Source: Ruegeria sp. A3M17
GTDB taxonomy: Bacteria > Pseudomonadota > Alphaproteobacteria > Rhodobacterales > Rhodobacteraceae
Assembly (NCBI RefSeq): GCF_003318255.1
Contig: NZ_QOCF01000025.1
Location: 1 to 64,000, forward strand
Length of the DNA: 64,000 bases
Reading direction: 5' to 3'
The notes under the pieces were generated by a model. The model was given only the letters and a program-made list of their open reading frames with translations, had not been told where the DNA came from and made no database searches. The position numbers and the translations under genes were made by a program. This document shows, one piece after another, positions 1 through 64,000 of the stretch. Numbering within the stretch: the stretch's first letter is position 1; each line of letters starts with the position of its first letter.

Positions 1-457
1 CACCACCGCCGCCACCGCCGCCGTTACCACCGCCGTCACCGCCGCCGCCGCCATTGCCGCCTTCGCCATTTTCGCCGCCATTTGTCGACGAACCTGAACC
101 GTCCGAGCCGGAACTTCCTGCAGATGCGCCGCTACGGCTCACCGAGTTGTTGTCATCGTCATCTCGGCTGTTTCGATCGGTTCGCACCGTTGCCGTTGGA
201 ATGTCGGTCAAAATGGCCGCGAACAGGGGGCATGTCTGAGACGTGCGCGCCAGGATATCCTCAAAATCGGCACGGCGCTGAATGTAACGCAGCATCCGCT
301 TATCTACGACTTTGCAACTACAAAGCGTTTCAGTGGATACAGATTGCCGGGCTGTTTTGACTTTGCAAACTTCAGCCGCATGAGCCGCGCTTGTTGCCAT
401 CAATGGAAATGTCGCGGATAAAAATACAAACGAATATAAACGGGACCTTACGCGCAT
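1..457 (-). CDS. Secreted protein with Gly-rich C-terminal tail (3' end outside window)
   Basis: This frame is open from an ATG at 457, preceded by an AAAGGAG ribosome site, to the window edge, so the C-terminus is missing. About 152 codons are visible. The first ~28 residues are a typical signal peptide (basic start, hydrophobic core, AHA-A cleavage site). A middle part of about 80 residues has five cysteines, including a C-S-C pair. From about residue 105 the protein is low-complexity: Asp/Asn, then Ser/Gly, then almost pure Gly with Asn, Asp and Glu. I do not recognise a family. Export and a flexible Gly-rich tail are inferred from composition; the function is unknown. Confidence 0.6.
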   Translation of the reverse strand, partial: MRVRSRLYSFVFLSATFPLMATSAAHAAEVCKVKTARQSVSTETLCSCKVVDKRMLRYIQRRADFEDILARTSQTCPLFAAILTDIPTATVRTDRNSRDDDDNNSVSRSGASAGSSGSDGSGSSTNGGENGEGGNGGGGGDGGGNGGGGGGG

Positions 458-615
458 AGCGCTACTCCTTTAAACTCATTACCTACACCTTAGAATTAAG
501 TAATTGTGCCACAGATTTGACAAAAATACAGCCGTATCTTGCCTCATTTTTATTTCGGCTGTCTGCAGTAAATGCGGAGAAACATGCAACCTATTGGTGA
601 AACTATATGAAAAAC

Positions 616-651
616 AACAAAAAAGCCCGTCGGTGGGACGGACTTTTTTTT
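616..651 (-). terminator. Intrinsic terminator of typA
   Basis: An eight-pair stem with one mismatch (AGTCCGTC / GACGGGCT on the minus strand) is followed by a T run on the minus strand. It also has a T run on the plus strand, so it could act in both directions. It lies about 80 bases past the typA stop codon and ahead of the secreted-protein gene. Confidence 0.75.
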
Positions 652-731
652 GGTCAATTTATCAATTTAGGACGCAAAAATGTCACAATGGAGGCATTGT
701 AGCCTGTATTGAAACAATGCCTGCGGTCGAT

Positions 732-2549
732 TTAGGCCGATCTTGCCATCCGTTTCCGCTCGTGCGGGTCAAGGAAACGCTTGCGCAATCGAATGGCGTT
801 TGGAGTGACCTCAACCAGTTCGTCATCATCGATATAGGCAATCGCCTCTTCTAGAGAATACTGGATATGAGGTGTCAGGCGAACGGCTTCATCGGAACCG
901 CTGGCGCGCACGTTGGTCAGTTTCTTGCCTTTGAGCGGGTTCACCTCGAGGTCGTTATCGCGTGAGTGTTCGCCGATGACCATGCCCTGATACACGTCGG
1001 TTTGCGGGGCAACGAACATCCGGCCGCGCTCTTCCAGGTTCCACAACGCATAAGCCACGGCCTGTCCGTTTTCCATTGAGATCAGAACCCCCGCACGACG
1101 ACCCGGGATCGGGCCTTTGTGGGCCGCCCAGCCGTGGAAGACACGGTTCAGGACACCGGTGCCGCGTGTGTCGGTCAGGAATTCACCATGGTATCCGATC
1201 AACCCGCGCGACGGTACATGCGCGATAATACGGGTCTTGCCGGTGCCGGCCGGGCGCATTTCGGCCAGTTCACCTTTGCGCGCGCCAGTGATCTTTTCGA
1301 TCACCGAGCCCGAGTATTCATCGTCGACGTCAATGGTGACTTCTTCGATGGGCTCCATGCGCTGACCGTCTTCTTCGCGGAACAGAACCTGCGGACGTGA
1401 GATGCTGAGCTCGAACCCTTCACGGCGCATGTTCTCGATCAGAACGCCCATTTGCAATTCGCCACGGCCAGCAACCTCAAAGGCATCGCCGCCAGGTGTG
1501 TCGCTAATGCGGATGGCAACGTTCGACTCGGCCTCTTTCATCAGGCGGTCGCGGATGACACGCGACTGAACTTTCTTGCCGTCTCGACCGGCCAGCGGCG
1601 AGTCGTTGATGCCGAAGGTCACGGTGATGGTTGGCGGGTCGATGGGCTGTGCTGGCAGGGCTTCGTCAACCTGCGGCGAAACCAGCGAGTCGGCCACGGT
1701 TGCCTTGCTCATGCCTGCGATGGTGACGATATCGCCGGCTTCGGCCACGTCGATGGGCTGTTGGGCCAGTCCGCGGAACGCCAGGATTTTCGACGCACGG
1801 AAGTTTTCGATCAGCGTACCATCACGGCTCAGCGCCTTGAGGTTGTCGCCCGCTTTCAAAGTGCCGCTTTCCACACGACCGGTCAGGATGCGACCGATGA
1901 ACGGATCGCTGCCCAGCGTCGTGGCCAGCATGCGGAAGGGCTCATCCTTGTTTTCGACTTGCTTTGGGGCAGGGACGTGATCGACGATCAGATCGAACAG
2001 GGCGGTCAGGTCCTTGCGCGGCCCGTCCAGCTCCATATCCGCCCAGCCTGAGCGGCCCGAGGCATACATGGACGGAAAGTCCAGCTGATCATCGTCAGCG
2101 CCGAGGTTGGCAAACAGGTCAAAGCATTCATCAAGTGCGCGGTCTGGTTCAGCGTCGGGTTTGTCGACCTTGTTCAGCACCACGATGGGACGTAGGCCCA
2201 ACGCCAACGCCTTGGACGTCACAAATTTGGTCTGCGGCATCGGGCCTTCGGCGGCGTCCACCAGCAGGACAACACCGTCGACCATGCTGAGGATCCGTTC
2301 GACTTCGCCACCGAAATCGGCGTGGCCGGGGGTGTCAACGATGTTGACCCGCGTGCCCTTCCATTCGACCGAGGTCGCTTTGGCAAGGATGGTGATGCCG
2401 CGTTCGCGCTCCAGATCGTTGCTGTCCATGGCGCGTTCGGCCACCGCCTGGTTTTCCCGGAACGCACCGGATTGTTTGAGCAGCTCATCCACCAGGGTCG
2501 TTTTACCGTGGTCCACGTGAGCGATGATTGCGATATTGCGCAGGTCCAT
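732..2549 (-). CDS. typA: Ribosome-associated GTPase TypA/BipA
   Basis: This is a 605-residue translational GTPase of the EF-G/LepA superfamily, the usual length for TypA/BipA. The G1 motif HVDHGKTT is at residues 11-18. RERGITI (G2 region), DTPGHADF (G3) and NKVDKP (G4) follow. The C-terminal half has the EF-G-like domains and the family's own C-terminal domain ([19 protein letters not shown]). TypA binds ribosomes in a GTP-dependent way and supports 50S assembly and growth under cold or stress. It is transcribed alone on the minus strand with its own terminator. Confidence 0.97.
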
Positions 2550-2625
2550 GAGAGGTCAGCCTTTGAACGGGAAGTTGCCGCGCGCATAACGCGGATTGAC
2601 TGAATAGGCCAGCCCTAACCGATCG

Positions 2626-2961
2626 TCAGTGGCCCGCTGTGCTGGAAAACAGGTGAATGATAAGGATTCCGGCCAATATCATCGCCAAACCGACCACCGC
2701 AGGCCAGTCCAGGCGCTGACCAAAAACAATGAAGCCAATGATGGCGATCAGCACGATCCCCAAGCCGGACCAAATGGCATAGACGATGCCGACCGGCATA
2801 TACTTTAGGGTGAGACCCAGCAGGTAAAAGGCAATTCCGTAACCCACGATGACTAAAACAGAAGGCCAAAACCGGCTGAACTGCTGGCTGGCCTGCAGCG
2901 CCGTTGTGCCAATTGTTTCGGCGAAAACCGCCAGCAAAAGGATGAGATAGGCTTTGGGCAC
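2626..2961 (-). CDS. Small multidrug resistance (SMR) family efflux protein
   Basis: This is a 111-residue protein with four hydrophobic helices, the usual size and topology of EmrE/SugE-type transporters. The conserved membrane glutamate of helix 1 is at residue 15 in the motif AVFAETIGT. The later motif VYAIWSGLGIV is typical of the family. These proteins work as dimers in the inner membrane and exchange protons for cationic drugs, or for guanidinium in some members. I placed the start at a GTG (2961) because the protein then aligns with EmrE; an ATG at 3003 would add 14 polar residues. The substrate cannot be read from sequence. Confidence 0.9.
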   Translation of the reverse strand: MPKAYLILLLAVFAETIGTTALQASQQFSRFWPSVLVIVGYGIAFYLLGLTLKYMPVGIVYAIWSGLGIVLIAIIGFIVFGQRLDWPAVVGLAMILAGILIIHLFSSTAGH

Positions 2962-3166
2962 GGCAGGTCTCGATTCAGTTGCAGTTGGGGAGGTTGACCA
3001 CAAAATCCCAATTCACGACAAGGGGAATTCGGATGGATATCGGGAAAAGTTTGGTGTCGGAAGCACCGGGACTGCTGACCGAAGAGGTCAGGATAACCAT
3101 ACTATATCAAAGAGAAAAATTCTGATATGAAATGGGTGGTTTTTAGTTTTCTTTTATGAGTTTTCA

Positions 3167-3298
3167 ATGACGAAATTTGCGATATCCGTGATCGTTGCTT
3201 CGGCATTCATAGTGGCGCTTGGGTGGCTTGCGGGCGGGGGGTCCGTCGAAATAAACGCAGCCAGTGGTGTTGAGCGGTTTGAAAGTTTTCAGGTTTAA
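3167..3298 (+). CDS. Possible 43-residue membrane or secreted small protein
   Basis: A short frame starts at ATG 3167 and ends in TAA at 3298. It encodes a hydrophobic N-terminal segment (about residues 4-23) followed by a short polar tail. A good intrinsic terminator follows about 20 bases later, which supports a transcribed unit on this strand. The ribosome site is weak. I do not recognise the sequence, and the frame could be chance. Confidence 0.4.
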   Translation: MTKFAISVIVASAFIVALGWLAGGGSVEINAASGVERFESFQV

Positions 3299-3318
3299 GT
3301 GCCTGCCGGAACGATTGG

Positions 3319-3344
3319 AAAAGGGGCCTTTGTGCCCCTTTTTC
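3319..3344 (+). terminator. Intrinsic terminator, probably bidirectional
   Basis: A seven-pair stem AAGGGGC/GCCCCTT with a six-base loop is followed by five T residues. It sits between the small plus-strand frame and the stop codon of the convergent tandem-HD gene (3352), so it may serve both. Confidence 0.7.
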
Positions 3345-3351
3345 TATTGGC

Positions 3352-4509
3352 TCAACCCACAGTGTTTTCTGAAAAATACGCGCTCAGTTGCGGTCGCAAC
3401 CATGACCACAACTTAGGTGCGCCGCGATTGATCGGCGTTCCCACGCGCTGTTCGATCTGGGCAAAGGTCACGTTGTAATCGACCCAGGATCCGCCACCTG
3501 TTTCAAGGTTTCCGACTGGGGTTTGAAACCGATCGATCGCCTTGGCAAATCGCGCGTCTGGCGACTCGGCGGCTTCGAACTCCTCCCATATCGTCCGGAA
3601 GGCGTGCTGCGGTGCCTCGGGCAACAACCCGAACAACCTGTCGGCTGCTGCCTGTTCTTCGGCTTCTTGTGCGGCATGGTCGACTTGTCCGTGGATAGGG
3701 TGATCTCCGGCGTCGATCTCGACGATGTCATGCAGTAGAAGCATTTTCAGGACTTGGTCCAGCGATACACCGGGCTGCGCGTATTCCGCCAACACCCAAG
3801 CAAACAGCATGATGTGCCAGGAATGTTCGGCCGAGTTTTCAAACCGCTCGCCGGACAACAGGCTTGAGGCGCGGTATACGGATTTCAGGCGGTCTGCCTC
3901 AGTCAGAAAAGCCAGCCGTTCGGAAAACGCTGTTTCCGGTGTTGACTGCACGTGCAGCAGGGCACTGGCCAGGGTGTGTGCTTGGGGGAATTCCCGTGCC
4001 AAATATGCGGCGCGACCACTGCTAAGATTTTCCCGAGCTACTTCAACATGATCCGGGTTGGGAGTTGGCGCACACAAGACTTGAAACAGGGGTTGGCATC
4101 GGTCCAGATACTTAGCGAATTTCGCGTCCGGTGTCGTGTCAGACTCGAACTCTTCCCACAGGACCTGAAACGCAGACGTCTGATCGTCCGGCAAGAGGCC
4201 AAACAACTCGTCCGCCGCCGCGCGCTCGGCGTGTTCCACGGCGGTCCAATCGGTTTCCAGATGAATGGGGTGATCGCCGACGATGATCTCGACCAGATCG
4301 TGCAACAGCAGCATGCGTATGACGCGGTTGATATCTACATCGTCACCGGCCAGCGGCTCCATCGTCAGTGCCCATAAGGCCAGGTGCCAGCTGTGTTCTG
4401 CGGAGTTTTCGGGGCGGGACTGATCCAGCAGAGCATTGGCGCGATCGACCGACTTCAGCCTGTCCGCGCGTTTCAGGAATTCAAGTTGCGCGGACAGTCT
4501 TTCAGTCAT
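3352..4509 (-). CDS. Tandem HD-domain phosphohydrolase (HDDC2/YfbR-like)
   Basis: This 385-residue protein is built of two similar HD phosphohydrolase domains in one chain. Domain 1 has the metal-site residues H39 (ENSAEHSWH), H70-D71 (LLLHDLVEI) and D136 (FAKYLDR). Domain 2 has H229, H260-D261 and D326. Each set is exactly 190 residues from its counterpart. Single-domain relatives of about 200 residues are often 5'-deoxynucleotidases. Both active sites look intact. The start codon overlaps the stop of the 81-residue gene upstream by 4 bases (ATGA), so the two are probably co-translated. The substrate is inferred only from the family. Confidence 0.88.
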   Translation of the reverse strand: MTERLSAQLEFLKRADRLKSVDRANALLDQSRPENSAEHSWHLALWALTMEPLAGDDVDINRVIRMLLLHDLVEIIVGDHPIHLETDWTAVEHAERAAADELFGLLPDDQTSAFQVLWEEFESDTTPDAKFAKYLDRCQPLFQVLCAPTPNPDHVEVARENLSSGRAAYLAREFPQAHTLASALLHVQSTPETAFSERLAFLTEADRLKSVYRASSLLSGERFENSAEHSWHIMLFAWVLAEYAQPGVSLDQVLKMLLLHDIVEIDAGDHPIHGQVDHAAQEAEEQAAADRLFGLLPEAPQHAFRTIWEEFEAAESPDARFAKAIDRFQTPVGNLETGGGSWVDYNVTFAQIEQRVGTPINRGAPKLWSWLRPQLSAYFSENTVG

Positions 4510-4751
4510 TTCTTTTCAATCGCTTTCACCTGGGATCGATGTTTCGTCAGTGCGTCGATGACAAACTTGCGCGCCTTGCGTTCAGCAATGCGCACACGCA
4601 TTTCGGTCAGAAAGGCCTCTTCCAAGGTCTGTGAGGACGCGCCCAAAAGCTCTCCCACCTCGACAAAGAAACGATCATTTCCGATTTCGTCCATCACCTT
4701 AATCGTGTCCTCGGCCAGTTTGGCCGCAAGGGTTGTGATGGTATCCGACAT
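4506..4751 (-). CDS. Conserved small cytoplasmic protein, unknown function
   Basis: This is an 81-residue, mostly helical, charged protein without signal peptide or membrane segment. It lies between, and overlaps by 1-4 bases, an alpha/beta hydrolase gene upstream and the tandem-HD gene downstream. It is therefore the middle gene of a three-gene operon. I do not recognise a domain. The tight coupling suggests it is real and works with its neighbours. Confidence 0.72.
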   Translation of the reverse strand: MSDTITTLAAKLAEDTIKVMDEIGNDRFFVEVGELLGASSQTLEEAFLTEMRVRIAERKARKFVIDALTKHRSQVKAIEKK

Positions 4752-5404
4752 TAGCGCGTGTTCTCGGTCAGGCGACGCTTCACATAATCGCTGACATCGG
4801 TGATCAGCGTATCCATGTGACGATCCTGGAAGAAGTGATCGGCACCCTCGACTTCATTATGAGTGATGGTGATGCCCTTTTGTTCGTGCAGCTTGTTGAC
4901 CAGCGACGTGGTGTCGGCGGGCGGGGCCACACGGTCGGACGAGCCATTGATGATCAGGCCGGAGGAAGGGCAGGGCGCCAGGAATGAGAAGTCATACATG
5001 TTGGCTGGTGGCGACACGCTGATAAAGCCCGTAATTTCGGGGCGGCGCATCAGCAGCTGCATTCCGATCCAGGCACCGAACGAGAAACCGGCAACCCAGC
5101 AGTGCTTGGAGTTGTTGTTCATCGATTGCAGGTAGTCCAGCGCTGACGCCGCATCGCTCAGCTCACCGATGCCCTGATCGTATTCTCCCTGGCTGCGGCC
5201 CACGCCGCGGAAGTTAAATCGCAACACGGTGAAGCCCATGTTGTAAAACGCATAGTGCAGATTGTAGACCACCTTGTTGTTCATGGTCCCGCCGAATTGT
5301 GGATGCGGGTGCAGCACGATGGCAATCGGTGCGTCTTTTTCCTTTTGCGGGTGGTAGCGGCCTTCCAGGCGGCCTTCGGGTCCGGGAAAAATCACCTCGG
5401 GCAT
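4751..5404 (-). CDS. Alpha/beta hydrolase (dienelactone hydrolase-like fold)
   Basis: This is a 217-residue serine hydrolase with a complete apparent triad. The nucleophile S108 sits in the elbow GFSFG, the acid is D157 (NGSSDRVAPP) and the base is H190 (EGADHFF). An HPHPQFGG segment near residues 32-39 is typical of this small, lidless group of bacterial hydrolases. No signal peptide is present, so it should be cytoplasmic. It is the first gene of a minus-strand operon with the 81-residue protein and the tandem-HD protein, and is divergent from iscR. The natural substrate is unknown. Confidence 0.9.
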   Translation of the reverse strand: MPEVIFPGPEGRLEGRYHPQKEKDAPIAIVLHPHPQFGGTMNNKVVYNLHYAFYNMGFTVLRFNFRGVGRSQGEYDQGIGELSDAASALDYLQSMNNNSKHCWVAGFSFGAWIGMQLLMRRPEITGFISVSPPANMYDFSFLAPCPSSGLIINGSSDRVAPPADTTSLVNKLHEQKGITITHNEVEGADHFFQDRHMDTLITDVSDYVKRRLTENTR

Positions 5405-5448
5405 GTGTGCTTTGGTCCTGTCTTTTTCTTCCTGATGCCACGATATAC

Positions 5449-5477
5449 TTGACGGTAATCGTAAGGCACTTTAGAAC
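5449..5477 (+). promoter_or_regulatory. Probable iscR-suf operon promoter
   Basis: TTGACG at 5449-5454 is separated by 17 bases from TAGAAC at 5472-5477, a reasonable sigma-70 type -35/-10 pair. It lies about 105 bases before the iscR start and its -10 box falls inside the palindrome described at 5471-5485. Read by eye only. Confidence 0.5.
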
Positions 5478-5485
5478 GGTTCTAA
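5471..5485. promoter_or_regulatory. Palindromic operator before iscR (IscR / Iron-Rhodo-box-like)
   Basis: TTAGAACGGTTCTAA is a perfect 15-base palindrome about a central G, upstream of iscR and overlapping the -10 box of the suggested promoter. A TTAGAA-N3-TTCTAA type palindrome agrees with what I recall of the Iron-Rhodo-box proposed as the IscR target in Rhodobacterales. Autorepression by IscR is the natural reading; the assignment is by family knowledge, not shown here. Confidence 0.6.
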
Positions 5486-5581
5486 TTATGATGCTTTGCG
5501 CAAGGCGCTGCCTGTCGGAGATACGCACTGGCGGCGGCGGCGTCAATGTTTTCGCTTATAACCTGCCATGAGGGAAAGACA

Positions 5582-6040
5582 ATGAAGCTTTCGACAAAGG
5601 GTCGTTACGCGATGGTTGCACTGGCTGATATTGCTCTACAGCCCTCGGACCGCTTGGTGACGCTTAGCGAAATTTCCGAACGTCAGGATGTCTCGCTTCC
5701 TTATCTCGAGCAGCTTTTCGTCAAATTGCGCCGTGCCGAATTGGTTTCGTCCGTGCGTGGACCGGGCGGCGGGTATCGTCTGGCGCGGCCTGCTGCCGAG
5801 ATTCGGGTGGTCGAAGTTCTGGCGGCGGTCGATGAAACCGTGGACGCGCTGCAAAAAGGTGCCGGGGCATCTGGGGCATCCTCGGGGAGCCGGGCGCAGT
5901 CCTTGACCAACCGACTTTGGGAAGGTCTTAGTGCGCATGTTTACGTCTTTTTGCACCAGACGCGTTTGTCAGACGTGATCAAGAACGACCTGGCCCCGTG
6001 TCCGGCAGTTCCCAGTCTGTTTTCTATCGTTGATGAGTGA
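5582..6040 (+). CDS. iscR: Rrf2-family Fe-S responsive regulator IscR
   Basis: This is a 152-residue Rrf2 protein with the winged-helix N-terminus MKLSTKGRYAM and the DNA-reading segment SLPYLEQLFVKLRRA (about residues 38-52), followed by the wing GPGGGYRLAR. The stretch where other IscR proteins carry three cluster-binding cysteines (about residues 91-105) has none. The only cysteine is C140, in LAPCP. A single-cysteine IscR is known from Rhodobacter sphaeroides. The start chosen is the family-conserved MKLSTKG; an in-frame upstream ATG at 5546 lacks homology. It heads the suf operon and probably represses it when Fe-S clusters are sufficient. Confidence 0.93.
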   Translation: MKLSTKGRYAMVALADIALQPSDRLVTLSEISERQDVSLPYLEQLFVKLRRAELVSSVRGPGGGYRLARPAAEIRVVEVLAAVDETVDALQKGAGASGASSGSRAQSLTNRLWEGLSAHVYVFLHQTRLSDVIKNDLAPCPAVPSLFSIVDE

Positions 6041-6100
6041 CCCGATGCCGATTGCCTTTGGGGTTTCATTTCTGCTTTGCGTCCAAGAAAAGATGTATCC

Positions 6101-7144
6101 ATGAATCGTGTTTATCTGGATCATAACGCAACAACACCGCTGCGCCCCGAGGCGCGCGACGCCATGGTGGCGGCGATGGAGCTGTGCGGGAACCCGTCAT
6201 CCGTTCACGCCGAAGGCCGTGCGGCCAAGGCTTTGATCGAACGGGCGAGGGCGCAGGTTGCAGCCGCATTTGGTGCGGATGGGGCAGACGTTGTGTTTAC
6301 CTCAGGTTCGACCGAAGGGGCCGCGCTGACATTGGCCAATCGTGATTTGCATGGGTCCGCGATTGAGCATGACGCGATCAGATCATGGATCACCGAAGAC
6401 TTACCCACGTCGCAATCCGGTCAAGTGGACGTGTCAAACCCCGAGCATTCGACCCTGCAATTTGCGAATTCCGAGACGGGGATTGTCCAATCTTTGCCAA
6501 ACGGATTGGCCGTGACGGATGCGACACAGGTCTTTGGCAAATTGCCGGTGGCCTTTAATTGGCTGGGCGTCCAGATGGCGTTGATTTCGGCCCATAAGCT
6601 GGGCGGCCCGAAAGGGATTGGCGCGGTGGTCATGAAACGTGGCACCGAACTGCCTGCAATGATCAAAGGCGGCGGGCAAGAGATGGGCCGACGGTCGGGT
6701 ACCGAAAATGTCATTGGAATAGCGGGGTTCGGGGCGGCAGCTGAAGCAGCGGCGCGGGATCTTTCAAATGGTATCTGGGAACAGGTTCGTGAATTTAGAA
6801 ATATTCTAGAAAATGCCCTTGAGGCTGGTTCTAAATCTACTATTTTTGTCGGGAAAGGTCAGGACCGCCTTCCGAATACCTCGTGTTTCGCAACCCCCGG
6901 CTGGAAGGGCGAAACGCAGGTCATGCAGATGGATCTGGCAGGTTTCGCTATAAGTGCAGGTTCTGCCTGTTCCAGCGGCAAGGTCCGGGCAAGCGCGGTG
7001 TTGACCGCGATGGGTTTTGATGAGGTCACAGCAGCAAGCGCGATCCGCGTGTCTCTGGGACCTTTGACCACTGATGAAGATGTGCTGCGTTTCGCCGAAA
7101 CGTGGCTTGAAAAAGAAAAGAAGCATCGCGCGCGCGCCGCGTGA
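6101..7144 (+). CDS. Cysteine desulfurase, NifS/IscS-type
   Basis: This is a 347-residue PLP-dependent class V aminotransferase fold protein. It starts MNRVYLDHNATTP, the typical NifS/IscS opening. The PLP lysine is K166 (SAHKLGGPKG). The active-site cysteine is C290 in SAGSACSSG, on the short class I type loop. It would supply persulfide sulfur for cluster assembly. It lies 60 bases downstream of iscR and 17 bases before sufB, in the same operon. A second desulfurase of the SufS type closes the operon, so two types are present. An upstream in-frame ATG (6077) is less likely as a start. Confidence 0.93.
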   Translation: MNRVYLDHNATTPLRPEARDAMVAAMELCGNPSSVHAEGRAAKALIERARAQVAAAFGADGADVVFTSGSTEGAALTLANRDLHGSAIEHDAIRSWITEDLPTSQSGQVDVSNPEHSTLQFANSETGIVQSLPNGLAVTDATQVFGKLPVAFNWLGVQMALISAHKLGGPKGIGAVVMKRGTELPAMIKGGGQEMGRRSGTENVIGIAGFGAAAEAAARDLSNGIWEQVREFRNILENALEAGSKSTIFVGKGQDRLPNTSCFATPGWKGETQVMQMDLAGFAISAGSACSSGKVRASAVLTAMGFDEVTAASAIRVSLGPLTTDEDVLRFAETWLEKEKKHRARAA

Positions 7145-7161
7145 TCTGACGGAGGTGTCAT

Positions 7162-8682
7162 ATGGCCGCTTTGGACCAGACCCAGGTAAAAGAAGGTGTC
7201 GATCAGGAAACCGTGGACGCGGTACGCGAGGTCAGTACCTACAAATACGGTTGGGATACCGATATCGAGATGGAGTACGCGCCCAAGGGCGTGAACCCGG
7301 ATATCGTCCGGCTGATCTCGGATAAGAACGAAGAGCCCGAATGGATGACCGAATGGCGTCTGGCGGCCTTCGAACGCTGGACCAAGATGGATGAGCCGAA
7401 CTGGGCTATGGTCCACTATCCCAAGATCGACTTTCAGGACCAGTATTACTATGCACGTCCCAAGTCGATGGAGGAAAAACCTAAATCGCTGGATGAGGTC
7501 GATCCCAAGCTTCTAGCTACTTACGAAAAGCTTGGTATCCCTCTGAAAGAACAGATGATTCTGGCCGGTGTCGAAGGCGCCGAGGATATGCCTGCCGAAG
7601 GTCGCAAGGTGGCCGTGGATGCGGTGTTCGACTCAGTTTCCGTTGGCACAACGTTCCAGGACGAACTGGCCAAACACGGCGTGATTTTCTGTTCGATCTC
7701 CGAAGCGATCAGGGAACATCCGGAACTGGTCAAGAAGTACCTTGGCACCGTTGTTCCTGTGTCTGATAACTTTTACGCCACGCTGAACTCGGCCGTGTTT
7801 TCGGATGGCTCGTTCGTCTACATCCCACCGGGCGTTCGCTGCCCGATGGAGTTGAGCACCTATTTCCGCATCAACGCGGAAAACACAGGCCAGTTCGAAC
7901 GGACCCTGATCATCGCGGACAAGGGGTCTTACGTCTCTTATCTGGAAGGTTGCACCGCGCCACAGCGCGATACAGCTCAGCTGCACGCGGCGGTAGTCGA
8001 AATCATCATCGAAGAAGATGCTGAGGTGAAATACTCGACCGTTCAAAACTGGTTCCCCGGGGATGAAAACGGCAAGGGCGGTATCTACAACTTCGTGACC
8101 AAGCGCGCCGATTGCCGGGGTGACCGGTCAAAGGTGATGTGGACCCAAGTGGAAACCGGTTCCGCCGTGACCTGGAAGTACCCGTCCTGCATCCTGCGCG
8201 GTGATGAAAGCCAGGGTGAGTTTTACTCGATCGCCATTACCAACAACATGCAGCAAGCCGATACCGGCACCAAAATGGTGCATCTGGGCAAGAACACCAA
8301 GTCGCGCATCGTGTCCAAAGGGATCAGCGCGGGTAAAGCGCAGAACACCTATCGCGGTCTGGTTTCGATGCACCCGAAGGCGAAGGACAGCCGCAACTAT
8401 ACCCAGTGCGACAGCTTGCTGATCGGCGATAAGTGCGGGGCCCATACGGTGCCGTATATCGAGGTTCGCAACAATTCCTCGCGCGTGGAGCATGAAGCGA
8501 CGACATCCAAGGTGGATGACGATCAGCTGTTCTACTGCCGTCAGCGTGGCATGGACGAGGAAGAGGCCGTGGCGCTTGTTGTCAACGGGTTCTGCAAGGA
8601 CGTCCTGCAAGCATTGCCGATGGAGTTCGCCATGGAAGCGCAGCAGCTGGTGGCGATCTCGTTGGAAGGGTCTGTCGGGTAA
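7162..8682 (+). CDS. sufB: Fe-S cluster assembly scaffold subunit SufB
   Basis: This 506-residue protein is a full-length SufB, the scaffold subunit of the SufBCD complex on which clusters are built. It shows the typical segments [62 protein letters not shown] and, near the C-terminus, [23 protein letters not shown]. The C-terminal CRQRG motif and the beta-helix core are intact. A GGAGG ribosome site sits before the ATG. sufC and sufD lie downstream in the same direction, but a methyltransferase gene separates them from sufB. Confidence 0.97.
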
Positions 8683-8719
8683 TCCGGGTTTGATGTGTAT
8701 TTGCTAAGGGTTCGTCGAA

Positions 8720-9595
8720 GTGCCAAAGTACTTTGATATCGACAGGACGAAACACCTGATTGATCTGCTCAGCCCGAGTCGATTGACTCGTGTTGTAGAC
8801 ATTGGTGCAAACCCTCTGGATGAGTCTCCCTATTACAAACTTAGGGATGCTGGCCTGTGCGAGGTCTGGGGCTTTGAGCCTCAGCCCGACGCCTATGCCC
8901 GGTTGGTTGAAACGGCCGGTCCGCGGGAACATTATCTGCCCTATGCCGTTGGGCAGGGTGGAGAACAGACTCTGAATGTCTATCGCAGCAGTGGCTTTAC
9001 CTCATTCTACAGTCCCAATCAGGATTGGCTCGCAACGATCGGAAGTTGGCATAGAAAGCTTCGGTTGGTTGAGCGTTTGGATTTAGTCAGCCATCGACTG
9101 GACGATATTGATGACTTGCCCGAGTTCGATTTGCTGAAAATCGACGTCCAAGGGGCGGAAACCCAAATCTTCGAAGAGGGTGGCGAACATCTACGCAAGG
9201 CGTGTGCGATCATCACAGAGGTTGCGGCAATACCGATCTATGAGCATCAACCACTACTGAGTGCCCAAATGGATGTGTTGGGTGGTTACGGATACTCGCT
9301 GCACAAGTTTCTGACATTTACGCCAAGGCCCTTGCGCGGATGTGAGCTTTCGAAGCGGCTGCGCCCTCGGTTTCACGCAAATCAATTGACTGACGGTGAC
9401 GCGGTTTTCATTCGAAAGTTGATGAAGCTGGAAGAGTTGGACAGTGAAAAAGTGAAACATCTTGCCATTTTGGCCGACTCTGTTTTCGAGAGCTTTGACA
9501 TAACAACACTATCCCTTTCGGTACTGGTGGACCGACGGGAAATAACAATGCAAGCGGCCAATGGATATGTGGATCGCCTGCACAAGACAACCTGA
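8720..9595 (+). CDS. FkbM-family methyltransferase inside the suf operon
   Basis: This is a 291-residue protein with a SAM-dependent methyltransferase fold of the FkbM type. The SAM-binding start RVVDIGANPLDESPYYK is near residues 23-40, followed by WGFEPQPDAYARL. The acidic segment FDLLKIDVQGAETQIFEEG near residue 137 is the hallmark FkbM motif. FkbM members methylate oxygen atoms on sugars, polyketides or lipids. It begins at a GTG 37 bases after sufB and ends 38 bases before sufC. Two lines of its sequence counted by eye are about 45-48% GC, against about 55% in sufB. It looks like a foreign gene that joined the operon. The target is unknown. Confidence 0.85.
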   Translation: MPKYFDIDRTKHLIDLLSPSRLTRVVDIGANPLDESPYYKLRDAGLCEVWGFEPQPDAYARLVETAGPREHYLPYAVGQGGEQTLNVYRSSGFTSFYSPNQDWLATIGSWHRKLRLVERLDLVSHRLDDIDDLPEFDLLKIDVQGAETQIFEEGGEHLRKACAIITEVAAIPIYEHQPLLSAQMDVLGGYGYSLHKFLTFTPRPLRGCELSKRLRPRFHANQLTDGDAVFIRKLMKLEELDSEKVKHLAILADSVFESFDITTLSLSVLVDRREITMQAANGYVDRLHKTT

Positions 9596-9633
9596 AACGA
9601 CCGCGTTCCTATATAGGAGCAGAAAGAGAAAAA

Positions 9634-10388
<755 letters not shown>

Positions 10389-10389
<1 letters not shown>

Positions 10390-11669
10390 TGGCTTTGCCC
10401 GAAGTAAAACAAACCGCGACCGAGGCGCGGCTGGCCACGCTGACCATGCCCGATGCCGGCTGCACCCGAGCAGCGCGCGAAGACGCGCTGGCGCGAGTGC
10501 TGGAAATGGGTCTGCCGGGGCGGCGCGACGAATATTGGAAGTACACGCGCCCCGACACGCTGATCTCGGCCGAACAGCCGCATGCCGCTTTGTTCCACTC
10601 AGACGAACCGCTGCTGTTTGGCAATCTCGACCGATTGAAGATCGTTTTCATCGACGGTGTGTTCAGCGCCGAAGAGTCGGATGATCTGGAACTGGAAGGT
10701 GTCAACATCGACCGGATCGAGGATATCTGCTGCAAGGATATTCACTGGGCGAAAGAGCTTTATGGCGTTCTGGAAGCTCGCGGGCAGTCTCCGGTTCAGC
10801 GGCCATTGGCAGCTTTGAATACCGCCTTTGCCGCAGACGGCGTTGCGATCCACGTTACCGGCAAACCGGCCAAGCCGATCAGCCTGATCTATCGCCATGC
10901 GTCCGAGACCTCTGACGCCATGCTGCACCACATCATCCGTGTCGAAAGTGGCGCTGAGGTGACGATACTGGAAAACGGCCCGGCAGCGTCGCGGTTCAAT
11001 AAATGTATCGAGATCGACATCGCCGATGGCGGTACGCTGCATCACGTACGCGCGCAGGGCAGGGACCACGAACGTTGCGCAGCGACACACATGTTCACGC
11101 GGCTGGGTCAGGAATCTGTCTATAAATCCTTCACGCTGACAGTGAATGGAGTTCTGACACGTAACGAACAGGTGATCGAGCTGACCGGCGACGACGCCAT
11201 TGCTCATGTGGCAGGCGCCTGCGTAGGTGATGGTGATTTCCACCATGACGACACGGTTTTCGTCACCCATGACGCGGTGAACTGCGAAAGCCGTCAGGTC
11301 TTTAAGAAAGTTCTGCGCAACGGTGCGACCGGCGTGTTCCAGGGCAAGATCCTGGTCAAGGAAGGCGCACAGAAGACAGACGGGTATCAGATCAGCCAGT
11401 CCTTGCTGCTGGATGATGACAGCCAGTTCCTCGCCAAGCCCGAGCTTGAGATCTATGCCGACGATGTTGCGTGTTCGCATGGCTCGACCTCGGGTGCGAT
11501 TGATGACACGGCGCTGTTCTACCTGCGTTCGCGTGGGGTTTCGGTGAAGGACGCCACCAATATGCTGACGCTGGCGTTTTTGGCAGAAGCCGTCGATGAG
11601 ATCGAGGATGAGGTATTGTCAGAGGCCATTGTGAACCGCCTTGAAGGCTGGCTGTCGCGACACATCTGA
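10389..11669 (+). CDS. sufD: Fe-S cluster assembly protein SufD
   Basis: This is a 426-residue SufD, paralogue and partner of SufB in the SufBCD complex. The C-terminal core segment CSHGSTSGAIDDTALFYLRSRGVSVKDA is diagnostic. The N-terminal part contains GLPGRRDEYWKYTRPD, the usual W-K-Y-T motif. Its start overlaps sufC and its stop overlaps the next gene (TGATG), which points to translational coupling through sufC-sufD and the first Yip1-like gene. Confidence 0.96.
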
Positions 11670-12154
11670 TGCCTTTGACCTCGGATATCGTGGCCACCTA
11701 TCGGGGGCCGGGTCGTGTCGTGCGGCGGCTTCTTGATCTTGGCCCGCGAGAGGACAGGGCGCTAATGTTTGTCATGGCGTTTTGCATCGTTGCATTCATC
11801 GCGCAATTGCCCAGCCTTGCGCGGCGCGCACATATCGAAGGGCTAGAACTGGATATGTTGATGGGCGGCGCCTTGATGGGCACGGTCATTATTCTACCTC
11901 TGTTTTTTTACCTGCTGGCCTTTGTCTCTTACGGCGCGGCCCGGTTGGTCGGCGGTCAGGGGACGTCCTATGGCGCTAGATTGGCTCTGTTCTGGGCGCT
12001 ATTGTCCTCAACACCTCTGGTATTGTTGAATGGTTTGGTCGGCGGTTTCATAGGATCTGGCCCGGCCCTGACACTCGTCGGGATCGGCTGGTTCGCAGTG
12101 TTCCTGTGGTTCTGGCTGTCAGGTCTCAGTCAAGCGCAAAGGCGGCAAGAATGA
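11669..12154 (+). CDS. Yip1-family membrane protein (first of a pair)
   Basis: This is a 161-residue integral membrane protein with about four hydrophobic stretches (roughly residues 33-46, 68-92, 106-128 and 132-152). It resembles the bacterial YIP1 family by length and pattern, including a short N-terminal amphipathic part ending in RRLLDLGPRE. It starts within the sufD stop (TGATG), and its own stop overlaps the next gene by 4 bases (ATGA). Yip1-like proteins have no settled role in bacteria. Position suggests co-expression with suf genes, but a role in Fe-S assembly is not shown. Confidence 0.75.
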   Translation: MPLTSDIVATYRGPGRVVRRLLDLGPREDRALMFVMAFCIVAFIAQLPSLARRAHIEGLELDMLMGGALMGTVIILPLFFYLLAFVSYGAARLVGGQGTSYGARLALFWALLSSTPLVLLNGLVGGFIGSGPALTLVGIGWFAVFLWFWLSGLSQAQRRQE

Positions 12155-12717
12155 ATCCCACTGGCTTTGTTAATCTTACGATCTTGACCCTGACACACCC
12201 CGCCCAAGCGGCACGACGCCTTTTGGACATGCGCCCGGGGCGTGAAATCTTGTGGCTGGCTTTCTTTCTGGCTGTGGTGCTCAACGGCCTTGTTCAACTG
12301 GGTATTGATCATTTGCTTCCAGTCCCCGGTGATGAATCCGTACCGCCACCTACGCCAGTGTTCCTGGGGCTGGTCCGATCTGCCGGCGCCATGCTGCTAA
12401 GCGTCGGGGCATTCCTGTTCGTGGGGAGGTTTTTGGGTGGCCGTGCAACATTCGATGACATCCTGACGCTGACGATCTGGCTGCAGTACCTTCAGATCGC
12501 TGCGATGGTGATCACGCTGGTCATCACGGTTGTGCTGCCGTTTTTGATGCTGATGTTTTTGCTGGCCACGGCAATTATCAGCCTTTACGTCACGCTCCAT
12601 TTTCTGAATGAAGCGCACCAGTTCGGTTCGCTTGCTAAATCCTTCGGGGTCATCGTGTTATCTGCCTTGATTGCAGTTCCCTTTGTCCTCGCATTAACGC
12701 CCGGCGGCCCCGTATAG
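12151..12717 (+). CDS. Yip1-family membrane protein (second of a pair)
   Basis: This is a 188-residue polytopic membrane protein. The N-terminal pattern (TLTHPAQAARRLLDMRPGRE, then a hydrophobic stretch) repeats that of the gene just upstream (RVVRRLLDLGPRED), so the two are probably paralogues. Five hydrophobic segments are visible. The start at 12151 overlaps the upstream stop by 4 bases. It ends 13 bases before sufS. Function unknown. Confidence 0.78.
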   Translation: MNPTGFVNLTILTLTHPAQAARRLLDMRPGREILWLAFFLAVVLNGLVQLGIDHLLPVPGDESVPPPTPVFLGLVRSAGAMLLSVGAFLFVGRFLGGRATFDDILTLTIWLQYLQIAAMVITLVITVVLPFLMLMFLLATAIISLYVTLHFLNEAHQFGSLAKSFGVIVLSALIAVPFVLALTPGGPV

Positions 12718-12730
12718 GGAATAGAAGACC

Positions 12731-13951
12731 ATGTATGACGTGCAGAAAATCCGCTCAGATTTTCCAATCCTGTCTCGGGAAGTGAACGGCAAGCCGTTGA
12801 CCTATCTGGACAATGGCGCATCGGCGCAAAAACCGCAGGTCGTGATTGATGCGGTGACACGGGCATATTCCGAAGAATACGCGAATGTTCACCGCGGCCT
12901 GCATTACCTGTCCAATCTGGCGACCGAGAAATACGAATCCGTTCGCGGAACAATCGCCCGTTTTCTGGGCGCGGCGGACGAGGATGAGATTGTCTTGAAC
13001 TCGGGCACGACCGAAGGGATCAACCTGGTCGCCTATGGCTGGGCCATGCCGCGCATGCAGGCCGGGGATGAGATCGTCCTGAGCGTGATGGAACACCACG
13101 CCAACATCGTTCCATGGCATTTCCTGCGCGAACGTCAGGGCGTCGTCCTGAAATGGGTCGACGTGGACGCAGATGGTGGCCTTGACCCGCAGGCCGTGAT
13201 CGACGCGATCGGTCCCAAAACCAAGCTGGTTGCAGTGACGCAGTGTTCGAACGTGTTGGGCACAGTGGTCGACGTCAAAGCGATCACAGAAGGCGCGCAC
13301 GCGAAAGGCGTACCGGTGCTGGTCGATGGCAGCCAGGGCGCTGTGCACATGCCCGTCAACGTCGCCGATATCGGCTGCGATTTCTACGCAATCACCGGCC
13401 ACAAGCTTTATGGCCCGTCAGGGTCAGGCGCGATCTACATAAAGTCCGAACGCATGGCCGAGATGCGCCCCTTTATCGGTGGCGGCGACATGATCAAAGA
13501 GGTCAGCAAGGATCAGGTGATCTACAACGACCCGCCAATGAAGTTCGAGGCCGGAACACCCGGTATTGTTCAAACCATCGGTCTGGGTGTTGCGCTGGAT
13601 TACATGATGGATCTGGGGATGGAAAATATCGCTGCTCATGAGGCCGGGATGCGCGACTATGCCATGCAGAAACTGACAGGTCTGAATTGGTTGCAGGTTC
13701 AGGGCACACGTCCGGACAAGGCCGCGATATTCAGCTTTACGATGGACGGGGCAGGGCACGCGCATGATGTCTCGACCATTCTGGATAAGAAAGGCGTGGC
13801 TGTCCGTGCCGGTCACCACTGCGCCGGTCCGCTTATGGATTTCTACGGTGTCACCGCGACATGCCGCGCAAGCTTTGGTCTGTACAACACCACGGAAGAG
13901 GTCGACATACTGATCGACGCGCTGGAATTGGCACACGATTTGTTTGCGTGA
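12731..13951 (+). CDS. sufS: Cysteine desulfurase SufS (class II)
   Basis: This is a 406-residue PLP enzyme that removes sulfur from cysteine for the SufBCD complex. The PLP lysine is K225 in ITGHKLYGPSG. The active-site cysteine is C364 in RAGHHCAGPLM, the short-loop form typical of class II (SufS) enzymes, which normally need SufE or SufU. No sufE is seen in this operon. It is the last suf gene before tRNA-Arg; the sufT and sufA genes I would expect next are absent here. Confidence 0.96.
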   Translation: MYDVQKIRSDFPILSREVNGKPLTYLDNGASAQKPQVVIDAVTRAYSEEYANVHRGLHYLSNLATEKYESVRGTIARFLGAADEDEIVLNSGTTEGINLVAYGWAMPRMQAGDEIVLSVMEHHANIVPWHFLRERQGVVLKWVDVDADGGLDPQAVIDAIGPKTKLVAVTQCSNVLGTVVDVKAITEGAHAKGVPVLVDGSQGAVHMPVNVADIGCDFYAITGHKLYGPSGSGAIYIKSERMAEMRPFIGGGDMIKEVSKDQVIYNDPPMKFEAGTPGIVQTIGLGVALDYMMDLGMENIAAHEAGMRDYAMQKLTGLNWLQVQGTRPDKAAIFSFTMDGAGHAHDVSTILDKKGVAVRAGHHCAGPLMDFYGVTATCRASFGLYNTTEEVDILIDALELAHDLFA

Positions 13952-13958
13952 TACCTGA

Positions 13959-13994
13959 CCGATCCGGAAAGATTTGCAGTTGCACCCGGATCGG
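13959..13994 (+). other. Inverted repeat after sufS
   Basis: CCGATCCGG (13959-13967) and CCGGATCGG (13986-13994) form a perfect nine-pair stem with an 18-base loop just past the sufS stop. There is no T run, so it may protect the transcript end or weakly terminate the suf operon before the tRNA. Confidence 0.4.
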
Positions 13995-14017
13995 ATCAAG
14001 GTTAGCTAACGGCCAAG

Positions 14018-14094
<77 letters not shown>

Positions 14095-14095
14095 T

Positions 14096-14130
14096 ATCAT
14101 CCTTGAAAAATCATGAAGTTAAAGGATGAT
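14096..14130. other. Inverted repeat directly after tRNA-Arg
   Basis: ATCATCCTT (14096-14104) and AAGGATGAT (14122-14130) form a perfect nine-pair stem starting two bases after the tRNA CCA. It may end or process the tRNA transcript. No long T run follows. Confidence 0.4.
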
Positions 14131-14251
14131 GTAGCGTGTTGGGTTTATGGCGTGCTGATTTCTTTACTGATTAAGTTCCGCTGAGACCCACTTTGTAGCA
14201 CATGATACAATTCTTCGCGCGGCCCGCTTCAGCGGAGCGCGCGTTTGGACG

Positions 14252-15082
14252 TCAATTTGTGTTACTGAGTGCCCAAAGGGAGCAGCGTTCGCTAGTCAAT
14301 TGAAGCAATTGAGCATCTTCTTTCCGAAAGACATGGAGCTCCGGGGTGGCGGGAGCATCAAGCGCAACGTTGTCCGAGTGATCATCAAAATCGACCACGC
14401 GGACAACGTAGCCGTCCAAGTTGTCAGGCAAGCTAAATTGATGCTTCATCCTTGCCAACGCTGGCGACGGATCAGAAAAGAAGGCATTACATGCATCGAG
14501 AAACGCCAGTTTTTGACTGGATTCTGGGTCTATGCGCCGGAAAAGCAGTGTAATTCCCTGCACGCCAGAGCCAACCAAGTCGGTGCTAATGAAATTGTAG
14601 AGGATTTTTGTGAATTCCCAATTTTCTAGGTCGCCGGGGTAAGTATTGAAGTACAATTCTCCTTCGGGTTTCATTCTGCACTCATCCTGTCGAACTTGTA
14701 TGGGGATGGCATAAGGAAACACTGGAGCGCCGCTGTCGCCGGGCAATAGGTTGCGCATGTTAAGTTCCACTCGATAGATGTCATCGCGAGAAACTTGTTC
14801 GGGTGCTTTGGTTTTTTTGCGGACAACTTCATCGCACAAGGCGCTTAGCGCTATTTCGAACTGCAGCGGTGCTTCACTAATGTCTACTAAAGTTGCAAGT
14901 GTTCGAACTCGCCAGTGTCCATCGTATTCCGTCCAAGAAATGTCCTGGGCTAACCACTTTCCTTCGGCAGCGAAGAGGACCTCTTCATCACCAGATTGCT
15001 CGGCAGCGCTTGGGTTTACTAAACCTACGGAAACGAAGAATGACAAAAACAGCAGACCAATACTCTGGCAACACCGAGTCAT
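14252..15082 (-). CDS. Secreted orphan protein, unknown function
   Basis: This is a 276-residue protein with a clear signal peptide (hydrophobic core GLLFLSFFVSVGLV, cleavage near PSAAE). The start at 15082 has a strong AGGAAGG site; an upstream in-frame codon at 15115 would add 11 residues. The mature part has five cysteines, several acidic patches and no domain I recognise. Base composition is AT-rich: a 60-base line in the gene counts to about 38% GC. It lies between two tRNA genes with no operon partner, which suggests acquired DNA. Confidence 0.65.
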   Translation of the reverse strand: MTRCCQSIGLLFLSFFVSVGLVNPSAAEQSGDEEVLFAAEGKWLAQDISWTEYDGHWRVRTLATLVDISEAPLQFEIALSALCDEVVRKKTKAPEQVSRDDIYRVELNMRNLLPGDSGAPVFPYAIPIQVRQDECRMKPEGELYFNTYPGDLENWEFTKILYNFISTDLVGSGVQGITLLFRRIDPESSQKLAFLDACNAFFSDPSPALARMKHQFSLPDNLDGYVVRVVDFDDHSDNVALDAPATPELHVFRKEDAQLLQLTSERCSLWALSNTN

Positions 15083-15120
15083 CGTAATCCTTCCTAAGAC
15101 AAAACTCCTAATCAAAGGGA

Positions 15121-15644
15121 CTTAACTCTGCTTTGCAGTAGCAACAAGGCCGATGGAAATGCGCGTGCGTTAGTGAGCCAAATCTCTGCAATAAAATGAT
15201 GGCAACGCTGATAGAATCAGCAAAATCTCAGGGTCCATTTGACCCGTTCAATTTTCTATACCAGGCCCCATCCCACGCACCGATAGTTCTTGATCCGCAG
15301 GAGGATCCCGCCAGTGCGCGCGGATCCGAACCAACCTGCCACTCACAAAGCACCTTTAATCTTCCGCAACCCGATGATCCAAGGGCGTCGCGTGACCCGA
15401 GGCCCGAGCCTTTTCGAATTTTAGTAAGGCGCCACGCACAGCCCGCCATTAGGGCCGGGCGCAGGTACGTTCGGGGGGAGACGGTGGATTGTCTAATTCA
15501 AAAACCTCAAAAGGTCGCTTTGCTTGACACCGTCGCGGACCCATCTGTTTTGACAGCCTACACTGCAGCAGAGACACCAGCATCAATACCACATAGAGAC
15601 CGAGTGCAAACGTTCAGATGACTGCCAATCCTGAGTAGGGATAA
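15121..15644. other. Gene-free stretch before tRNA-Ser
   Basis: About 520 bases without a convincing gene. A plus-strand frame at 15196-15621 is Pro/Arg-rich, has no good ribosome site and no family resemblance. A short inverted repeat GGGTC-N5-GACCC is at 15231-15245. The stretch could be a decayed mobile-element remnant, but I cannot identify a transposase or integrase in it. Confidence 0.4.
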
Positions 15645-15734
15645 TGGCGGAGAGACAGGGATTCGAACCCTGGGTGGGCTTGCACCCACAACGGTTTTCG
15701 AGACCGCCCCGTTCGACCACTCCGGCACCTCTCC
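15645..15734 (-). tRNA. tRNA-Ser (anticodon CGA)
   Basis: On the minus strand the acceptor stem GGAGAGG pairs with TCTCTCC, followed by discriminator G and CCA. The anticodon stem GCGGT/ACCGT holds loop CTCGAAA, so the anticodon is CGA, reading UCG. A long variable arm (GTGGGTGCAAGCCCAC) is present, as required for tRNA-Ser. Confidence 0.96.
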
Positions 15735-15857
15735 GCGGGGGTCTGTGAGGGGGGGATTTAGTGAGGAACGCGCGGGGGTGCAAGCAGAAAATTCCTGAAA
15801 ATGACCAAGCCGGGTTTTTCCGTTGCCTGGCGCGGTATTTCCCCTAGGCTCATAGGT

Positions 15858-16700
15858 ATGACTTATCCTTTACGCCAAACTATCCTGCCGCTATTCGCCG
15901 CGGTTCTGTTCGTGATCTCTGGGTCGCAGCAAGCACTTGCTGCCGGACGAGATCGGATCGAAGCCTTTTTGACAACAACCGGGTTCGACGTTGCACTTGA
16001 AAGCATCGCGCTGGCCTCGGCCTCGGCCCCGCAAATGTTGGGAATCGATCCTGACGGGTTTGGGTCCGACTGGACACGCCTGACCGAAGAAGTCTTTGAC
16101 ACCAGGGACATGCGCGAAACAGCTGTGTCTATTCTGGAACAAACACTGGGCGATGAAGCGCTAACCCATGCGGTCGAGTTCTATGCATCCGATCTTGGAC
16201 AACGGCTGGTCGAGGCCGAGAATGCATCGCACATGGTTGAAGATGACGATGCCAAGCAACTGGAAGGGCAGAAAATCGTCTCGGACCTGATCAAAGATGG
16301 ATCCAAGCGGGTCGAAAATCTGAAACGCATGAACAATGCAATTGATTCCAGCGGGACGGCATTGCGTGCGCTGCAGGAAATTCAGGTACGCTTTTTGCTT
16401 GCTGCCAGCGCCTCGGGGGTGATCGACTTGCAGCTGGGCGCGGATGAACTGCGTCAGATGATGAAGCGCAATGAGACCGGCATGCGGCAAGCTTTGCAGC
16501 TGTCCGCGCTTGCCGGGGCAGCCTATACCTATCAGGACTTCTCGGATTCTGAGGTCCTCGCCTATGCTGAGGCTTTGGAGCAGCCTTTGATGCAAGAAGT
16601 CTATGAGCTGCTGAATGCCATTCAATACGAAATCATGGCCATGAAGTTTGAAGATTTGGCCGCGCGGATGGCGGAACTGCACCCGGCTCAGGATATCTGA
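15858..16700 (+). CDS. DUF2059 secreted protein (first of a pair)
   Basis: This is a 280-residue protein with a signal peptide (ILPLFAAVLFVISGSQQALAA). The mature part is helical, and the segment AVEFYASDLGQRLVEAENAS near residue 100 matches the DUF2059 pattern (F-Y-x-S-x-x-G-Q). The start at 15858 is chosen because it begins the signal peptide; a longer in-frame start at 15801 is possible. Its stop overlaps the start of a shorter homologue (TGATG). Likely periplasmic; function unknown. Confidence 0.8.
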   Translation: MTYPLRQTILPLFAAVLFVISGSQQALAAGRDRIEAFLTTTGFDVALESIALASASAPQMLGIDPDGFGSDWTRLTEEVFDTRDMRETAVSILEQTLGDEALTHAVEFYASDLGQRLVEAENASHMVEDDDAKQLEGQKIVSDLIKDGSKRVENLKRMNNAIDSSGTALRALQEIQVRFLLAASASGVIDLQLGADELRQMMKRNETGMRQALQLSALAGAAYTYQDFSDSEVLAYAEALEQPLMQEVYELLNAIQYEIMAMKFEDLAARMAELHPAQDI

Positions 16701-17500
16701 TGCGCCTGATCGCTGCTTGTTTTGCCGTTTTGCTGTCAGCCATGCCACTGGCGGCGTCCGAGCGGGTTGAACGCCTCATGCAGGCGCTTCAAATGGAACA
16801 GGTCGTCGATATCTTGCGCGACGAAGGTTTGGCACAGGCGAAAGGCCTGAACGACACGTTTCTGGGTGGTGACGGCGGGCCGCTCTTTGATGATCAGGTG
16901 GACGAAATTTATGATCCGGAGTGGATGCAGGAACAGATTTCTGGGATCTTCGAGACCAGCCTGACAGCCAGCCAGATGGATCGCGCGACCCTGTTCTTTG
17001 AAAGTGATGTCGGGCAAACCGTTATCACACTGGAAAACTCGGCCAGAAAGGCCTTCGCAGATGAAACCATCAAGGATATGGCGCGCGAAAACTATCTGAA
17101 CGGGGCAGGCGGCACCCAACTTTACCGGCTGGTCGGCGAGTATATCGACGTCAACGACCTGATCGAAAAGAACGTCCAAAGCTCGCTTAGTTCGGATTAC
17201 AACTTTTTTCGCGGCCTCAGCGCGGATGCCGGAACCAGCTCGGAAGATATTCTGGCGCAGCTCTTGTCGGACAAGGACAGTCTTGCCGAGGAAAACCGCA
17301 TCTGGTTGTATTCCTTCCTTCTGGTGGCCTATCAACCGCTTAATGAGGCTCAGATGCGGGAGAACATTGCTTTTTCCCGTACTGAGACTGGACGCGCAGT
17401 AAACGAAGCCTTTTTCGACGGTTTCGATAAGATGTATGACCAGATCTATTTTCAACTGGGGCAGGCGGTGTCTCGGGCGCTTAGCGCATCGGATCTTTGA
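16700..17500 (+). CDS. DUF2059 secreted protein (second of a pair)
   Basis: This is a 266-residue protein with a 19-residue signal peptide (LIAACFAVLLSAMPLAAS). It contains ATLFFESDVGQTVITLENSA near residues 95-114, aligned by eye with the same DUF2059 segment in the gene just upstream. It overlaps the upstream stop, so the pair is co-translated. About 200 bases separate it from rplU, including a GC-rich hairpin at 17551-17573. Likely periplasmic; function unknown. Confidence 0.8.
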   Translation: MRLIAACFAVLLSAMPLAASERVERLMQALQMEQVVDILRDEGLAQAKGLNDTFLGGDGGPLFDDQVDEIYDPEWMQEQISGIFETSLTASQMDRATLFFESDVGQTVITLENSARKAFADETIKDMARENYLNGAGGTQLYRLVGEYIDVNDLIEKNVQSSLSSDYNFFRGLSADAGTSSEDILAQLLSDKDSLAEENRIWLYSFLLVAYQPLNEAQMRENIAFSRTETGRAVNEAFFDGFDKMYDQIYFQLGQAVSRALSASDL

Positions 17501-17708
17501 CCCCGCATTTGATGTTGACTTTCCGGGTCGATCTATGGATAAGCGCGCATCCCGGCCGGTATTCCGCGCCGGGTATCGTTATTATTTGACCCTTAGGATT
17601 TTCTAAAGGTCATTCACACAGCCCGAAAAGGGCGCGCTGTTCGAGGTGGCGAAAGCCAAAAACGCCCGGTCGGGGACCATAGAACGCGATTAGACAAAGG
17701 AAAGACGC

Positions 17709-18326
17709 ATGTTTGCGGTCCTCAAGACTGGCGGCAAGCAGTACAAAGTTCAAGCGGGCGATATCCTCCGCGTTGAAAAATTGGCTGCCGACGCAGGTGA
17801 AACAGTTCAATTCAACGATGTTCTGATGCTGGGCGGCGACGCTCCGGTTGTTGGTGCACCGTTCGTCGCAGGCGCAGGCGTTCAGGCCGAAGTGATCGAA
17901 CAGATCAAAGGTGACAAGGTCATCAACTTCGTAAAACGCCGTCGTAAGCACAGCTCGAAGCGTACCGTCGGCCACCGTCAGAAGCTGACTCTGGTCAAGA
18001 TCACCGACATTTTGGCGTCAGGCGCCGACAAGTCGGGCATCAAAGCTGCAACCGGTTCGGCGCCGGCTGGCGAAGCTGCCCCCGTGGCAAAAAAGCCTGC
18101 CAAGAAAGCTGAAGCCAAAGCAGAGGCACCTGCCGCTGCTGCTGCCGCTGACGATCTGACCCAGTTGACCGGTGTCGGCCCCGCCGCTGCCAAGAAGCTG
18201 AATGAGGCCGGTATCGAGAGCTTTGCCGCTCTGGCCGCCTTGTCGGACGATCAGATTGCTGCTATCGAAACGGTCAAAGTGAAACCCGAATGGGTTGAGC
18301 AGGCCAAAGATCTGGCTAAAGGCTAA
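17709..18326 (+). CDS. rplU: 50S ribosomal protein L21 with helix-hairpin-helix extension
   Basis: The first ~105 residues are ordinary L21 ([15 protein letters not shown] at the start, then [16 protein letters not shown]). The protein continues to 205 residues: an Ala/Lys-rich linker of about 45 residues, then about 55 residues with [17 protein letters not shown], a helix-hairpin-helix motif. Most L21 proteins stop at about 103 residues. Similar tails are, to my knowledge, seen in other alphaproteobacteria. L21 binds 23S rRNA; the tail may bind nucleic acid too, which is inference. rpmA follows after 11 bases. Confidence 0.96.
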
Positions 18327-18337
18327 GGAGAGACAGA

Positions 18338-18607
18338 ATGGCACATAAAAAAGCTGGCGGTTCCTCCCGTAACGGTCGCGACTCAGCTGGTCGCCGCCTT
18401 GGCGTGAAACTGTATGGTGGCCAGGCCGCCATTTCAGGCAACATCATCGTGCGTCAGCGCGGCACCAAGTTCTGGCCGGGCGAAGGCGTGGGCATGGGCA
18501 AAGATCACACCATCTTTGCAACCGTGGATGGCGCTGTGAAGTTCCACAAGGGACTGAAAAACCGCACCTTTATTTCGGTCCTGCCAGTGGCGGAGGCCGC
18601 AGAGTAA
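18338..18607 (+). CDS. rpmA: 50S ribosomal protein L27
   Basis: This is an 89-residue L27 with the standard N-terminus [20 protein letters not shown], whose tip reaches the peptidyl transferase centre. No N-terminal cleavage extension is present. A GGAGA ribosome site precedes the ATG. It forms the usual rplU-rpmA operon and is followed by a strong terminator. Confidence 0.98.
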
Positions 18608-18640
18608 GCCGAAACCCAGAAGGTTTAAGAAAATTTCATG

Positions 18641-18673
18641 GGGGACTGGCAGAAAGTGCCGGTCCCCTTTTTC
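18641..18673 (+). terminator. Intrinsic terminator after rpmA
   Basis: An eleven-pair stem GGGGACTGGCA/TGCCGGTCCCC (one G-T pair) with a GAAAG loop is followed by five T residues. It ends the rplU-rpmA transcript and lies just before the acetyltransferase gene. Confidence 0.92.
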
Positions 18674-18691
18674 GTTTTCAGGAGCGGTCCC

Positions 18692-19192
18692 ATGACCGAA
18701 GTGATAAAAACAGAGCGTCTTGTCCTGCGTCGGTTTCGGCGTGAGGACTCGTCGCGTCTTGTCACTCTTCTGAACGATCTGGACGTAGTGCGCTGGTTGA
18801 CGGTGGTACCGCATCCCTATGAGGCCGCGCATGCTACCGATTTTGTCGACGCGATGGCTGCTAAGCATGATGCCTTTGCTATCACTCGTGAGGAAAACGT
18901 CATCGGCTGCATCTCGACCGGATCTCAGCTGGGGTATTGGGTTGCCAAAGCGTCCTGGGGGCGGGGCTATGTGACCGAAGCCTCCCGTGCGATGATTTCT
19001 AGGTTCTTTCGATCTGATCGGCAGGAACTCACCTCGGGTTATCACATGGGCAACGAACGGTCGAAGGCGGTCCTGTCCAAACTCGGTTTCAAACCAGGTG
19101 GGCGGCATCGTGCGACAGCGCGGTCGACCAACGAAGATGTGACAATTCAGGACGTTCTGCTGCGTCGAGCGGACTGGAAGGCGATGCAATGA
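18692..19192 (+). CDS. GNAT-family N-acetyltransferase
   Basis: This is a 166-residue GNAT enzyme of the RimJ/RimL type: the start IKTERLVLRRFRREDSSRLV, the mid-domain GYWVAKASWGRGYVTEASRAM (acetyl-CoA binding region) and the end segment NERSKAVLSKLGFKP. An AGGAG site supports ATG 18692; upstream ATG 18638 lies in the terminator and is rejected. It overlaps the LysE-type gene by 4 bases (ATGA). Substrate unknown. Confidence 0.85.
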   Translation: MTEVIKTERLVLRRFRREDSSRLVTLLNDLDVVRWLTVVPHPYEAAHATDFVDAMAAKHDAFAITREENVIGCISTGSQLGYWVAKASWGRGYVTEASRAMISRFFRSDRQELTSGYHMGNERSKAVLSKLGFKPGGRHRATARSTNEDVTIQDVLLRRADWKAMQ

Positions 19193-19797
19193 CAGTCGCC
19201 ACCACCAGTTTCCTGATCTTCGCAGCCTCTCAGGTCGGAACCCCCGGACCCGCCAATATGGTTCTGCTGGGCACAGGTGCACGCTTTGGGTTTCGGGCGG
19301 CTCTGCCGTTTGTGGCCGGTGTGATCCTGGGTAAACAGCTGATCATCTGGCCCGTTGGGTTTGGCCTTTTGCAACTCGCGGATCAGGCACCGATGGTCTT
19401 TACGGTCCTAAAATACGCCTCGGCGGTGTATATCTGCTGGTTGGCCTGGAAGATCGCGAACCTGCGCTTGTCGCGCAGTGAAGCCACCGGAGACGTGCCC
19501 GGTTTTTGGGCGGGGCTGATCGTTCATCCCCTTAATCCAAAGGCATGGGCTATGATCATAGCCGGTTTTACCGGGTTCGTTGCGGTTGGTACGCCCAGCT
19601 TTAACGCGACGTTCACGATCGCTCTCTGTTTATTGCTTTGCCAGGCGGTTTTACACCCGATCTGGACATTTGCCGGAGATAGAATTGCCCACGTGGTTGA
19701 AGGTCGGCCCGTGGAAAAATATCTGATGTGGGCGTTAGCTAGTCTCACTGTTGCGTCCGTATTTTTTGTGTTGTTCGGAGGAGGAACGCACTTATGA
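19189..19797 (+). CDS. LysE/RhtB-family exporter
   Basis: This is a 202-residue membrane protein with about six hydrophobic segments. The N-terminal motif GTPGPANMVLLGTGARFGFRAALPFVAGV matches the LysE/RhtB family, which exports amino acids and related small molecules. It overlaps acetyltransferase genes on both sides by 4 bases, so the three form one operon. An exporter between two acetyltransferases suggests handling of an amino-acid-like compound, which is inference. Confidence 0.87.
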   Translation: MTVATTSFLIFAASQVGTPGPANMVLLGTGARFGFRAALPFVAGVILGKQLIIWPVGFGLLQLADQAPMVFTVLKYASAVYICWLAWKIANLRLSRSEATGDVPGFWAGLIVHPLNPKAWAMIIAGFTGFVAVGTPSFNATFTIALCLLLCQAVLHPIWTFAGDRIAHVVEGRPVEKYLMWALASLTVASVFFVLFGGGTHL

Positions 19798-20330
19798 AAC
19801 TCGAGACAATAATAAACCAGCCGGTCCTTGAAACCGAGCGGTTCGATCTGCGCCCGTTGCGCCGGTCGGATATGGGGCTCATCGAGCATTATGCAGGCGA
19901 TGAGCGTGTGGCACGTATGACCACTTCGATCCCGCATCCGCTGCCGCCGGGTTCGGTCGAGGCGTTTGTGACGCGTTCGATGGCCGAAGACCGGGATGAG
20001 GACGTCTGGGCGATGGATGCCACCAAAGATGGTGGACCGGAACTGATTGGTCTGATCTCGCTTACACGGTTGGATCGCAATCAGTCCGAAGTTGGCTATT
20101 GGGTGGCGCCTGTTTACTGGAATACAGGCGTTGCCTCACTGGCCGTCGAGAGGTTGGTGAAAGCTAACCCGCTGGAAAATTCGAATATGTTCGCCAGCGT
20201 GTTTCAGGACAATCCGGCCTCGGCCCGGGTTCTGACCCATTGTGGGTTCCAGTATCTGGGTGATGCCGAAAGTTACTCGGTGGCGCGCGATGCGAATGTG
20301 CCCACCTGGACATATAGTAAAAAACTCTGA
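19794..20330 (+). CDS. GNAT-family N-acetyltransferase (RimJ/RimL-like)
   Basis: This is a 178-residue GNAT protein with LETERFDLRPLRRSDMGLI at the start, EVGYWVAPVYWNTGVASLAVERLV in the middle and NPASARVLTHCGFQYLG at the end, the usual RimJ/RimL order. The start overlaps the LysE-type stop (ATGA). It ends 37 bases before obgE. It may modify the same compound class as the first GNAT gene, but this is only suggested by the operon. Confidence 0.87.
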   Translation: MKLETIINQPVLETERFDLRPLRRSDMGLIEHYAGDERVARMTTSIPHPLPPGSVEAFVTRSMAEDRDEDVWAMDATKDGGPELIGLISLTRLDRNQSEVGYWVAPVYWNTGVASLAVERLVKANPLENSNMFASVFQDNPASARVLTHCGFQYLGDAESYSVARDANVPTWTYSKKL

Positions 20331-20358
20331 CTTGTGGCCGATGGGGCCCTTGCAGTAG

Positions 20359-22496
<2,138 letters not shown>

Positions 22497-22540
22497 TGGC
22501 GCGATGATAGACCCAAATGACCGACCGAAAGGCACCTGAG

Positions 22541-23803
22541 ATGAAGGATTTCGACAACATTCCCGCCCTGATGGCCGATCTTGGAAAACGTGCCAAGGTG
22601 GCGTCAGCCGATCTGGCCTTTGCGAATGCCGAGCGGAAACACGCAGCGCTGATTGTTGCAGCTGACGCTGTTTGGGCAAACCGCGCAGATATCATCGAGG
22701 CGAACAAAAAAGACCTGGAATTCGGACGCGAAAAAGGCCTGAGCCCGGCGATGATGGACCGGCTGATGCTGGACGAAGCGCGCATTCAGGGCATGGTCGA
22801 CGGGTTGCGCACTGTCGCGGATCAGGCTGATCCGGTTGGCGAGGTTCTGACCGAATGGGACATGGCCTCGGGCCTAAACATCCAGCGTGTTCGCACGCCT
22901 CTGGGCGTTATCGGAGTGATTTACGAAAGCCGTCCAAATGTGACGGCGGATGCAGGCGCATTGTGCCTGAAGTCGGGCAATGCAGTCATTCTGCGCGGCG
23001 GCTCTGAAAGTTTCCATTCCTCAACCGCCATTCACGCCTGTCTGGTCCAAGGGCTAAAGGCTGCAAACCTGCCCGAAGACGCCATTCAACTTGTGCCCAC
23101 GCGAGACCGCGCCGCAGTGCAAGAACTCCTGACCATGACCGATTGTGTGGACGTCATTGTTCCGCGCGGCGGCAAAGGTCTGGTTGGGCTGGTTCAGCGC
23201 GAAGCACGCGTGCCGGTCTTTGCCCATCTGGAAGGCATCGTGCACATCTATGTCGACAAGGCTGCTGACCCGCAGAAAACGCTGGACGTCGTACTGAACG
23301 CCAAAACCCGGCGCACTGGGATTTGTGGTGCTGCCGAGTGCTTGCTGATCCATCAGGATGTGGCTGAAACACTCGGCCAGGATATCATTTCCGCCTTGCT
23401 TGCTGCGGGTGTCGAAATCCATGCCGAAGGCGCGTTGGCTCTGGATGGGACCATCGCAGCCACGGGCGACGACTGGGGCAAGGAATTCCTCGACAGCATC
23501 ATCGCGGCCAGGCCGATGGCGGATATTGATGCGGCAATCGCGCATATCCGTCAGTACGGTTCGAACCACACCGATTGCATCATGACCGAGGATGCCGATG
23601 CCGCTGCCCGGTTCTTTGAACGGCTCGACAGTGCAATTCTGATGCACAATGCCTCAACCCAATTTGCCGATGGTGGCGAGTTTGGAATGGGTGCCGAGAT
23701 CGGAATCGCAACCGGTAAGATGCATGCGCGCGGCCCGGTCGGGGCCGCTCAGCTGACAAGTTTCAAGTACTTGGTTCGTGGCAACGGGACAGTACGTTCC
23801 TAA
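22541..23803 (+). CDS. proA: Gamma-glutamyl phosphate reductase
   Basis: This is a 420-residue NADPH-dependent aldehyde dehydrogenase-fold enzyme, the second step of proline synthesis. The catalytic cysteine is in [35 protein letters not shown] is characteristic of ProA. I favour ATG 22541, which gives the family's usual length; an ATG at 22517 would add eight residues and is also possible. Its end overlaps convergent chpT by 4 bases. Confidence 0.96.
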
Positions 23804-24396
23804 AACCGGATAGCGACGCGGGTTGAGGTGGTTTCCGCCACAACCCGCCGACCCATCGAGGCAGCGGTCTGGGGCAGCAGTGCAAACTGCACCTGTGCTG
23901 ACGTCACCTTGTTGGCAAACTGGCCTTTGGGCAGGTTCTTCCAAAGATCAGCGTTAATATTCAGCTTGTCCGCTACACCGGTTGCCGTCCAACTGCCGCC
24001 GTTGTTTGCCACGGTGACATCGCCCCCCAACGGCATGGCGCTTTCGCAGCACATCAAGGCCAGAAAGGCGAGCTTGACCTGATTGCGGGGCATGGCATCG
24101 GTCACGTTCCAGTTGACACGCACGCGACCAACGCTTTCGACGTCTTTCAACAGCTCTGTGACTTCGGCCCGGCCCAACGGTTGATCGCTGGCCGACCCAA
24201 AAGCGACGCGAAAGAACCTGATCTTTGCTCCGGCACTTCCGACGCTGCCCGAGATCAGCTCCATCTCGGGGCCCTGCATGGTTCCGACCATCTCAAGCAG
24301 TTCCAGCCCGTTGTTTATTGCGCCAATGGGGCTGATCAGATCGTGACAAATTCGCGACCCGATCAGTTCGGCCAGATTGACGTTGGTGTCGCCCAT
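23800..24396 (-). CDS. chpT: Histidine phosphotransferase ChpT
   Basis: This is a 198-residue protein with the ChpT layout: an N-terminal helical hairpin carrying the phospho-accepting H18 in [21 protein letters not shown], and a C-terminal degenerate kinase-like domain. ChpT passes phosphate from CckA to CtrA and CpdR in alphaproteobacteria; in Rhodobacterales this pathway governs motility, gene transfer agents and related traits. The ATG has a strong AGGAGAGG site. It stands alone on the minus strand, convergent with proA. Confidence 0.9.
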
Positions 24397-24440
24397 GCGT
24401 ACCTCTCCTGTTGTATCTGCCGCCGGACCGGAGCCCGATC

Positions 24441-24623
24441 ATGACAGACCTCAATGCCATACTTGCACCGGGCATGTATGTCCGCCACCCCGATTTCCCC
24501 GACTGGGGCGTCGGACAGGTGCAGTCCAACATTGGTGGCAAGATCACCGTGAATTTCCAAGAACAGGGAAAAGTGGTGATTGACGGAACCCGCATCGCCC
24601 TGACGCCCGTCTTTGATCCGTGA
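24441..24623 (+). CDS. DUF3553 small protein
   Basis: This is a 60-residue protein of the DUF3553 family, with MYVRHPDFPDWGVGQVQSNIGGKITVNF in pieces, resembling the small C-terminal domain of UvrD/CarD-like proteins (a Tudor-like fold). The start at 24441 is preferred over 24411 because the family begins there. It is divergent from chpT. The role is unknown; the fold suggests protein or nucleic acid contact. Confidence 0.82.
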   Translation: MTDLNAILAPGMYVRHPDFPDWGVGQVQSNIGGKITVNFQEQGKVVIDGTRIALTPVFDP

Positions 24624-24721
24624 AACTGGTTTAAGAATGGTTAACGATGGGCCACCGCCGCGCTGGTTGCCATTTGACTGAAAATTGCGGTATCAGCGCG
24701 CAAACAAAAGCGGAATACCCG

Positions 24722-25477
24722 ATGCCGGATGCTGGCCCTTCTTTCACCGTTAAACTTGCCGAATCCGAGGCCGAACTGCGCGCAGCCCAGAGGCTGCGAT
24801 ATGACGTGTTCGTCCGCGAATTGGGTGGCGGCGGCAAGATGGTGGACCACGAGGCAGGGTTAGAGCGGGATCAGTTCGATCCTTATTTTGATCACATGCT
24901 GGCCTATGATGACGCCACTGGCGAAGTTGTGGGCGTTTACAGGCTGTTACCGGGTGAACGAGCCATCGAATTGGGGCAGTTCTATTCCGAGGATGAATAC
25001 GACCTGACCGTGTTGAAACAAAGCGGTCGCAAATTGTTAGAGCTTGGACGTTCCTGCCTTCACCCGGACTATCGGGGCGGAACGGCGATGTACCATCTAT
25101 GGACTGGTCTGGCGGACTACGTGGCGGAGCGCGAAATTGAGGTGCTGTTCGGCGTAGCCAGCTTCCACGGCATCAATGTGCAGGAACTGGCCCAGCCTTT
25201 GTCGATGTTGCACCACAATCATCTGGCCCCGCCGGACCTGCGGGTCAGGGCGCAACCCGATGTATTTCAGAGCATGGACCTTGTCGCGCCGGATGCGCTG
25301 GATCGCCGTGGGGCGATGGTACAGGTGCCCGCGCTGATCAAGGCGTACGTACGGCTGGGTGGCTTTGTGGGCGAGGGGGCGTTTATCGACCACGCGTTCA
25401 ACACAACAGATGTATGCCTGATCCTCGACACGGCGCGCATGAACGAGCGCCAGCGGCGTATTTACAGCGGAGCCTGA
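24722..25477 (+). CDS. olsB: L-ornithine N-alpha-acyltransferase OlsB
   Basis: This is a 251-residue GNAT-like acyltransferase. It matches OlsB in AAQRLRYDVFVRELG (near residues 21-35), ELGRSCLHPDYRGGTAMYHLW and the pattern LFGVASFHG. OlsB transfers a 3-hydroxyacyl chain from acyl carrier protein to ornithine, the first step to phosphorus-free ornithine lipids. The start at 24722 matches the family start. olsA follows after 4 bases, the standard pairing. Confidence 0.88.
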   Translation: MPDAGPSFTVKLAESEAELRAAQRLRYDVFVRELGGGGKMVDHEAGLERDQFDPYFDHMLAYDDATGEVVGVYRLLPGERAIELGQFYSEDEYDLTVLKQSGRKLLELGRSCLHPDYRGGTAMYHLWTGLADYVAEREIEVLFGVASFHGINVQELAQPLSMLHHNHLAPPDLRVRAQPDVFQSMDLVAPDALDRRGAMVQVPALIKAYVRLGGFVGEGAFIDHAFNTTDVCLILDTARMNERQRRIYSGA

Positions 25478-25481
25478 TCCA

Positions 25482-26318
25482 GTGAACGATCCGCTTTGGG
25501 ACAGTGACGACGCGCCAGACCCGATTGAACTGGGTGTATTTGGCTGGGCATTGGTGATCTTGCGCGGCCTTCCCTTGGCGCTGCTGGTCTTTGGAGGGCT
25601 GCTCGTTTTGTTGACCGTTCGCCTGATCGAGCGCCCGCTGTTCGGTTTACGGCGTCCGATCACTCCGTTCATTGCGCAGTTTGTCTGCCGCAATGCGCTC
25701 CGGGTTCTTGGCATTGGCTTTCGCAGTTCCGGTGAGTTGATGCGCGAACGCGGCGCGGTGGTCGCAAACCACACATCATGGCTCGACATCTTTGCGCTGA
25801 ACGCACGCAAACGGGTGTACTTCGTGTCTAAGGCCGAAGTGGCCAAATGGCCGGGTATCGGCTGGCTGGCCCGCGCCACGGGCACGGTGTTTATCGAACG
25901 TGACCGCAAGAAAGCCCGCGAACAGACCCTGATCTTTGAAGAACGCCTTAAAGTCGGGCATAAGCTGTTGTTTTTTCCTGAGGGCACCTCGACCGATGGT
26001 CTCCGTGTTCTACCTTTTAAAACAACGCTTTTTGCCGCGTTCTTCTCGGACGAATTGCGGGACTTCATGTATGTTCAGTCGGTATCCGTGGTTTTTCACG
26101 CGCCAGAAGGGCAGCCTGACAGGTTTTATGGTTGGTGGGGCGATATGGATTTTGCCCCGCATCTTCTCAAAACCTTGGGCGCGCGTCGGCAGGGAACGGT
26201 TGAGTTGATTTACCACGTTCCAGCCAAAGTCAGCGACTTTGCCGACCGCAAGGCGTTGGCCGCACATTGCGAAGAGGCAGTGCGTCACGCGCATGCAATT
26301 GCGCGGCTTGAAAAATAA
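25482..26318 (+). CDS. olsA: Lyso-ornithine lipid O-acyltransferase OlsA (PlsC family)
   Basis: This is a 278-residue membrane-bound PlsC-type acyltransferase. A hydrophobic helix is at about residues 22-46. The catalytic HX4D is H97-D102 in NHTSWLD, and the glycerophosphate-type motif FPEGTSTDG follows near residue 167. Coupled to olsB, it should add the second acyl chain to lyso-ornithine lipid. Activity on lysophosphatidic acid is also possible in this family. The start is GTG at 25482. Confidence 0.87.
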   Translation: MNDPLWDSDDAPDPIELGVFGWALVILRGLPLALLVFGGLLVLLTVRLIERPLFGLRRPITPFIAQFVCRNALRVLGIGFRSSGELMRERGAVVANHTSWLDIFALNARKRVYFVSKAEVAKWPGIGWLARATGTVFIERDRKKAREQTLIFEERLKVGHKLLFFPEGTSTDGLRVLPFKTTLFAAFFSDELRDFMYVQSVSVVFHAPEGQPDRFYGWWGDMDFAPHLLKTLGARRQGTVELIYHVPAKVSDFADRKALAAHCEEAVRHAHAIARLEK

Positions 26319-26331
26319 GGCCATTTGGCAC

Positions 26332-26360
26332 TTGCACAGGGCGAATTCCTACCGTATACG
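26332..26360 (+). promoter_or_regulatory. Promoter of rpsB-tsf
   Basis: TTGCAC (26332-26337) and TATACG (26355-26360) are separated by exactly 17 bases, a strong sigma-70 style pair. It leaves a leader of about 120 bases before rpsB, which may hold an S2-binding structure, although I could not draw one with confidence. Confidence 0.65.
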
Positions 26361-26484
26361 CGCGCCATTAAAACCCGCAGGCGGGGTTTGGGCTATTTGA
26401 GGGAGACATCCTTATCTGGCCCGCCGGTTGGAGCATCCGCTTCTTTCACCCCCGCCCAGGCGTAAACCGGAAAAGGAAAATAGC

Positions 26485-27288
26485 ATGGCTCTTCCCGAGT
26501 TCACCATGCGTCAGCTGCTGGAAGCTGGCGTACACTTTGGTCACCAGACACAGCGTTGGAATCCCCGCATGGGCCCGTTCATCTACGGCTCGCGCAATGG
26601 CATCCACATCATGGACCTGACCCAGACCGTTCCGATGCTGGACCAGGCTCTGCAGGCCGTTCGTGACACCGTTGCAAAAGGTGGCCGTGTTCTGTTCGTT
26701 GGTACCAAGCGTCAGGCTGCTCAGCCGATCGCGGAAGCCGCTGAAAAGTCGGCTCAGTACTATATGAACCACCGCTGGCTGGGCGGCACGCTGACCAACT
26801 GGAAAACCGTTTCCCAGTCGATCAACCGTCTGAACCAGATCGACGAAGCCATGGAATCGGGCGCCGAAGGCCTGACCAAGAAAGAGCGTCTGGGCATGGA
26901 ACGTGACCAGGGCAAACTGCAGGCGTCGCTGGGCGGTATCCGCGAAATGGGCGGCGTTCCTGATCTGCTGTTCGTCATCGACGTCAAAAAAGAAGCACTG
27001 GCCATCGCCGAAGCCAACAAGCTGGGTATTCCGGTTGTGGCAATTGTCGACACCAACTGCTCGCCCGATGGTGTTGATTACATCATCCCCGGCAACGACG
27101 ACGCAGCGCGCGCGATCTCTTTGTATTGCGATCTGGTTGCTCGTGCCGCTCTGGACGGTATGACCGCTCAGATGGGTGCTGCAGGCGTTGACTTGGGCGC
27201 ATTCGAAGAGGCACCGGTTGAAGAAGTCGTTGCGGAAGAAGCACCCGTTGCAGAAGAAGCCACGCCGGAAGCCAAAGCCGAAGCGTAA
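26485..27288 (+). CDS. rpsB: 30S ribosomal protein S2
   Basis: This is a 267-residue S2 starting [21 protein letters not shown], with the family segments [18 protein letters not shown] and [22 protein letters not shown] Glu/Ala-rich tail of about 30 residues extends the C-terminus. The ATG at 26485 is preferred over a longer frame that would include the leader. tsf lies 76 bases downstream, the usual order. Confidence 0.97.
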
Positions 27289-27313
27289 GCTGCCCGTCAC
27301 GTAAATGACATAT

Positions 27314-27334
27314 GGGGCAGGGTAGACCTGCCCC
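27314..27334 (+). other. Hairpin between rpsB and tsf
   Basis: GGGGCAGG (27314-27321) pairs perfectly with CCTGCCCC (27327-27334) around a five-base loop. No T run follows, so it is more likely an mRNA-stabilising or partial-attenuation element that sets the S2 to EF-Ts ratio than a full terminator. Confidence 0.55.
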
Positions 27335-27364
27335 AATTCCGTTTGAATTGAGGAGAGCCAAAAG

Positions 27365-28240
27365 ATGGCAATCACAGCAGCAATGGTTAAAGAACTGCGC
27401 GACTCGACCGGCGCAGGCATGATGGACGCGAAAAAAGCGCTGACCGAAACCGGCGGCAACATGGACGAAGCCGTTGATTGGCTGCGCACCAAAGGTCTGG
27501 CCAAAGCGGCCAAGAAATCCGGCCGTACCGCAGCAGAAGGTCTGGTTGCAGTTCACGTCAACGGTGGCAACGGTGTTGCTGTCGAAGTGAACTCGGAAAC
27601 CGACTTCGTCGCGAAGAACGCCGAGTTCCAGGAAATGGTTGGCAAGATTGCTTACGCGGCTGAAGGCGTCGACAATGTCGAAGCTCTGCTGGCGGCTGAT
27701 CTGGGCGGCAAGAACGTTGCTGACACTCTGACCGACAAGATCGCCACCATTGGTGAGAACATGTCGGTTCGCCGCATGGCGAAACTGTCGGGCGACATTG
27801 TTGTGTCCTACGTCCACAACGCGGCCACCAACGGCATGGGCAAAATCGGTGTTCTGGTTGCTCTGTCCGGTGGTGACGAAGCGATCGGCAAGCAGATTGC
27901 GATGCACATCGCAGCTGTGAACCCGGCGGCTCTGTCCGAAGCGGACATGGACCCGGCTGTTGTCGAAAAAGAAAAGCAGGTTCAGATGGACATCGCCCGC
28001 GAATCCGGCAAGCCGGAGCAGGTGATCGAAAAGATGATCGTTGGCCGTATGAAGAAATTCGTCGCGGAATCAACTCTGTTGAACCAGTCGTTCGTTGTGA
28101 ACCCTGACCTGACCGTCGAAGCCGCTGCCAAAGAAGCAGGCGCAACCATCACTGGTTTCGTCCGTCTGGAAGTTGGCGAAGGCATCGTGGTCGAAAAAGA
28201 AGACTTCGCAGCCGAAGTTGCCAAAGCCGTACAGGGCTAA
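27365..28240 (+). CDS. tsf: Translation elongation factor Ts
   Basis: This is a 291-residue EF-Ts, the guanine-nucleotide exchange factor for EF-Tu. The N-terminal UBA-like domain [19 protein letters not shown] is followed by the EF-Tu contact motif [14 protein letters not shown] near residues 75-88. GAGGAGA precedes the ATG. A strong terminator follows about 45 bases after the stop. Confidence 0.97.
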
Positions 28241-28283
28241 ATCGGGCAGAGGTCCTGAAAGGGGCCTCAACCTGAACAGAATT

Positions 28284-28315
28284 AAACCGGCTACTTTCCA
28301 GTAGTCGGTTTTTTT
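28284..28315 (+). terminator. Intrinsic terminator of rpsB-tsf
   Basis: AACCGGCTACT (28285-28295) pairs with AGTAGTCGGTT (28300-28310) with one G-T pair, a four-base loop and seven T residues at the end. Confidence 0.92.
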
Positions 28316-28608
28316 GCGCCTTCCGGCGTAGGAATTGATCATACACAATTATTGGAAGGATTGAGGGGCCCCGCAGATGGGGATGGTCGAGGCCCCCCAA
28401 AATTCCGACTAAGAGACGCGGACAAATAGACGCCTTTATGTCAGAGCGACCGAAGAGCTTTGGTATTGCAAAGATCCGATCAAAACGTTCCCAGGCTAAA
28501 GCCACCACTCACGGAACAATCTCACTTTGCAACTGGGGCTCAGATTCGGGAAGTCATGTTTTCCTTACCCTACGTAAATTGACGCAATTTAGCGTCAAAA
28601 AGAACACA
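28316..28608. other. Gene-free stretch between tsf and luxR-type gene
   Basis: About 290 bases with no credible frame. It holds a GC-rich imperfect stem (GGGGCC near 28362 with GGCCCC near 28392) and, at 28579-28598, a perfect seven-pair stem TTGACGC/GCGTCAA with loop AATTTA. The latter lies just past the minus-strand regulator's stop and may be its terminator. Confidence 0.45.
28579..28598 (-). terminator. Possible terminator of the luxR-type gene
   Basis: TTGACGC-TAAATT-GCGTCAA on the minus strand, followed by only a short T run, 11 bases past the stop codon at 28609. Confidence 0.45.
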
Positions 28609-29364
28609 TCATGCTTCCATGATGAACATCTGATTTTGCAGGGATGCTTTGAGCACGGCTTGCGCTGTTGTTTCCACTGACAGGGACTCCCGGGCCAGCC
28701 TCAAATGCTTTTCAACGGTCGCCGATGTCAGGCCCATCAAAAGCGCTATGTCCTGCGTCGTCTTCCCATCACCAACCCATTCCAGCGCCTCGCGCTGACG
28801 CTTCGTCAGAGCGCGATTGGGGGTGTTGTAGGGCAGGGTAAGTATCTTCAGATGCGCGACATTGTTCATCAACAAGATGTCATCGCCATGTTCCGCCCAG
28901 ATTGCGTCGACCTCATCCTGACCAACGGCCCCACCAGCCGAAAGAGAGATCGCCCCCTTGGACCGCATCGACACCGAGGTGAAACTGACAGTGTATCCCG
29001 CCACAACGCCTTTTGACCGGTTGAACTCGTATACCTGGCGTTCCTGGGAGGTCATCGTGCCGTCGGAATTCATATCCTGAATCATTCTCCAACTGGCCGC
29101 GCCTTCATTGTGCAGCGCCCATTTCAGCATGGGTGCATGAAAGTACAGCCCGTCCCGCACGAAACCATCAATGTATTCCTTGCCGTGGTTGGTAAGGATG
29201 GTGAAATCTTCGGGGTCACCCAAAGACGTTTCGGTCCTGTAGCGCGTATAGCCGTATAGCAGACGGTCGAAACCGAAAATTGCCATCTGGCGGCAATGAG
29301 CGTCCCAAAGCTCTTCCAGAGTTTTGACGTAGCTGAGGAAATTCAGATACTCACCCAGCTTCAT
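28609..29364 (-). CDS. LuxR-type regulator with autoinducer-binding domain (solo)
   Basis: This is a 251-residue protein. The N-terminal ~165 residues match an autoinducer-binding domain: FGFDRLLYGYTR, the aromatic segment DGLYFHAPMLKWALHNEGAASWR and GVVAGYTVSF. The C-terminal ~65 residues form a LuxR helix-turn-helix (LTKRQREALEWVGDGKTTQDIALLMGLTSATVEKHL in pieces). No luxI-type synthase is in this window, so it appears to be a solo that may answer acyl-homoserine lactones made elsewhere, or other ligands. Its start overlaps the aroQ stop by 4 bases, so it is translated from the aroQ mRNA. Confidence 0.87.
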   Translation of the reverse strand: MKLGEYLNFLSYVKTLEELWDAHCRQMAIFGFDRLLYGYTRYRTETSLGDPEDFTILTNHGKEYIDGFVRDGLYFHAPMLKWALHNEGAASWRMIQDMNSDGTMTSQERQVYEFNRSKGVVAGYTVSFTSVSMRSKGAISLSAGGAVGQDEVDAIWAEHGDDILLMNNVAHLKILTLPYNTPNRALTKRQREALEWVGDGKTTQDIALLMGLTSATVEKHLRLARESLSVETTAQAVLKASLQNQMFIMEA

Positions 29365-29810
29365 GCGGACCCCTCATTTTGCAAATGCGCCGACAGCGCA
29401 TCCAACGCCATCACATAGCTCTGAAGCCCAAAGCCGCAGATCTGTCCCAGTGCAACCGGCGCCACATAGGATTTGTGCCGGAAGGGTTCGCGCGCGTGTA
29501 TGTTCGACAGGTGAACCTCAACAACCGGCAGCTCGACCGAAGATATCGCGTCCATCAAGGCAACCGAGGTGTGGGTATACGCGCCGGCGTTTAAAACGAT
29601 CCCGTCCTGATTGCCTTTGGCTGCGTGGATCGCGTCGATCAGCACACCTTCGTGATTGGATTGCAAGTGTGATACATCCAACCCGATAGACGCGCCGTGG
29701 CTCACACAGGTTTCTTCGACCATTTTCAGCGTTGTACGGCCATAAACCTCGGGTTGTCGTGTGCCCAGCAAGTTCAGGTTCGGACCGTTCAAAATCAGAA
29801 CTTTATGCAT
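29361..29810 (-). CDS. aroQ: Type II 3-dehydroquinate dehydratase
   Basis: This is a 149-residue AroQ, third step of the shikimate pathway. The active-site segments are intact: NGPNLNLLGTRQPEVYG with the catalytic Tyr near residue 23, NAGAYTHTSVALMDA, and EVHLSNIHAREPFR with the catalytic His. It is the upstream gene of a two-gene unit with the LuxR-type regulator (ATGA overlap). Confidence 0.96.
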   Translation of the reverse strand: MHKVLILNGPNLNLLGTRQPEVYGRTTLKMVEETCVSHGASIGLDVSHLQSNHEGVLIDAIHAAKGNQDGIVLNAGAYTHTSVALMDAISSVELPVVEVHLSNIHAREPFRHKSYVAPVALGQICGFGLQSYVMALDALSAHLQNEGSA

Positions 29811-29936
29811 TCATTCTCCGTCCCATTACTGGTTGATAAACGTGATTAGGTATGGATGTCCACCAGCCTGCGCACTCATCAGGCGAGTGTCGCGCATCTA
29901 ACACCATCTGATCTTGAACCAAGCGTCGAAAACCAG

Positions 29937-30938
29937 TCAGGATTCAGGCATCGTTACCACAACTTTTCCAAGAACGGTGCGGTCGTTCAGTAATGTCAGT
30001 GCCTCGCTTGCATCCGCTAAATGAAACCGCCGACTGATTTGCGGCTTTATCTTTGGATTGGCGTATAAGTCAAACAACTCACTGACATTTTCGGCATGGC
30101 CCTTGGGATCACGATAGACCGAAGCCCCCCAGAACACGCCAACGACCTGGCAGCCCTTCAACAAGGGCAGATTGAGTGGGATTTTGGGAATACCGGCCGG
30201 AAACCCGACAACAAGGAACCGGCCATTCCACGCCATGCTGCGCAGCGCTGGTTCGGCATAATCTCCGCCAACGGCATCATAGACGACATCCACGCCATCC
30301 GCGCCCGCCATAGCCTTGATTTCGCCAGAGAATGCCTTTTGCGCATCGCGGTCCATCTGGCGGGAATATACGATTGTGTCGTCCGCCCCGATTTGACGGC
30401 AAAAATCCGCCTTTTCCTGGGAAGATACGGCCGCTATGACACGCGCGCCCATCGCCTTGCCCAGTTCAATGGCTGCGCTACCGACACCACCTGCGGCACC
30501 CAGCACCAAAAGCGTTTCACCAGGCTGCAACGCGGCTCGATCCTTCAGCGCGTGGTAGGACGTGCCGTAAGTGAAAATGAAACATGCGGCATCTTCGAAC
30601 GGCATCGACGTTGGAAACTTGACCGCCGAGGCTGCTTTGACCGTCAATTGCGTTGCAAAACCGCCATATCCGGTCAGCGCCAGAACCCTGTCCCCAATCT
30701 TGAATCCGGTTACGCCTTCTCCAACGCCCAATACCTCACCTGCGATTTCCCCACCCGGGGCAAATGGTCTGGGTGGTTTAATTTGATACAGGTCCTGGAT
30801 CATCAACGTATCAGGAAAATTGACGCCGGCAGCCTTGACCCCGACCAGCACCTCTCCCTTTCCTGGCACCGGGTCGGGCAGGGTCGTAAGTTCCAAAGTA
30901 TCCGGTCCGCCCGGCGCGACGCTTAGTAACGCTTGCAT
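29937..30938 (-). CDS. NADPH:quinone oxidoreductase-like MDR protein
   Basis: This is a 333-residue medium-chain dehydrogenase/reductase of the quinone oxidoreductase type. It has the GroES-like N-terminal domain (GVNFPDTLMIQDLYQIKPPRPFAPGGEIAGEV in pieces) and the Rossmann motif VLGAAGGVGSAAIELGKAMGARV near residue 145. The zinc-ligand cysteines of classical alcohol dehydrogenases are absent, as in QOR proteins. It is divergent from the SDR gene. The real substrate may be an enone or enoyl-CoA. Confidence 0.9.
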   Translation of the reverse strand: MQALLSVAPGGPDTLELTTLPDPVPGKGEVLVGVKAAGVNFPDTLMIQDLYQIKPPRPFAPGGEIAGEVLGVGEGVTGFKIGDRVLALTGYGGFATQLTVKAASAVKFPTSMPFEDAACFIFTYGTSYHALKDRAALQPGETLLVLGAAGGVGSAAIELGKAMGARVIAAVSSQEKADFCRQIGADDTIVYSRQMDRDAQKAFSGEIKAMAGADGVDVVYDAVGGDYAEPALRSMAWNGRFLVVGFPAGIPKIPLNLPLLKGCQVVGVFWGASVYRDPKGHAENVSELFDLYANPKIKPQISRRFHLADASEALTLLNDRTVLGKVVVTMPES

Positions 30939-31072
30939 AATGGCTGTCTTGTCCTTGTTATTCGGTTGAGAGGACCTTTGGCGCAGCGGTGAATGTTGTC
31001 AAGAATTCCGCTGGGTGCAAATCTCGCCGAAAATCGCCACCTGTGCCACAATTCAAAACCGAGGAGCAGACC

Positions 31073-31891
31073 ATGACCCCCGAAACCCTATTTTCGCTGC
31101 AGGGAAAAACCGCGCTTGTGACCGGCGGTGCGACCGGAATTGGCCGGATGGCTGCGGAATCGCTTGTAAGGGCAGGGGCACGCGTGCTGATCGCGTCGCG
31201 CAAGGGGGAAGCCTGTGAAACCGTCGCGACCGAGCTGAATGCTCTGGACGCGCCCGGCAGCGCCGAAGGTTTCAGCGGAGATGTTGGAACGGAAGAAGGC
31301 GTTCTGGCCATGGTCGATGAGGTCAAGAATCGCTCGGATAGCCTTGATATCCTGATGAATAATGCTGGCATCTCTTGGGGTTCGCCGCTGGGGCAGTTTC
31401 CCTATCACGCGTGGGAAAAGGTCAATTCCGTCAATGTCACTGGTCTGTTCGAACTGACGCAGCGCCTGTTGCCGATGCTGATGAAGTCCGGAACACCTGA
31501 CGATCCGGCGCGCGTCGTGAACGTTGGATCGGTAATGGGTGAGGTACCGATGGGCGACGGCGCTTACAGCTATTCTGCATCCAAAGCTGCGGTGCTGCAC
31601 TTGACCAAGATTCTGGCCAAGGAATTGTCGTCCTATCACGTCACTGTAAACGCGCTTGCCCCGGGACCATTTGTATCACGGATGACAGCCTTTGCGACGG
31701 CAGACGAAGGAACGCGTGAAAAGGTTGGCAAGACGGTACCGCTGGGCCGTGTGGGTCGCGACGAAGATATCGCCGGGTGTATGTTATTCCTGTGCGGGCG
31801 TGGCGGCAGCTATGTGACCGGAGCCGTCATCCCGGTTTCTGGGGGCTTAAACGTGGTGACCGCCGGCAACCTCTTCGCCGAAGCACTGTAA
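31073..31891 (+). CDS. SDR-family oxidoreductase
   Basis: This is a 272-residue classical short-chain dehydrogenase: TGGATGIGR for nucleotide binding near residue 18, NNAGISWG, and the catalytic S-Y-K with YSYSASKAAVLH. The start at 31073 has GAGGAG; a longer frame from 30989 lacks support. It begins a plus-strand pair with the phosphotransferase gene 17 bases downstream. Members of this branch reduce 3-ketoacyl or similar substrates; the exact one is unknown. Confidence 0.9.
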   Translation: MTPETLFSLQGKTALVTGGATGIGRMAAESLVRAGARVLIASRKGEACETVATELNALDAPGSAEGFSGDVGTEEGVLAMVDEVKNRSDSLDILMNNAGISWGSPLGQFPYHAWEKVNSVNVTGLFELTQRLLPMLMKSGTPDDPARVVNVGSVMGEVPMGDGAYSYSASKAAVLHLTKILAKELSSYHVTVNALAPGPFVSRMTAFATADEGTREKVGKTVPLGRVGRDEDIAGCMLFLCGRGGSYVTGAVIPVSGGLNVVTAGNLFAEAL

Positions 31892-31908
31892 GACCGGGGG
31901 CATAACTG

Positions 31909-32940
31909 TTGGAAATACAAGATAAATCACAACTCGACCTGACAGCTCTTGATGCATATCTAAGCGCAAATCTAGACGGCTATCAGGGCCCGCTGGACGC
32001 AACGAAATTCGCCATTGGTCAATCCAACCCAACTTTCGAACTGCGCACACCGTCCAAGACTTATGTGCTGCGCCGTAAACCGCCGGGCGTTTTGCTGAAA
32101 TCAGCCCATGCTGTGGAACGCGAGTTTCGCGTTCAAAGCGCACTGGCCGACAGCGCGGTTCCGGTCCCTCGGATGATGTTGCTATGCGAGGATGACGAAG
32201 TCATCGGTTCGGCGTTTTACGTCATGGAACGGTTGCAGGGGCGTATATTTCTTGAGCCGACAATGAACGAGACAGATAACGCGACCCGCAGTGGTGTTTT
32301 CGACGAAATGAACCGCGTGCTGGCCGATTTGCATGAGGTCGATGTGGACGCGGTAAACCTGTCCGACTATGGCCCGCCGGGCAACTACTTTGAGCGCCAA
32401 ATTGCCCGATGGACCAAGCAATATCGCGCATCCGAGACAACGACCATCCCCGAAATGGATTCGCTTATCTCCGCGCTTGAGGGGGCAGTTCCGGACGATG
32501 ACGGGCAGCGAACTTTGGTGCATGGCGACTATCGCATCGACAATCTGATGTTCGAACAGAACGGTTCGCGCTGCATTGGCGTTCTGGATTGGGAGCTGTC
32601 GACGATCGGGCACCCATTCGCGGATCTAGCAGCGGTAATCATGCAGTGGCAACTGCCCCCTGGAAACGAGGGGCGCGGATTGGCAGGTGTCGACCGTCAA
32701 GCCCTGGGAATACCGTCAGATCAAGAGTTTATCGGGCGATATTGCCAGCGTCGCGGCTTACCTAGGATTGAAAAATTCGGGTTCTACCTGGCGTTCAATT
32801 TCTTTCGAATGGCCGGAATTCTACAGGGGGTGTATAAGCGCGCTTTGGACGGGAACGCATCTGACCCCAAACGCGCGCAGGTGTTTGGGGCTTACGTTCC
32901 GGTGTTTGCCAAACACGGGCTTGCCGCGCTGGATTCGTAG
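31909..32940 (+). CDS. APH-type phosphotransferase (ACAD10-like)
   Basis: This is a 343-residue protein with the aminoglycoside phosphotransferase/choline kinase fold. It shows YVLRRKPPGVLLKSAHAVEREFRV (ATP-binding lysine region), the catalytic loop LVHGDYRIDNLMF with the Brenner Asp, and GVLDWELSTIGHPFADLA with the metal Asp. Relatives next to acyl-CoA dehydrogenases, such as ACAD10/11, phosphorylate 4-hydroxyacyl-CoA, which suits the acyl-CoA genes around it. The start is TTG at 31909. Use as drug resistance is unlikely. Confidence 0.87.
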   Translation: MEIQDKSQLDLTALDAYLSANLDGYQGPLDATKFAIGQSNPTFELRTPSKTYVLRRKPPGVLLKSAHAVEREFRVQSALADSAVPVPRMMLLCEDDEVIGSAFYVMERLQGRIFLEPTMNETDNATRSGVFDEMNRVLADLHEVDVDAVNLSDYGPPGNYFERQIARWTKQYRASETTTIPEMDSLISALEGAVPDDDGQRTLVHGDYRIDNLMFEQNGSRCIGVLDWELSTIGHPFADLAAVIMQWQLPPGNEGRGLAGVDRQALGIPSDQEFIGRYCQRRGLPRIEKFGFYLAFNFFRMAGILQGVYKRALDGNASDPKRAQVFGAYVPVFAKHGLAALDS

Positions 32941-32948
32941 TTCGGGTG

Positions 32949-33557
32949 TCAGTCCGGCGCTTTGGAAAGTTCTAGTTTCAGATTGCCCAAGCTGTTCTTG
33001 CCAAAGAACATCTCGGTGCCCACAAACATTGTGGGCACTCCGAATACGCCTCGTTTTACGGCGGCCTTGGATTGCTCTTTGAGCCGCTGCTTTACCTCAG
33101 CACTAGTCATGGCCTCGCGGATCTTGCGCGCGGGAAGTTTGTTTTCCTGCAAGATATCCATCAGGACACCCAGTTCATCAATTTTCTGACCATGTACCCA
33201 AATCGCATCAAATATTGCGTTTATGTATTTGGATTCCCATGATTTACCCGAGGCGAATACAGCACCGCGCGTGGCGAATTTTGTGTTCACCGGGAAATGC
33301 GGGCTCATATGGAAGCTCAATCCGCGTCTGCGGGCAAAGCGATGAAGATCATGGGTCAAATAGGCTGTTTTCTGGCGGTTTTCTGAAAATGCCTCGAACG
33401 GGTTCTGATTATGCGTCGCCTTAAATATCGTGGGCAGTAACACGGGCACATAGCTTACCTGCATGCCATTTCGTTCCGCCAGTTTGGGCAAGACCTTATG
33501 GGCTAGAAATGCGTTTGGGCTGCAAAAATCGAAAATGAAATCTATGGTCTGCGTCAT
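32949..33557 (-). CDS. DsbA-fold 2-hydroxychromene-2-carboxylate isomerase family protein
   Basis: This is a 202-residue thioredoxin/DsbA-fold protein of the HCCA isomerase / kappa-GST group. It has FIFDFCSPNAFLAHKVLPKL at the start, with Ser in place of the second CXXC cysteine, and the cis-Pro loop RGVFGVPTMFVGTEMFFGKN. Known members use glutathione to isomerise a naphthalene breakdown product, but many homologues have other unknown jobs. Convergent with the phosphotransferase gene. Confidence 0.87.
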   Translation of the reverse strand: MTQTIDFIFDFCSPNAFLAHKVLPKLAERNGMQVSYVPVLLPTIFKATHNQNPFEAFSENRQKTAYLTHDLHRFARRRGLSFHMSPHFPVNTKFATRGAVFASGKSWESKYINAIFDAIWVHGQKIDELGVLMDILQENKLPARKIREAMTSAEVKQRLKEQSKAAVKRGVFGVPTMFVGTEMFFGKNSLGNLKLELSKAPD

Positions 33558-33753
33558 TGTCTAAACTCCGATACGACGATCTGTGAAATGAACTCTGAAC
33601 CACCGGACGAATCTGTAACGCGTCCAGTGTACAGGCGGGAAGGCTGGCGCGCACTGGCCGTTGGTCGCGATGTGAGGAATCAGGAGTTCCTCTGTCAATT
33701 CAGTGAGTCACCGGTCAAGATCAACGAAACCGCCGAGGAGGTTCGAGAGACCC

Positions 33754-34983
33754 ATGCGCAGCCAGACAACCCTTGATCCTGCCCGCCTGTACCGCATACG
33801 GGACTGGATGCAGCGCTATGTCGATGAGCGCAAATACGCGGGCAGTTCATTACTATTGACCCACCACGGGTCCGAGGCGTTTTTTCACGCCTGTGGCCTT
33901 AGAAATGTTGAGAAGGGTCTGCCGTTTCAACGCGATACGCTTGTGCGGATCTATTCGATGACGAAACCCGTCACCTCGGTCGCGGTGATGATGCTGGCCG
34001 AGCGCGGATTATTCCACCTCGACGCGCAACTCTCTGATTTTCTGCCGGATTTCTCCTCTATGCAGGCCCTTGTTCCACGGGCTGAGAGGCTGGATCAAAC
34101 CGAAGATGCACCATCCCCGACACTGCATCAGCTTCTGACCCATACAAGCGGGTTCAGCTACCCGTTCAATCCCGGTGTTCTCCCGGCAGCGATGGATGCA
34201 CAGAAGCTGATTTTTAGCCCAAATCAAGGGCCGTTGAATGACAGGATCAGCGCACTGGCACAACTGCCATTGGCGTTCCAGCCCGGAACCCGTTGGGAAT
34301 ATTCAGTTTCAACTGATGTGTTGGGCCGCGTGGTTGAGGTTGTGTCCGGCAAGACCTTGGATCGGTTCTTCGCGCAAGAAATCTTTGAGCCGCTTGGGAT
34401 GGCCGAGACCGGATTTTCTGTGCCCAAAGGGGCAGGGGATAGGTTCGCGTCTCTCTATACGCCGCTGGCCGGGGACGCGATGGCGCTGAATTCAGCCGAG
34501 ACCGGCGACGACACCCTGCGATTGACAGACGAGGCAGGCGCATCCCCATTTGAAATAGCGACGACCTTTTCGGGCGGTGGCGGCCTTGTCAGCACGATCG
34601 ACGACTACGTCAAATTCACCGAGATGATGCGAAACCGGGGGCAGGGCAACGGCCACCGCTTGCTGGGCCCAAAGACAGTCGACTTCATGCTGCAAAACCA
34701 CTTGCCGGGCGATATCGCCTCGATGGGCCCGCAAAGTTTTGCCGAGCAACCGATGGAAGGCATGGGATTTGGCCTGGCCGGGTCTGTCATCATCAACCCC
34801 GGCAGAACCCGAACAGCTGGATCATTGGGAGATTTTAGTTGGGGCGGTATGGCTTCGACATTCTTCTGGATCGACCGCAGCAACGATCTGTCGGCCGTAT
34901 TCTTTACCCAATTGTCGCCGTCCAGTTCTTACCCGTCCCGATCCGAGCTTAAGGCGCTGGTATTGGGCGCGTTGGTTGAATGA
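33754..34983 (+). CDS. Serine hydrolase, beta-lactamase / esterase EstB family
   Basis: This is a 409-residue penicillin-binding-protein-fold hydrolase. The nucleophile motif S-x-x-K is S68-M-T-K71, the Tyr motif is YSV in GTRWEYSVSTDVLG, and a late GGGGLVSTIDDY segment is typical. There is no signal peptide, so it is probably a cytoplasmic esterase or amidase rather than a beta-lactamase. The start at 33754 has GAGGAGG 12 bases before. The thioesterase gene follows 49 bases downstream. Confidence 0.88.
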   Translation: MRSQTTLDPARLYRIRDWMQRYVDERKYAGSSLLLTHHGSEAFFHACGLRNVEKGLPFQRDTLVRIYSMTKPVTSVAVMMLAERGLFHLDAQLSDFLPDFSSMQALVPRAERLDQTEDAPSPTLHQLLTHTSGFSYPFNPGVLPAAMDAQKLIFSPNQGPLNDRISALAQLPLAFQPGTRWEYSVSTDVLGRVVEVVSGKTLDRFFAQEIFEPLGMAETGFSVPKGAGDRFASLYTPLAGDAMALNSAETGDDTLRLTDEAGASPFEIATTFSGGGGLVSTIDDYVKFTEMMRNRGQGNGHRLLGPKTVDFMLQNHLPGDIASMGPQSFAEQPMEGMGFGLAGSVIINPGRTRTAGSLGDFSWGGMASTFFWIDRSNDLSAVFFTQLSPSSSYPSRSELKALVLGALVE

Positions 34984-35032
34984 CCCTCGTGGCGCTGATA
35001 CGCCTTTTTCATAGCCAATCGGAGAGTCGCCA

Positions 35033-35902
35033 ATGACCGAAGCAGAACGTGTCCTTCTTGACCTTTTGAACCTCGAAAGGCTCGAAGTGGATTTGTTTCG
35101 GGGCACTGGATCAGGCGGCGAAACACCGACGCGAATTTTCGGCGGGCAGGTGGTGTCGCAGGCTCTGGCGGCAGCTTACCGAACTGTCGATGATCGGTTG
35201 TGCCATTCGTTGCATGCTTATTTCATTCGTCCCGGCGATCCATCCATTCCTGTTATTTATCAAGTTGATAAAGCGCGAGACGGAGGTTCATTTACCACAC
35301 GGCGTGTGGTGGCAATCCAGCATGGCAAACAGATCCTGAACGTGTCGGCTTCGTTTCACATTCAGGATGAAGGCTGGGATCATCACCACGAGATGCCCCA
35401 GATGGAAGCCCCCGAAAGTTATCCGTCGCGCACAGAACTACGCGCGAAATACGTGGATCTCGTGCCCAAACACCTGCGCGGAGAGTTGACACGCGAGCGA
35501 CCTATCGAGGTCCGTGAGGCCAGCCACCTTGATCCGTTTACACCCGAAAAGACGGATGACAGAAATCAAGTCTGGTTCCGGATGCCCGGTGCCGCGGGTG
35601 CTGATGCTGCCACTCAACAATTGCTGCTGACTTACGCGTCTGACATGTATCTGATGGGATCAGGTATGCGACCGCACGGCCTCAGCTGGTTGACGGGGGA
35701 AGTCAATGCAGCCAGCCTGGATCACGCCATGTGGTTCCACGCGCCGATCCATTTCGAAAACTGGCATCTGTATTCGATGGAATCGCCGTGGAGCGGGCGA
35801 GGGCGCAACTTCAACCGAGGGTCGATCTATGCACAAGACGGCACTTTGGTTGCTTCGGTCACACAGGAAGGCCTGATGCGTAAAGCGGAGAAGAAACCTT
35901 AA
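35033..35902 (+). CDS. tesB: Acyl-CoA thioesterase II (TesB family)
   Basis: This is a 289-residue double-hotdog thioesterase that hydrolyses acyl-CoA. Motifs: RIFGGQVVSQALAAAYRTV near residues 31-49, LHAYFIRPGDPSIPVIYQV, and in the second half LLLTYASDMYLMGSGMRPHG and SLDHAMWFHAPIHFENWHLY. Its end overlaps the convergent SDR gene by 4 bases. It fits the local set of acyl-CoA genes. Confidence 0.94.
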   Translation: MTEAERVLLDLLNLERLEVDLFRGTGSGGETPTRIFGGQVVSQALAAAYRTVDDRLCHSLHAYFIRPGDPSIPVIYQVDKARDGGSFTTRRVVAIQHGKQILNVSASFHIQDEGWDHHHEMPQMEAPESYPSRTELRAKYVDLVPKHLRGELTRERPIEVREASHLDPFTPEKTDDRNQVWFRMPGAAGADAATQQLLLTYASDMYLMGSGMRPHGLSWLTGEVNAASLDHAMWFHAPIHFENWHLYSMESPWSGRGRNFNRGSIYAQDGTLVASVTQEGLMRKAEKKP

Positions 35903-36666
35903 TCACCTTCGAAAAACTTTTGATTCAACTTGTTCATTCCTCGCAGCCAACTGTCATAATCGCTGGATTTATGCCGAATGTAATCCAACACCTGCGCATG
36001 TGGTAGCACCAGAAACTGTTCGGTTTCAATGGCTTGGAAACAGGCTTGGGCCACATCTTCAGGCTCTAGCATACCGTCGATTGACGCCACCGAATCCTCA
36101 AAGTCGCGTGTCATTTCTGATCGAACTGCTTGCGGACACAGAACGGACACGCGCAGGCCTTTGTGGCTGTATGTCAGCGACAGCCATTCGGCAAATCCCA
36201 CGGCGGCGTGTTTGGAAACGCCGTATGGTGCAGCGCCGGGCTGGTTTAGCAATCCCGCGGCCGAAGCCGTTGTCATGAAATAACCGCCGCCGCGCGCGAT
36301 CATAAGCGGAACCAGATAACGCGCGGTCCAGACATGCGACATGACGTTGATCTTCCAGATCCGGTCCCAGTCTTCATCCGGAGCGTCCAGACCACCAAGC
36401 GTCAGGATTCCGGCGTTTGCACAGAACAGATCAATCGGGCCAATCTCTTCTTCGACGTGATCGATCAACGCTTTGATACTTCCTTCGTCTGAAACATCGC
36501 ATGTGACCGCGTGCCCGTTGATTTCCGTGGCCGCGGAACGCGCGCCTTCGGTGTCTATGTCTGCGCAAACGACTGTTGCACCTTCGCGCGCGAACCGGGT
36601 TGCCAGACCTTTGCCGATACCGTTGGCTGCACCGGTGATCACCACAGTTTTGCCATTCAAGATCAT
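35899..36666 (-). CDS. SDR-family oxidoreductase
   Basis: This is a 255-residue classical short-chain dehydrogenase with TGAANGIGKG near residue 11, CANAGIL, and catalytic YGVSKHAAVGFAEW. It lies 119 bases downstream of the glutaryl-CoA dehydrogenase-like gene on the same strand and may belong to the same unit. Substrate not predictable. Confidence 0.9.
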   Translation of the reverse strand: MILNGKTVVITGAANGIGKGLATRFAREGATVVCADIDTEGARSAATEINGHAVTCDVSDEGSIKALIDHVEEEIGPIDLFCANAGILTLGGLDAPDEDWDRIWKINVMSHVWTARYLVPLMIARGGGYFMTTASAAGLLNQPGAAPYGVSKHAAVGFAEWLSLTYSHKGLRVSVLCPQAVRSEMTRDFEDSVASIDGMLEPEDVAQACFQAIETEQFLVLPHAQVLDYIRHKSSDYDSWLRGMNKLNQKFFEGD

Positions 36667-36785
36667 CAGGGGCTCCGAATTGGATATTTAAAGATGCAAC
36701 GTAAAGCATTGGCAATATGTGGAAAACCTGAAATTGCCAATGTTATTTTTTACCATAATACAGATTATGCGGTATATGAAATATC

Positions 36786-38015
36786 CTAGTAGAAGGCCTG
36801 AAGACCGGTCTGCGCCCGCCCCAGGATCAACGCATGAACGTCATGCGTGCCTTCATAGGTGTTCACAGTTTCCAGATTGACCATGTGACGGATCACTTGG
36901 AATTCCAGCGAGATGCCATTGCCGCCGTGCATGTCGCGGGCATTCCGCGCGATCTCCAACGCTTTGCCGCAGTTGTTGCGCTTCACGATCGAGATCATCT
37001 CGGGCGCTGCTTCGGCCTGATCCATCAAACGGCCAACGCGCAGGCTGGCTTGCAGGCCCAGGGCGATCTCGGTTTGCATATCAGCCAATTTGCGTTGGAA
37101 CAGTTGCGTCTGCGCCAGCGGCTTGTTGAACTGTTTGCGGTCCAGACCATACTGACGAGCACCGTGCCAGCAGCTTTCTGCGGCGCCCATTACGCCCCAG
37201 CTGATCCCATAACGGGCGCGATTCAGACAGCCGAACGGTCCTTTTAGGCCCTGAACATGCGGCAGCAACGCACCCTCGCCGACTTCGACGCCGTCCAGAA
37301 CGATCTCACCCGTGATCGATGCCCGCAGGCTCATTTTGTTCTGAATTTTGGGCGCGCTCAGGCCTTTGAGGCCCTTGTCCAGAACAAAGCCACGGATCTT
37401 GCCGTCATGCGCGTCGGATTTGGCCCACACCACAAAGACGTCTGCGATGGGTGAATTCGAGATCCACATCTTGCTGCCGGTCAGCCGATAACCACCGTCG
37501 ATCTTTTCCGCACGGGTTTTCATGCCCGCCGGGTCCGAGCCGGCATCAGGTTCTGTCAGACCAAAGCAACCGATCCATTCGCCACTGGCCAGTTTTGGAA
37601 GGTACTTCCGGCGCTGCTCTTCGCTGCCGTACGCATAGATCGGGTACATCACCAATGAGCTTTGCACCGACATCATCGAGCGATAGCCGGAATCGACACG
37701 CTCAACCTCGCGCGCGACCAGACCGTAAGACACATAACCGCCACCAAGACCGCCATATTCTTCGGGGATCGTCGTGCCCAAAAGGCCCATTTCACCCATT
37801 TCGCGGAAGATTTCCGGGTCCGTTTCCTCGTTCTGGAAGGCTTCCAGAACCCGTGGTTGAAGCTTTTCCTGACAATATGCCTGCGCACTCGCGGCGATCA
37901 TGCGCTCATCTTCAGTCAGTTGATCCGCCAAACGGAACGGATCGTCCCACGAGAAAGCCCCCATCTCAGGTGCGTCTTTGGCGCGCAAAGTCGGTTTGGT
38001 GTTCGGGGCGTTCAT
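36786..38015 (-). CDS. gcdH: Acyl-CoA dehydrogenase, glutaryl-CoA dehydrogenase type
   Basis: This is a 409-residue FAD-dependent acyl-CoA dehydrogenase. The FAD/substrate segments are [20 protein letters not shown] and [18 protein letters not shown]. The C-terminal [19 protein letters not shown] holds the catalytic Glu in the position of glutaryl-CoA dehydrogenases. This enzyme oxidises and decarboxylates glutaryl-CoA to crotonyl-CoA in lysine/tryptophan breakdown. No transporter or regulator for the pathway is adjacent. Confidence 0.9.
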
Positions 38016-38140
38016 TTTGCTTCTCCGCGTAGTGAGGTTTTTTGCAAACTACCCAACCAACGGCGCAAATAACAGCCACAGTTTCGCATCGAACCATGAG
38101 TAAACCGCATAGAACAGGGCAACGCGCCCTGCCCCAAGCT

Positions 38141-38830
38141 TTACCCCAGCGCGTACCCTGCGCCGCGGACCGTACGCACGGGATCTTCACCACCGTGCTG
38201 TGTCAGCGCTTTGCGCAAGCGGCCGATGTGAACGTCAACTGTTCTGGTATCGACATAGATATCGCGCCCCCAGACCCGGTCGAGCAGCTGTTCGCGGCTC
38301 CAGACACGACCCGGTTTTTCCATGAACGTGCTCAGCAGACGAAACTCGGTCGGGCCCAGTTTCAACGGCTTGCTGTTGCGGCTGACTTTGTGGGTCTCGG
38401 AATCCAGAATGATATCGGCAAACTCAAGCTTGATACCGACCGTTGCCGGGCGAACCCGGCGCAACTGTGTACGGACGCGCGCCATAAGCTCGACAATCGA
38501 ATACGGCTTGACCACATAGTCATCCGCCCCGGTTTCCAAACCACGCACCTTGTCGACCTCTTCTGACCGGGCCGAAAGCATTATGATGGGGATCGACCGC
38601 GTATCCGGGCGCGTTTTAAGCCGGCGGCACACTTCGATCCCGCTGAGATTGGGCATCATCCAGTCCAAAACGATGATGTCCGGATTGTCTTCATCGACCA
38701 ACAGCAACGCCTCGTCGCCATTGGCCGCCTTGGATACGCGAAACCCTTCTGCTTCGAGGTTGTAGGCCAGCACTTCACGCTGGGCCAGTTCATCCTCAAC
38801 AACCAGTACCGTAGGCTGATCAGCGGACAT
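38141..38830 (-). CDS. phoB: Phosphate regulon response regulator PhoB
   Basis: This is a 229-residue OmpR-type response regulator. The phospho-acceptor is D56 in IIVLDWMMPNLSG, with the switch lysine in DDYVVKPYS. A C-terminal winged helix follows (GPTEFRLLSTFMEKPGRVWSREQLLDRVWG in pieces). Phosphorylated PhoB binds Pho boxes such as those before pstS here. ATG 38830 has better spacing from AGGAG than ATG 38836. It is the last gene of the phoR-pstSCAB-phoU-phoB set. Confidence 0.96.
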   Translation of the reverse strand: MSADQPTVLVVEDELAQREVLAYNLEAEGFRVSKAANGDEALLLVDEDNPDIIVLDWMMPNLSGIEVCRRLKTRPDTRSIPIIMLSARSEEVDKVRGLETGADDYVVKPYSIVELMARVRTQLRRVRPATVGIKLEFADIILDSETHKVSRNSKPLKLGPTEFRLLSTFMEKPGRVWSREQLLDRVWGRDIYVDTRTVDVHIGRLRKALTQHGGEDPVRTVRGAGYALG

Positions 38831-38842
38831 AATCATTGTCTC

Positions 38843-39544
38843 CTAGGCTGTTTGCGAGGTGGTATCAGCTTTGGGACGTGCTTCCGATGGCCGTTCCCCA
38901 GTCACCAGATAGACCACTTGCTCAGCGATGGCTGTGACGTGGTCGCCCATACGTTCGATGTTCTTTGCGATGAAATGCAGGTGCATGCACGACGAGATGT
39001 TGCGTGGATCTTCGGCCATGAAGGTCAGGAACTCGCGGAACAGGCCGTTATACATCTGGTCTACTTCTTCATCCCGCTGAATCACGTCAGCGGCCAGTTC
39101 GGCGTCACGTTGAATATAAGCGTCCAACGCGTCGCGTAGCATCCGCTCAACCTCACGCGCCATACGGCGCAGGGCGGCGGCACTGCCGTTTATCTCACTG
39201 GCGTCGACCAGAACCGTGGTGCGTTTGGCAATGTTTTTGGAATAGTCGCCGATACGTTCCAGGTTGGCCGAGACCTTCAGAACCGACAGAACCAGACGAA
39301 GGTCGCCCGCTGTCGGGGCTCGCAGAGCGATCACCCGCGCGGTTTCTTCGTTGATCAGATCCTCAAGCGCATCGATGGCCTTGTCACCCTGACGCACCTC
39401 TTGGGCCAATTCGACATCCCGGGATTCAAGCGAGCGCGCGGCGTTCATGATCGCGGCCTCGACCAGACCACCCATCTTCATGATATGGGCCTGAACCGCT
39501 TCAAGGTCGCGGTCGAATGCGGATGCAATATGTTGTTCGGTCAT
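38843..39544 (-). CDS. phoU: Phosphate signalling protein PhoU
   Basis: This is a 233-residue PhoU with two repeated three-helix-bundle units. Each has the metal-binding E/D-rich motif: KVSANLERIGDYSKNIAKR in the first and HFIAKNIERMGDHVTAIAEQ in the second. PhoU links the PstSCAB transporter to PhoR and keeps the regulon off when phosphate is plentiful. It lies between pstB (16 bases) and phoB (12 bases or fewer), all one transcript. Confidence 0.97.
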   Translation of the reverse strand: MTEQHIASAFDRDLEAVQAHIMKMGGLVEAAIMNAARSLESRDVELAQEVRQGDKAIDALEDLINEETARVIALRAPTAGDLRLVLSVLKVSANLERIGDYSKNIAKRTTVLVDASEINGSAAALRRMAREVERMLRDALDAYIQRDAELAADVIQRDEEVDQMYNGLFREFLTFMAEDPRNISSCMHLHFIAKNIERMGDHVTAIAEQVVYLVTGERPSEARPKADTTSQTA

Positions 39545-39560
39545 GTTAAAATACCTGTCC

Positions 39561-40358
39561 TCAGCCGATACGGCCGGTGATGTAGCTTTCCGTGCGGGGG
39601 TCTTCGGGGTTGGTAAATATCTGCCCGGTCTCGCCGAATTCCACCAGATTGCCCAAATGGAAGAACGCCGTTTTCTGGCTCACCCGCGCAGCCTGTTGCA
39701 TTGAGTGTGTCACGATTACCACCGAATAGCGCGAACGCAGTTCGTCGATCAGTTCCTCGACCTGAGCGGTAGCAATCGGGTCCAGCGCCGAGCATGGCTC
39801 ATCCATCAGCAAAACCTCTGGTTCCGTTGCCACGGCACGGGCAATGCACAGGCGCTGTTGCTGACCACCGGACAGGCCTGTGCCGGGGGCGTCCAGGCGG
39901 TCTTTGACCTCATCCCAGATCGCAGCGCGACGCAGGGATTTCTCAACGATATCATCCAATTCAGCTTTGTTCTTTGCAAGGCCATGGATGCGCGGGCCAT
40001 AGGCCACGTTGTCATAGATCGACTTGGGGAACGGGTTGGGTTTCTGAAACACCATTCCGACCTTGGCACGCAACTGCACCGGGTCGACGCGTTTGTCGTA
40101 AATGTCTTCGCCGTCCAGCAGGATATCGCCCTCGACCCGGCAGATGTCGATGGTGTCGTTCATCCGGTTGAGGCAGCGCAGAAAGGTGGACTTGCCGCAG
40201 CCCGACGGGCCGATAAAGGCCGTTACGGTCTTGTCCTCGATCTGGACGTCCACGTCCTTGATGGCGTGCGTGTCGCCGTAATAAACCTGAACGTTGTTCG
40301 CGGCGATCTTGATGGCTTTGGAGTCCACGGTTCTCTCCACTCGTGTCATATCATTCAT
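39561..40358 (-). CDS. pstB: Phosphate ABC transporter ATPase PstB
   Basis: This is a 265-residue ABC ATPase with Walker [10 protein letters not shown] near residue 41, signature LSGGQQQR, and Walker [14 protein letters not shown]. The segment [23 protein letters not shown] is diagnostic for PstB. I chose ATG 40358, preceded by a GGGGG ribosome site; an ATG at 40370 would overlap that site. It powers high-affinity phosphate import through PstC-PstA. Confidence 0.97.
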
Positions 40359-40370
40359 AATGGCCCCCAT

Positions 40371-41732
40371 TTACCAGCGGCGTTCAAAGCGGCGGCGCAG
40401 AAGTACCGCAATGGTGTTCATTGTAACGAGGAAGATCAACAGGATGATGATGCCCCCCCATGCGCGTTCGTAAAAGGCCGGGTCGGCGCGTTTGGACCAT
40501 TCATAGATCTGTGCTGGCATGGCCGAGTTTGGCGACAGGAAACCCGCGACAATTCCGTCGGGCGGGTTCGAGGCGATAAAGCCCACCATCCCGATCAGCA
40601 GCAGAGGTGCGGTTTCCCCCAACGCCTGCGCCAGACCAATGATGGTGCCGGTCAGAATACCGGGCGCGGCCAACGGCAGAACGTGATGGAACACGGCCTG
40701 CATTTTCGAGGCCCCTACCCCCAGCGCCGCATCCCGGATCGACGGCGGAACCGCCTTCAGCGACGCGCGGGTCGAGATGATGATCGTCGGCAGCGTCATC
40801 AGTGTCAGCACCAGACCACCCACCAGCGGGGCCGAAGTTGGGAGATGCATGTAGTTGATGAACACAGCCAGACCCAGAATACCGAACACGATCGACGGCA
40901 CCGCGGCCAGATTCGAGATGTTGACTTCGATGATATCTGTCAGCCGGTTTTGTGGCGCGAATTCCTCAAGATAGATTGAGGCCGCCACACCGATGGGCAA
41001 GGCCAGGGCCAGAACCACCAACATCATAAACAGTGAACCCAGCATGGAGACGCCGATCCCCGCGGCTTCGGGTCGCTGGTCCGACGCATCGGCGCCGAAA
41101 ATGAAATCCGGGTTGAAGGCTTTGTACAGCACGCCCGCATCGCGCAACTGATCCACGAAATCCAACTGTTCGACCGAAATGCTTTTGTCGTTGGCAATCG
41201 ACTCGCGGGTTACGCGGCCTTTCAAATAGCCATCGACCCGGCTGTTGACCAAAAAGCGAAAGCTGACGGTCTTACCGATCTCACCGGGGTCGGCGATGAC
41301 ATAGTTTCGCAACTCGGCCTGAGCTGCTTTGGACAGGATCTTGCCCATTGCCTTGGGTTTCAAGTCGGTCTGGATGCCAAACTTTTCAACTTCGCTTTCC
41401 AGCGCGGCGGCAATTAGAGGGGCATAGCCAAAGGTCGATACCTTCTTGATATCCTTGATATTGCGGTTGCCCTTTTTGTCCAGCTTGTCGGCTTTTAGTT
41501 CGACATTTAGTTCAAGAAAGCTTTGCTGAAAGGCACCGGTGCCAGCGGTGACAATATTGGTCACCAGCACAATCAGCATCAGCAAGCCGATCCCGATGGC
41601 GGCGACGCCGTACATCTTGAACCGGCTTTCAGCCGCATTGCGCCGCTTGGTCCGTGCATCCTTTTCGAACAGCGAGCCACCTTTGGGCTTCGTGGTCGGA
41701 GCAGCGTTAGGTGTTTGGGAAATATCGGTCAT
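40371..41732 (-). CDS. pstA: Phosphate ABC transporter permease PstA (long form, DUF3333)
   Basis: This is a 453-residue permease, much longer than the ~290-residue enterobacterial PstA. The first ~200 residues hold a membrane helix (about 45-67) and a periplasmic part of the DUF3333 type. The C-terminal ~250 residues are the usual permease domain with the EAA loop region DAALGVGASKMQAVFHHVLPLAAPGIL. This long form is common in alphaproteobacteria. It overlaps pstC by 4 bases. Confidence 0.95.
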   Translation of the reverse strand: MTDISQTPNAAPTTKPKGGSLFEKDARTKRRNAAESRFKMYGVAAIGIGLLMLIVLVTNIVTAGTGAFQQSFLELNVELKADKLDKKGNRNIKDIKKVSTFGYAPLIAAALESEVEKFGIQTDLKPKAMGKILSKAAQAELRNYVIADPGEIGKTVSFRFLVNSRVDGYLKGRVTRESIANDKSISVEQLDFVDQLRDAGVLYKAFNPDFIFGADASDQRPEAAGIGVSMLGSLFMMLVVLALALPIGVAASIYLEEFAPQNRLTDIIEVNISNLAAVPSIVFGILGLAVFINYMHLPTSAPLVGGLVLTLMTLPTIIISTRASLKAVPPSIRDAALGVGASKMQAVFHHVLPLAAPGILTGTIIGLAQALGETAPLLLIGMVGFIASNPPDGIVAGFLSPNSAMPAQIYEWSKRADPAFYERAWGGIIILLIFLVTMNTIAVLLRRRFERRW

Positions 41733-43201
41733 TCGTACTGCTCCCGGTATTTGCGTACGATGTAGAGGGCGAAGATGTTCAGCCCTAGCGTGATGATGAA
41801 CAGGGTCAGACCCAGCGCAAAGGCCACCAGCGTTTCGGGGCTGGCAAAATCGGTATCGCCGGTCAGCTGGCTGACAATCCGCGTGGTGATGGTGGTCATC
41901 GCCTCGAACGGGTTGCCCGAGAATTTGGCAATCGCACCGGCGGCCATCACAACAATCATCGTTTCACCGATGGCCCGGCTTGCCGCCAGAAGGATCGCAC
42001 CGACGATACCCGGCAAGGCGGCCGGCAGGATCACATTGCGCACGGTTTCCGAATGCGTCGCGCCCAGACCCAGCGAGCCGTCGCGCATGGTTTGTGGCAC
42101 CGCGTTGATAATGTCGTCCGACAGTGACGAGACAAACGGGATCAGCATGATCCCCATAACCAACCCGGCAGTCAGAACCGCGTTCGAGCTGGCCATCCAG
42201 TCCACACCCAGTATGCCGCCATCGCCGAACATCGACACCAAGGCCGGACCCACAGTCAGCAAAGCAAACAGACCGTAAACGATGGTCGGGATACCGGCGA
42301 GGATTTCCAACAGCGGCTTGGCGATGGACCGCGTTATGCCCGAGGCATACTCGGACAGGTAAATCGCGGCGAACAGTCCAATCGGGACCGCCACAAGCAG
42401 CGCGATCACTGAAATGTACAGCGTGCCCCACAACAGTGGCAGGATCGACAGCTCACTGCCGCCACGAAAGTTCGGGGCCCATGTGCTGCCAAAAAAGAAA
42501 TCCTTCCACGAATGCAGCTGGAAGAAGTTCATCGTCTCAAACAGCATCGACAGAACAATGCCGATGGTTGTCAGGATCGCAATCGACGCGGCCAGCAATA
42601 GCAGGGCCAGAACCCCCTGCTCTACCACGTTACGAGCCCGGAATTCCTTGTGCGTACGCACATAGGCAAAGGCAGCCCCAAGCAGCGCCAACGCCAAAAC
42701 CACGACCTGCATCGCAACTGTCCCTGAGGACGTCATGCTGCGGAACTTCTGTGCCGCAACCAAAATCGGCTGCGTGACGTCCTGCGTCAGAATCTGGCCT
42801 GCGTCTTTCAGCGTTTTAGTCAGCGCATCAGTATCCGCATTGCCGTTTCGGGCTTGAGTTTCGGTCATCGCACCGCTGGCGACAGCGCCGTCCAGGCCGT
42901 AGGCGACACGGCGCACTTCGCTCATGATCAGGCCGCGATCCGACCCCTCGAGCAATGCCTGATCGGGAATAAGGCCGGATACCGTGCTGTTTACGATCAT
43001 CGGTTGGGCAAGAAGCCAGACGATCAGCACCCCAACTGCGGGAACCAGAGCCGTCAGCGCGACGTTGTAGCCGTAGTAAGACGGTAAAGAATGCAAATCG
43101 CGGACGTTACCACCCGCACTTGCCAAAGCGCGGGACCGACCCGCAAAAAATCCGATCACTGCCAGCGCAAGCAGGATAAGCAACAGCCAGGATAACGCCA
43201 T
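41729..43201 (-). CDS. pstC: Phosphate ABC transporter permease PstC (long form)
   Basis: This is a 490-residue permease with an extended N-terminal half: a helix at residues 2-20, another near 50-70, a ~90-residue periplasmic stretch, then the standard PstC permease domain. SLYIS-type coupling loop region: DGSLGLGATHSETVRNVILPAALPGI. It forms the membrane channel with PstA. A terminator-like hairpin separates it from pstS. Confidence 0.95.
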   Translation of the reverse strand: MALSWLLLILLALAVIGFFAGRSRALASAGGNVRDLHSLPSYYGYNVALTALVPAVGVLIVWLLAQPMIVNSTVSGLIPDQALLEGSDRGLIMSEVRRVAYGLDGAVASGAMTETQARNGNADTDALTKTLKDAGQILTQDVTQPILVAAQKFRSMTSSGTVAMQVVVLALALLGAAFAYVRTHKEFRARNVVEQGVLALLLLAASIAILTTIGIVLSMLFETMNFFQLHSWKDFFFGSTWAPNFRGGSELSILPLLWGTLYISVIALLVAVPIGLFAAIYLSEYASGITRSIAKPLLEILAGIPTIVYGLFALLTVGPALVSMFGDGGILGVDWMASSNAVLTAGLVMGIMLIPFVSSLSDDIINAVPQTMRDGSLGLGATHSETVRNVILPAALPGIVGAILLAASRAIGETMIVVMAAGAIAKFSGNPFEAMTTITTRIVSQLTGDTDFASPETLVAFALGLTLFIITLGLNIFALYIVRKYREQYE

Positions 43202-43232
43202 GAGAACTCCGTGGGGATGGCAGAGATGGAGT

Positions 43233-43268
43233 CAAAAAGAACCGGGGCGTGAAAAACCGCCCCGGTTC
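43233..43268 (-). terminator. Terminator/attenuator between pstS and pstC
   Basis: On the minus strand GAACCGGGGCG pairs perfectly with CGCCCCGGTTC around an eight-base loop and is followed by five T residues. It probably lets most transcripts stop after pstS, so that more binding protein is made than permease. Confidence 0.85.
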
Positions 43269-43283
43269 CGTTCGTAATTGTGA

Positions 43284-44324
43284 TTAGGAACCACTGCCCA
43301 GCGTGGTTTCGTTGGCAACCGCTTCCTGTACATTGACCAGCTCAGGGTCAGATACCAGGCCGTATTCTGCCAGCGGACCGTCGGGGCCTGCGATCTCGTC
43401 AGCGACGAAGAACTCAGCGTATTCTTTCAGGCCGGGGATCACGCCGATATGGGCTTTCTTCACGTAGAAGAACAGCGGGCGCGAAACCGGATATTCGCCG
43501 GTTGCAATCGACTCGGTCGACGGAACAACGTCGGACATGGTTGCGACCTGCAGCTTGTCGGTGTTGTTCTCGTAGAACGCCAGACCAAAAACGCCGATGC
43601 CGTCCTTGTTGCTGTCGATACGGGCCAGAGTTTCGGTGTAGTCACCGTCGATGTCGACCGAAACACCGTCGGTGCGCAGAGCGATACAGGCTTTCTCGGC
43701 GGCTTTCTTATCGTCGCCATTGGCCGCTTTGTAGACGTCGAAATCTCCCAGATGCTCACAACCAGCCAGGATCACTTTGTCCTCGAACACTTCACGTGTG
43801 CCGTGCTTGGTGCCCGGGATGAAGGCCGCGATCGGCTGTGCCGGGAAGTCTGGGTTTACGTCGGCCCAGGTTTTATTCGGGTTGTCGACCAGTTCTCCGT
43901 CAACAACGATCTGTGCGGACAGGGCTTTGTACCAGTCTTCCGGCGTGAACTCGAACGAGTTGCCGTTGATGTCGGATGCGAAGACGATGCCATCATAACC
44001 GATCTGAACTTCGATGATGTCGGTCACGCCGTTTTCAGCGCAGGCTTTGATTTCTTTTTCACGGATCTGGCGCGATGCGTTCGCAACGTCGATGGTGTTT
44101 TCGCCAACACCTTCACAGAAACGCTTCAGACCTGCCGAGGAACCACCCGATTCAACAACCGGTGTCGGGAAGTCAAAATTCTCACCGAAGGCTTCTGCTA
44201 CAATCGAGGCGTATGGCAGCACGGTTGAAGAACCCGCAACCTGAACCTGATCACGAGCGGCGGCCGCGGTGGCCGATACAGCAGCAATGGTAAGCGCCGA
44301 AGCCGACAGTTTTACAAAGGACAT
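43284..44324 (-). CDS. pstS: Phosphate-binding periplasmic protein PstS
   Basis: This is a 346-residue binding protein with a signal peptide ending near residue 22 (TAAAARDQ). Mature motifs VAGSSTVLPYASIV and GGSSAGLKRFCEG are the phosphate-binding loops of the PstS family, and DVANASRQIREKE follows. The start at 44324 has an AGGGAGA site and begins the signal peptide; a longer frame to 44477 would cover the Pho boxes and is rejected. Expressed in phosphate starvation, judging by the Pho boxes. Confidence 0.96.
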   Translation of the reverse strand: MSFVKLSASALTIAAVSATAAAARDQVQVAGSSTVLPYASIVAEAFGENFDFPTPVVESGGSSAGLKRFCEGVGENTIDVANASRQIREKEIKACAENGVTDIIEVQIGYDGIVFASDINGNSFEFTPEDWYKALSAQIVVDGELVDNPNKTWADVNPDFPAQPIAAFIPGTKHGTREVFEDKVILAGCEHLGDFDVYKAANGDDKKAAEKACIALRTDGVSVDIDGDYTETLARIDSNKDGIGVFGLAFYENNTDKLQVATMSDVVPSTESIATGEYPVSRPLFFYVKKAHIGVIPGLKEYAEFFVADEIAGPDGPLAEYGLVSDPELVNVQEAVANETTLGSGS

Positions 44325-44393
44325 TTCAGTCTCCCTGAAAAGATAAATTGTGATCACCCCATGATGATCTGCGAGAACTCCTAAAAGCCGTGC

Positions 44394-44432
44394 GTAAGCC
44401 TTTTGTGACAAGTACGTAACGGTTTTATGACA
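44394..44432 (-). promoter_or_regulatory. Two tandem Pho boxes upstream of pstS
   Basis: On the minus strand TGTCATAAAACCGTTAC (44432-44416) and TGTCACAAAAGGCTTAC (44410-44394) lie in the same direction exactly 22 bases apart. Each has the TGTCA-type half followed by an A-rich centre and a weaker second half, as in known PhoB sites. Their place 70-110 bases before the pstS start suits PhoB activation. Confidence 0.8.
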
Positions 44433-44516
44433 CGTAACGATTTTCTTAAGTTTTCTTAACTGGACAGTGCGGAACACCGCGCGCGTCTGAAATGAACCTG
44501 CGTCATAGGCCGAAAA

Positions 44517-45563
44517 TCAGTGCGGCAAAATCACTGTAAATACAGAGCCTTTGCCCAGGTCGCTTTCGACCCGCAACCGCCCCCTGTGGCGGTTTACAAT
44601 ATGTTTTACAATCGCAAGGCCCAGCCCTGTACCGCCTAGCTCGCGGGATCTGTGACTGTCGGCGCGATAGAATCGCTCAGTCAGGCGTGGCAGATGTACG
44701 GCATCAATGCCCGGGCCTTTGTCTGCGATCTGTACCCGAACCGCAGGGCCGCGCATCGCGGTGTCGCGCTCGGATGCCTGAATGCGCACATCAACACTAC
44801 CGCCGCTCCCACCATATTTGATGGCGTTCTCGATCAGGTTCGTGAACACTTGGCGCAGTTGGTCGCTGTCTCCGGTCACCGAAATTGGCCCCGAAGACGT
44901 ATCCAATGTCAGGTCCACATTTGCAGCCTCGGCCAGAGGACGCAGCGTTGTCAGCGTAGATTGCAGCAGGCCCGTCAGATCAAGCTGCTCCCTGGGGCGA
45001 ACCCGCTCTTCGCTCTCGACCCGGTTCAGAGATAGCAGATCGCCGACCAGCCGGTTCATCCGATTGGCTTCGTCGGTCATGATCTGCAGAAACCGCTCAC
45101 GGGCGGCTGCATCGTCTCGCGCTGGACCGCGCAATGTTTCTATGAATCCCATCAGAGCGGTCAGAGGTGTACGCAATTCGTGGCTGACATTTGCCACGAA
45201 GTCGCGTCTCATTTGTCCGGCCTGTTCCAGATGTGTGACGTCTTGGAAAACGACCATCACTGCACCGCCCTCCACCGCGCCCACACCGTTCATGTAACGG
45301 CATTGCACTTCAAAAGTGGTGTCCTGAGCACCATCATTGGACAGATGGCGCGTTTTAGCTGGGCCCTTGCTGCGCAGGCTCTGCTCCATCGCATCGATGA
45401 CTTGCGGCTGCCGAAGGATCGTCGCGAAATGACGGCCTTCAATGTTTTGACCCAGCAATGTTCTGGCTTCGGTGTTGGCCGCTATGATGCGCTCGGTCTG
45501 ATCAACCATAAGCGTGGGCATTGGAATGGCCGACACAATTTCAGCAAGCAGGTCGTTTGGCAT
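44517..45563 (-). CDS. phoR: Phosphate regulon sensor kinase PhoR (no membrane segment)
   Basis: This is a 348-residue histidine kinase. A PAS domain covers about residues 5-110 and is followed by the H box FVANVSHELRTPL with H128, the N box LIENAIKYG and G boxes DKGPGIDAVHLPRLTERFYR and GGTGLGLAI. No hydrophobic stretch long enough to cross the membrane is present, unlike E. coli PhoR, so it should be soluble and rely on PhoU/PstB contact. A TTG at 45593 could add 10 residues. It precedes pstS with the Pho boxes between. Confidence 0.93.
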   Translation of the reverse strand: MPNDLLAEIVSAIPMPTLMVDQTERIIAANTEARTLLGQNIEGRHFATILRQPQVIDAMEQSLRSKGPAKTRHLSNDGAQDTTFEVQCRYMNGVGAVEGGAVMVVFQDVTHLEQAGQMRRDFVANVSHELRTPLTALMGFIETLRGPARDDAAARERFLQIMTDEANRMNRLVGDLLSLNRVESEERVRPREQLDLTGLLQSTLTTLRPLAEAANVDLTLDTSSGPISVTGDSDQLRQVFTNLIENAIKYGGSGGSVDVRIQASERDTAMRGPAVRVQIADKGPGIDAVHLPRLTERFYRADSHRSRELGGTGLGLAIVKHIVNRHRGRLRVESDLGKGSVFTVILPH

Positions 45564-45594
45564 TTCCGTCACTCTTGATGCGTTTGGAATCAAC

Positions 45595-46119
45595 CTAGGA
45601 CACAGGTTTCAAAGTTTTGCGAAACGCGCGCATATTCTGCTGATAGTGAAGCGCGCTGAAGGTGATTTTTTGCGCTGCCGCCGCATCCAGTTCCCGCACA
45701 ACTTTGCCCGGCGACCCCATGACCAGAGAATTATCGGGTATCTCTTTGCCTTCCGTAATCAGGGCGCCGGCACCGATCAGGCAGTTTTTCCCGATCTTCG
45801 CCCCATTCAGAACAATCGCGCCCATTCCGATCAGCGTGTTTTCCCCGATCGTGCAGCCATGCAGCATGACCTTGTGTCCGATGGTGCAGTTTTTACCAAT
45901 GGTCAGCGGATACCCGGCGTCGATATGCATGACGCAGTTTTCCTGGACGTTACTACCCTCGCCCACGCGAATCTCTTCGTGGTCGGCGCGGATGGTGCAG
46001 CCGAACCAGACCGAGGCTCCCTGTTCCAGAACGACTTTCCCAATCAGGTTGGCGTCCGGCGCAACCCAGGTGTCTTCGTGGATTTGCGGAACGTTTTCAC
46101 CCAAAGCGTAAATGGTCAT
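45595..46119 (-). CDS. Gamma-class carbonic anhydrase-like protein
   Basis: This is a 174-residue left-handed beta-helix protein made of hexapeptide repeats. The putative zinc histidines are present in CVMHIDAG and [10 protein letters not shown], in the usual spacing of gamma carbonic anhydrase and its homologues (YrdA, PaaY). Some members have weak or no anhydrase activity, so the reaction is uncertain. Its start overlaps the gmk stop by 4 bases. Confidence 0.92.
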
Positions 46120-46757
46120 GCCAAACCCTCAAATTCGTTTTGCAACGTGCGGACATGGTTTTGCAGGCTGGGCTGCTGGATGCGGCGCATGCGTTCTGCA
46201 CTGACGATGGTTTTCAGCTTTTCCTCGGTGGCATCCAGATCATCATTGATCAGAACATAGTCATAATAGCCCCAGTGGCTGATCTCATCCCAGCTTTTAA
46301 ACATCCGTTTTTCGATCACGTCTTCACTGTCCTGACCGCGGCCTTCCAGCCTGCGACGCAGTTCGGGGATCGACGGAGGCAAGATAAAGATCGACAGGGC
46401 GTGCTTGCCCAGATCCGAATTGCGAATTTGCACCTCACCTTGCCAGTCCACGTCAAACAAAACGTCTTTGCCGCTGTTAATGGACTCGCGTACCGGACCC
46501 GCAGGTGAGCCGTAGAAATTGCCGAACACGTGCGCATGTTCCAGCATTTGTCCCTCGGACACCTGCTGCCGGAACGCATCTTCACTAAGGAAGTAATACT
46601 CGCGCCCGTCTTGTTCCCCCGAACGTGGCGCGCGGGTGGTGGCCGAGACCGAAAACTCAAGCTCAGAGTCCCATTGCATCAGCCGCTTGGCCAGGGTCGA
46701 TTTACCGGCGCCTGAAGGCGAGGACAGAATGATTAATAGGCCGCGTCGATCCGCCAT
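46116..46757 (-). CDS. gmk: Guanylate kinase
   Basis: This is a 213-residue Gmk converting GMP to GDP with ATP. The P-loop is [10 protein letters not shown] at residues 12-21, and [19 protein letters not shown] is the GMP-binding segment. [11 protein letters not shown] near residue 168 is also typical. It lies 16 bases after the yicC-like gene, the common yicC-gmk pairing. Confidence 0.97.
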
Positions 46758-46773
46758 TTGGGCGCTCCTGTGG

Positions 46774-47664
46774 TTATTCTACGTTCTGCACTTGCTCGCG
46801 CATCTGATCTATTACGGCTTTCAACTCAAGGCCTACAGCTGTCAACTCCGCGCTTTGCGCCTTTGAGCATAAAGTATTGGCCTCGCGGTTGAACTCCTGC
46901 ATCAGGAAATCCAGCTTACGACCGACCGCCGCGTCCTGCGCCAGCAGATCCCGCGCCGCCACGACATGCGCTTTCAGGCGATCAATCTCTTCGGTGATGT
47001 CCGCCTTGACGGTGATTAACGCCAATTCCTGCGCTACGCGGTCCGGGTCAGCCCCCTGCGCGTTGTCCATCACCCGCGCCAGATTATCTCGCAGCGCCTC
47101 GGCCATCTTTTCCTTGCGCTGCTCTGCCAGCTTTGCTGCCTGGACGGTCAGTGAAGCCACCTGCCCTAGTTGATCATCCAGAACAGTTGCCAGCGCCCGC
47201 CCCTCAGACTGGCGCATTTCTATGAATTCGCCCAATAGGGCACTGAACTCTGTCGTCAGTTGGCTAACCAACGGGCCCGGGTCATCCCCATCACTGCCCG
47301 CATCCAACATACCCTTGAGCGAGATCAGATCAGCGGCCGTCGAGGGCCCAAGGGTTACGTCCCGCGCAATGGCCATTTCCTGCGTTCGCGCCACAGCCTC
47401 AAGAACGGCAACCATCGCAGCTTCGTTCAGGACCAGGTCTGCCTGCGTCTCATCTCGGCTGAGGCGCAAGGACAATGTCACATTGCCTCGGCTTAGTTGT
47501 TTCGACAGGGCGACGCGCAACGCAGCCTCAAGCCCGGTCAACCAATCAGGAACACGCAGGCGCATGTCCAGCCCCTTGCCGTTCACGCTGCGCAACTCCC
47601 ACGTCCAGCTATGCGGCCCAAACGCCCCTTTGCCCGAGGCGAAACCCGTCATGGATTTTATCAT
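46774..47664 (-). CDS. YicC/YloC-family endoribonuclease
   Basis: This is a 296-residue YicC-type protein. It begins [12 protein letters not shown], followed by [18 protein letters not shown], and ends with [22 protein letters not shown], all strongly conserved in the family. E. coli YicC helps degrade the small RNA RyhB and acts as an endoribonuclease. The start at 47664 is preferred to 47679. It forms an operon with gmk and is divergent from the PAS-domain gene. Confidence 0.93.
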
Positions 47665-47769
47665 GCCTGCCCTTTCCATAGCTGCCCGTTTTCAGTTTGC
47701 TGGGCGCACCTAATGCGAACTGCGCGTACAGGGCAAGAGTTTGCTGACTCTGCCTTTGTCCGTCAGTTG

Positions 47770-47784
47770 TTAACCAATCGTTAA
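47770..47784. promoter_or_regulatory. CtrA-type site TTAA-N7-TTAA
   Basis: TTAACCAATCGTTAA matches the full CtrA consensus TTAA-N7-TTAA. It lies about 120 bases before the PAS-domain gene and 105 bases before the divergent yicC-like gene. ChpT, which phosphorylates CtrA, is also encoded in this window. Assignment is by motif only. Confidence 0.5.
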
Positions 47785-47906
47785 AGATTTGCTCCAAAAT
47801 TGAATCAACCTGCGTCAGTCTTACACCTGCGAACACTGGTCTCGGATAGGGGGCCCCAGTACTTCGCATTTTGTGAAAATGACGGTCGATAGGCGCCAGG
47901 GTGATA

Positions 47907-48584
47907 ATGATGAAAACCTTTTTCGGGAACGGTTTCGGGTCAAGTTTTGGAAAGATCGTCTCTATGGATCGTTTTGACAGCGGGCGCAGCCTTTCGCCCA
48001 TCCGGCAGGCCGAGGCGTATTGGACGGCACTTTTGAGAGGTGACGGGGTCCCCATGCGGTCGCACATCGACCCGCGCGGGCTTGAGAACATTTTGGAATA
48101 CACTTTCGTTCTGGAACGCATCGCCCCCGGGCTTACCCGGTTCCGTCTGGCTGGGAGGCATCTGAACCAACTGGCCGGGATGGAAGTGCGCGGCATGCCG
48201 CTGACCTCCTTCTTTGAACCCGGCGCGCGGGACCAGATCAAGACAGTTTCAGAACAGGTATTCGCACAGCCAGCAATCGCCAATCTGACCCTAGATTCAT
48301 CGGGCCGGTTGGGGCGTGTTCAATTACAGGCCCGCATGCTTTTATTGCCGCTGAAAAGTGATCTGGGTGATGTCAGCCGCATTCTGGGCGTAATGGTCAG
48401 CGACGGCGTAATCGGTGCAACACCCCGACGGTTCACAATCTCTGAAACCAGCTTGCGTCCGGTGTCGGATGTGCAGATTCCCAAACAACCGTCGCAAACG
48501 GTCGAGGCCGGTTTCGCAGAAGATCAGAAAAAATTTGACCGTCCCGGTTCACATCTGAGGCTGGTTGTGTCGCGCGACGACTAA
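47907..48584 (+). CDS. PAS-domain protein (PAS_5-like)
   Basis: This is a 225-residue protein whose residues ~30-165 fit the PAS_5 family seen in alphaproteobacteria (PIRQAEAYWTALLRGDGVPMRSHIDPRGLE in pieces, then LERIAPGLTRFRLAGRHLNQLAGMEVRGMPL). There is no output domain, so it may sense a signal and act on a partner. Start codons GTG 47901, ATG 47907 and ATG 47910 are close together. A CtrA-like site lies upstream. Function unknown. Confidence 0.8.
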   Translation: MMKTFFGNGFGSSFGKIVSMDRFDSGRSLSPIRQAEAYWTALLRGDGVPMRSHIDPRGLENILEYTFVLERIAPGLTRFRLAGRHLNQLAGMEVRGMPLTSFFEPGARDQIKTVSEQVFAQPAIANLTLDSSGRLGRVQLQARMLLLPLKSDLGDVSRILGVMVSDGVIGATPRRFTISETSLRPVSDVQIPKQPSQTVEAGFAEDQKKFDRPGSHLRLVVSRDD

Positions 48585-48591
48585 TCACAAA

Positions 48592-48624
48592 CAAAAAAGG
48601 CGGACCTGTGCAGCCCGCCTTTTC
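48592..48624. terminator. Bidirectional terminator between PAS gene and DAHP synthase gene
   Basis: AAGGCGG (48597-48603) pairs with CCGCCTT (48615-48621), with an A run on the left and a T run on the right. The two flanking genes converge on it. Confidence 0.8.
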
Positions 48625-48641
48625 GTTGATTTTCGACAACC

Positions 48642-50012
48642 TTAACCGGCTGCGCGCTTTTTGCGGTCGCGGCGCAAGTTGGTCAGTTCTTCTGCGACCA
48701 GGAATGCCAGTTCCAAGGACTGCGATGCGTTCAGGCGCGGGTCGCATGCTGTGTGGTAACGATCTGACAGGTCCTCTTCGGTCACCGCGCGCACGCCGCC
48801 GGTGCATTCGGTGACGTCCAGACCGGTCATCTCAAAATGCACACCGCCGGGAACCGTGCCTTCGGCCTGATGGACGCCAAAGAAGTCGCGTACCTCACGC
48901 AGGACCGAATCGAACGGACGGGTTTTGTACCCGGTTGCCGACTTGATCGTGTTGCCATGCATCGGGTCGCAAACCCAGGTGACCTTGGCGCCCTCTTCCT
49001 TAACTGCCTTGACCAGGCGCGGCAGGTGTTCGCCTGCCTTGCCTGCGCCAAACCGTGCGATCAGGGTCAGGCGACCCTCTTCGTTTTCCGGGTTCAGCTT
49101 GGCCATCAGAACCTTGAGGTCCTCGGCTGTCGTGGTCGGGCCGCATTTCAGACCAATCGGGTTCAGTACACCGCTGCAGAATTCCACATGCGCACCGTCT
49201 GGCTGACGCGTACGGTCGCCGATCCAGATCATGTGGCCGGACCCTGCCAACCAGTTGCCAGAAGTCGAATCGAGACGGGTCAGCGCCTCTTCGTATTCCA
49301 GCAGCAGGCCTTCGTGGCTGGTGTAAAACTCCACGGTTGAGAACTCATGCGTAGTGTCCGCTGTGATTCCGGCGGCATCCATGAAGTCGATCGTGTCTTG
49401 AATACGGTCAGCGATTTCCGAGTATTTCTGAACATCCTGCTCATCCGTGAAGCCCAATGTCCACGAATGCACCATGCTCATATCGGCGAATCCGCCGGTC
49501 GAGAATGCACGCAACAGGTTCAAGGTTGCGGCAGCTTGCGTGTAGGCTTGCAGCATCTTGCTGGGGTTCGGGATGCGGGCTTCGGGGGTGAATGCCAGCT
49601 CGTTGATGATGTCACCGCGGTAGCTGGGCAGCTCAACACCGTCCAAAACTTCGGTTGGCGCACTGCGCGGCTTGGCAAACTGGCCCGCCATGCGGCCCAC
49701 TTTGACCACGGGCACCTTGGCACCATAGGTCAGTACCATCGCCATCTGCAGCATCACCTTAAAGGTGTCACGAATTGCATCCGCGCTGAATTGTTCAAAG
49801 CTTTCAGCACAGTCCCCGCCCTGCAACAGGAAGGCCTCGCCGCGACCGGCCGCACCCAGATGTTGCTTGAGACGCCGTGCTTCGCCAGCAAAGACCAGCG
49901 GGGGATACTGAGAAAGCTGAGCCTCGACTTTGGCCAACGCGGCCGCATCGATATAGTCTGGCATCTGAACCCGGGGCTTGTTGCGCCAGTTCGTTTTTTG
50001 CCATTCGGTCAT
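48642..50012 (-). CDS. aroG: Class II 3-deoxy-7-phosphoheptulonate (DAHP) synthase
   Basis: This is a 456-residue class II (plant-type) DAHP synthase, first step of the shikimate pathway, joining phosphoenolpyruvate and erythrose 4-phosphate. Motifs: [57 protein letters not shown] and CDPMHGNTI. The start at 50012 matches the family; a longer frame to 50075 lacks homology. It may be labelled aroF, aroG or aroH in different annotations. Confidence 0.95.
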
Positions 50013-50181
50013 AGCTTTGATCTCCGCTGAAGTAGTCAGGTCGTCTCTATACAAAATGCATTGAAGAGTGACCATATACGATTTGCGCCTCTTGACGGGG
50101 GAAACAAGCTTTGATCATGGTGGCTGGCAACAACGACGCCGGACGCGACGTAACAACGCGCCGAATCAAGGACACCAAGCC

Positions 50182-51186
50182 ATGCAAGAGCAACGCCAAG
50201 TTGTCACAGTGGAAGGCGCTGAGGCCAATCCTCGGCATTTCGTATTTGTCCTTTTGGACAAGTTTTCCCTGCTGTCTTTTGCCTCGGCACTGGACAGCCT
50301 GCGGATTGCCAACCGCATGGCAGACAAAGAACTCTACACGTGGACGCTAGCTGGTGAAGGTGGTGATACGGTCAGTTGTTCTGCCGGGACTACCTTTAAC
50401 GTTGAAACCGACTTGGTCGAACTGCAACGCGATGACATGGTCTTGATCTGCGGCGGCGTCGACGTGCAACTGGCGACAACAAAGAAAGTGCTGAACTGGG
50501 TCCGTCGTGAAGCGCGGCGCGGTTTGCGCATCGGCGGTCTGTGTACAGCAGCCTTTACGTTGGCCAAGGCCGGATTGCTGGACGGAAAACGTGCAACGAT
50601 CCACTGGGAAAACTCGGACAGCTTTATCGAAGAGTTCGACGAGGTTGAACTGACCAAATCAGTGTTTCAGATCGACGGTAACCGGATGACGACTGCGGGC
50701 GGCACGTCCTCAATCGACCTGATGCTCAAGATCATTGCCGATGATTATGGTGAGGATCTGGCGAACGCCGTGGCGGACCAGATGATCTATTCCTCGATCC
50801 GTACCGATCAGGACACACAGCGCCTGTCGACCCCGACCCGGATTGGTGTACGTCATCCCAAGTTGAGCCAGGTCATCCTGATGATGGAAAAGAACATCGA
50901 AGAGCCAATTTCGCCTTCGATTCTGGCGAAGGATGTCGGCATGTCCACGCGCCAGCTGGAACGCCTGTTCCGGCGCTACCTCAGCCGCTCGCCCAAGCGA
51001 TACTATATGGAGCTGCGCCTACACAAAGCGCGCAACCTGCTGATGCAGACAGAAATGAGCGTGATCAACGTGGCTCTGGCTTGTGGCTTTGCCTCGCCCA
51101 GCCATTTCTCAAAATGCTACCGGGCTCATTACAACACCACGCCTTACCGTGAGCGTGGTGCTCAAAGCGGCCGGCTTTCGGTCTGA
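50182..51186 (+). CDS. GlxA-type AraC-family regulator with DJ-1/PfpI-like domain
   Basis: This is a 334-residue regulator. Residues ~15-195 form a DJ-1/PfpI-like domain (FVFVLLDKFSLLSFASALDSLRIANRM, then GGLCTAAFTLAKAGLLDGKRATIHWE in pieces). Residues ~225-325 hold an AraC helix-turn-helix pair ending GFASPSHFSKCYRAHYNTTPYRER. Similar regulators control arginine, carnitine or glycine betaine use. The start at 50182 follows an AAGGA site. It is divergent from the DAHP synthase gene; targets unknown. Confidence 0.9.
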   Translation: MQEQRQVVTVEGAEANPRHFVFVLLDKFSLLSFASALDSLRIANRMADKELYTWTLAGEGGDTVSCSAGTTFNVETDLVELQRDDMVLICGGVDVQLATTKKVLNWVRREARRGLRIGGLCTAAFTLAKAGLLDGKRATIHWENSDSFIEEFDEVELTKSVFQIDGNRMTTAGGTSSIDLMLKIIADDYGEDLANAVADQMIYSSIRTDQDTQRLSTPTRIGVRHPKLSQVILMMEKNIEEPISPSILAKDVGMSTRQLERLFRRYLSRSPKRYYMELRLHKARNLLMQTEMSVINVALACGFASPSHFSKCYRAHYNTTPYRERGAQSGRLSV

Positions 51187-51193
51187 TCCGCGC

Positions 51194-52288
51194 CTATTTG
51201 GGGGTCATGCGACAGATGGCCCCCTGTCCCACCGAAATGAACCAGATCGCCCCATCCGGGGCTTCGACAATGTCGCGTACACGCTCGGTTTCAGAGTCTT
51301 TGATTTGCTCGACCTCACGCAGGGGAGAACCTTCCAGCCGTGCGATGTAGTCAAACTTGAGCGACCCGACAAAGATATCGCCCCGCCACTCTGGCCATAG
51401 CTTGCCGGAATAGACCAGCAAACCGGACGGTGCGATGGACGGATCCCAATAGTGTTCAGGCTGTTCCATACCGGGTTTCGAAGTGCCCTCACCGATCTTC
51501 TGCCCCGAATAATGGACGCCATAGGATATCACCGGCCAGCCGTAATTCCGCCCCGGTTGGATCAGGTTCACTTCATCTCCGCCTTGCGCTCCATGCTCTG
51601 AAATCCACAAGCGTCCTTGCCGGTCCAACCCAGCGCCCTGCGGGTTCCGATGACCAAATGACCAAATCTCAGGGCGAATTCCGGCTTGTCCGACAAAAGG
51701 GTTGTCAGCAGGCACCGTGCCGTCGCGATTTATGCGAATGACGGTGCCCATGTGGTTTGACCTGTCCTGCGCTGACGGACGGTCTCCGCGATCCCCAATC
51801 GTTACAAACAGCGTTCTGTCCTGCGCCTCGACCACGCGCGAGCCAAAGTGTCGGCTGGTCGAACCTCCGGGAACCGCTTCAAAAATGATCCGCACGTTGT
51901 CCAAACGGCCCCCGTTTTCCGACAGGCGCGCCACGGCGACCGCCGTTCCCGCCCCGCCACTTTGGGGTTTGGAGAAGGTGAGAAACACTTCGCGGGTCTG
52001 TGCAAAATCCCGTGCCACGGTAATGTCGAGCAACCCGCCCTGCCCGTTCACGGCCACTTTTGGAACCCCTGCAACGCGGTTGGCCTCGCCTTGTGAGACA
52101 AACAAAAGCTCGCCGTCCCGTTCGGTCACCAATATGCCCCCCCCGGGCAATAACCCGATCGCCCAAGGTTCATCCAGCCCCTCGACCATCGATGTAACTT
52201 GTACCGTTCCAGCTGAGGATTGTAGAGTATCGGCGTTGATAGGTCCGGCAAAAACCGACAGGACCAGAATCGCGGCAGCCCTAATCAT
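51194..52288 (-). CDS. PQQ-dependent sugar dehydrogenase-like protein (YliI/Asd type)
   Basis: This is a 364-residue secreted six-bladed beta-propeller with a signal peptide (AAAILVLSVFAGPINA). Typical segments: LDEPWAIGLLPGGGILVTERDGEL, FGSRVVEAQDRTLFVTIGDRGDR, YSFGHRNPQG-like WSFGHRNPQGAGLD and SEHGAQGGDEVNLIQPGRNYGWP. The family oxidises aldose sugars in the periplasm with PQQ. No PQQ synthesis genes are in view. The start at 52288 has TTGGAGA. Confidence 0.92.
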   Translation of the reverse strand: MIRAAAILVLSVFAGPINADTLQSSAGTVQVTSMVEGLDEPWAIGLLPGGGILVTERDGELLFVSQGEANRVAGVPKVAVNGQGGLLDITVARDFAQTREVFLTFSKPQSGGAGTAVAVARLSENGGRLDNVRIIFEAVPGGSTSRHFGSRVVEAQDRTLFVTIGDRGDRPSAQDRSNHMGTVIRINRDGTVPADNPFVGQAGIRPEIWSFGHRNPQGAGLDRQGRLWISEHGAQGGDEVNLIQPGRNYGWPVISYGVHYSGQKIGEGTSKPGMEQPEHYWDPSIAPSGLLVYSGKLWPEWRGDIFVGSLKFDYIARLEGSPLREVEQIKDSETERVRDIVEAPDGAIWFISVGQGAICRMTPK

Positions 52289-52441
52289 GAGAATCTCCAA
52301 CTCTGGCAAAACGTAACAAGCACATCAAAACAAATAGGATTATTCTTGGCAAAAACACATTTGCGTTAGGACTTTTCTTTTCCAGACAGCTTGCCTAGGG
52401 TCTTGCCCAGAACGAATACGTTCCAATTAGGGAGTAACCAT

Positions 52442-53623
52442 ATGAAAAAGCTGCTTACTGCAACTGCGGCATCCGCTTTGCTGGCCGGTCCGGCTCTGGC
52501 CGAAGACGTCACTTTGGGCGTTCTGTTCGGCTTTACCGGCCCGATTGAATCGCTGGCACCGGCAATGGGTTCAGGCGCCGAAATGGCGATGGCCGAAGTC
52601 ACCGAATCCGGCAAACTGCTGGACGGCTCAAAGGTCACCGCTTCGCGCGCTGACACCGGCTGTATCGACAACGGTTTGGCGACCTCGAATGGCGAACGCA
52701 TGATCGCGGACGGCGTTGCCGGTATTGTCGGCGGCGACTGCTCAGGCGTGACCGGCGCGATCCTGCAGAACGTTGCAATCCCGAACGGCATGGTCATGAT
52801 CTCGCCATCGGCAACGTCGCCCGGCCTGTCGACCATGGAAGACAATGGTCTGTTCTTCCGCACCGCCCCGTCGGATGCGCGTGAAGGCCAGATCATGGCC
52901 AATATCCTCAAGGACCGCGGCATCAACTCGATCGCTTTAACCTATACCAACAATGATTTCGGCAAAGGTCTGGCGGATGCGATTCAATCGTCGTTCGAAG
53001 CTGCCGGTGGCGAAATCACCATCGTAGCTGCCCACGAAGATGGCAAGGCTGACTACTCGGCTGAAGTTGGCGCGCTGGCCTCGGCTGGCGGAGACATTCT
53101 GGTCGTTGCCGGCTATCTGGATCAGGGCGGTCTGGGCATCATCCAGTCCTCGCTAGACAGCGGCGCGTTTGACACGTTCGGTCTGCCAGGTGGCATGATC
53201 GGCGACTCGCTGCCTGAAAACGTGGGCCCGGATCTGAACGGTTCGTTCGGTCAGATCGCAGGTTCCGGCGGCGAAGGGGCTGAAAAGTACTTTGCCATGG
53301 CCGAAGCCGCAGGATTTGACGGATCTTCGCCCTACTCGCCTGAATCTTATGACGCAGCCGCGCTGTTCATGCTGGCGATGCAGGCGGCAGGCTCGACCAG
53401 CCCAGCCGAGTATGGCGCAAAGATCATGGATGTTGCCAACGCTCCGGGTGAGAAAATCTATCCGGGTGAACTGGCCAAAGGTCTGGAACTGCTGGCCGCA
53501 GGTCAGGACATCGACTATGTCGGCGCATCGGGCGTTGAGCTGATCGGCGCCGGTGAAAGCGCGGGTTCGTATCGCGAAATCGAGGTAATCGACGGGAAGA
53601 ACGAGACCGTCAAGTTCCGTTGA
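52442..53623 (+). CDS. livK: ABC transporter substrate-binding protein, LivK type
   Basis: This is a 393-residue periplasmic binding protein with a signal peptide cut near ALA-E (residue 20). The mature protein starts VTLGVLFGFTGPIESLAPAM, the Leu/Ile/Val-binding type I fold. It should deliver branched-chain amino acids, amides or urea-like compounds to LivHMGF. The start at 52442 has AGGGAG. A terminator-like hairpin between it and livG would keep livK output highest. Confidence 0.93.
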   Translation: MKKLLTATAASALLAGPALAEDVTLGVLFGFTGPIESLAPAMGSGAEMAMAEVTESGKLLDGSKVTASRADTGCIDNGLATSNGERMIADGVAGIVGGDCSGVTGAILQNVAIPNGMVMISPSATSPGLSTMEDNGLFFRTAPSDAREGQIMANILKDRGINSIALTYTNNDFGKGLADAIQSSFEAAGGEITIVAAHEDGKADYSAEVGALASAGGDILVVAGYLDQGGLGIIQSSLDSGAFDTFGLPGGMIGDSLPENVGPDLNGSFGQIAGSGGEGAEKYFAMAEAAGFDGSSPYSPESYDAAALFMLAMQAAGSTSPAEYGAKIMDVANAPGEKIYPGELAKGLELLAAGQDIDYVGASGVELIGAGESAGSYREIEVIDGKNETVKFR

Positions 53624-53647
53624 TCTTGCCTCAATCGTCATAAAATC

Positions 53648-53679
53648 AAGCAGCCCGGGCCTTGTGTCCGGGCTGTTTC
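53648..53679 (+). terminator. Terminator/attenuator between livK and livG
   Basis: CAGCCCGG (53651-53658) pairs with CCGGGCTG (53668-53675) and is followed by a short T run, about 25 bases past the livK stop. It is probably leaky, since livG and livF lie downstream with no obvious other promoter. Confidence 0.6.
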
Positions 53680-53753
53680 AATGAAAAAAGGCCGCACCTC
53701 TTCTTTGAAGGACGGGGAAGCAGAAACACCGACAACGGTGGCTGGGGGAAAAC

Positions 53754-54542
53754 ATGATCGTCGTCGAGGACGTGCACAAGCATTTCGGCGGGTTTCACGC
53801 GGTGGATGGGGCGTCGCTGGAAATCCAAAAGGGTTCGATTACCGGCCTGATCGGGCCAAACGGGGCGGGAAAGACCACCCTGTTCAACGTGATCGCGGGC
53901 GTTTTGCCGCCGACCAGCGGCAGGGTGTACATGGACGGCGAAGAAATCACCGGCCTGCCCCCGCATGACTTGTTTCACAAAGGTTTGCTGCGCACCTTCC
54001 AGATCGCGCATGAATTCTCTTCGATGTCCTGCCGCGAAAACCTGATGATGGTGCCCGGCGCGCAATCGGGTGAATCGCTGTGGAACACCTGGTTTGGTCG
54101 CAAGCGCATCGCCGACGAAGAACGAGCACTGAAGGCCAAGGCCGATGAGGTGCTGGAGTTTCTGACTATCGAACATCTGGCCGACCACAAGGCGGGTCAG
54201 GTCTCGGGCGGGCAAAAGAAACTATTGGAACTGGGGCGCACCATGATGGTCGACGCCAAGATCGTGTTTCTGGACGAGGTCGGCGCAGGTGTGAACCGCA
54301 CCCTGCTGATGACCATCGCCGACACGATCCTGCGCCTGAACAGAGAACGCGGTTATACTTTTGTCGTTATCGAACACGACATGGATTTCATCGGCAAGAT
54401 CTGTGACCCGGTCATCTGTATGGCCGAGGGGAAAGTGCTGGCCGAGGGAACACTGGACGAGATCAAGGCCAATGAGCACGTGATCGAAGCCTATCTGGGT
54501 ACCGGCCTGAAGAACAAAGACAAGCTGGAGGCCGGGGCATGA
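53754..54542 (+). CDS. livG: Branched-chain amino acid ABC transporter ATPase LivG
   Basis: This is a 262-residue ABC ATPase with Walker A GPNGAGKTTLFN near residue 36, signature VSGGQKKLLELGR, and Walker B KIVFLDEVGAGVN. The long insert with FQIAHEFSSMSCRENLMMVPGAQ is typical of LivG rather than LivF. The DEVGAGVN form departs slightly from the usual DEPxAGLN. It pairs with LivF to power import. Confidence 0.94.
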   Translation: MIVVEDVHKHFGGFHAVDGASLEIQKGSITGLIGPNGAGKTTLFNVIAGVLPPTSGRVYMDGEEITGLPPHDLFHKGLLRTFQIAHEFSSMSCRENLMMVPGAQSGESLWNTWFGRKRIADEERALKAKADEVLEFLTIEHLADHKAGQVSGGQKKLLELGRTMMVDAKIVFLDEVGAGVNRTLLMTIADTILRLNRERGYTFVVIEHDMDFIGKICDPVICMAEGKVLAEGTLDEIKANEHVIEAYLGTGLKNKDKLEAGA

Positions 54543-54580
54543 GCGATGTGATGAGAGTGAGTGCACTCAGTTTGCGCGAA

Positions 54581-54632
54581 TGGGGGCTCTGCCTCCATAC
54601 CCCCGGGATATTTGTAGGCCAGATGAAGAAGG
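54581..54632 (+). repeat. Roseobacter-type intergenic repeat element
   Basis: TGGGGGCTCTGCCTCCA folds into a short hairpin and is followed by a run of C residues, GGGATATTTG and GGCCAGATGAAGAAGGA. As I recall, this string resembles short intergenic repeats common in Rhodobacterales genomes. Here it supplies the ribosome site of livF. No second copy was found in this window by eye. Confidence 0.5.
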
Positions 54633-54641
54633 ATCCTGTGA

Positions 54642-55355
54642 ATGGCTGAGCCGTTTCTGATCGGTGACACCATGACCGGTGGTTATGGCAAAGGGCCGGA
54701 CATTTTGCATGAGTGCACCATCGCCGTGGATAGAGGTCAGATCGCGGTGATCGTTGGCCCCAATGGCGCAGGCAAATCTACTGCGATGAAGGCCGTTTTC
54801 GGAATGTTGGATGTCCGGTCGGGATCTGTCCGGCTTGATGGCGAAGATATCACCAATCTCACCCCGCAGGACCGTGTGATCCGCGGGATGGGGTTTGTGC
54901 CGCAAACCTCAAACATCTTCACCTCGATGACAGTTGAAGAAAACCTTGAGATGGGCGCTTTCATCCGTCGCGACGACATCAGCCAGACGATGGAACAGGT
55001 CTATGACCTCTTCCCCATCCTGCGCGACAAGCGAAATCAAGCGGCCGGAGAGCTGTCGGGCGGTCAACGTCAACAGGTCGCTGTTGGCCGCGCGCTGATG
55101 ACTCAGCCCAAAGTTCTGATGTTGGACGAGCCGACCGCTGGTGTGTCGCCGATCGTGATGGACGAACTGTTCGATCGGATCATCGAAGTATCGCGGACCG
55201 GTCTGCCGATCCTGATGGTCGAGCAAAACGCCCGTCAGGCGCTGGAGATCGCGGACAAAGGATATGTATTGGTACAGGGCCGGAATGCTTATACCGGAAC
55301 GGGCAAGGAACTGTTGGCAGATCCGGAGGTTCGGAAGAGCTTCTTGGGAGGATAA
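54642..55355 (+). CDS. livF: Branched-chain amino acid ABC transporter ATPase LivF
   Basis: This is a 237-residue ABC ATPase with Walker A GPNGAGKSTAMK near residue 39, signature LSGGQRQQVAVGRAL, and Walker B VLMLDEPTAGVSP. RMGFVPQTSNIFTSMTVEENLEMG-like sequence identifies LivF. AAGAAGGA precedes the ATG. It is followed not by livH but by a stretch of small secreted-protein genes; livH starts 2.0 kb further on. Confidence 0.94.
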   Translation: MAEPFLIGDTMTGGYGKGPDILHECTIAVDRGQIAVIVGPNGAGKSTAMKAVFGMLDVRSGSVRLDGEDITNLTPQDRVIRGMGFVPQTSNIFTSMTVEENLEMGAFIRRDDISQTMEQVYDLFPILRDKRNQAAGELSGGQRQQVAVGRALMTQPKVLMLDEPTAGVSPIVMDELFDRIIEVSRTGLPILMVEQNARQALEIADKGYVLVQGRNAYTGTGKELLADPEVRKSFLGG

Positions 55356-55356
55356 G

Positions 55357-55730
55357 ATGCGTAGAGCATTAAAAGCGCTTCTATTGTTGGCTCCTCATAC
55401 GTTAGAAGCGCAAGCTACTTCATTCGTTTGTAAGTTCATCACCGAGTGCACTCGGGACGGAGGATGCGAAAGAAAGGAAATGAACTTAACTTTCTTTTTA
55501 GACGACCAAGAAAAGCATACATGCAAGGGAACATAGACCTGGTCCAGGTTATGCCACTAGCCGGGGATCAAGCTATTTCATTCGTTGAGCCTGCGGGAAG
55601 CGGAGTAGTTCAATCCACGTCCGTGTTGGAAGATGGGACCGCCGTTCATTCTCGGCATACAGCAATGTTCGGAGAGTTCGTTACTTCGCAATGGCATGGA
55701 CAATGTTCGAACTTCGGCGGATCAAACTAA
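55357..55730 (+). pseudogene. Frameshifted small secreted cysteine protein
   Basis: A frame from ATG 55357 gives a signal peptide and a C-x5-C-x5-C segment, then runs to a stop after ~59 codons. The next frame (-1) continues from about 55518 with a sensible sequence (MQGNIDLVQVMPLAGDQAISF, then EDGTAVHSRHTAMFGEF and a final GQC) to 55730. Joined at the A4 run near 55511-55514, they would give a ~124-residue secreted protein like the one at 56757. Loss of one A from an A5 run explains the break. Sequencing error is also possible. Starts 2 bases after livF. Confidence 0.6.
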
Positions 55731-55868
55731 TAGTGGCCGCAAACTACCGCTCTTCGTTTTAATTTCAATTGATTTGCATCGTTGTATATCCCCAAAAAAT
55801 CTAAGAAGCAGGAAAGCAGGACGTTCCGTTGAAAGTCCTGCCGTCACCACGCTGACATCCGATCTCTC

Positions 55869-56219
55869 TCACCCTATCGGATCACCACAAGACCCAAAGT
55901 CCTGTGCGGCATGCGGGCCCTTGATCGACATGTCGTAGTCAAGATTCTCGAAGTCGACGACAAAGGTAATCACGTCTTTATCCTTAATGTGCAAAAACGT
56001 CAGCGAGTTCAGCCCGCCTATGATCGTGGCCTCGCCCTTGATCTCGTCTGTCACAATGAACCCTTTGTCCGTGGCCCCTGACCGCGCCAGCGTCACCGCG
56101 TTGCCCGTGCTGTCCGAGACGCAGTTCACCACAAAATCCTCACCGTTCAGAGGATCATTCTGAGCCGCCGCAATACCGGGCACTGCCAATCCCAAAAACA
56201 AAATCGCCGCGTTTTTCAT
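55869..56219 (-). CDS. Small secreted protein, unknown function
   Basis: This is a 116-residue protein with a signal peptide (AAILFLGLAVPGIAAAQ). The mature part starts FVVNC and ends GSCGDPIG, giving two cysteines that could form a disulfide. The pattern LTFLHIKD, then DYDMSIKG and a final G-x-C resembles the protein at 56757-57128 by eye. It is on the opposite strand to the liv genes. Function unknown. Confidence 0.62.
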   Translation of the reverse strand: MKNAAILFLGLAVPGIAAAQNDPLNGEDFVVNCVSDSTGNAVTLARSGATDKGFIVTDEIKGEATIIGGLNSLTFLHIKDKDVITFVVDFENLDYDMSIKGPHAAQDFGSCGDPIG

Positions 56220-56479
56220 TTCTTGCCTTTCTGTTCCCGGAGCCGCTGGGTCTGCGCCAAGACGTGATCCGTATTCCGTAAGTTGGGCTTCGCAATTCCT
56301 GGCGAGCCGCTCTGGAAAGCTAGGGATATCCCCGCGAGATCAAAGCGTTGCCCCAAGCGGATCACTTCATCTTGAGGTTGCGTGATACAGTTCGTAGCGT
56401 CGGGCGCCATAAATTTCTGGTGACTGCGAGCATCCTCGAATCTGGTTGTTTCAATGTCGGTACGCAGGGATTTGGGCAA
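56216..56479 (-). CDS. Doubtful 87-residue frame upstream of a secreted-protein gene
   Basis: This frame overlaps the next gene by 4 bases (ATGA), which favours coding. The start is a TTG without a good ribosome site. The same frame stays open another ~28 codons upstream without an ATG or GTG, so it could be the tail of a gene that lost its 5' end. Sequence is hydrophilic; no family recognised. Confidence 0.35.
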   Translation of the reverse strand: MPKSLRTDIETTRFEDARSHQKFMAPDATNCITQPQDEVIRLGQRFDLAGISLAFQSGSPGIAKPNLRNTDHVLAQTQRLREQKGKK

Positions 56480-56756
56480 CGTTACAAGGACGGTCGTTAA
56501 ATCTGTCCAGAATAAGGCGGATTTTACGCCGGAACGGTCAGCGAACCAACCGTCATCGAATTATTTCCTGATTTTTCAATGTATAATTTCCGTAGCCTCC
56601 GATTTTCGGAAATTTCACCATTCAGAATTCTGTCCCGGGAAGGATTAATTCTCGCCATTTTTGCCACCTAGTGAGGCGCAGAAATCGCGCCCTTCAATGG
56701 CCGGTTTACCAACACATGGACCGACCTGTCGGCCAACACCTTTTAGGAGAGCTTAT

Positions 56757-57128
56757 ATGAAATATCTGGCCGCTCTTGCTGCCTTGTTGCTGCCCGCTGT
56801 CGTGCAGGCCACAACGCAGAATACACCGGGGGCTGAGTTTGTTTACGAGTGTCAGATTGAAGAGATTTGCAAGTCCGGCAAATGTACCCCTGCCGGAACG
56901 CCCAAGAAAATCATGCTGAAACGTGTTGAGGGCGCATCCAAAGGAACGTTGAGCGTCGATGGCGATGTGGCCGAGCTGCATGTTTTCAAAGGGCTTGGTT
57001 CTTATGAATTTCTGCAAATCACCAATGGCGGCAGCGTCGGTTACACTATCGACGAAAGCGGTACGCTCGCGATCCGGGCAACGGGTGCCAACAGCCGAAA
57101 CGAGCGTGGAACCTGTACGGTCAGCTGA
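56757..57128 (+). CDS. Small secreted cysteine protein, unknown function
   Basis: This is a 123-residue protein with a signal peptide (AALAALLLPAVVQA). The mature part has FVYECQIEEICKSGKC, a C-x5-C-x4-C segment, and ends GTCTVS. The same layout, with a final G-x-C, is seen in the broken gene at 55357 and more weakly in 55869-56219, suggesting divergent paralogues. AGGAGA supports the start. It lies in the gap between livF and livH. Function unknown. Confidence 0.65.
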   Translation: MKYLAALAALLLPAVVQATTQNTPGAEFVYECQIEEICKSGKCTPAGTPKKIMLKRVEGASKGTLSVDGDVAELHVFKGLGSYEFLQITNGGSVGYTIDESGTLAIRATGANSRNERGTCTVS

Positions 57129-57364
57129 CGACACCTGATCCAATCCGCCCCGTTAGGGTCCCAAACCACAACCGTTCTGGCGGGTCAGTCCCGCCTGAAC
57201 ACGCACAAAAAGCACACCGCTGTCATCAGCGATCGGAGCAATTCCGATTTTGTCGCTTTCGGGTTGAAAATTTCCCAAATTAACACCGGAAAAGACGCGG
57301 GAATGATTGTGCAAATGGCAAAACGCATGCCATAAAGCCGCACCCGAAAGAACGAGACGATCAA

Positions 57365-58375
57365 ATGGATTTATTGAATGCGTTAGTCGCGCTGGCAAAC
57401 TTTGTCATCGTGCCTGCGGTTGCTTACGGCAGCCAATTGGCGCTTGGCGCGCTGGGGGTCACGCTTATCTACGGCATCCTGCGGTTTTCGAATTTTGCCC
57501 ATGGCGATACGATGGCCTTTGGCGCGATGATTGCCGTACTGGTCACCTGGGGCCTGCAAGCCGCCGGAGTGAGTTTTGGCCCGCTACCCACCGCGCTGCT
57601 GGCCCTGCCCTTTGCGATCTTGGGCTGTATCGCGCTTGTTCTGATAACCGATCGGTTGGTCTATCGGTTCTACCGGGAACAAAAAGCCAAACCAGTGATC
57701 CTTGTGATCGTCTCGATGGGCGTCATGTTCATCATGAACGGACTTGTTCGCTTTATCATCGGGCCGGATGACCAAAGGTTTTCAGACGGCGCGCGGTTCA
57801 TTATTTCCGCCCGCGATTTCAAGGCGATGACCGGGCTGCGTGAGGGGCTTGCGATCAAGACCTCTCAGGGCATCACTCTGGTAGTTGCCGTTATTGCGGT
57901 GGCGCTGCTGTTCTGGTTTCTCAACAAGACCCGCACGGGCAAATCGATGCGGGCCTATTCGGATAACGAGGATCTGGCGCTGCTGTCGGGTATCAACCCC
58001 GAGCGCGTTGTGATGATCACGTGGATTCTCGTGGCAGCATTGGCGACCACGGCTGGTGTTCTTTATGGTTTGGACAAAAGCTTTAAGCCTTTTGTCTATT
58101 TCCAACTTCTTCTGCCGATCTTCGCCTCGGCCATTGTCGGCGGGCTTGGCAACCCGCTGGGTGCCATCGCGGGCGGGTTCATTATCGCTTTCTCTGAGGT
58201 CACCGTTACTTATGCGTGGAAAAAGGTACTAACTTACGTCGCGCCAGAAAGTCTGGCGCCTTCGGGATTAGTGCAATTCCTATCCACCGATTACAAATTC
58301 GCCGTCAGCTTTGCCATCTTGCTGATCGTGCTTCTGTTCAAGCCTACCGGCCTGTTTAAGGGGAAAGCGGTATGA
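57365..58375 (+). CDS. livH: Branched-chain amino acid ABC transporter permease LivH
   Basis: This is a 336-residue membrane permease with about eight hydrophobic segments. GALGVTLIYGILRFSNFAHGDTMAFGAM near residues 27-54 is the LivH hallmark, and SAIVGGLGNPLGAIAGGFII is the late conserved loop. It forms the channel with LivM. The stop overlaps livM by 4 bases. Confidence 0.95.
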   Translation: MDLLNALVALANFVIVPAVAYGSQLALGALGVTLIYGILRFSNFAHGDTMAFGAMIAVLVTWGLQAAGVSFGPLPTALLALPFAILGCIALVLITDRLVYRFYREQKAKPVILVIVSMGVMFIMNGLVRFIIGPDDQRFSDGARFIISARDFKAMTGLREGLAIKTSQGITLVVAVIAVALLFWFLNKTRTGKSMRAYSDNEDLALLSGINPERVVMITWILVAALATTAGVLYGLDKSFKPFVYFQLLLPIFASAIVGGLGNPLGAIAGGFIIAFSEVTVTYAWKKVLTYVAPESLAPSGLVQFLSTDYKFAVSFAILLIVLLFKPTGLFKGKAV

Positions 58376-59685
58376 CCGAGTCCGTCAAAAACACGCTGCT
58401 TTTCATTGTCGTTGGCGGTTTGATCCTGTTGACCGGTTTCACACAAAGCTGGAACGCCGCAATCCTGATCATGAACATGGGGTTGATCTCGGCCATCATG
58501 GCGATTGGGGTAAACCTGCAATGGGGATTTGCCGGCCTCTTTAACGTCGGCGTCATGGGCTTTGTCGCACTGGGTGGTCTGGCTGTTGTGTTGGTATCGA
58601 CCCCGCCGACTCCAGGAGCATGGTCCTCGGGTGGTTATGGCATTTTTCTGGCGTTGCTTTTGGGGGCAGCAACCGTTGTGGCGGCTGTGCTGGTGGCGAC
58701 TCGGATGCCCAAGGGACGTGCCCAAACCTTGACGACTATCGCCATTCTCCTTGTTGGGTTCTTTGTCTACCGCGCGGTATTCGATCCAAGCGTTGCAGGG
58801 GTCGAGGCAATCGAACCCGCAGTTGCCGGCAACCTCGGCGGTTTGAACCTGCCGGTCCTTGTGGCCTGGCCTGCGGGCGGTTTGCTGGCTGCTGGTGCGG
58901 CGTGGTTGATCGGAAAGACGGCGCTTGGATTGCGCTCTGACTATCTGGCGATTGCAACGCTGGGCATTGCCGAGATCATCATTGCGATCATGAAGAACGA
59001 GGATTGGCTGGCCCGAGGCGTCAAGAACGTCTACGGCATCCCGCGCCCTGCCCCCGTGGTGGGTTACGAGGTCGATCTGCAGAACGATCCCAGCTTTGTC
59101 GCGCGCGCCGATTGGTTCGGGTTGGACCCCGTCATCGCATCGACGCTGTCGGTCAAACTGGGCTATTCGCTGCTGTTCATGATCGTTCTGCTTGCTTTGC
59201 TGTGGATGGCGCAAATGGCGTTGAAAAGCCCGTGGGGCCGCATGATGCGCGCCATCCGCGATAATGAGGTCGCGGCAGAGGCTATGGGCAAGGATGTCAC
59301 CCGGCGCCACCTGCAGATCTTCGTGCTCGGTTCGGCCATCTGCGGCATCGCTGGTGCGATGATGACAACTCTGGACGGGCAACTTACGCCGGGCACATAC
59401 AATCCGCTGCGGTTTACGTTCCTTGTCTGGGTGATGGTCATTGTGGGTGGTTCGGGCAACAACTTCGGTGCTGTTCTGGGCGCATTCCTGATCTGGTTCC
59501 TATGGGTACAGGTCGAGCCGATGGGATTGTGGTTCATGAACCTGATCACATCGAGCATGCCGGACGGCAGCGCGCTCAAATCTCATTTGATCGACAGCGC
59601 CGCGCATATGCGTCTTTTCACCATGGGCCTTATCCTTTTGATTGTTCTCAGGTTCAGCCCAAGGGGTTTGATTCCGGAAAAGTAA
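58372..59685 (+). CDS. livM: Branched-chain amino acid ABC transporter permease LivM
   Basis: This is a 437-residue permease. IGVNLQWGFAGLFNVGVMGFVALGG and LRSDYLAIATLGIAEIIIAIM are typical LivM segments, and SPWGRMMRAIRDNEVAAEAMGKDVTRRHL is the cytoplasmic coupling loop. It overlaps livH (ATGA) and is closed by a terminator. With livK, livG and livF it completes the importer. Confidence 0.95.
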   Translation: MTESVKNTLLFIVVGGLILLTGFTQSWNAAILIMNMGLISAIMAIGVNLQWGFAGLFNVGVMGFVALGGLAVVLVSTPPTPGAWSSGGYGIFLALLLGAATVVAAVLVATRMPKGRAQTLTTIAILLVGFFVYRAVFDPSVAGVEAIEPAVAGNLGGLNLPVLVAWPAGGLLAAGAAWLIGKTALGLRSDYLAIATLGIAEIIIAIMKNEDWLARGVKNVYGIPRPAPVVGYEVDLQNDPSFVARADWFGLDPVIASTLSVKLGYSLLFMIVLLALLWMAQMALKSPWGRMMRAIRDNEVAAEAMGKDVTRRHLQIFVLGSAICGIAGAMMTTLDGQLTPGTYNPLRFTFLVWVMVIVGGSGNNFGAVLGAFLIWFLWVQVEPMGLWFMNLITSSMPDGSALKSHLIDSAAHMRLFTMGLILLIVLRFSPRGLIPEK

Positions 59686-59707
59686 GTTCACAATCCATCA
59701 ATTCTTG

Positions 59708-59738
59708 AAACCGCACCAACTGACTGGTGCGGTTTCTT
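59708..59738 (+). terminator. Intrinsic terminator after livM
   Basis: AAACCGCACCA (59708-59718) pairs perfectly with TGGTGCGGTTT (59725-59735) around a six-base loop, followed by a short T-rich end. Confidence 0.85.
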
Positions 59739-59872
59739 GATTTTATACGGTATACGGATTAGACGAATCCCAGTACCGCCTTGATCCAGCCGTCTTTTTG
59801 GCCAGTATTTACGCTAAATTGATGCTTGGCCCGCGATCATTCGGGAAACCTACGAGTTTAAGAAGAGTGCAC

Positions 59873-60124
59873 ATGAATACTTCCTTCACTAAAATAGCCC
59901 TTATCGTCCCTCTGTTCGCCATGCTGGCTGGATGTATCCCGTCGCCGGAAGAATTGGAAACGGCTCCGGTAAAAGTGCAGACGCCAAAGGGTGAAGTTAC
60001 TTGCCAACTATATCGTCCAGACCGTGTGATCTGGGATCGGGCGACCAACTTCCCGGCCACCAAAATGTCGGTCTCCGAAGCGGACGCCTATTGCAAACAA
60101 GAAGGCCAGCGCCGTCTGAAGTAA
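59873..60124 (+). CDS. Small lipoprotein
   Basis: This is an 83-residue protein with a lipoprotein signal peptide: hydrophobic core IALIVPLFAML and lipobox LAGC, with lipidation expected on the cysteine at residue 22. The mature ~60 residues contain two more cysteines. The start at 59873 begins the signal peptide. No family recognised. It stands alone between livM and the convergent HerA-like gene. Confidence 0.72.
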   Translation: MNTSFTKIALIVPLFAMLAGCIPSPEELETAPVKVQTPKGEVTCQLYRPDRVIWDRATNFPATKMSVSEADAYCKQEGQRRLK

Positions 60125-60134
60125 CGGAATGCGC

Positions 60135-60160
60135 GCCGGGCAAGAGGGTTCCTGCCCGGC
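60135..60160. other. Hairpin between convergent genes
   Basis: GCCGGGCA (60135-60142) pairs perfectly with TGCCCGGC (60153-60160) around a ten-base loop, between the lipoprotein stop and the HerA-like stop. There is no T run, so termination would be weak. Confidence 0.45.
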
Positions 60161-60167
60161 ACTACCC

Positions 60168-61709
60168 TTATCTGGCTTTGAACAAACCGCCCAGAATGCC
60201 GCGCACAATGCGGCGTCCGGTTGTTCCTTTCAGTTCCTTGATCACCGCTTCGCTCATCGCGGTTGCGAACGTGTCTTTCTTGCGCATCACGCGAGAGGAT
60301 GACCGCCCAACCCGGCTGCCGGAATAGCGTCTCGCTGTCGCAAATTCACGCTCGGCCGTAGATTGGGTTTCCAACTGTTCCTCGGCCTCTGCCGCTGCTT
60401 GCGCTGCTGAATCTGCGCGGGACTGAAGGATTTCAAAAGCGGATTTCCGGTCCTTTAACTGCCCGTATTTCACGTTCATCGCCGAGGCAGCCATCAGCGC
60501 CTTCCGCTCGGCCTTGGTGATTGGCCCCAGTTGCGTTCCGGGCGGGCGGATCAGAGTGCGTTCGACGATCCCTGGCACGCCTTTCTTCTGCAACATCGAG
60601 GTCACGGCCTCACCGACACCAACCTCGCGGATCGCCTCTTCGGTATCGAAGGTCGGGTTTTCACGATAGGTTTCTGCTGCAAGCCGCAGGTTCTTGCGAT
60701 CCCGCGCCGTGAATGCACGCAGGGCATGCTGCACCCGGTTGCCAAGTTGTCCCAGAATGTCTTCCGGAACGTCCGCTGGATTCTGCGAGATGAAGTAAAC
60801 ACCCACACCTTTGGAGCGAATGAGGCGGGCGACTTGTTCGACCTTGTCCACCAGAACCTTTGGGGCATCGTCGAACAGCAGATGGGCTTCGTCAAAGAAG
60901 AACACCAGTTTGGGTTTGTCCGGGTCGCCAACTTCGGGCAGTTCTTCGAACAGCTCGCTTAGCAGCCACAGCAGGAATGTTGCGTACAGGCGCGGCGATC
61001 CCATCAGCTTGTCTGCGGCAAGGATGTTCACGACGCCCTGCCCGTTTTCATCGACGCACATCAGATCGGCCAATTCCAGCGCGGGTTCGCCAAACAGTTT
61101 GGTCCCGCCCTGGTTTTCCAGAACCAGCAGGCGACGCTGTATGGCCCCGATCGAAGCGGTTGAGACATTGCCATAACGTAAAGACAACTGGGCCCGGTTT
61201 TCCCCAATCCAAACCAGCAGCGACTGAAGATCCTTGAGGTCCAGCAGCGGTAGCCCTTCTTCATCCGCCACTCGAAACGCGATGTTCAGAATGCCCTCTT
61301 GCGCTTCGCTCAGATCCATCAGGCGCGACAGCAGCAGAGGTCCCATCTCGGTCACGGTTGTGCGAACGGGATGTCCCTGTTGCCCGAACAGATCCCAGAA
61401 CGTGACCGGGCACGCGCCATACGCGTAATCGGTAAAGCCGATCCGCTGGGCGCGATCCTGAAACGCTTGGTGAAGTTTGTGGCTTTCGCTCCCCGCCTTG
61501 GCCAGACCAGAAAGGTCCCCTTTGACGTCAGACAGGAACACCGGAACACCGGCTTGCGAAAACCCCTCGGCCAGAATTTGCAGTGTCACCGTTTTACCTG
61601 TTCCCGTCGCCCCCGCGATCATGCCGTGGCGGTTGGCATATTTCAGCGCCAGCGACTGCGGCTGGCCGTAGTCGTTGCCACCGCCACCTAAGAATATGTT
61701 TTGGTCCAT
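60168..61709 (-). CDS. HerA-like ATPase/helicase, DUF853 (YjgR) type
   Basis: This is a 513-residue P-loop ATPase. Walker A is GATGTGKT at residues 33-40, Walker B is LVFFFDEAHLLF near residue 260, and ISQNPADVPEDILGQLGNRVQHALRAFT with the arginine-finger region follows. The length and the motifs match the DUF853/YjgR family, a solitary HerA/FtsK relative. No NurA nuclease gene is adjacent, so a DNA-end-processing role is unproven. Its start lies next to a gene-free stretch with two terminators. Confidence 0.9.
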   Translation of the reverse strand: MDQNIFLGGGGNDYGQPQSLALKYANRHGMIAGATGTGKTVTLQILAEGFSQAGVPVFLSDVKGDLSGLAKAGSESHKLHQAFQDRAQRIGFTDYAYGACPVTFWDLFGQQGHPVRTTVTEMGPLLLSRLMDLSEAQEGILNIAFRVADEEGLPLLDLKDLQSLLVWIGENRAQLSLRYGNVSTASIGAIQRRLLVLENQGGTKLFGEPALELADLMCVDENGQGVVNILAADKLMGSPRLYATFLLWLLSELFEELPEVGDPDKPKLVFFFDEAHLLFDDAPKVLVDKVEQVARLIRSKGVGVYFISQNPADVPEDILGQLGNRVQHALRAFTARDRKNLRLAAETYRENPTFDTEEAIREVGVGEAVTSMLQKKGVPGIVERTLIRPPGTQLGPITKAERKALMAASAMNVKYGQLKDRKSAFEILQSRADSAAQAAAEAEEQLETQSTAEREFATARRYSGSRVGRSSSRVMRKKDTFATAMSEAVIKELKGTTGRRIVRGILGGLFKAR

Positions 61710-61780
61710 GAATGTAAGGCCTTATTTTCACCGATCTGCGGCCAGCATACAAAGTTAACCTTTAACTGCGAAAGTCTAAT

Positions 61781-61860
61781 TGCTGCCTTAGTGGCTAAGG
61801 TTACGGGGCGGCATATTTCCTCCCTGTCGACTGACCGCGCCCTTGGGCGCGGTTTTTTTA
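61781..61860 (+). ncRNA. Candidate small RNA A
   Basis: Proposed from structure only: a perfect hairpin CCTTAG-TGG-CTAAGG (61786-61800), an unpaired stretch with TTCCTCCC, then a strong terminator. TCTAAT at 61775-61780 could be the -10 box, but I see no good -35. CCTCCC is complementary to ribosome sites. The 5' end is a guess. Confidence 0.4.
61834..61860 (+). terminator. Orphan intrinsic terminator A
   Basis: ACCGCGCCC (61834-61842) pairs with GGGCGCGGT (61845-61853) across TT and is followed by T residues to 61859. No plus-strand protein gene lies upstream: the nearest gene points the other way. Confidence 0.88.
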
Positions 61861-61898
61861 CAAATCATGGCCGTTACATTAAAATTTCAGGTTTTCAG

Positions 61899-61927
61899 TT
61901 GACCGATGCCCCTGCCTTTCGTAACGT
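61899..61927 (+). promoter_or_regulatory. Possible promoter of candidate small RNA B
   Basis: TTGACC (61899-61904), a 17-base gap and TAACGT (61922-61927). Transcription would begin near 61934, just before two hairpins. Confidence 0.45.
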
Positions 61928-61933
61928 CTGCGC

Positions 61934-62008
61934 ATAAATAAGTCGGCCAGTCCGACGGGGAGAAAATTATTAGAAGGGAGCCGCTCCACCGGCTCCCTTT
62001 GTTCTTTT
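61934..62008 (+). ncRNA. Candidate small RNA B (about 75 nt)
   Basis: Between the possible promoter at 61899-61927 and the terminator at 61974-62008 lies a short unit with hairpin GTCGG-CCAGT-CCGAC and an A-rich linker. There is no coding frame. The two-hairpin layout is common for bacterial small RNAs. A leader of the IalB-like gene is unlikely because the terminator would cut it off. Confidence 0.42.
61974..62008 (+). terminator. Orphan intrinsic terminator B
   Basis: AAGGGAGCCG (61974-61983) pairs perfectly with CGGCTCCCTT (61990-61999) around a six-base loop, followed by a T-rich end with TTCTTTTT. Confidence 0.88.
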
Positions 62009-62140
62009 TGTCGTCGCGCTAAATTTCCGATAACCCGGCAAAAAACCGTTCACATCTGGAAATGACCTGCCTTAGCCCCTGACAGTGTCGGGCAAGGGTG
62101 ATAGACGAATGAAAAAGTCCAACATACGACCGAGGCAATC

Positions 62141-62749
62141 ATGATCAAGAACACACTATCCGTCAGCCTGGTGACCGCTGCTATGTGGTGCGGAGCCGCG
62201 TACGCACAGGAAACGACGCAGGAAACCGAACAACAACCCCAGACCTCGCAAACTCAGGTCGGCAACGATCTGGACCTGGGTGAAACCGGTCCGCGTAACG
62301 GCGAACAATACGTCAAGGAAGAAAAAGGCGACTGGGCGATCCTGTGCATCAAGACCGATGCCGACGAGGACCCCTGCGCGATGCGTCAGATCCTGACCGG
62401 CGAGCAAGGCCAGCCGATCGCGGAAATCACTCTGGAAAAACTGCCCGAAGGCGTGGCTGCGGTTGCCGGAGCAACTGTGGTTGTCCCACTGGAAACGATG
62501 CTACAGGCGCAGCTGGCGTTTTCGATCGATGGTGCTCCGGGCAAGCGCTACGACTACCACCACTGTAACCCAGTTGGCTGTGTCGCGCAGATGGGCTTTA
62601 CCGAGGGCGACGTGGACGCAATGAAAGTCGGAACCAAAGCGACCTTGTCGCTTGTGTCGGTTCTCGCACCAAACCAACTGCTGCAACTGGAAGTATCGCT
62701 GTCGGGCTTCACAGCAGGTTTTGAAGGCTTGAAAGTTCTACAGAACTGA
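62141..62749 (+). CDS. Invasion-associated locus B (IalB) family protein
   Basis: This is a 202-residue periplasmic protein with a signal peptide (LVTAAMWCGAAYAQ) and a Gln/Thr/Glu-rich linker (residues ~24-50). The IalB domain follows: GDWAILCIKTDADEDPCAMRQIL and, later, YDYHHCNPVGCVAQMGF, with paired cysteines. Named after a Bartonella locus, the family is widespread in harmless alphaproteobacteria and its function is unclear. A strong terminator follows. Confidence 0.9.
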   Translation: MIKNTLSVSLVTAAMWCGAAYAQETTQETEQQPQTSQTQVGNDLDLGETGPRNGEQYVKEEKGDWAILCIKTDADEDPCAMRQILTGEQGQPIAEITLEKLPEGVAAVAGATVVVPLETMLQAQLAFSIDGAPGKRYDYHHCNPVGCVAQMGFTEGDVDAMKVGTKATLSLVSVLAPNQLLQLEVSLSGFTAGFEGLKVLQN

Positions 62750-62765
62750 GGTTTCGCTAAACAAA

Positions 62766-62799
62766 GAAGCCGCCGGGATTTACCGGCGGCTTCCTTGTT
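62766..62799 (+). terminator. Intrinsic terminator after the IalB-like gene
   Basis: GAAGCCGCCGG (62766-62776) pairs perfectly with CCGGCGGCTTC (62783-62793) around a six-base loop; T-rich end. It may also serve the convergent synthase gene. Confidence 0.85.
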
Positions 62800-62811
62800 T
62801 GAAATCAGAAG

Positions 62812-64000
62812 TCAAATGCGTTTCAGGGCAATAACGGCATTCAGCCCGCCAAAAGCAAAGGCGTTGCTCAGTGCTACGTCCACTTTTGCCTCGCGGGCTT
62901 CGTTTGGCACAACGTCCAGCGCGCATTCGGGGTCCGGCTCTTCATAGCCGATGGTCGGAGCGATCACGCCATCCCGCAGTGCCATGATACAGGCCAGCAG
63001 TTCGACCGCGCCGGTGCCACCGATAAGATGGCCGTGCATCGACTTGGTCGAAGATATCATCAGCTCGTCCGCATGAGGACCAAAGACACCGGCCACGGCC
63101 GCGCATTCTGTCTTGTCATTGGCCGCGGTTCCGGTCCCATGTGCGTTAATATATCCAACACTGTCCGCGCTTAACCCTGCATCCGCAAGCGCACCCGACA
63201 TGGCGCGCGCAGCGCCCTGTTTGCTGGGCATGACAATGTCCGACGCATCTGACGACATCGCAAAACCCACGACCTCACACAGGATATCAGCCCCACGGGC
63301 GCGGGCGTGCTCGTATTCTTCGAACACGAAGACACCTGCGCCTTCGCCCTGCACCATACCATTGCGATTCGCGCTGAACGGGCGGCAGGCGTCCTTGGAC
63401 ATGACACGCAGCCCTTCCCAGGCTTTGACACCACCAAAACACAACATGGATTCCGAACCACCGGTCAGCATCGCCGGAGCAGCACCGCTGCGTACCATCT
63501 GGAACGCCAGTGCCATTGCGTGGTTGGACGAGGCACAGGCCGTCGACACCGTAAAGCTGGGGCCCTTAAGGTTATGCTCCATCGAAACGTGACTGGCCGC
63601 CGCGTTGTTCATCAGTTTTGGTACGACAAATGGGTGCACCCGGTTTTTGCCGTCCTCATAAACGGACCTGTAGTTGTCATCCCATGTAGAAACACCGCCA
63701 CCAGCCGTGCCCAGAACCACGCCCGAACGGGCGGCAAGATCTCCGTGGAATTCGATCCCGGATTGATCAATCGCCTCTTTCGCAGCCGTCAGCGTGAATT
63801 GGGTGAACCGGTCATACAGGGTCATTTGCTGGCGGTTAAACCGCCCCTCGGCCTCGAACCCACGGACCTGACCGCCGATCTGAATGGCCAACCTTTCAAC
63901 ATCGCGAAATTCAAGCGCAGAGATACCGCAGCGCCCTTCGCGCATGGCCTCCAACGTATCAGGCACCGAATGGCCCAGTGAATTGATTGTACCGGCCCCG
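62812..64000 (-). CDS. Beta-ketoacyl-ACP synthase, FabF/FabB family (5' end outside window)
   Basis: The frame stays open to the window edge: upstream of an in-frame GTG at 63966 it reads GAGTINSLGHS, the usual N-terminal part of this family, so the true start lies beyond 64000. The catalytic triad is intact: Cys in STACASSNHA, His in NAHGTGTAANDKTE and His in KSMHGHLIGGTGAVE. It condenses acyl and malonyl-ACP. It differs enough from housekeeping FabF that a secondary role is possible. Convergent with the IalB-like gene. Confidence 0.93.
   Translation of the reverse strand, partial: GAGTINSLGHSVPDTLEAMREGRCGISALEFRDVERLAIQIGGQVRGFEAEGRFNRQQMTLYDRFTQFTLTAAKEAIDQSGIEFHGDLAARSGVVLGTAGGGVSTWDDNYRSVYEDGKNRVHPFVVPKLMNNAAASHVSMEHNLKGPSFTVSTACASSNHAMALAFQMVRSGAAPAMLTGGSESMLCFGGVKAWEGLRVMSKDACRPFSANRNGMVQGEGAGVFVFEEYEHARARGADILCEVVGFAMSSDASDIVMPSKQGAARAMSGALADAGLSADSVGYINAHGTGTAANDKTECAAVAGVFGPHADELMISSTKSMHGHLIGGTGAVELLACIMALRDGVIAPTIGYEEPDPECALDVVPNEAREAKVDVALSNAFAFGGLNAVIALKRI

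Follow-up and report, generated by a model that had tools for sequence, protein, structure and literature searches.

Small cysteine-rich secreted-type genes occupy the livF-livH gap of Liv-type transporter operons in Ruegeria and relatives

The window analyzed here is a stretch of 64,000 nucleotides from Ruegeria sp. A3M17 (G000), whose genome comprises 40 contigs and 4.44 Mb. It holds a complete HAAT (Liv-type) gene set of a Type I substrate-binding protein, two ATPases, and two permeases. Gene order is livJ-livG-livF, 1 base, A, B, C, livH-livM, and the livF stop lies 2009 nt from the livH start. Gene A, directly after livF, is termed the slot gene.

Genes of the locus in the window

52442..53623, + strand: livJ-type substrate-binding protein, by Peripla_BP_6 and PDB Leu/Ile/Val-binding proteins; start set at an internal ATG within ORF 52391-53623
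53754..54542, + strand: livG-type ATPase, by NCBIfam LivG/UrtD matches below cut-off
54642..55355, + strand: livF-type ATPase, by NCBIfam UrtE/LivF matches below cut-off
55357..55730, + strand: gene A, slot gene of the secreted cysteine-rich family, frame-broken near 55510-55540, by profile matches in two frames; intact relatives in G009 and G043
55869..56219, - strand: gene B, secreted, 116 aa, homologue of C, by blastp and profile comparison
56757..57128, + strand: gene C, 123 aa, secreted, predicted barrel of eight strands, by ORF, profiles, and structure model
57365..58375, + strand: livH-type permease, by family matches; present in 54/54 Ruegeria
58372..59685, + strand: livM-type permease, by family matches

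No recombinase-sized ORF was found in the livF-livH gap of the window. A promoter scan of the enlarged gap returned 1 site, against 1.7 in shuffles. Directly 3′ of livM, positions 59798-60124 (+) encode a small protein that has no Pfam match and, by eye, begins with a lipobox-like stretch. An IalB-family protein is encoded at 62141-62749 (+) (Pfam PF06776, E 9.7e-33).

Features and kinship of A, B, and C

The initial annotation placed a frameshifted gene, a minus-strand gene, and a plus-strand gene between livF and livH, and all three are found there. It described an early C-x5-C-x4/5-C motif in two of them, which proved to be A and C; B has a single early cysteine. The closing G-x-C is present in A, B, and C. 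Signal peptides were ascribed to all three; a heuristic supports those of B and C, and the start of A was judged by eye. The two halves of A match one profile in two frames, at positions 1-52 and 51-119.

Paralogy of the three genes had also been proposed. It holds for B and C, which align by blastp at 25% over 106 columns (E 1e-6, single comparison) and by profiles of the mature parts at E 4.6e-8, where the best of 120 reversed controls reached 7.7e-3. For A it is likely but weaker. The A halves on their own gave no significant blastp match to the others, and the A-type profile matches C at E 2e-4 with a probability of 47%. Kinship of the A type with C is suggestive only. A further Ruegeria paralogue, D, is joined by profile to B (E 3.3e-30) and C (E 1.9e-7).

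The A type has closer relatives outside Ruegeria. Within a set of about 100 proteins, a profile of 13 slot proteins from other genera matches the A-type proteins of G009 (E 1.3e-11) and G043 (E 7.2e-11). The same profile reaches 2.8e-4 with the best C protein, 1.8e-3 with the best D protein, and 0.7 with the window's own C. By these profiles, the A type clearly belongs with the slot proteins of other genera. The signature of the A family is C-x5-C-x3/6-C with a closing G-x-C.

No convincing family was found for A, B, or C in Pfam and NCBIfam; the match of C to DUF7107 was below cut-off (E 0.057). Ten slot proteins searched against Pfam, NCBIfam, and PADLOC returned chance-level matches of single members only, and the best PADLOC match was weak (E 0.011, 1/10 members). 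The B/C profile matched nothing in the PDB by sequence. Two snake-venom lectin chains, matched in the PDB by the slot profile (E 0.34 and 0.97), were taken as chance. Literature searches returned no paper that, judged by title and start of abstract, deals with the locus or the family. The model of C has eight strands and, starting at residue 31, blocks with a pLDDT of 91-95, and this paralogue alone provides a confident barrel model within the secreted family. The A-type model was poor, and its fold matches were left unused because its pLDDT was 64. For C, Foldseek ranked the C-terminal domain of meningococcal NHBA first (E 2.9e-4, TM 0.49); this match was set aside as a common barrel.

The slot gene in Ruegeria

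A survey of 54 Ruegeria genomes found livH in 54/54, and all 54 livF-livH gaps were measured. From livF stop to livH start they span 3 to 2705 nt. A slot gene lies directly after livF in 38/54 genomes, comprising 37 intact genes and the broken copy of the window. The remaining 16/54 have no slot gene and all keep livH; G002 is counted here, its ORF being without a signal-like start. Where the slot gene is alone in the gap, its stop codon overlaps the livH start by 1 base in 19/19 Ruegeria, and this lone gene is translationally coupled to livH. The single profile match away from the slot in Ruegeria lies about 11 kb from livH, in G030.

The locus was initially regarded as unusual, a transporter split by a gene cluster. 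This holds in part. In many relatives the gene directly after livF belongs to the operon and is coupled; the description applies to the B/C/D block, which is an addition in part of Ruegeria. B has minus orientation in the window and in G012, G044, G005, G006, G013, G009, G051, and G033. It has plus orientation, with D next to it, in G048, G014, G008, G045, G020, and G018. Since B occurs on either strand, the block appears to have been inverted or re-inserted. Gaps of about 870 nt in G035, G001, G021, and G022 hold another B/D-like gene and no slot gene (L076, L088; B/D matches L103, L108). B/D-type paralogues also occur away from liv; one in G038 (L233:1596-1997, +) adjoins an NMT1-like substrate-binding protein.

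Slot types and selection

The 37 intact slot proteins formed 13 clusters by blastp single linkage. For the type set, S0b was split off, G044 was merged with S3, and the window was assigned to S4, giving 13 types in 38 genomes. On the rpoB tree, a single-gene tree, slot type changes 26 times, against a shuffle mean of 26.4 (256/500 as low). The livF and livH trees each require 25 changes, against 26.3 (117/500 and 113/500). These trees do carry signal, as control clusters of livF and livH show on rpoB (20 changes vs 25.2, 0/300, and 17 changes vs 20.4, 1/300, respectively). The slot types are anciently diverged, and their distribution ignores the species tree.

Presence of C requires 8 changes on rpoB, against 10.9 (3/300), and 4 on livH. 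Presence of D has no signal on rpoB (10 vs 10.9, 90/300) and has signal on livF and livH. Presence of B, C, and D was called with an ORF filter, which missed some copies, such as B-like stretches in G040 and G010.

The five types with usable pairs, two of which rest on one pair each, have within-type dN/dS medians of 0.16-0.28; the medians for livF and livH are 0.02 and 0.04. The measured slot types are under purifying selection. Every slot pair with dS under 1.2 has dN/dS <1, so positive selection has no support. Slot type showed no covariation with LivJ, LivG, or LivH and was borderline with LivF (30/500 shuffles), in a test that covered these four proteins. A type-specific fit to LivJ or LivH was dropped for this reason.

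Evidence of exchange in Ruegeria

In pairs of genomes with the same type, the slot is either younger than its flanks or far older, and in many it is far older. Slot and flanks were compared in seven pairs with low slot dS. In G016-G004, which are not sisters, slot dS is 0.17 and flank dS is 0.68, and slot identity exceeds that of the flanks (p 1.6e-5). The slot is likewise closer than the flanks in the non-sister pair G051-G007 (p 0.022). Values of p < 0.01 were also obtained for G039-G038, G053-G049, and G008-G048; G031-G032 gave 0.01 and G052-G006 gave 0.26. Three of the four pairs with p < 0.01 are sisters on the rpoB tree, for which recombination in the flanks explains the difference equally well. 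The exception, G016-G004, is one clear non-sister case and establishes at least one recent exchange.

Two slot types were never found in one Ruegeria gap, if matches of S11 queries to the related C are set aside. Flank identity is nearly equal in same-type and different-type pairs. Exchange via the immediate flanks was dropped as there was little difference; single 50-nt windows reach 7/200 shuffles. Repeated duplication of an accessory protein, the origin first suggested for the cluster, fits the tandem arrays of other genera, whereas the Ruegeria position of A looks like one of type replacement.

The slot beyond Ruegeria

Another 133 genomes of the family, from other genera, have livH, and 56 loci were fetched. 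The gap is at most 118 nt and holds no gene in 26/56. It is larger in 30/56, and 29 of these have an ORF at the slot; some of the 29 are doubtful members of the family. In the stretch scanned, C-x5-C-x(3-6)-C occurs in 33/37 Ruegeria and 20/29 other-genus slot ORFs (53/66). All slot ORFs (66/66) have a cysteine within the last 22 residues, and 49/66 end with G-x-C.

A slot profile (A5) was built from 10 liv-linked slot proteins; remote copies away from liv could therefore escape it. It matched 40/149 genomes of the family, 68/244 of the order (all in the same family), and 2/385 of the class, one of them the window's own. The match lies just upstream of livH in 36/40 and in 57/58 further genomes, or 93/98 in total, and the distance to livH in liv-linked matches, except for the window itself, is at most 568 nt. 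By the initial annotation, its reading would be refuted if relatives had livF adjacent to livH with these genes scattered elsewhere; this is true in part. Adjacency is found, in the 26/56 loci with short gaps. Scattering is not the pattern of the slot family, which stays beside livH, though it does describe some B/D-type genes.

Five genomes are exceptions. G136 has a tandem slot-family pair directly after TRAP DctQM (L231:2150-2934). G175 has three overlapping slot-family genes after a DJ-1/AraC-type, GlxA-like regulator (L232:2012-3314), and no livH match at the cut-off used. G280 has a slot-family gene near a similar regulator, by eye (L267:2728-3123). In G185, both pieces are at contig ends. 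In G156, an A-like protein is encoded beside a serine resolvase and a phage-type integrase. A GlxA-family regulator gene is found just upstream of livJ in Paracoccus ferrooxidans, so the copies in G175 and G280 may be relics of a relocated liv operon.

Rows of two to seven motif-bearing ORFs precede livH in 19 gaps of five other genus groups; these gaps were hand-chosen, mostly for multiple matches. Of their 57 junctions, 39 overlap; a spacer of up to 20 nt separates the genes at 6, and a longer one at 12. By eye, arrays within g151, g157, and g158 look largely common to the species.

Conjugative plasmid p195_1 of Bradyrhizobium sp. 195 carries an A-like ORF of 131 aa (L268:4968-5363, +; pairwise identity 37%, E 8e-26); a recombinase gene lies 2.4 kb away. 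The PLSDB table, itself incomplete, lists no CDS for this ORF. B and C had no match among plasmids. Phage records held no match to the slot family, and phage carriage was dropped on this ground.

Proposed function

The comparisons establish the livF-livH gap as a slot for a small cysteine-rich family that is predicted to be secreted. Our preferred reading, held tentatively, is that the slot gene encodes a periplasmic protein that is exchangeable, is produced along with the transporter, and gives protection, by a mechanism that we infer as follows. Located in the periplasm or on the cell surface, the slot protein would have a protective role: its variable face would neutralise a variable antagonist or screen the transporter from it. 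Candidate antagonists are bacteriocins, contact-dependent toxins, phage factors, and secreted hydrolases. Slot types would be replaced by transfer between species, and rare types would be favoured, so that many types stay in circulation. The liv operon would supply expression and may itself be the guarded target. Both direct neutralising and transporter screening are considered, the latter because contact-dependent inhibition (CDI) toxins are reported to need MetI and RbsC.

A locus whose old types are swapped between species commonly has an antagonist to contend with. This general pattern, and types without LivJ, LivG, or LivH covariation, suggest that the variable part meets a variable outside agent. 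The coupled slot genes, signs of exchange, same-type pairs far older than their flanks, types free of the tree, purifying selection within types, arrays, mobile copies, and the lack of covariation with LivJ, LivG, and LivH were all counted in favor of protection. Counted against it were that no antagonist is known (one weak match in PADLOC, none in phage records) and that the tie of 93/98 to one operon is tighter than expected of a free-standing immunity gene. The lack of support for positive selection, the sister pairs, the near-equal flank identities, the arrays common to species, and the reliance on a single-gene tree also weigh against it. It is more doubtful that the family represents a new class of envelope protection system, in which fast-evolving secreted proteins, tandem in some genera and swapped in Ruegeria, form a guard built into a nutrient-transporter operon against toxins or phages using the transporter as entry.

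The main rival is an accessory periplasmic Liv subunit that binds LivHM or LivJ and tunes capture or gating, its variety reflecting loose constraint. We consider this possible but unlikely. Adjacency to livH in 93/98 genomes, the overlap of all 19 lone slot genes, and the 39/57 overlapping array junctions would suit such a subunit. An obligate subunit should be present wherever the transporter is, but the slot gene is missing from 16/54 Ruegeria and 26/56 other-genus loci that keep livH. The broken window copy, the lack of covariation with LivJ or LivH, and discrete types without tree signal also argue against this role.

No type replacement by transfer, as assumed for a protection protein, would be needed if Ruegeria descended from an ancestor carrying a long tandem array, of which chance left a single member in each genome. 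Rows of 2-7 paralogues elsewhere, the resemblance of each of S0, S0b, S4, and S12 to other-genus slot or array proteins, and the many same-type pairs with slot dS far above flank dS are consistent with such retention. About 13 ancestral genes would have to be assumed, cut down repeatedly to a single gene whose overlap survived. No Ruegeria gap keeps two types (S11/C aside), and in the non-sister pairs G016-G004 and G051-G007 the slot is younger than its flanks. We judge retention of this kind improbable.

Still harder to credit is a special case of protection in which the secreted protein inhibits lysozymes or hydrolases in the manner of MliC and PhiA and has diversified against different enzymes. 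The C model resembles MliC 3f6z (Z 8.2, rmsd 3.2, 78 aligned) and Brucella PhiA 7dpy (Z 8.2, rmsd 3.8, 85 aligned). Z values as high or higher are reached by unrelated barrels (9.5 for 5hal, 9.4 for a cathepsin C domain), so the likeness of C to MliC and PhiA is no greater than to such barrels. No MliC/PliC-type Pfam family was matched at E <= 1 by the A halves, B, C, or the 10 slot proteins. The loop motif of lysozyme inhibitors is of the SGxxY type, and it was not seen by eye in the B/C alignment. A neutral site that gathers functionless secreted ORFs would fit the frequent absence and the broken window copy, but is highly improbable given dN/dS of 0.16-0.28, the cysteine pattern in 53/66 ORFs, and the start/stop overlaps.

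A coupled, dispensable gene in a conserved amino-acid-type transporter operon, whose type varies among close species without tree signal although the neighbouring genes retain such signal, is unexpected. It cautions that operon position in a transporter need not imply a transport role. A secreted family unnamed in the libraries searched gains a genomic anchor, and the locus offers a testable entry to a possible conflict in marine Ruegeria and relatives.

Comparison with known systems

The gene set and order are those of HAAT (Liv) operons. The plasmid-borne operons of Rhizobium etli and Paracoccus ferrooxidans differ in that only 2-3 nt, and no gene, separate livF from livH. The small secreted beta barrel modelled for C recalls MliC and PhiA, though no more than it does unrelated barrels; the family differs from them in having no sequence-family match, no visible inhibitor motif, linkage to liv, and many types.

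In style, the nearest described system in the available part of the literature is the recombinase-associated acquired interbacterial defence (rAID) orphan-immunity arrays of Bacteroidales, as presented in an excerpt of PMC12247911. Short genes in co-oriented arrays, strong divergence, and recombinase neighbours are common to both, the last in two off-site copies alone here (PMC12247911, excerpt). Judged by the same excerpt of PMC12247911, the present genes differ in being inside a transporter operon, mostly overlapping, and secreted and cysteine-rich, with a gap without a recombinase and no known toxin partner. Co-oriented rows of the rAID type occur in the 19 chosen gaps of five other genera; the window has no such row, B being encoded on the other strand. 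The tyrosine recombinase of rAID clusters has no counterpart among the ORFs of the window's livF-livH gap; an integrase lies near the off-site copy of G156 only.

CDI toxins are reported to need the inner-membrane proteins MetI, RbsC, and YciB (PMC7858069, excerpt). No such toxin is known for this transporter; toxin entry of this kind would provide a reason for antagonistic selection on a transporter-linked periplasmic protein.
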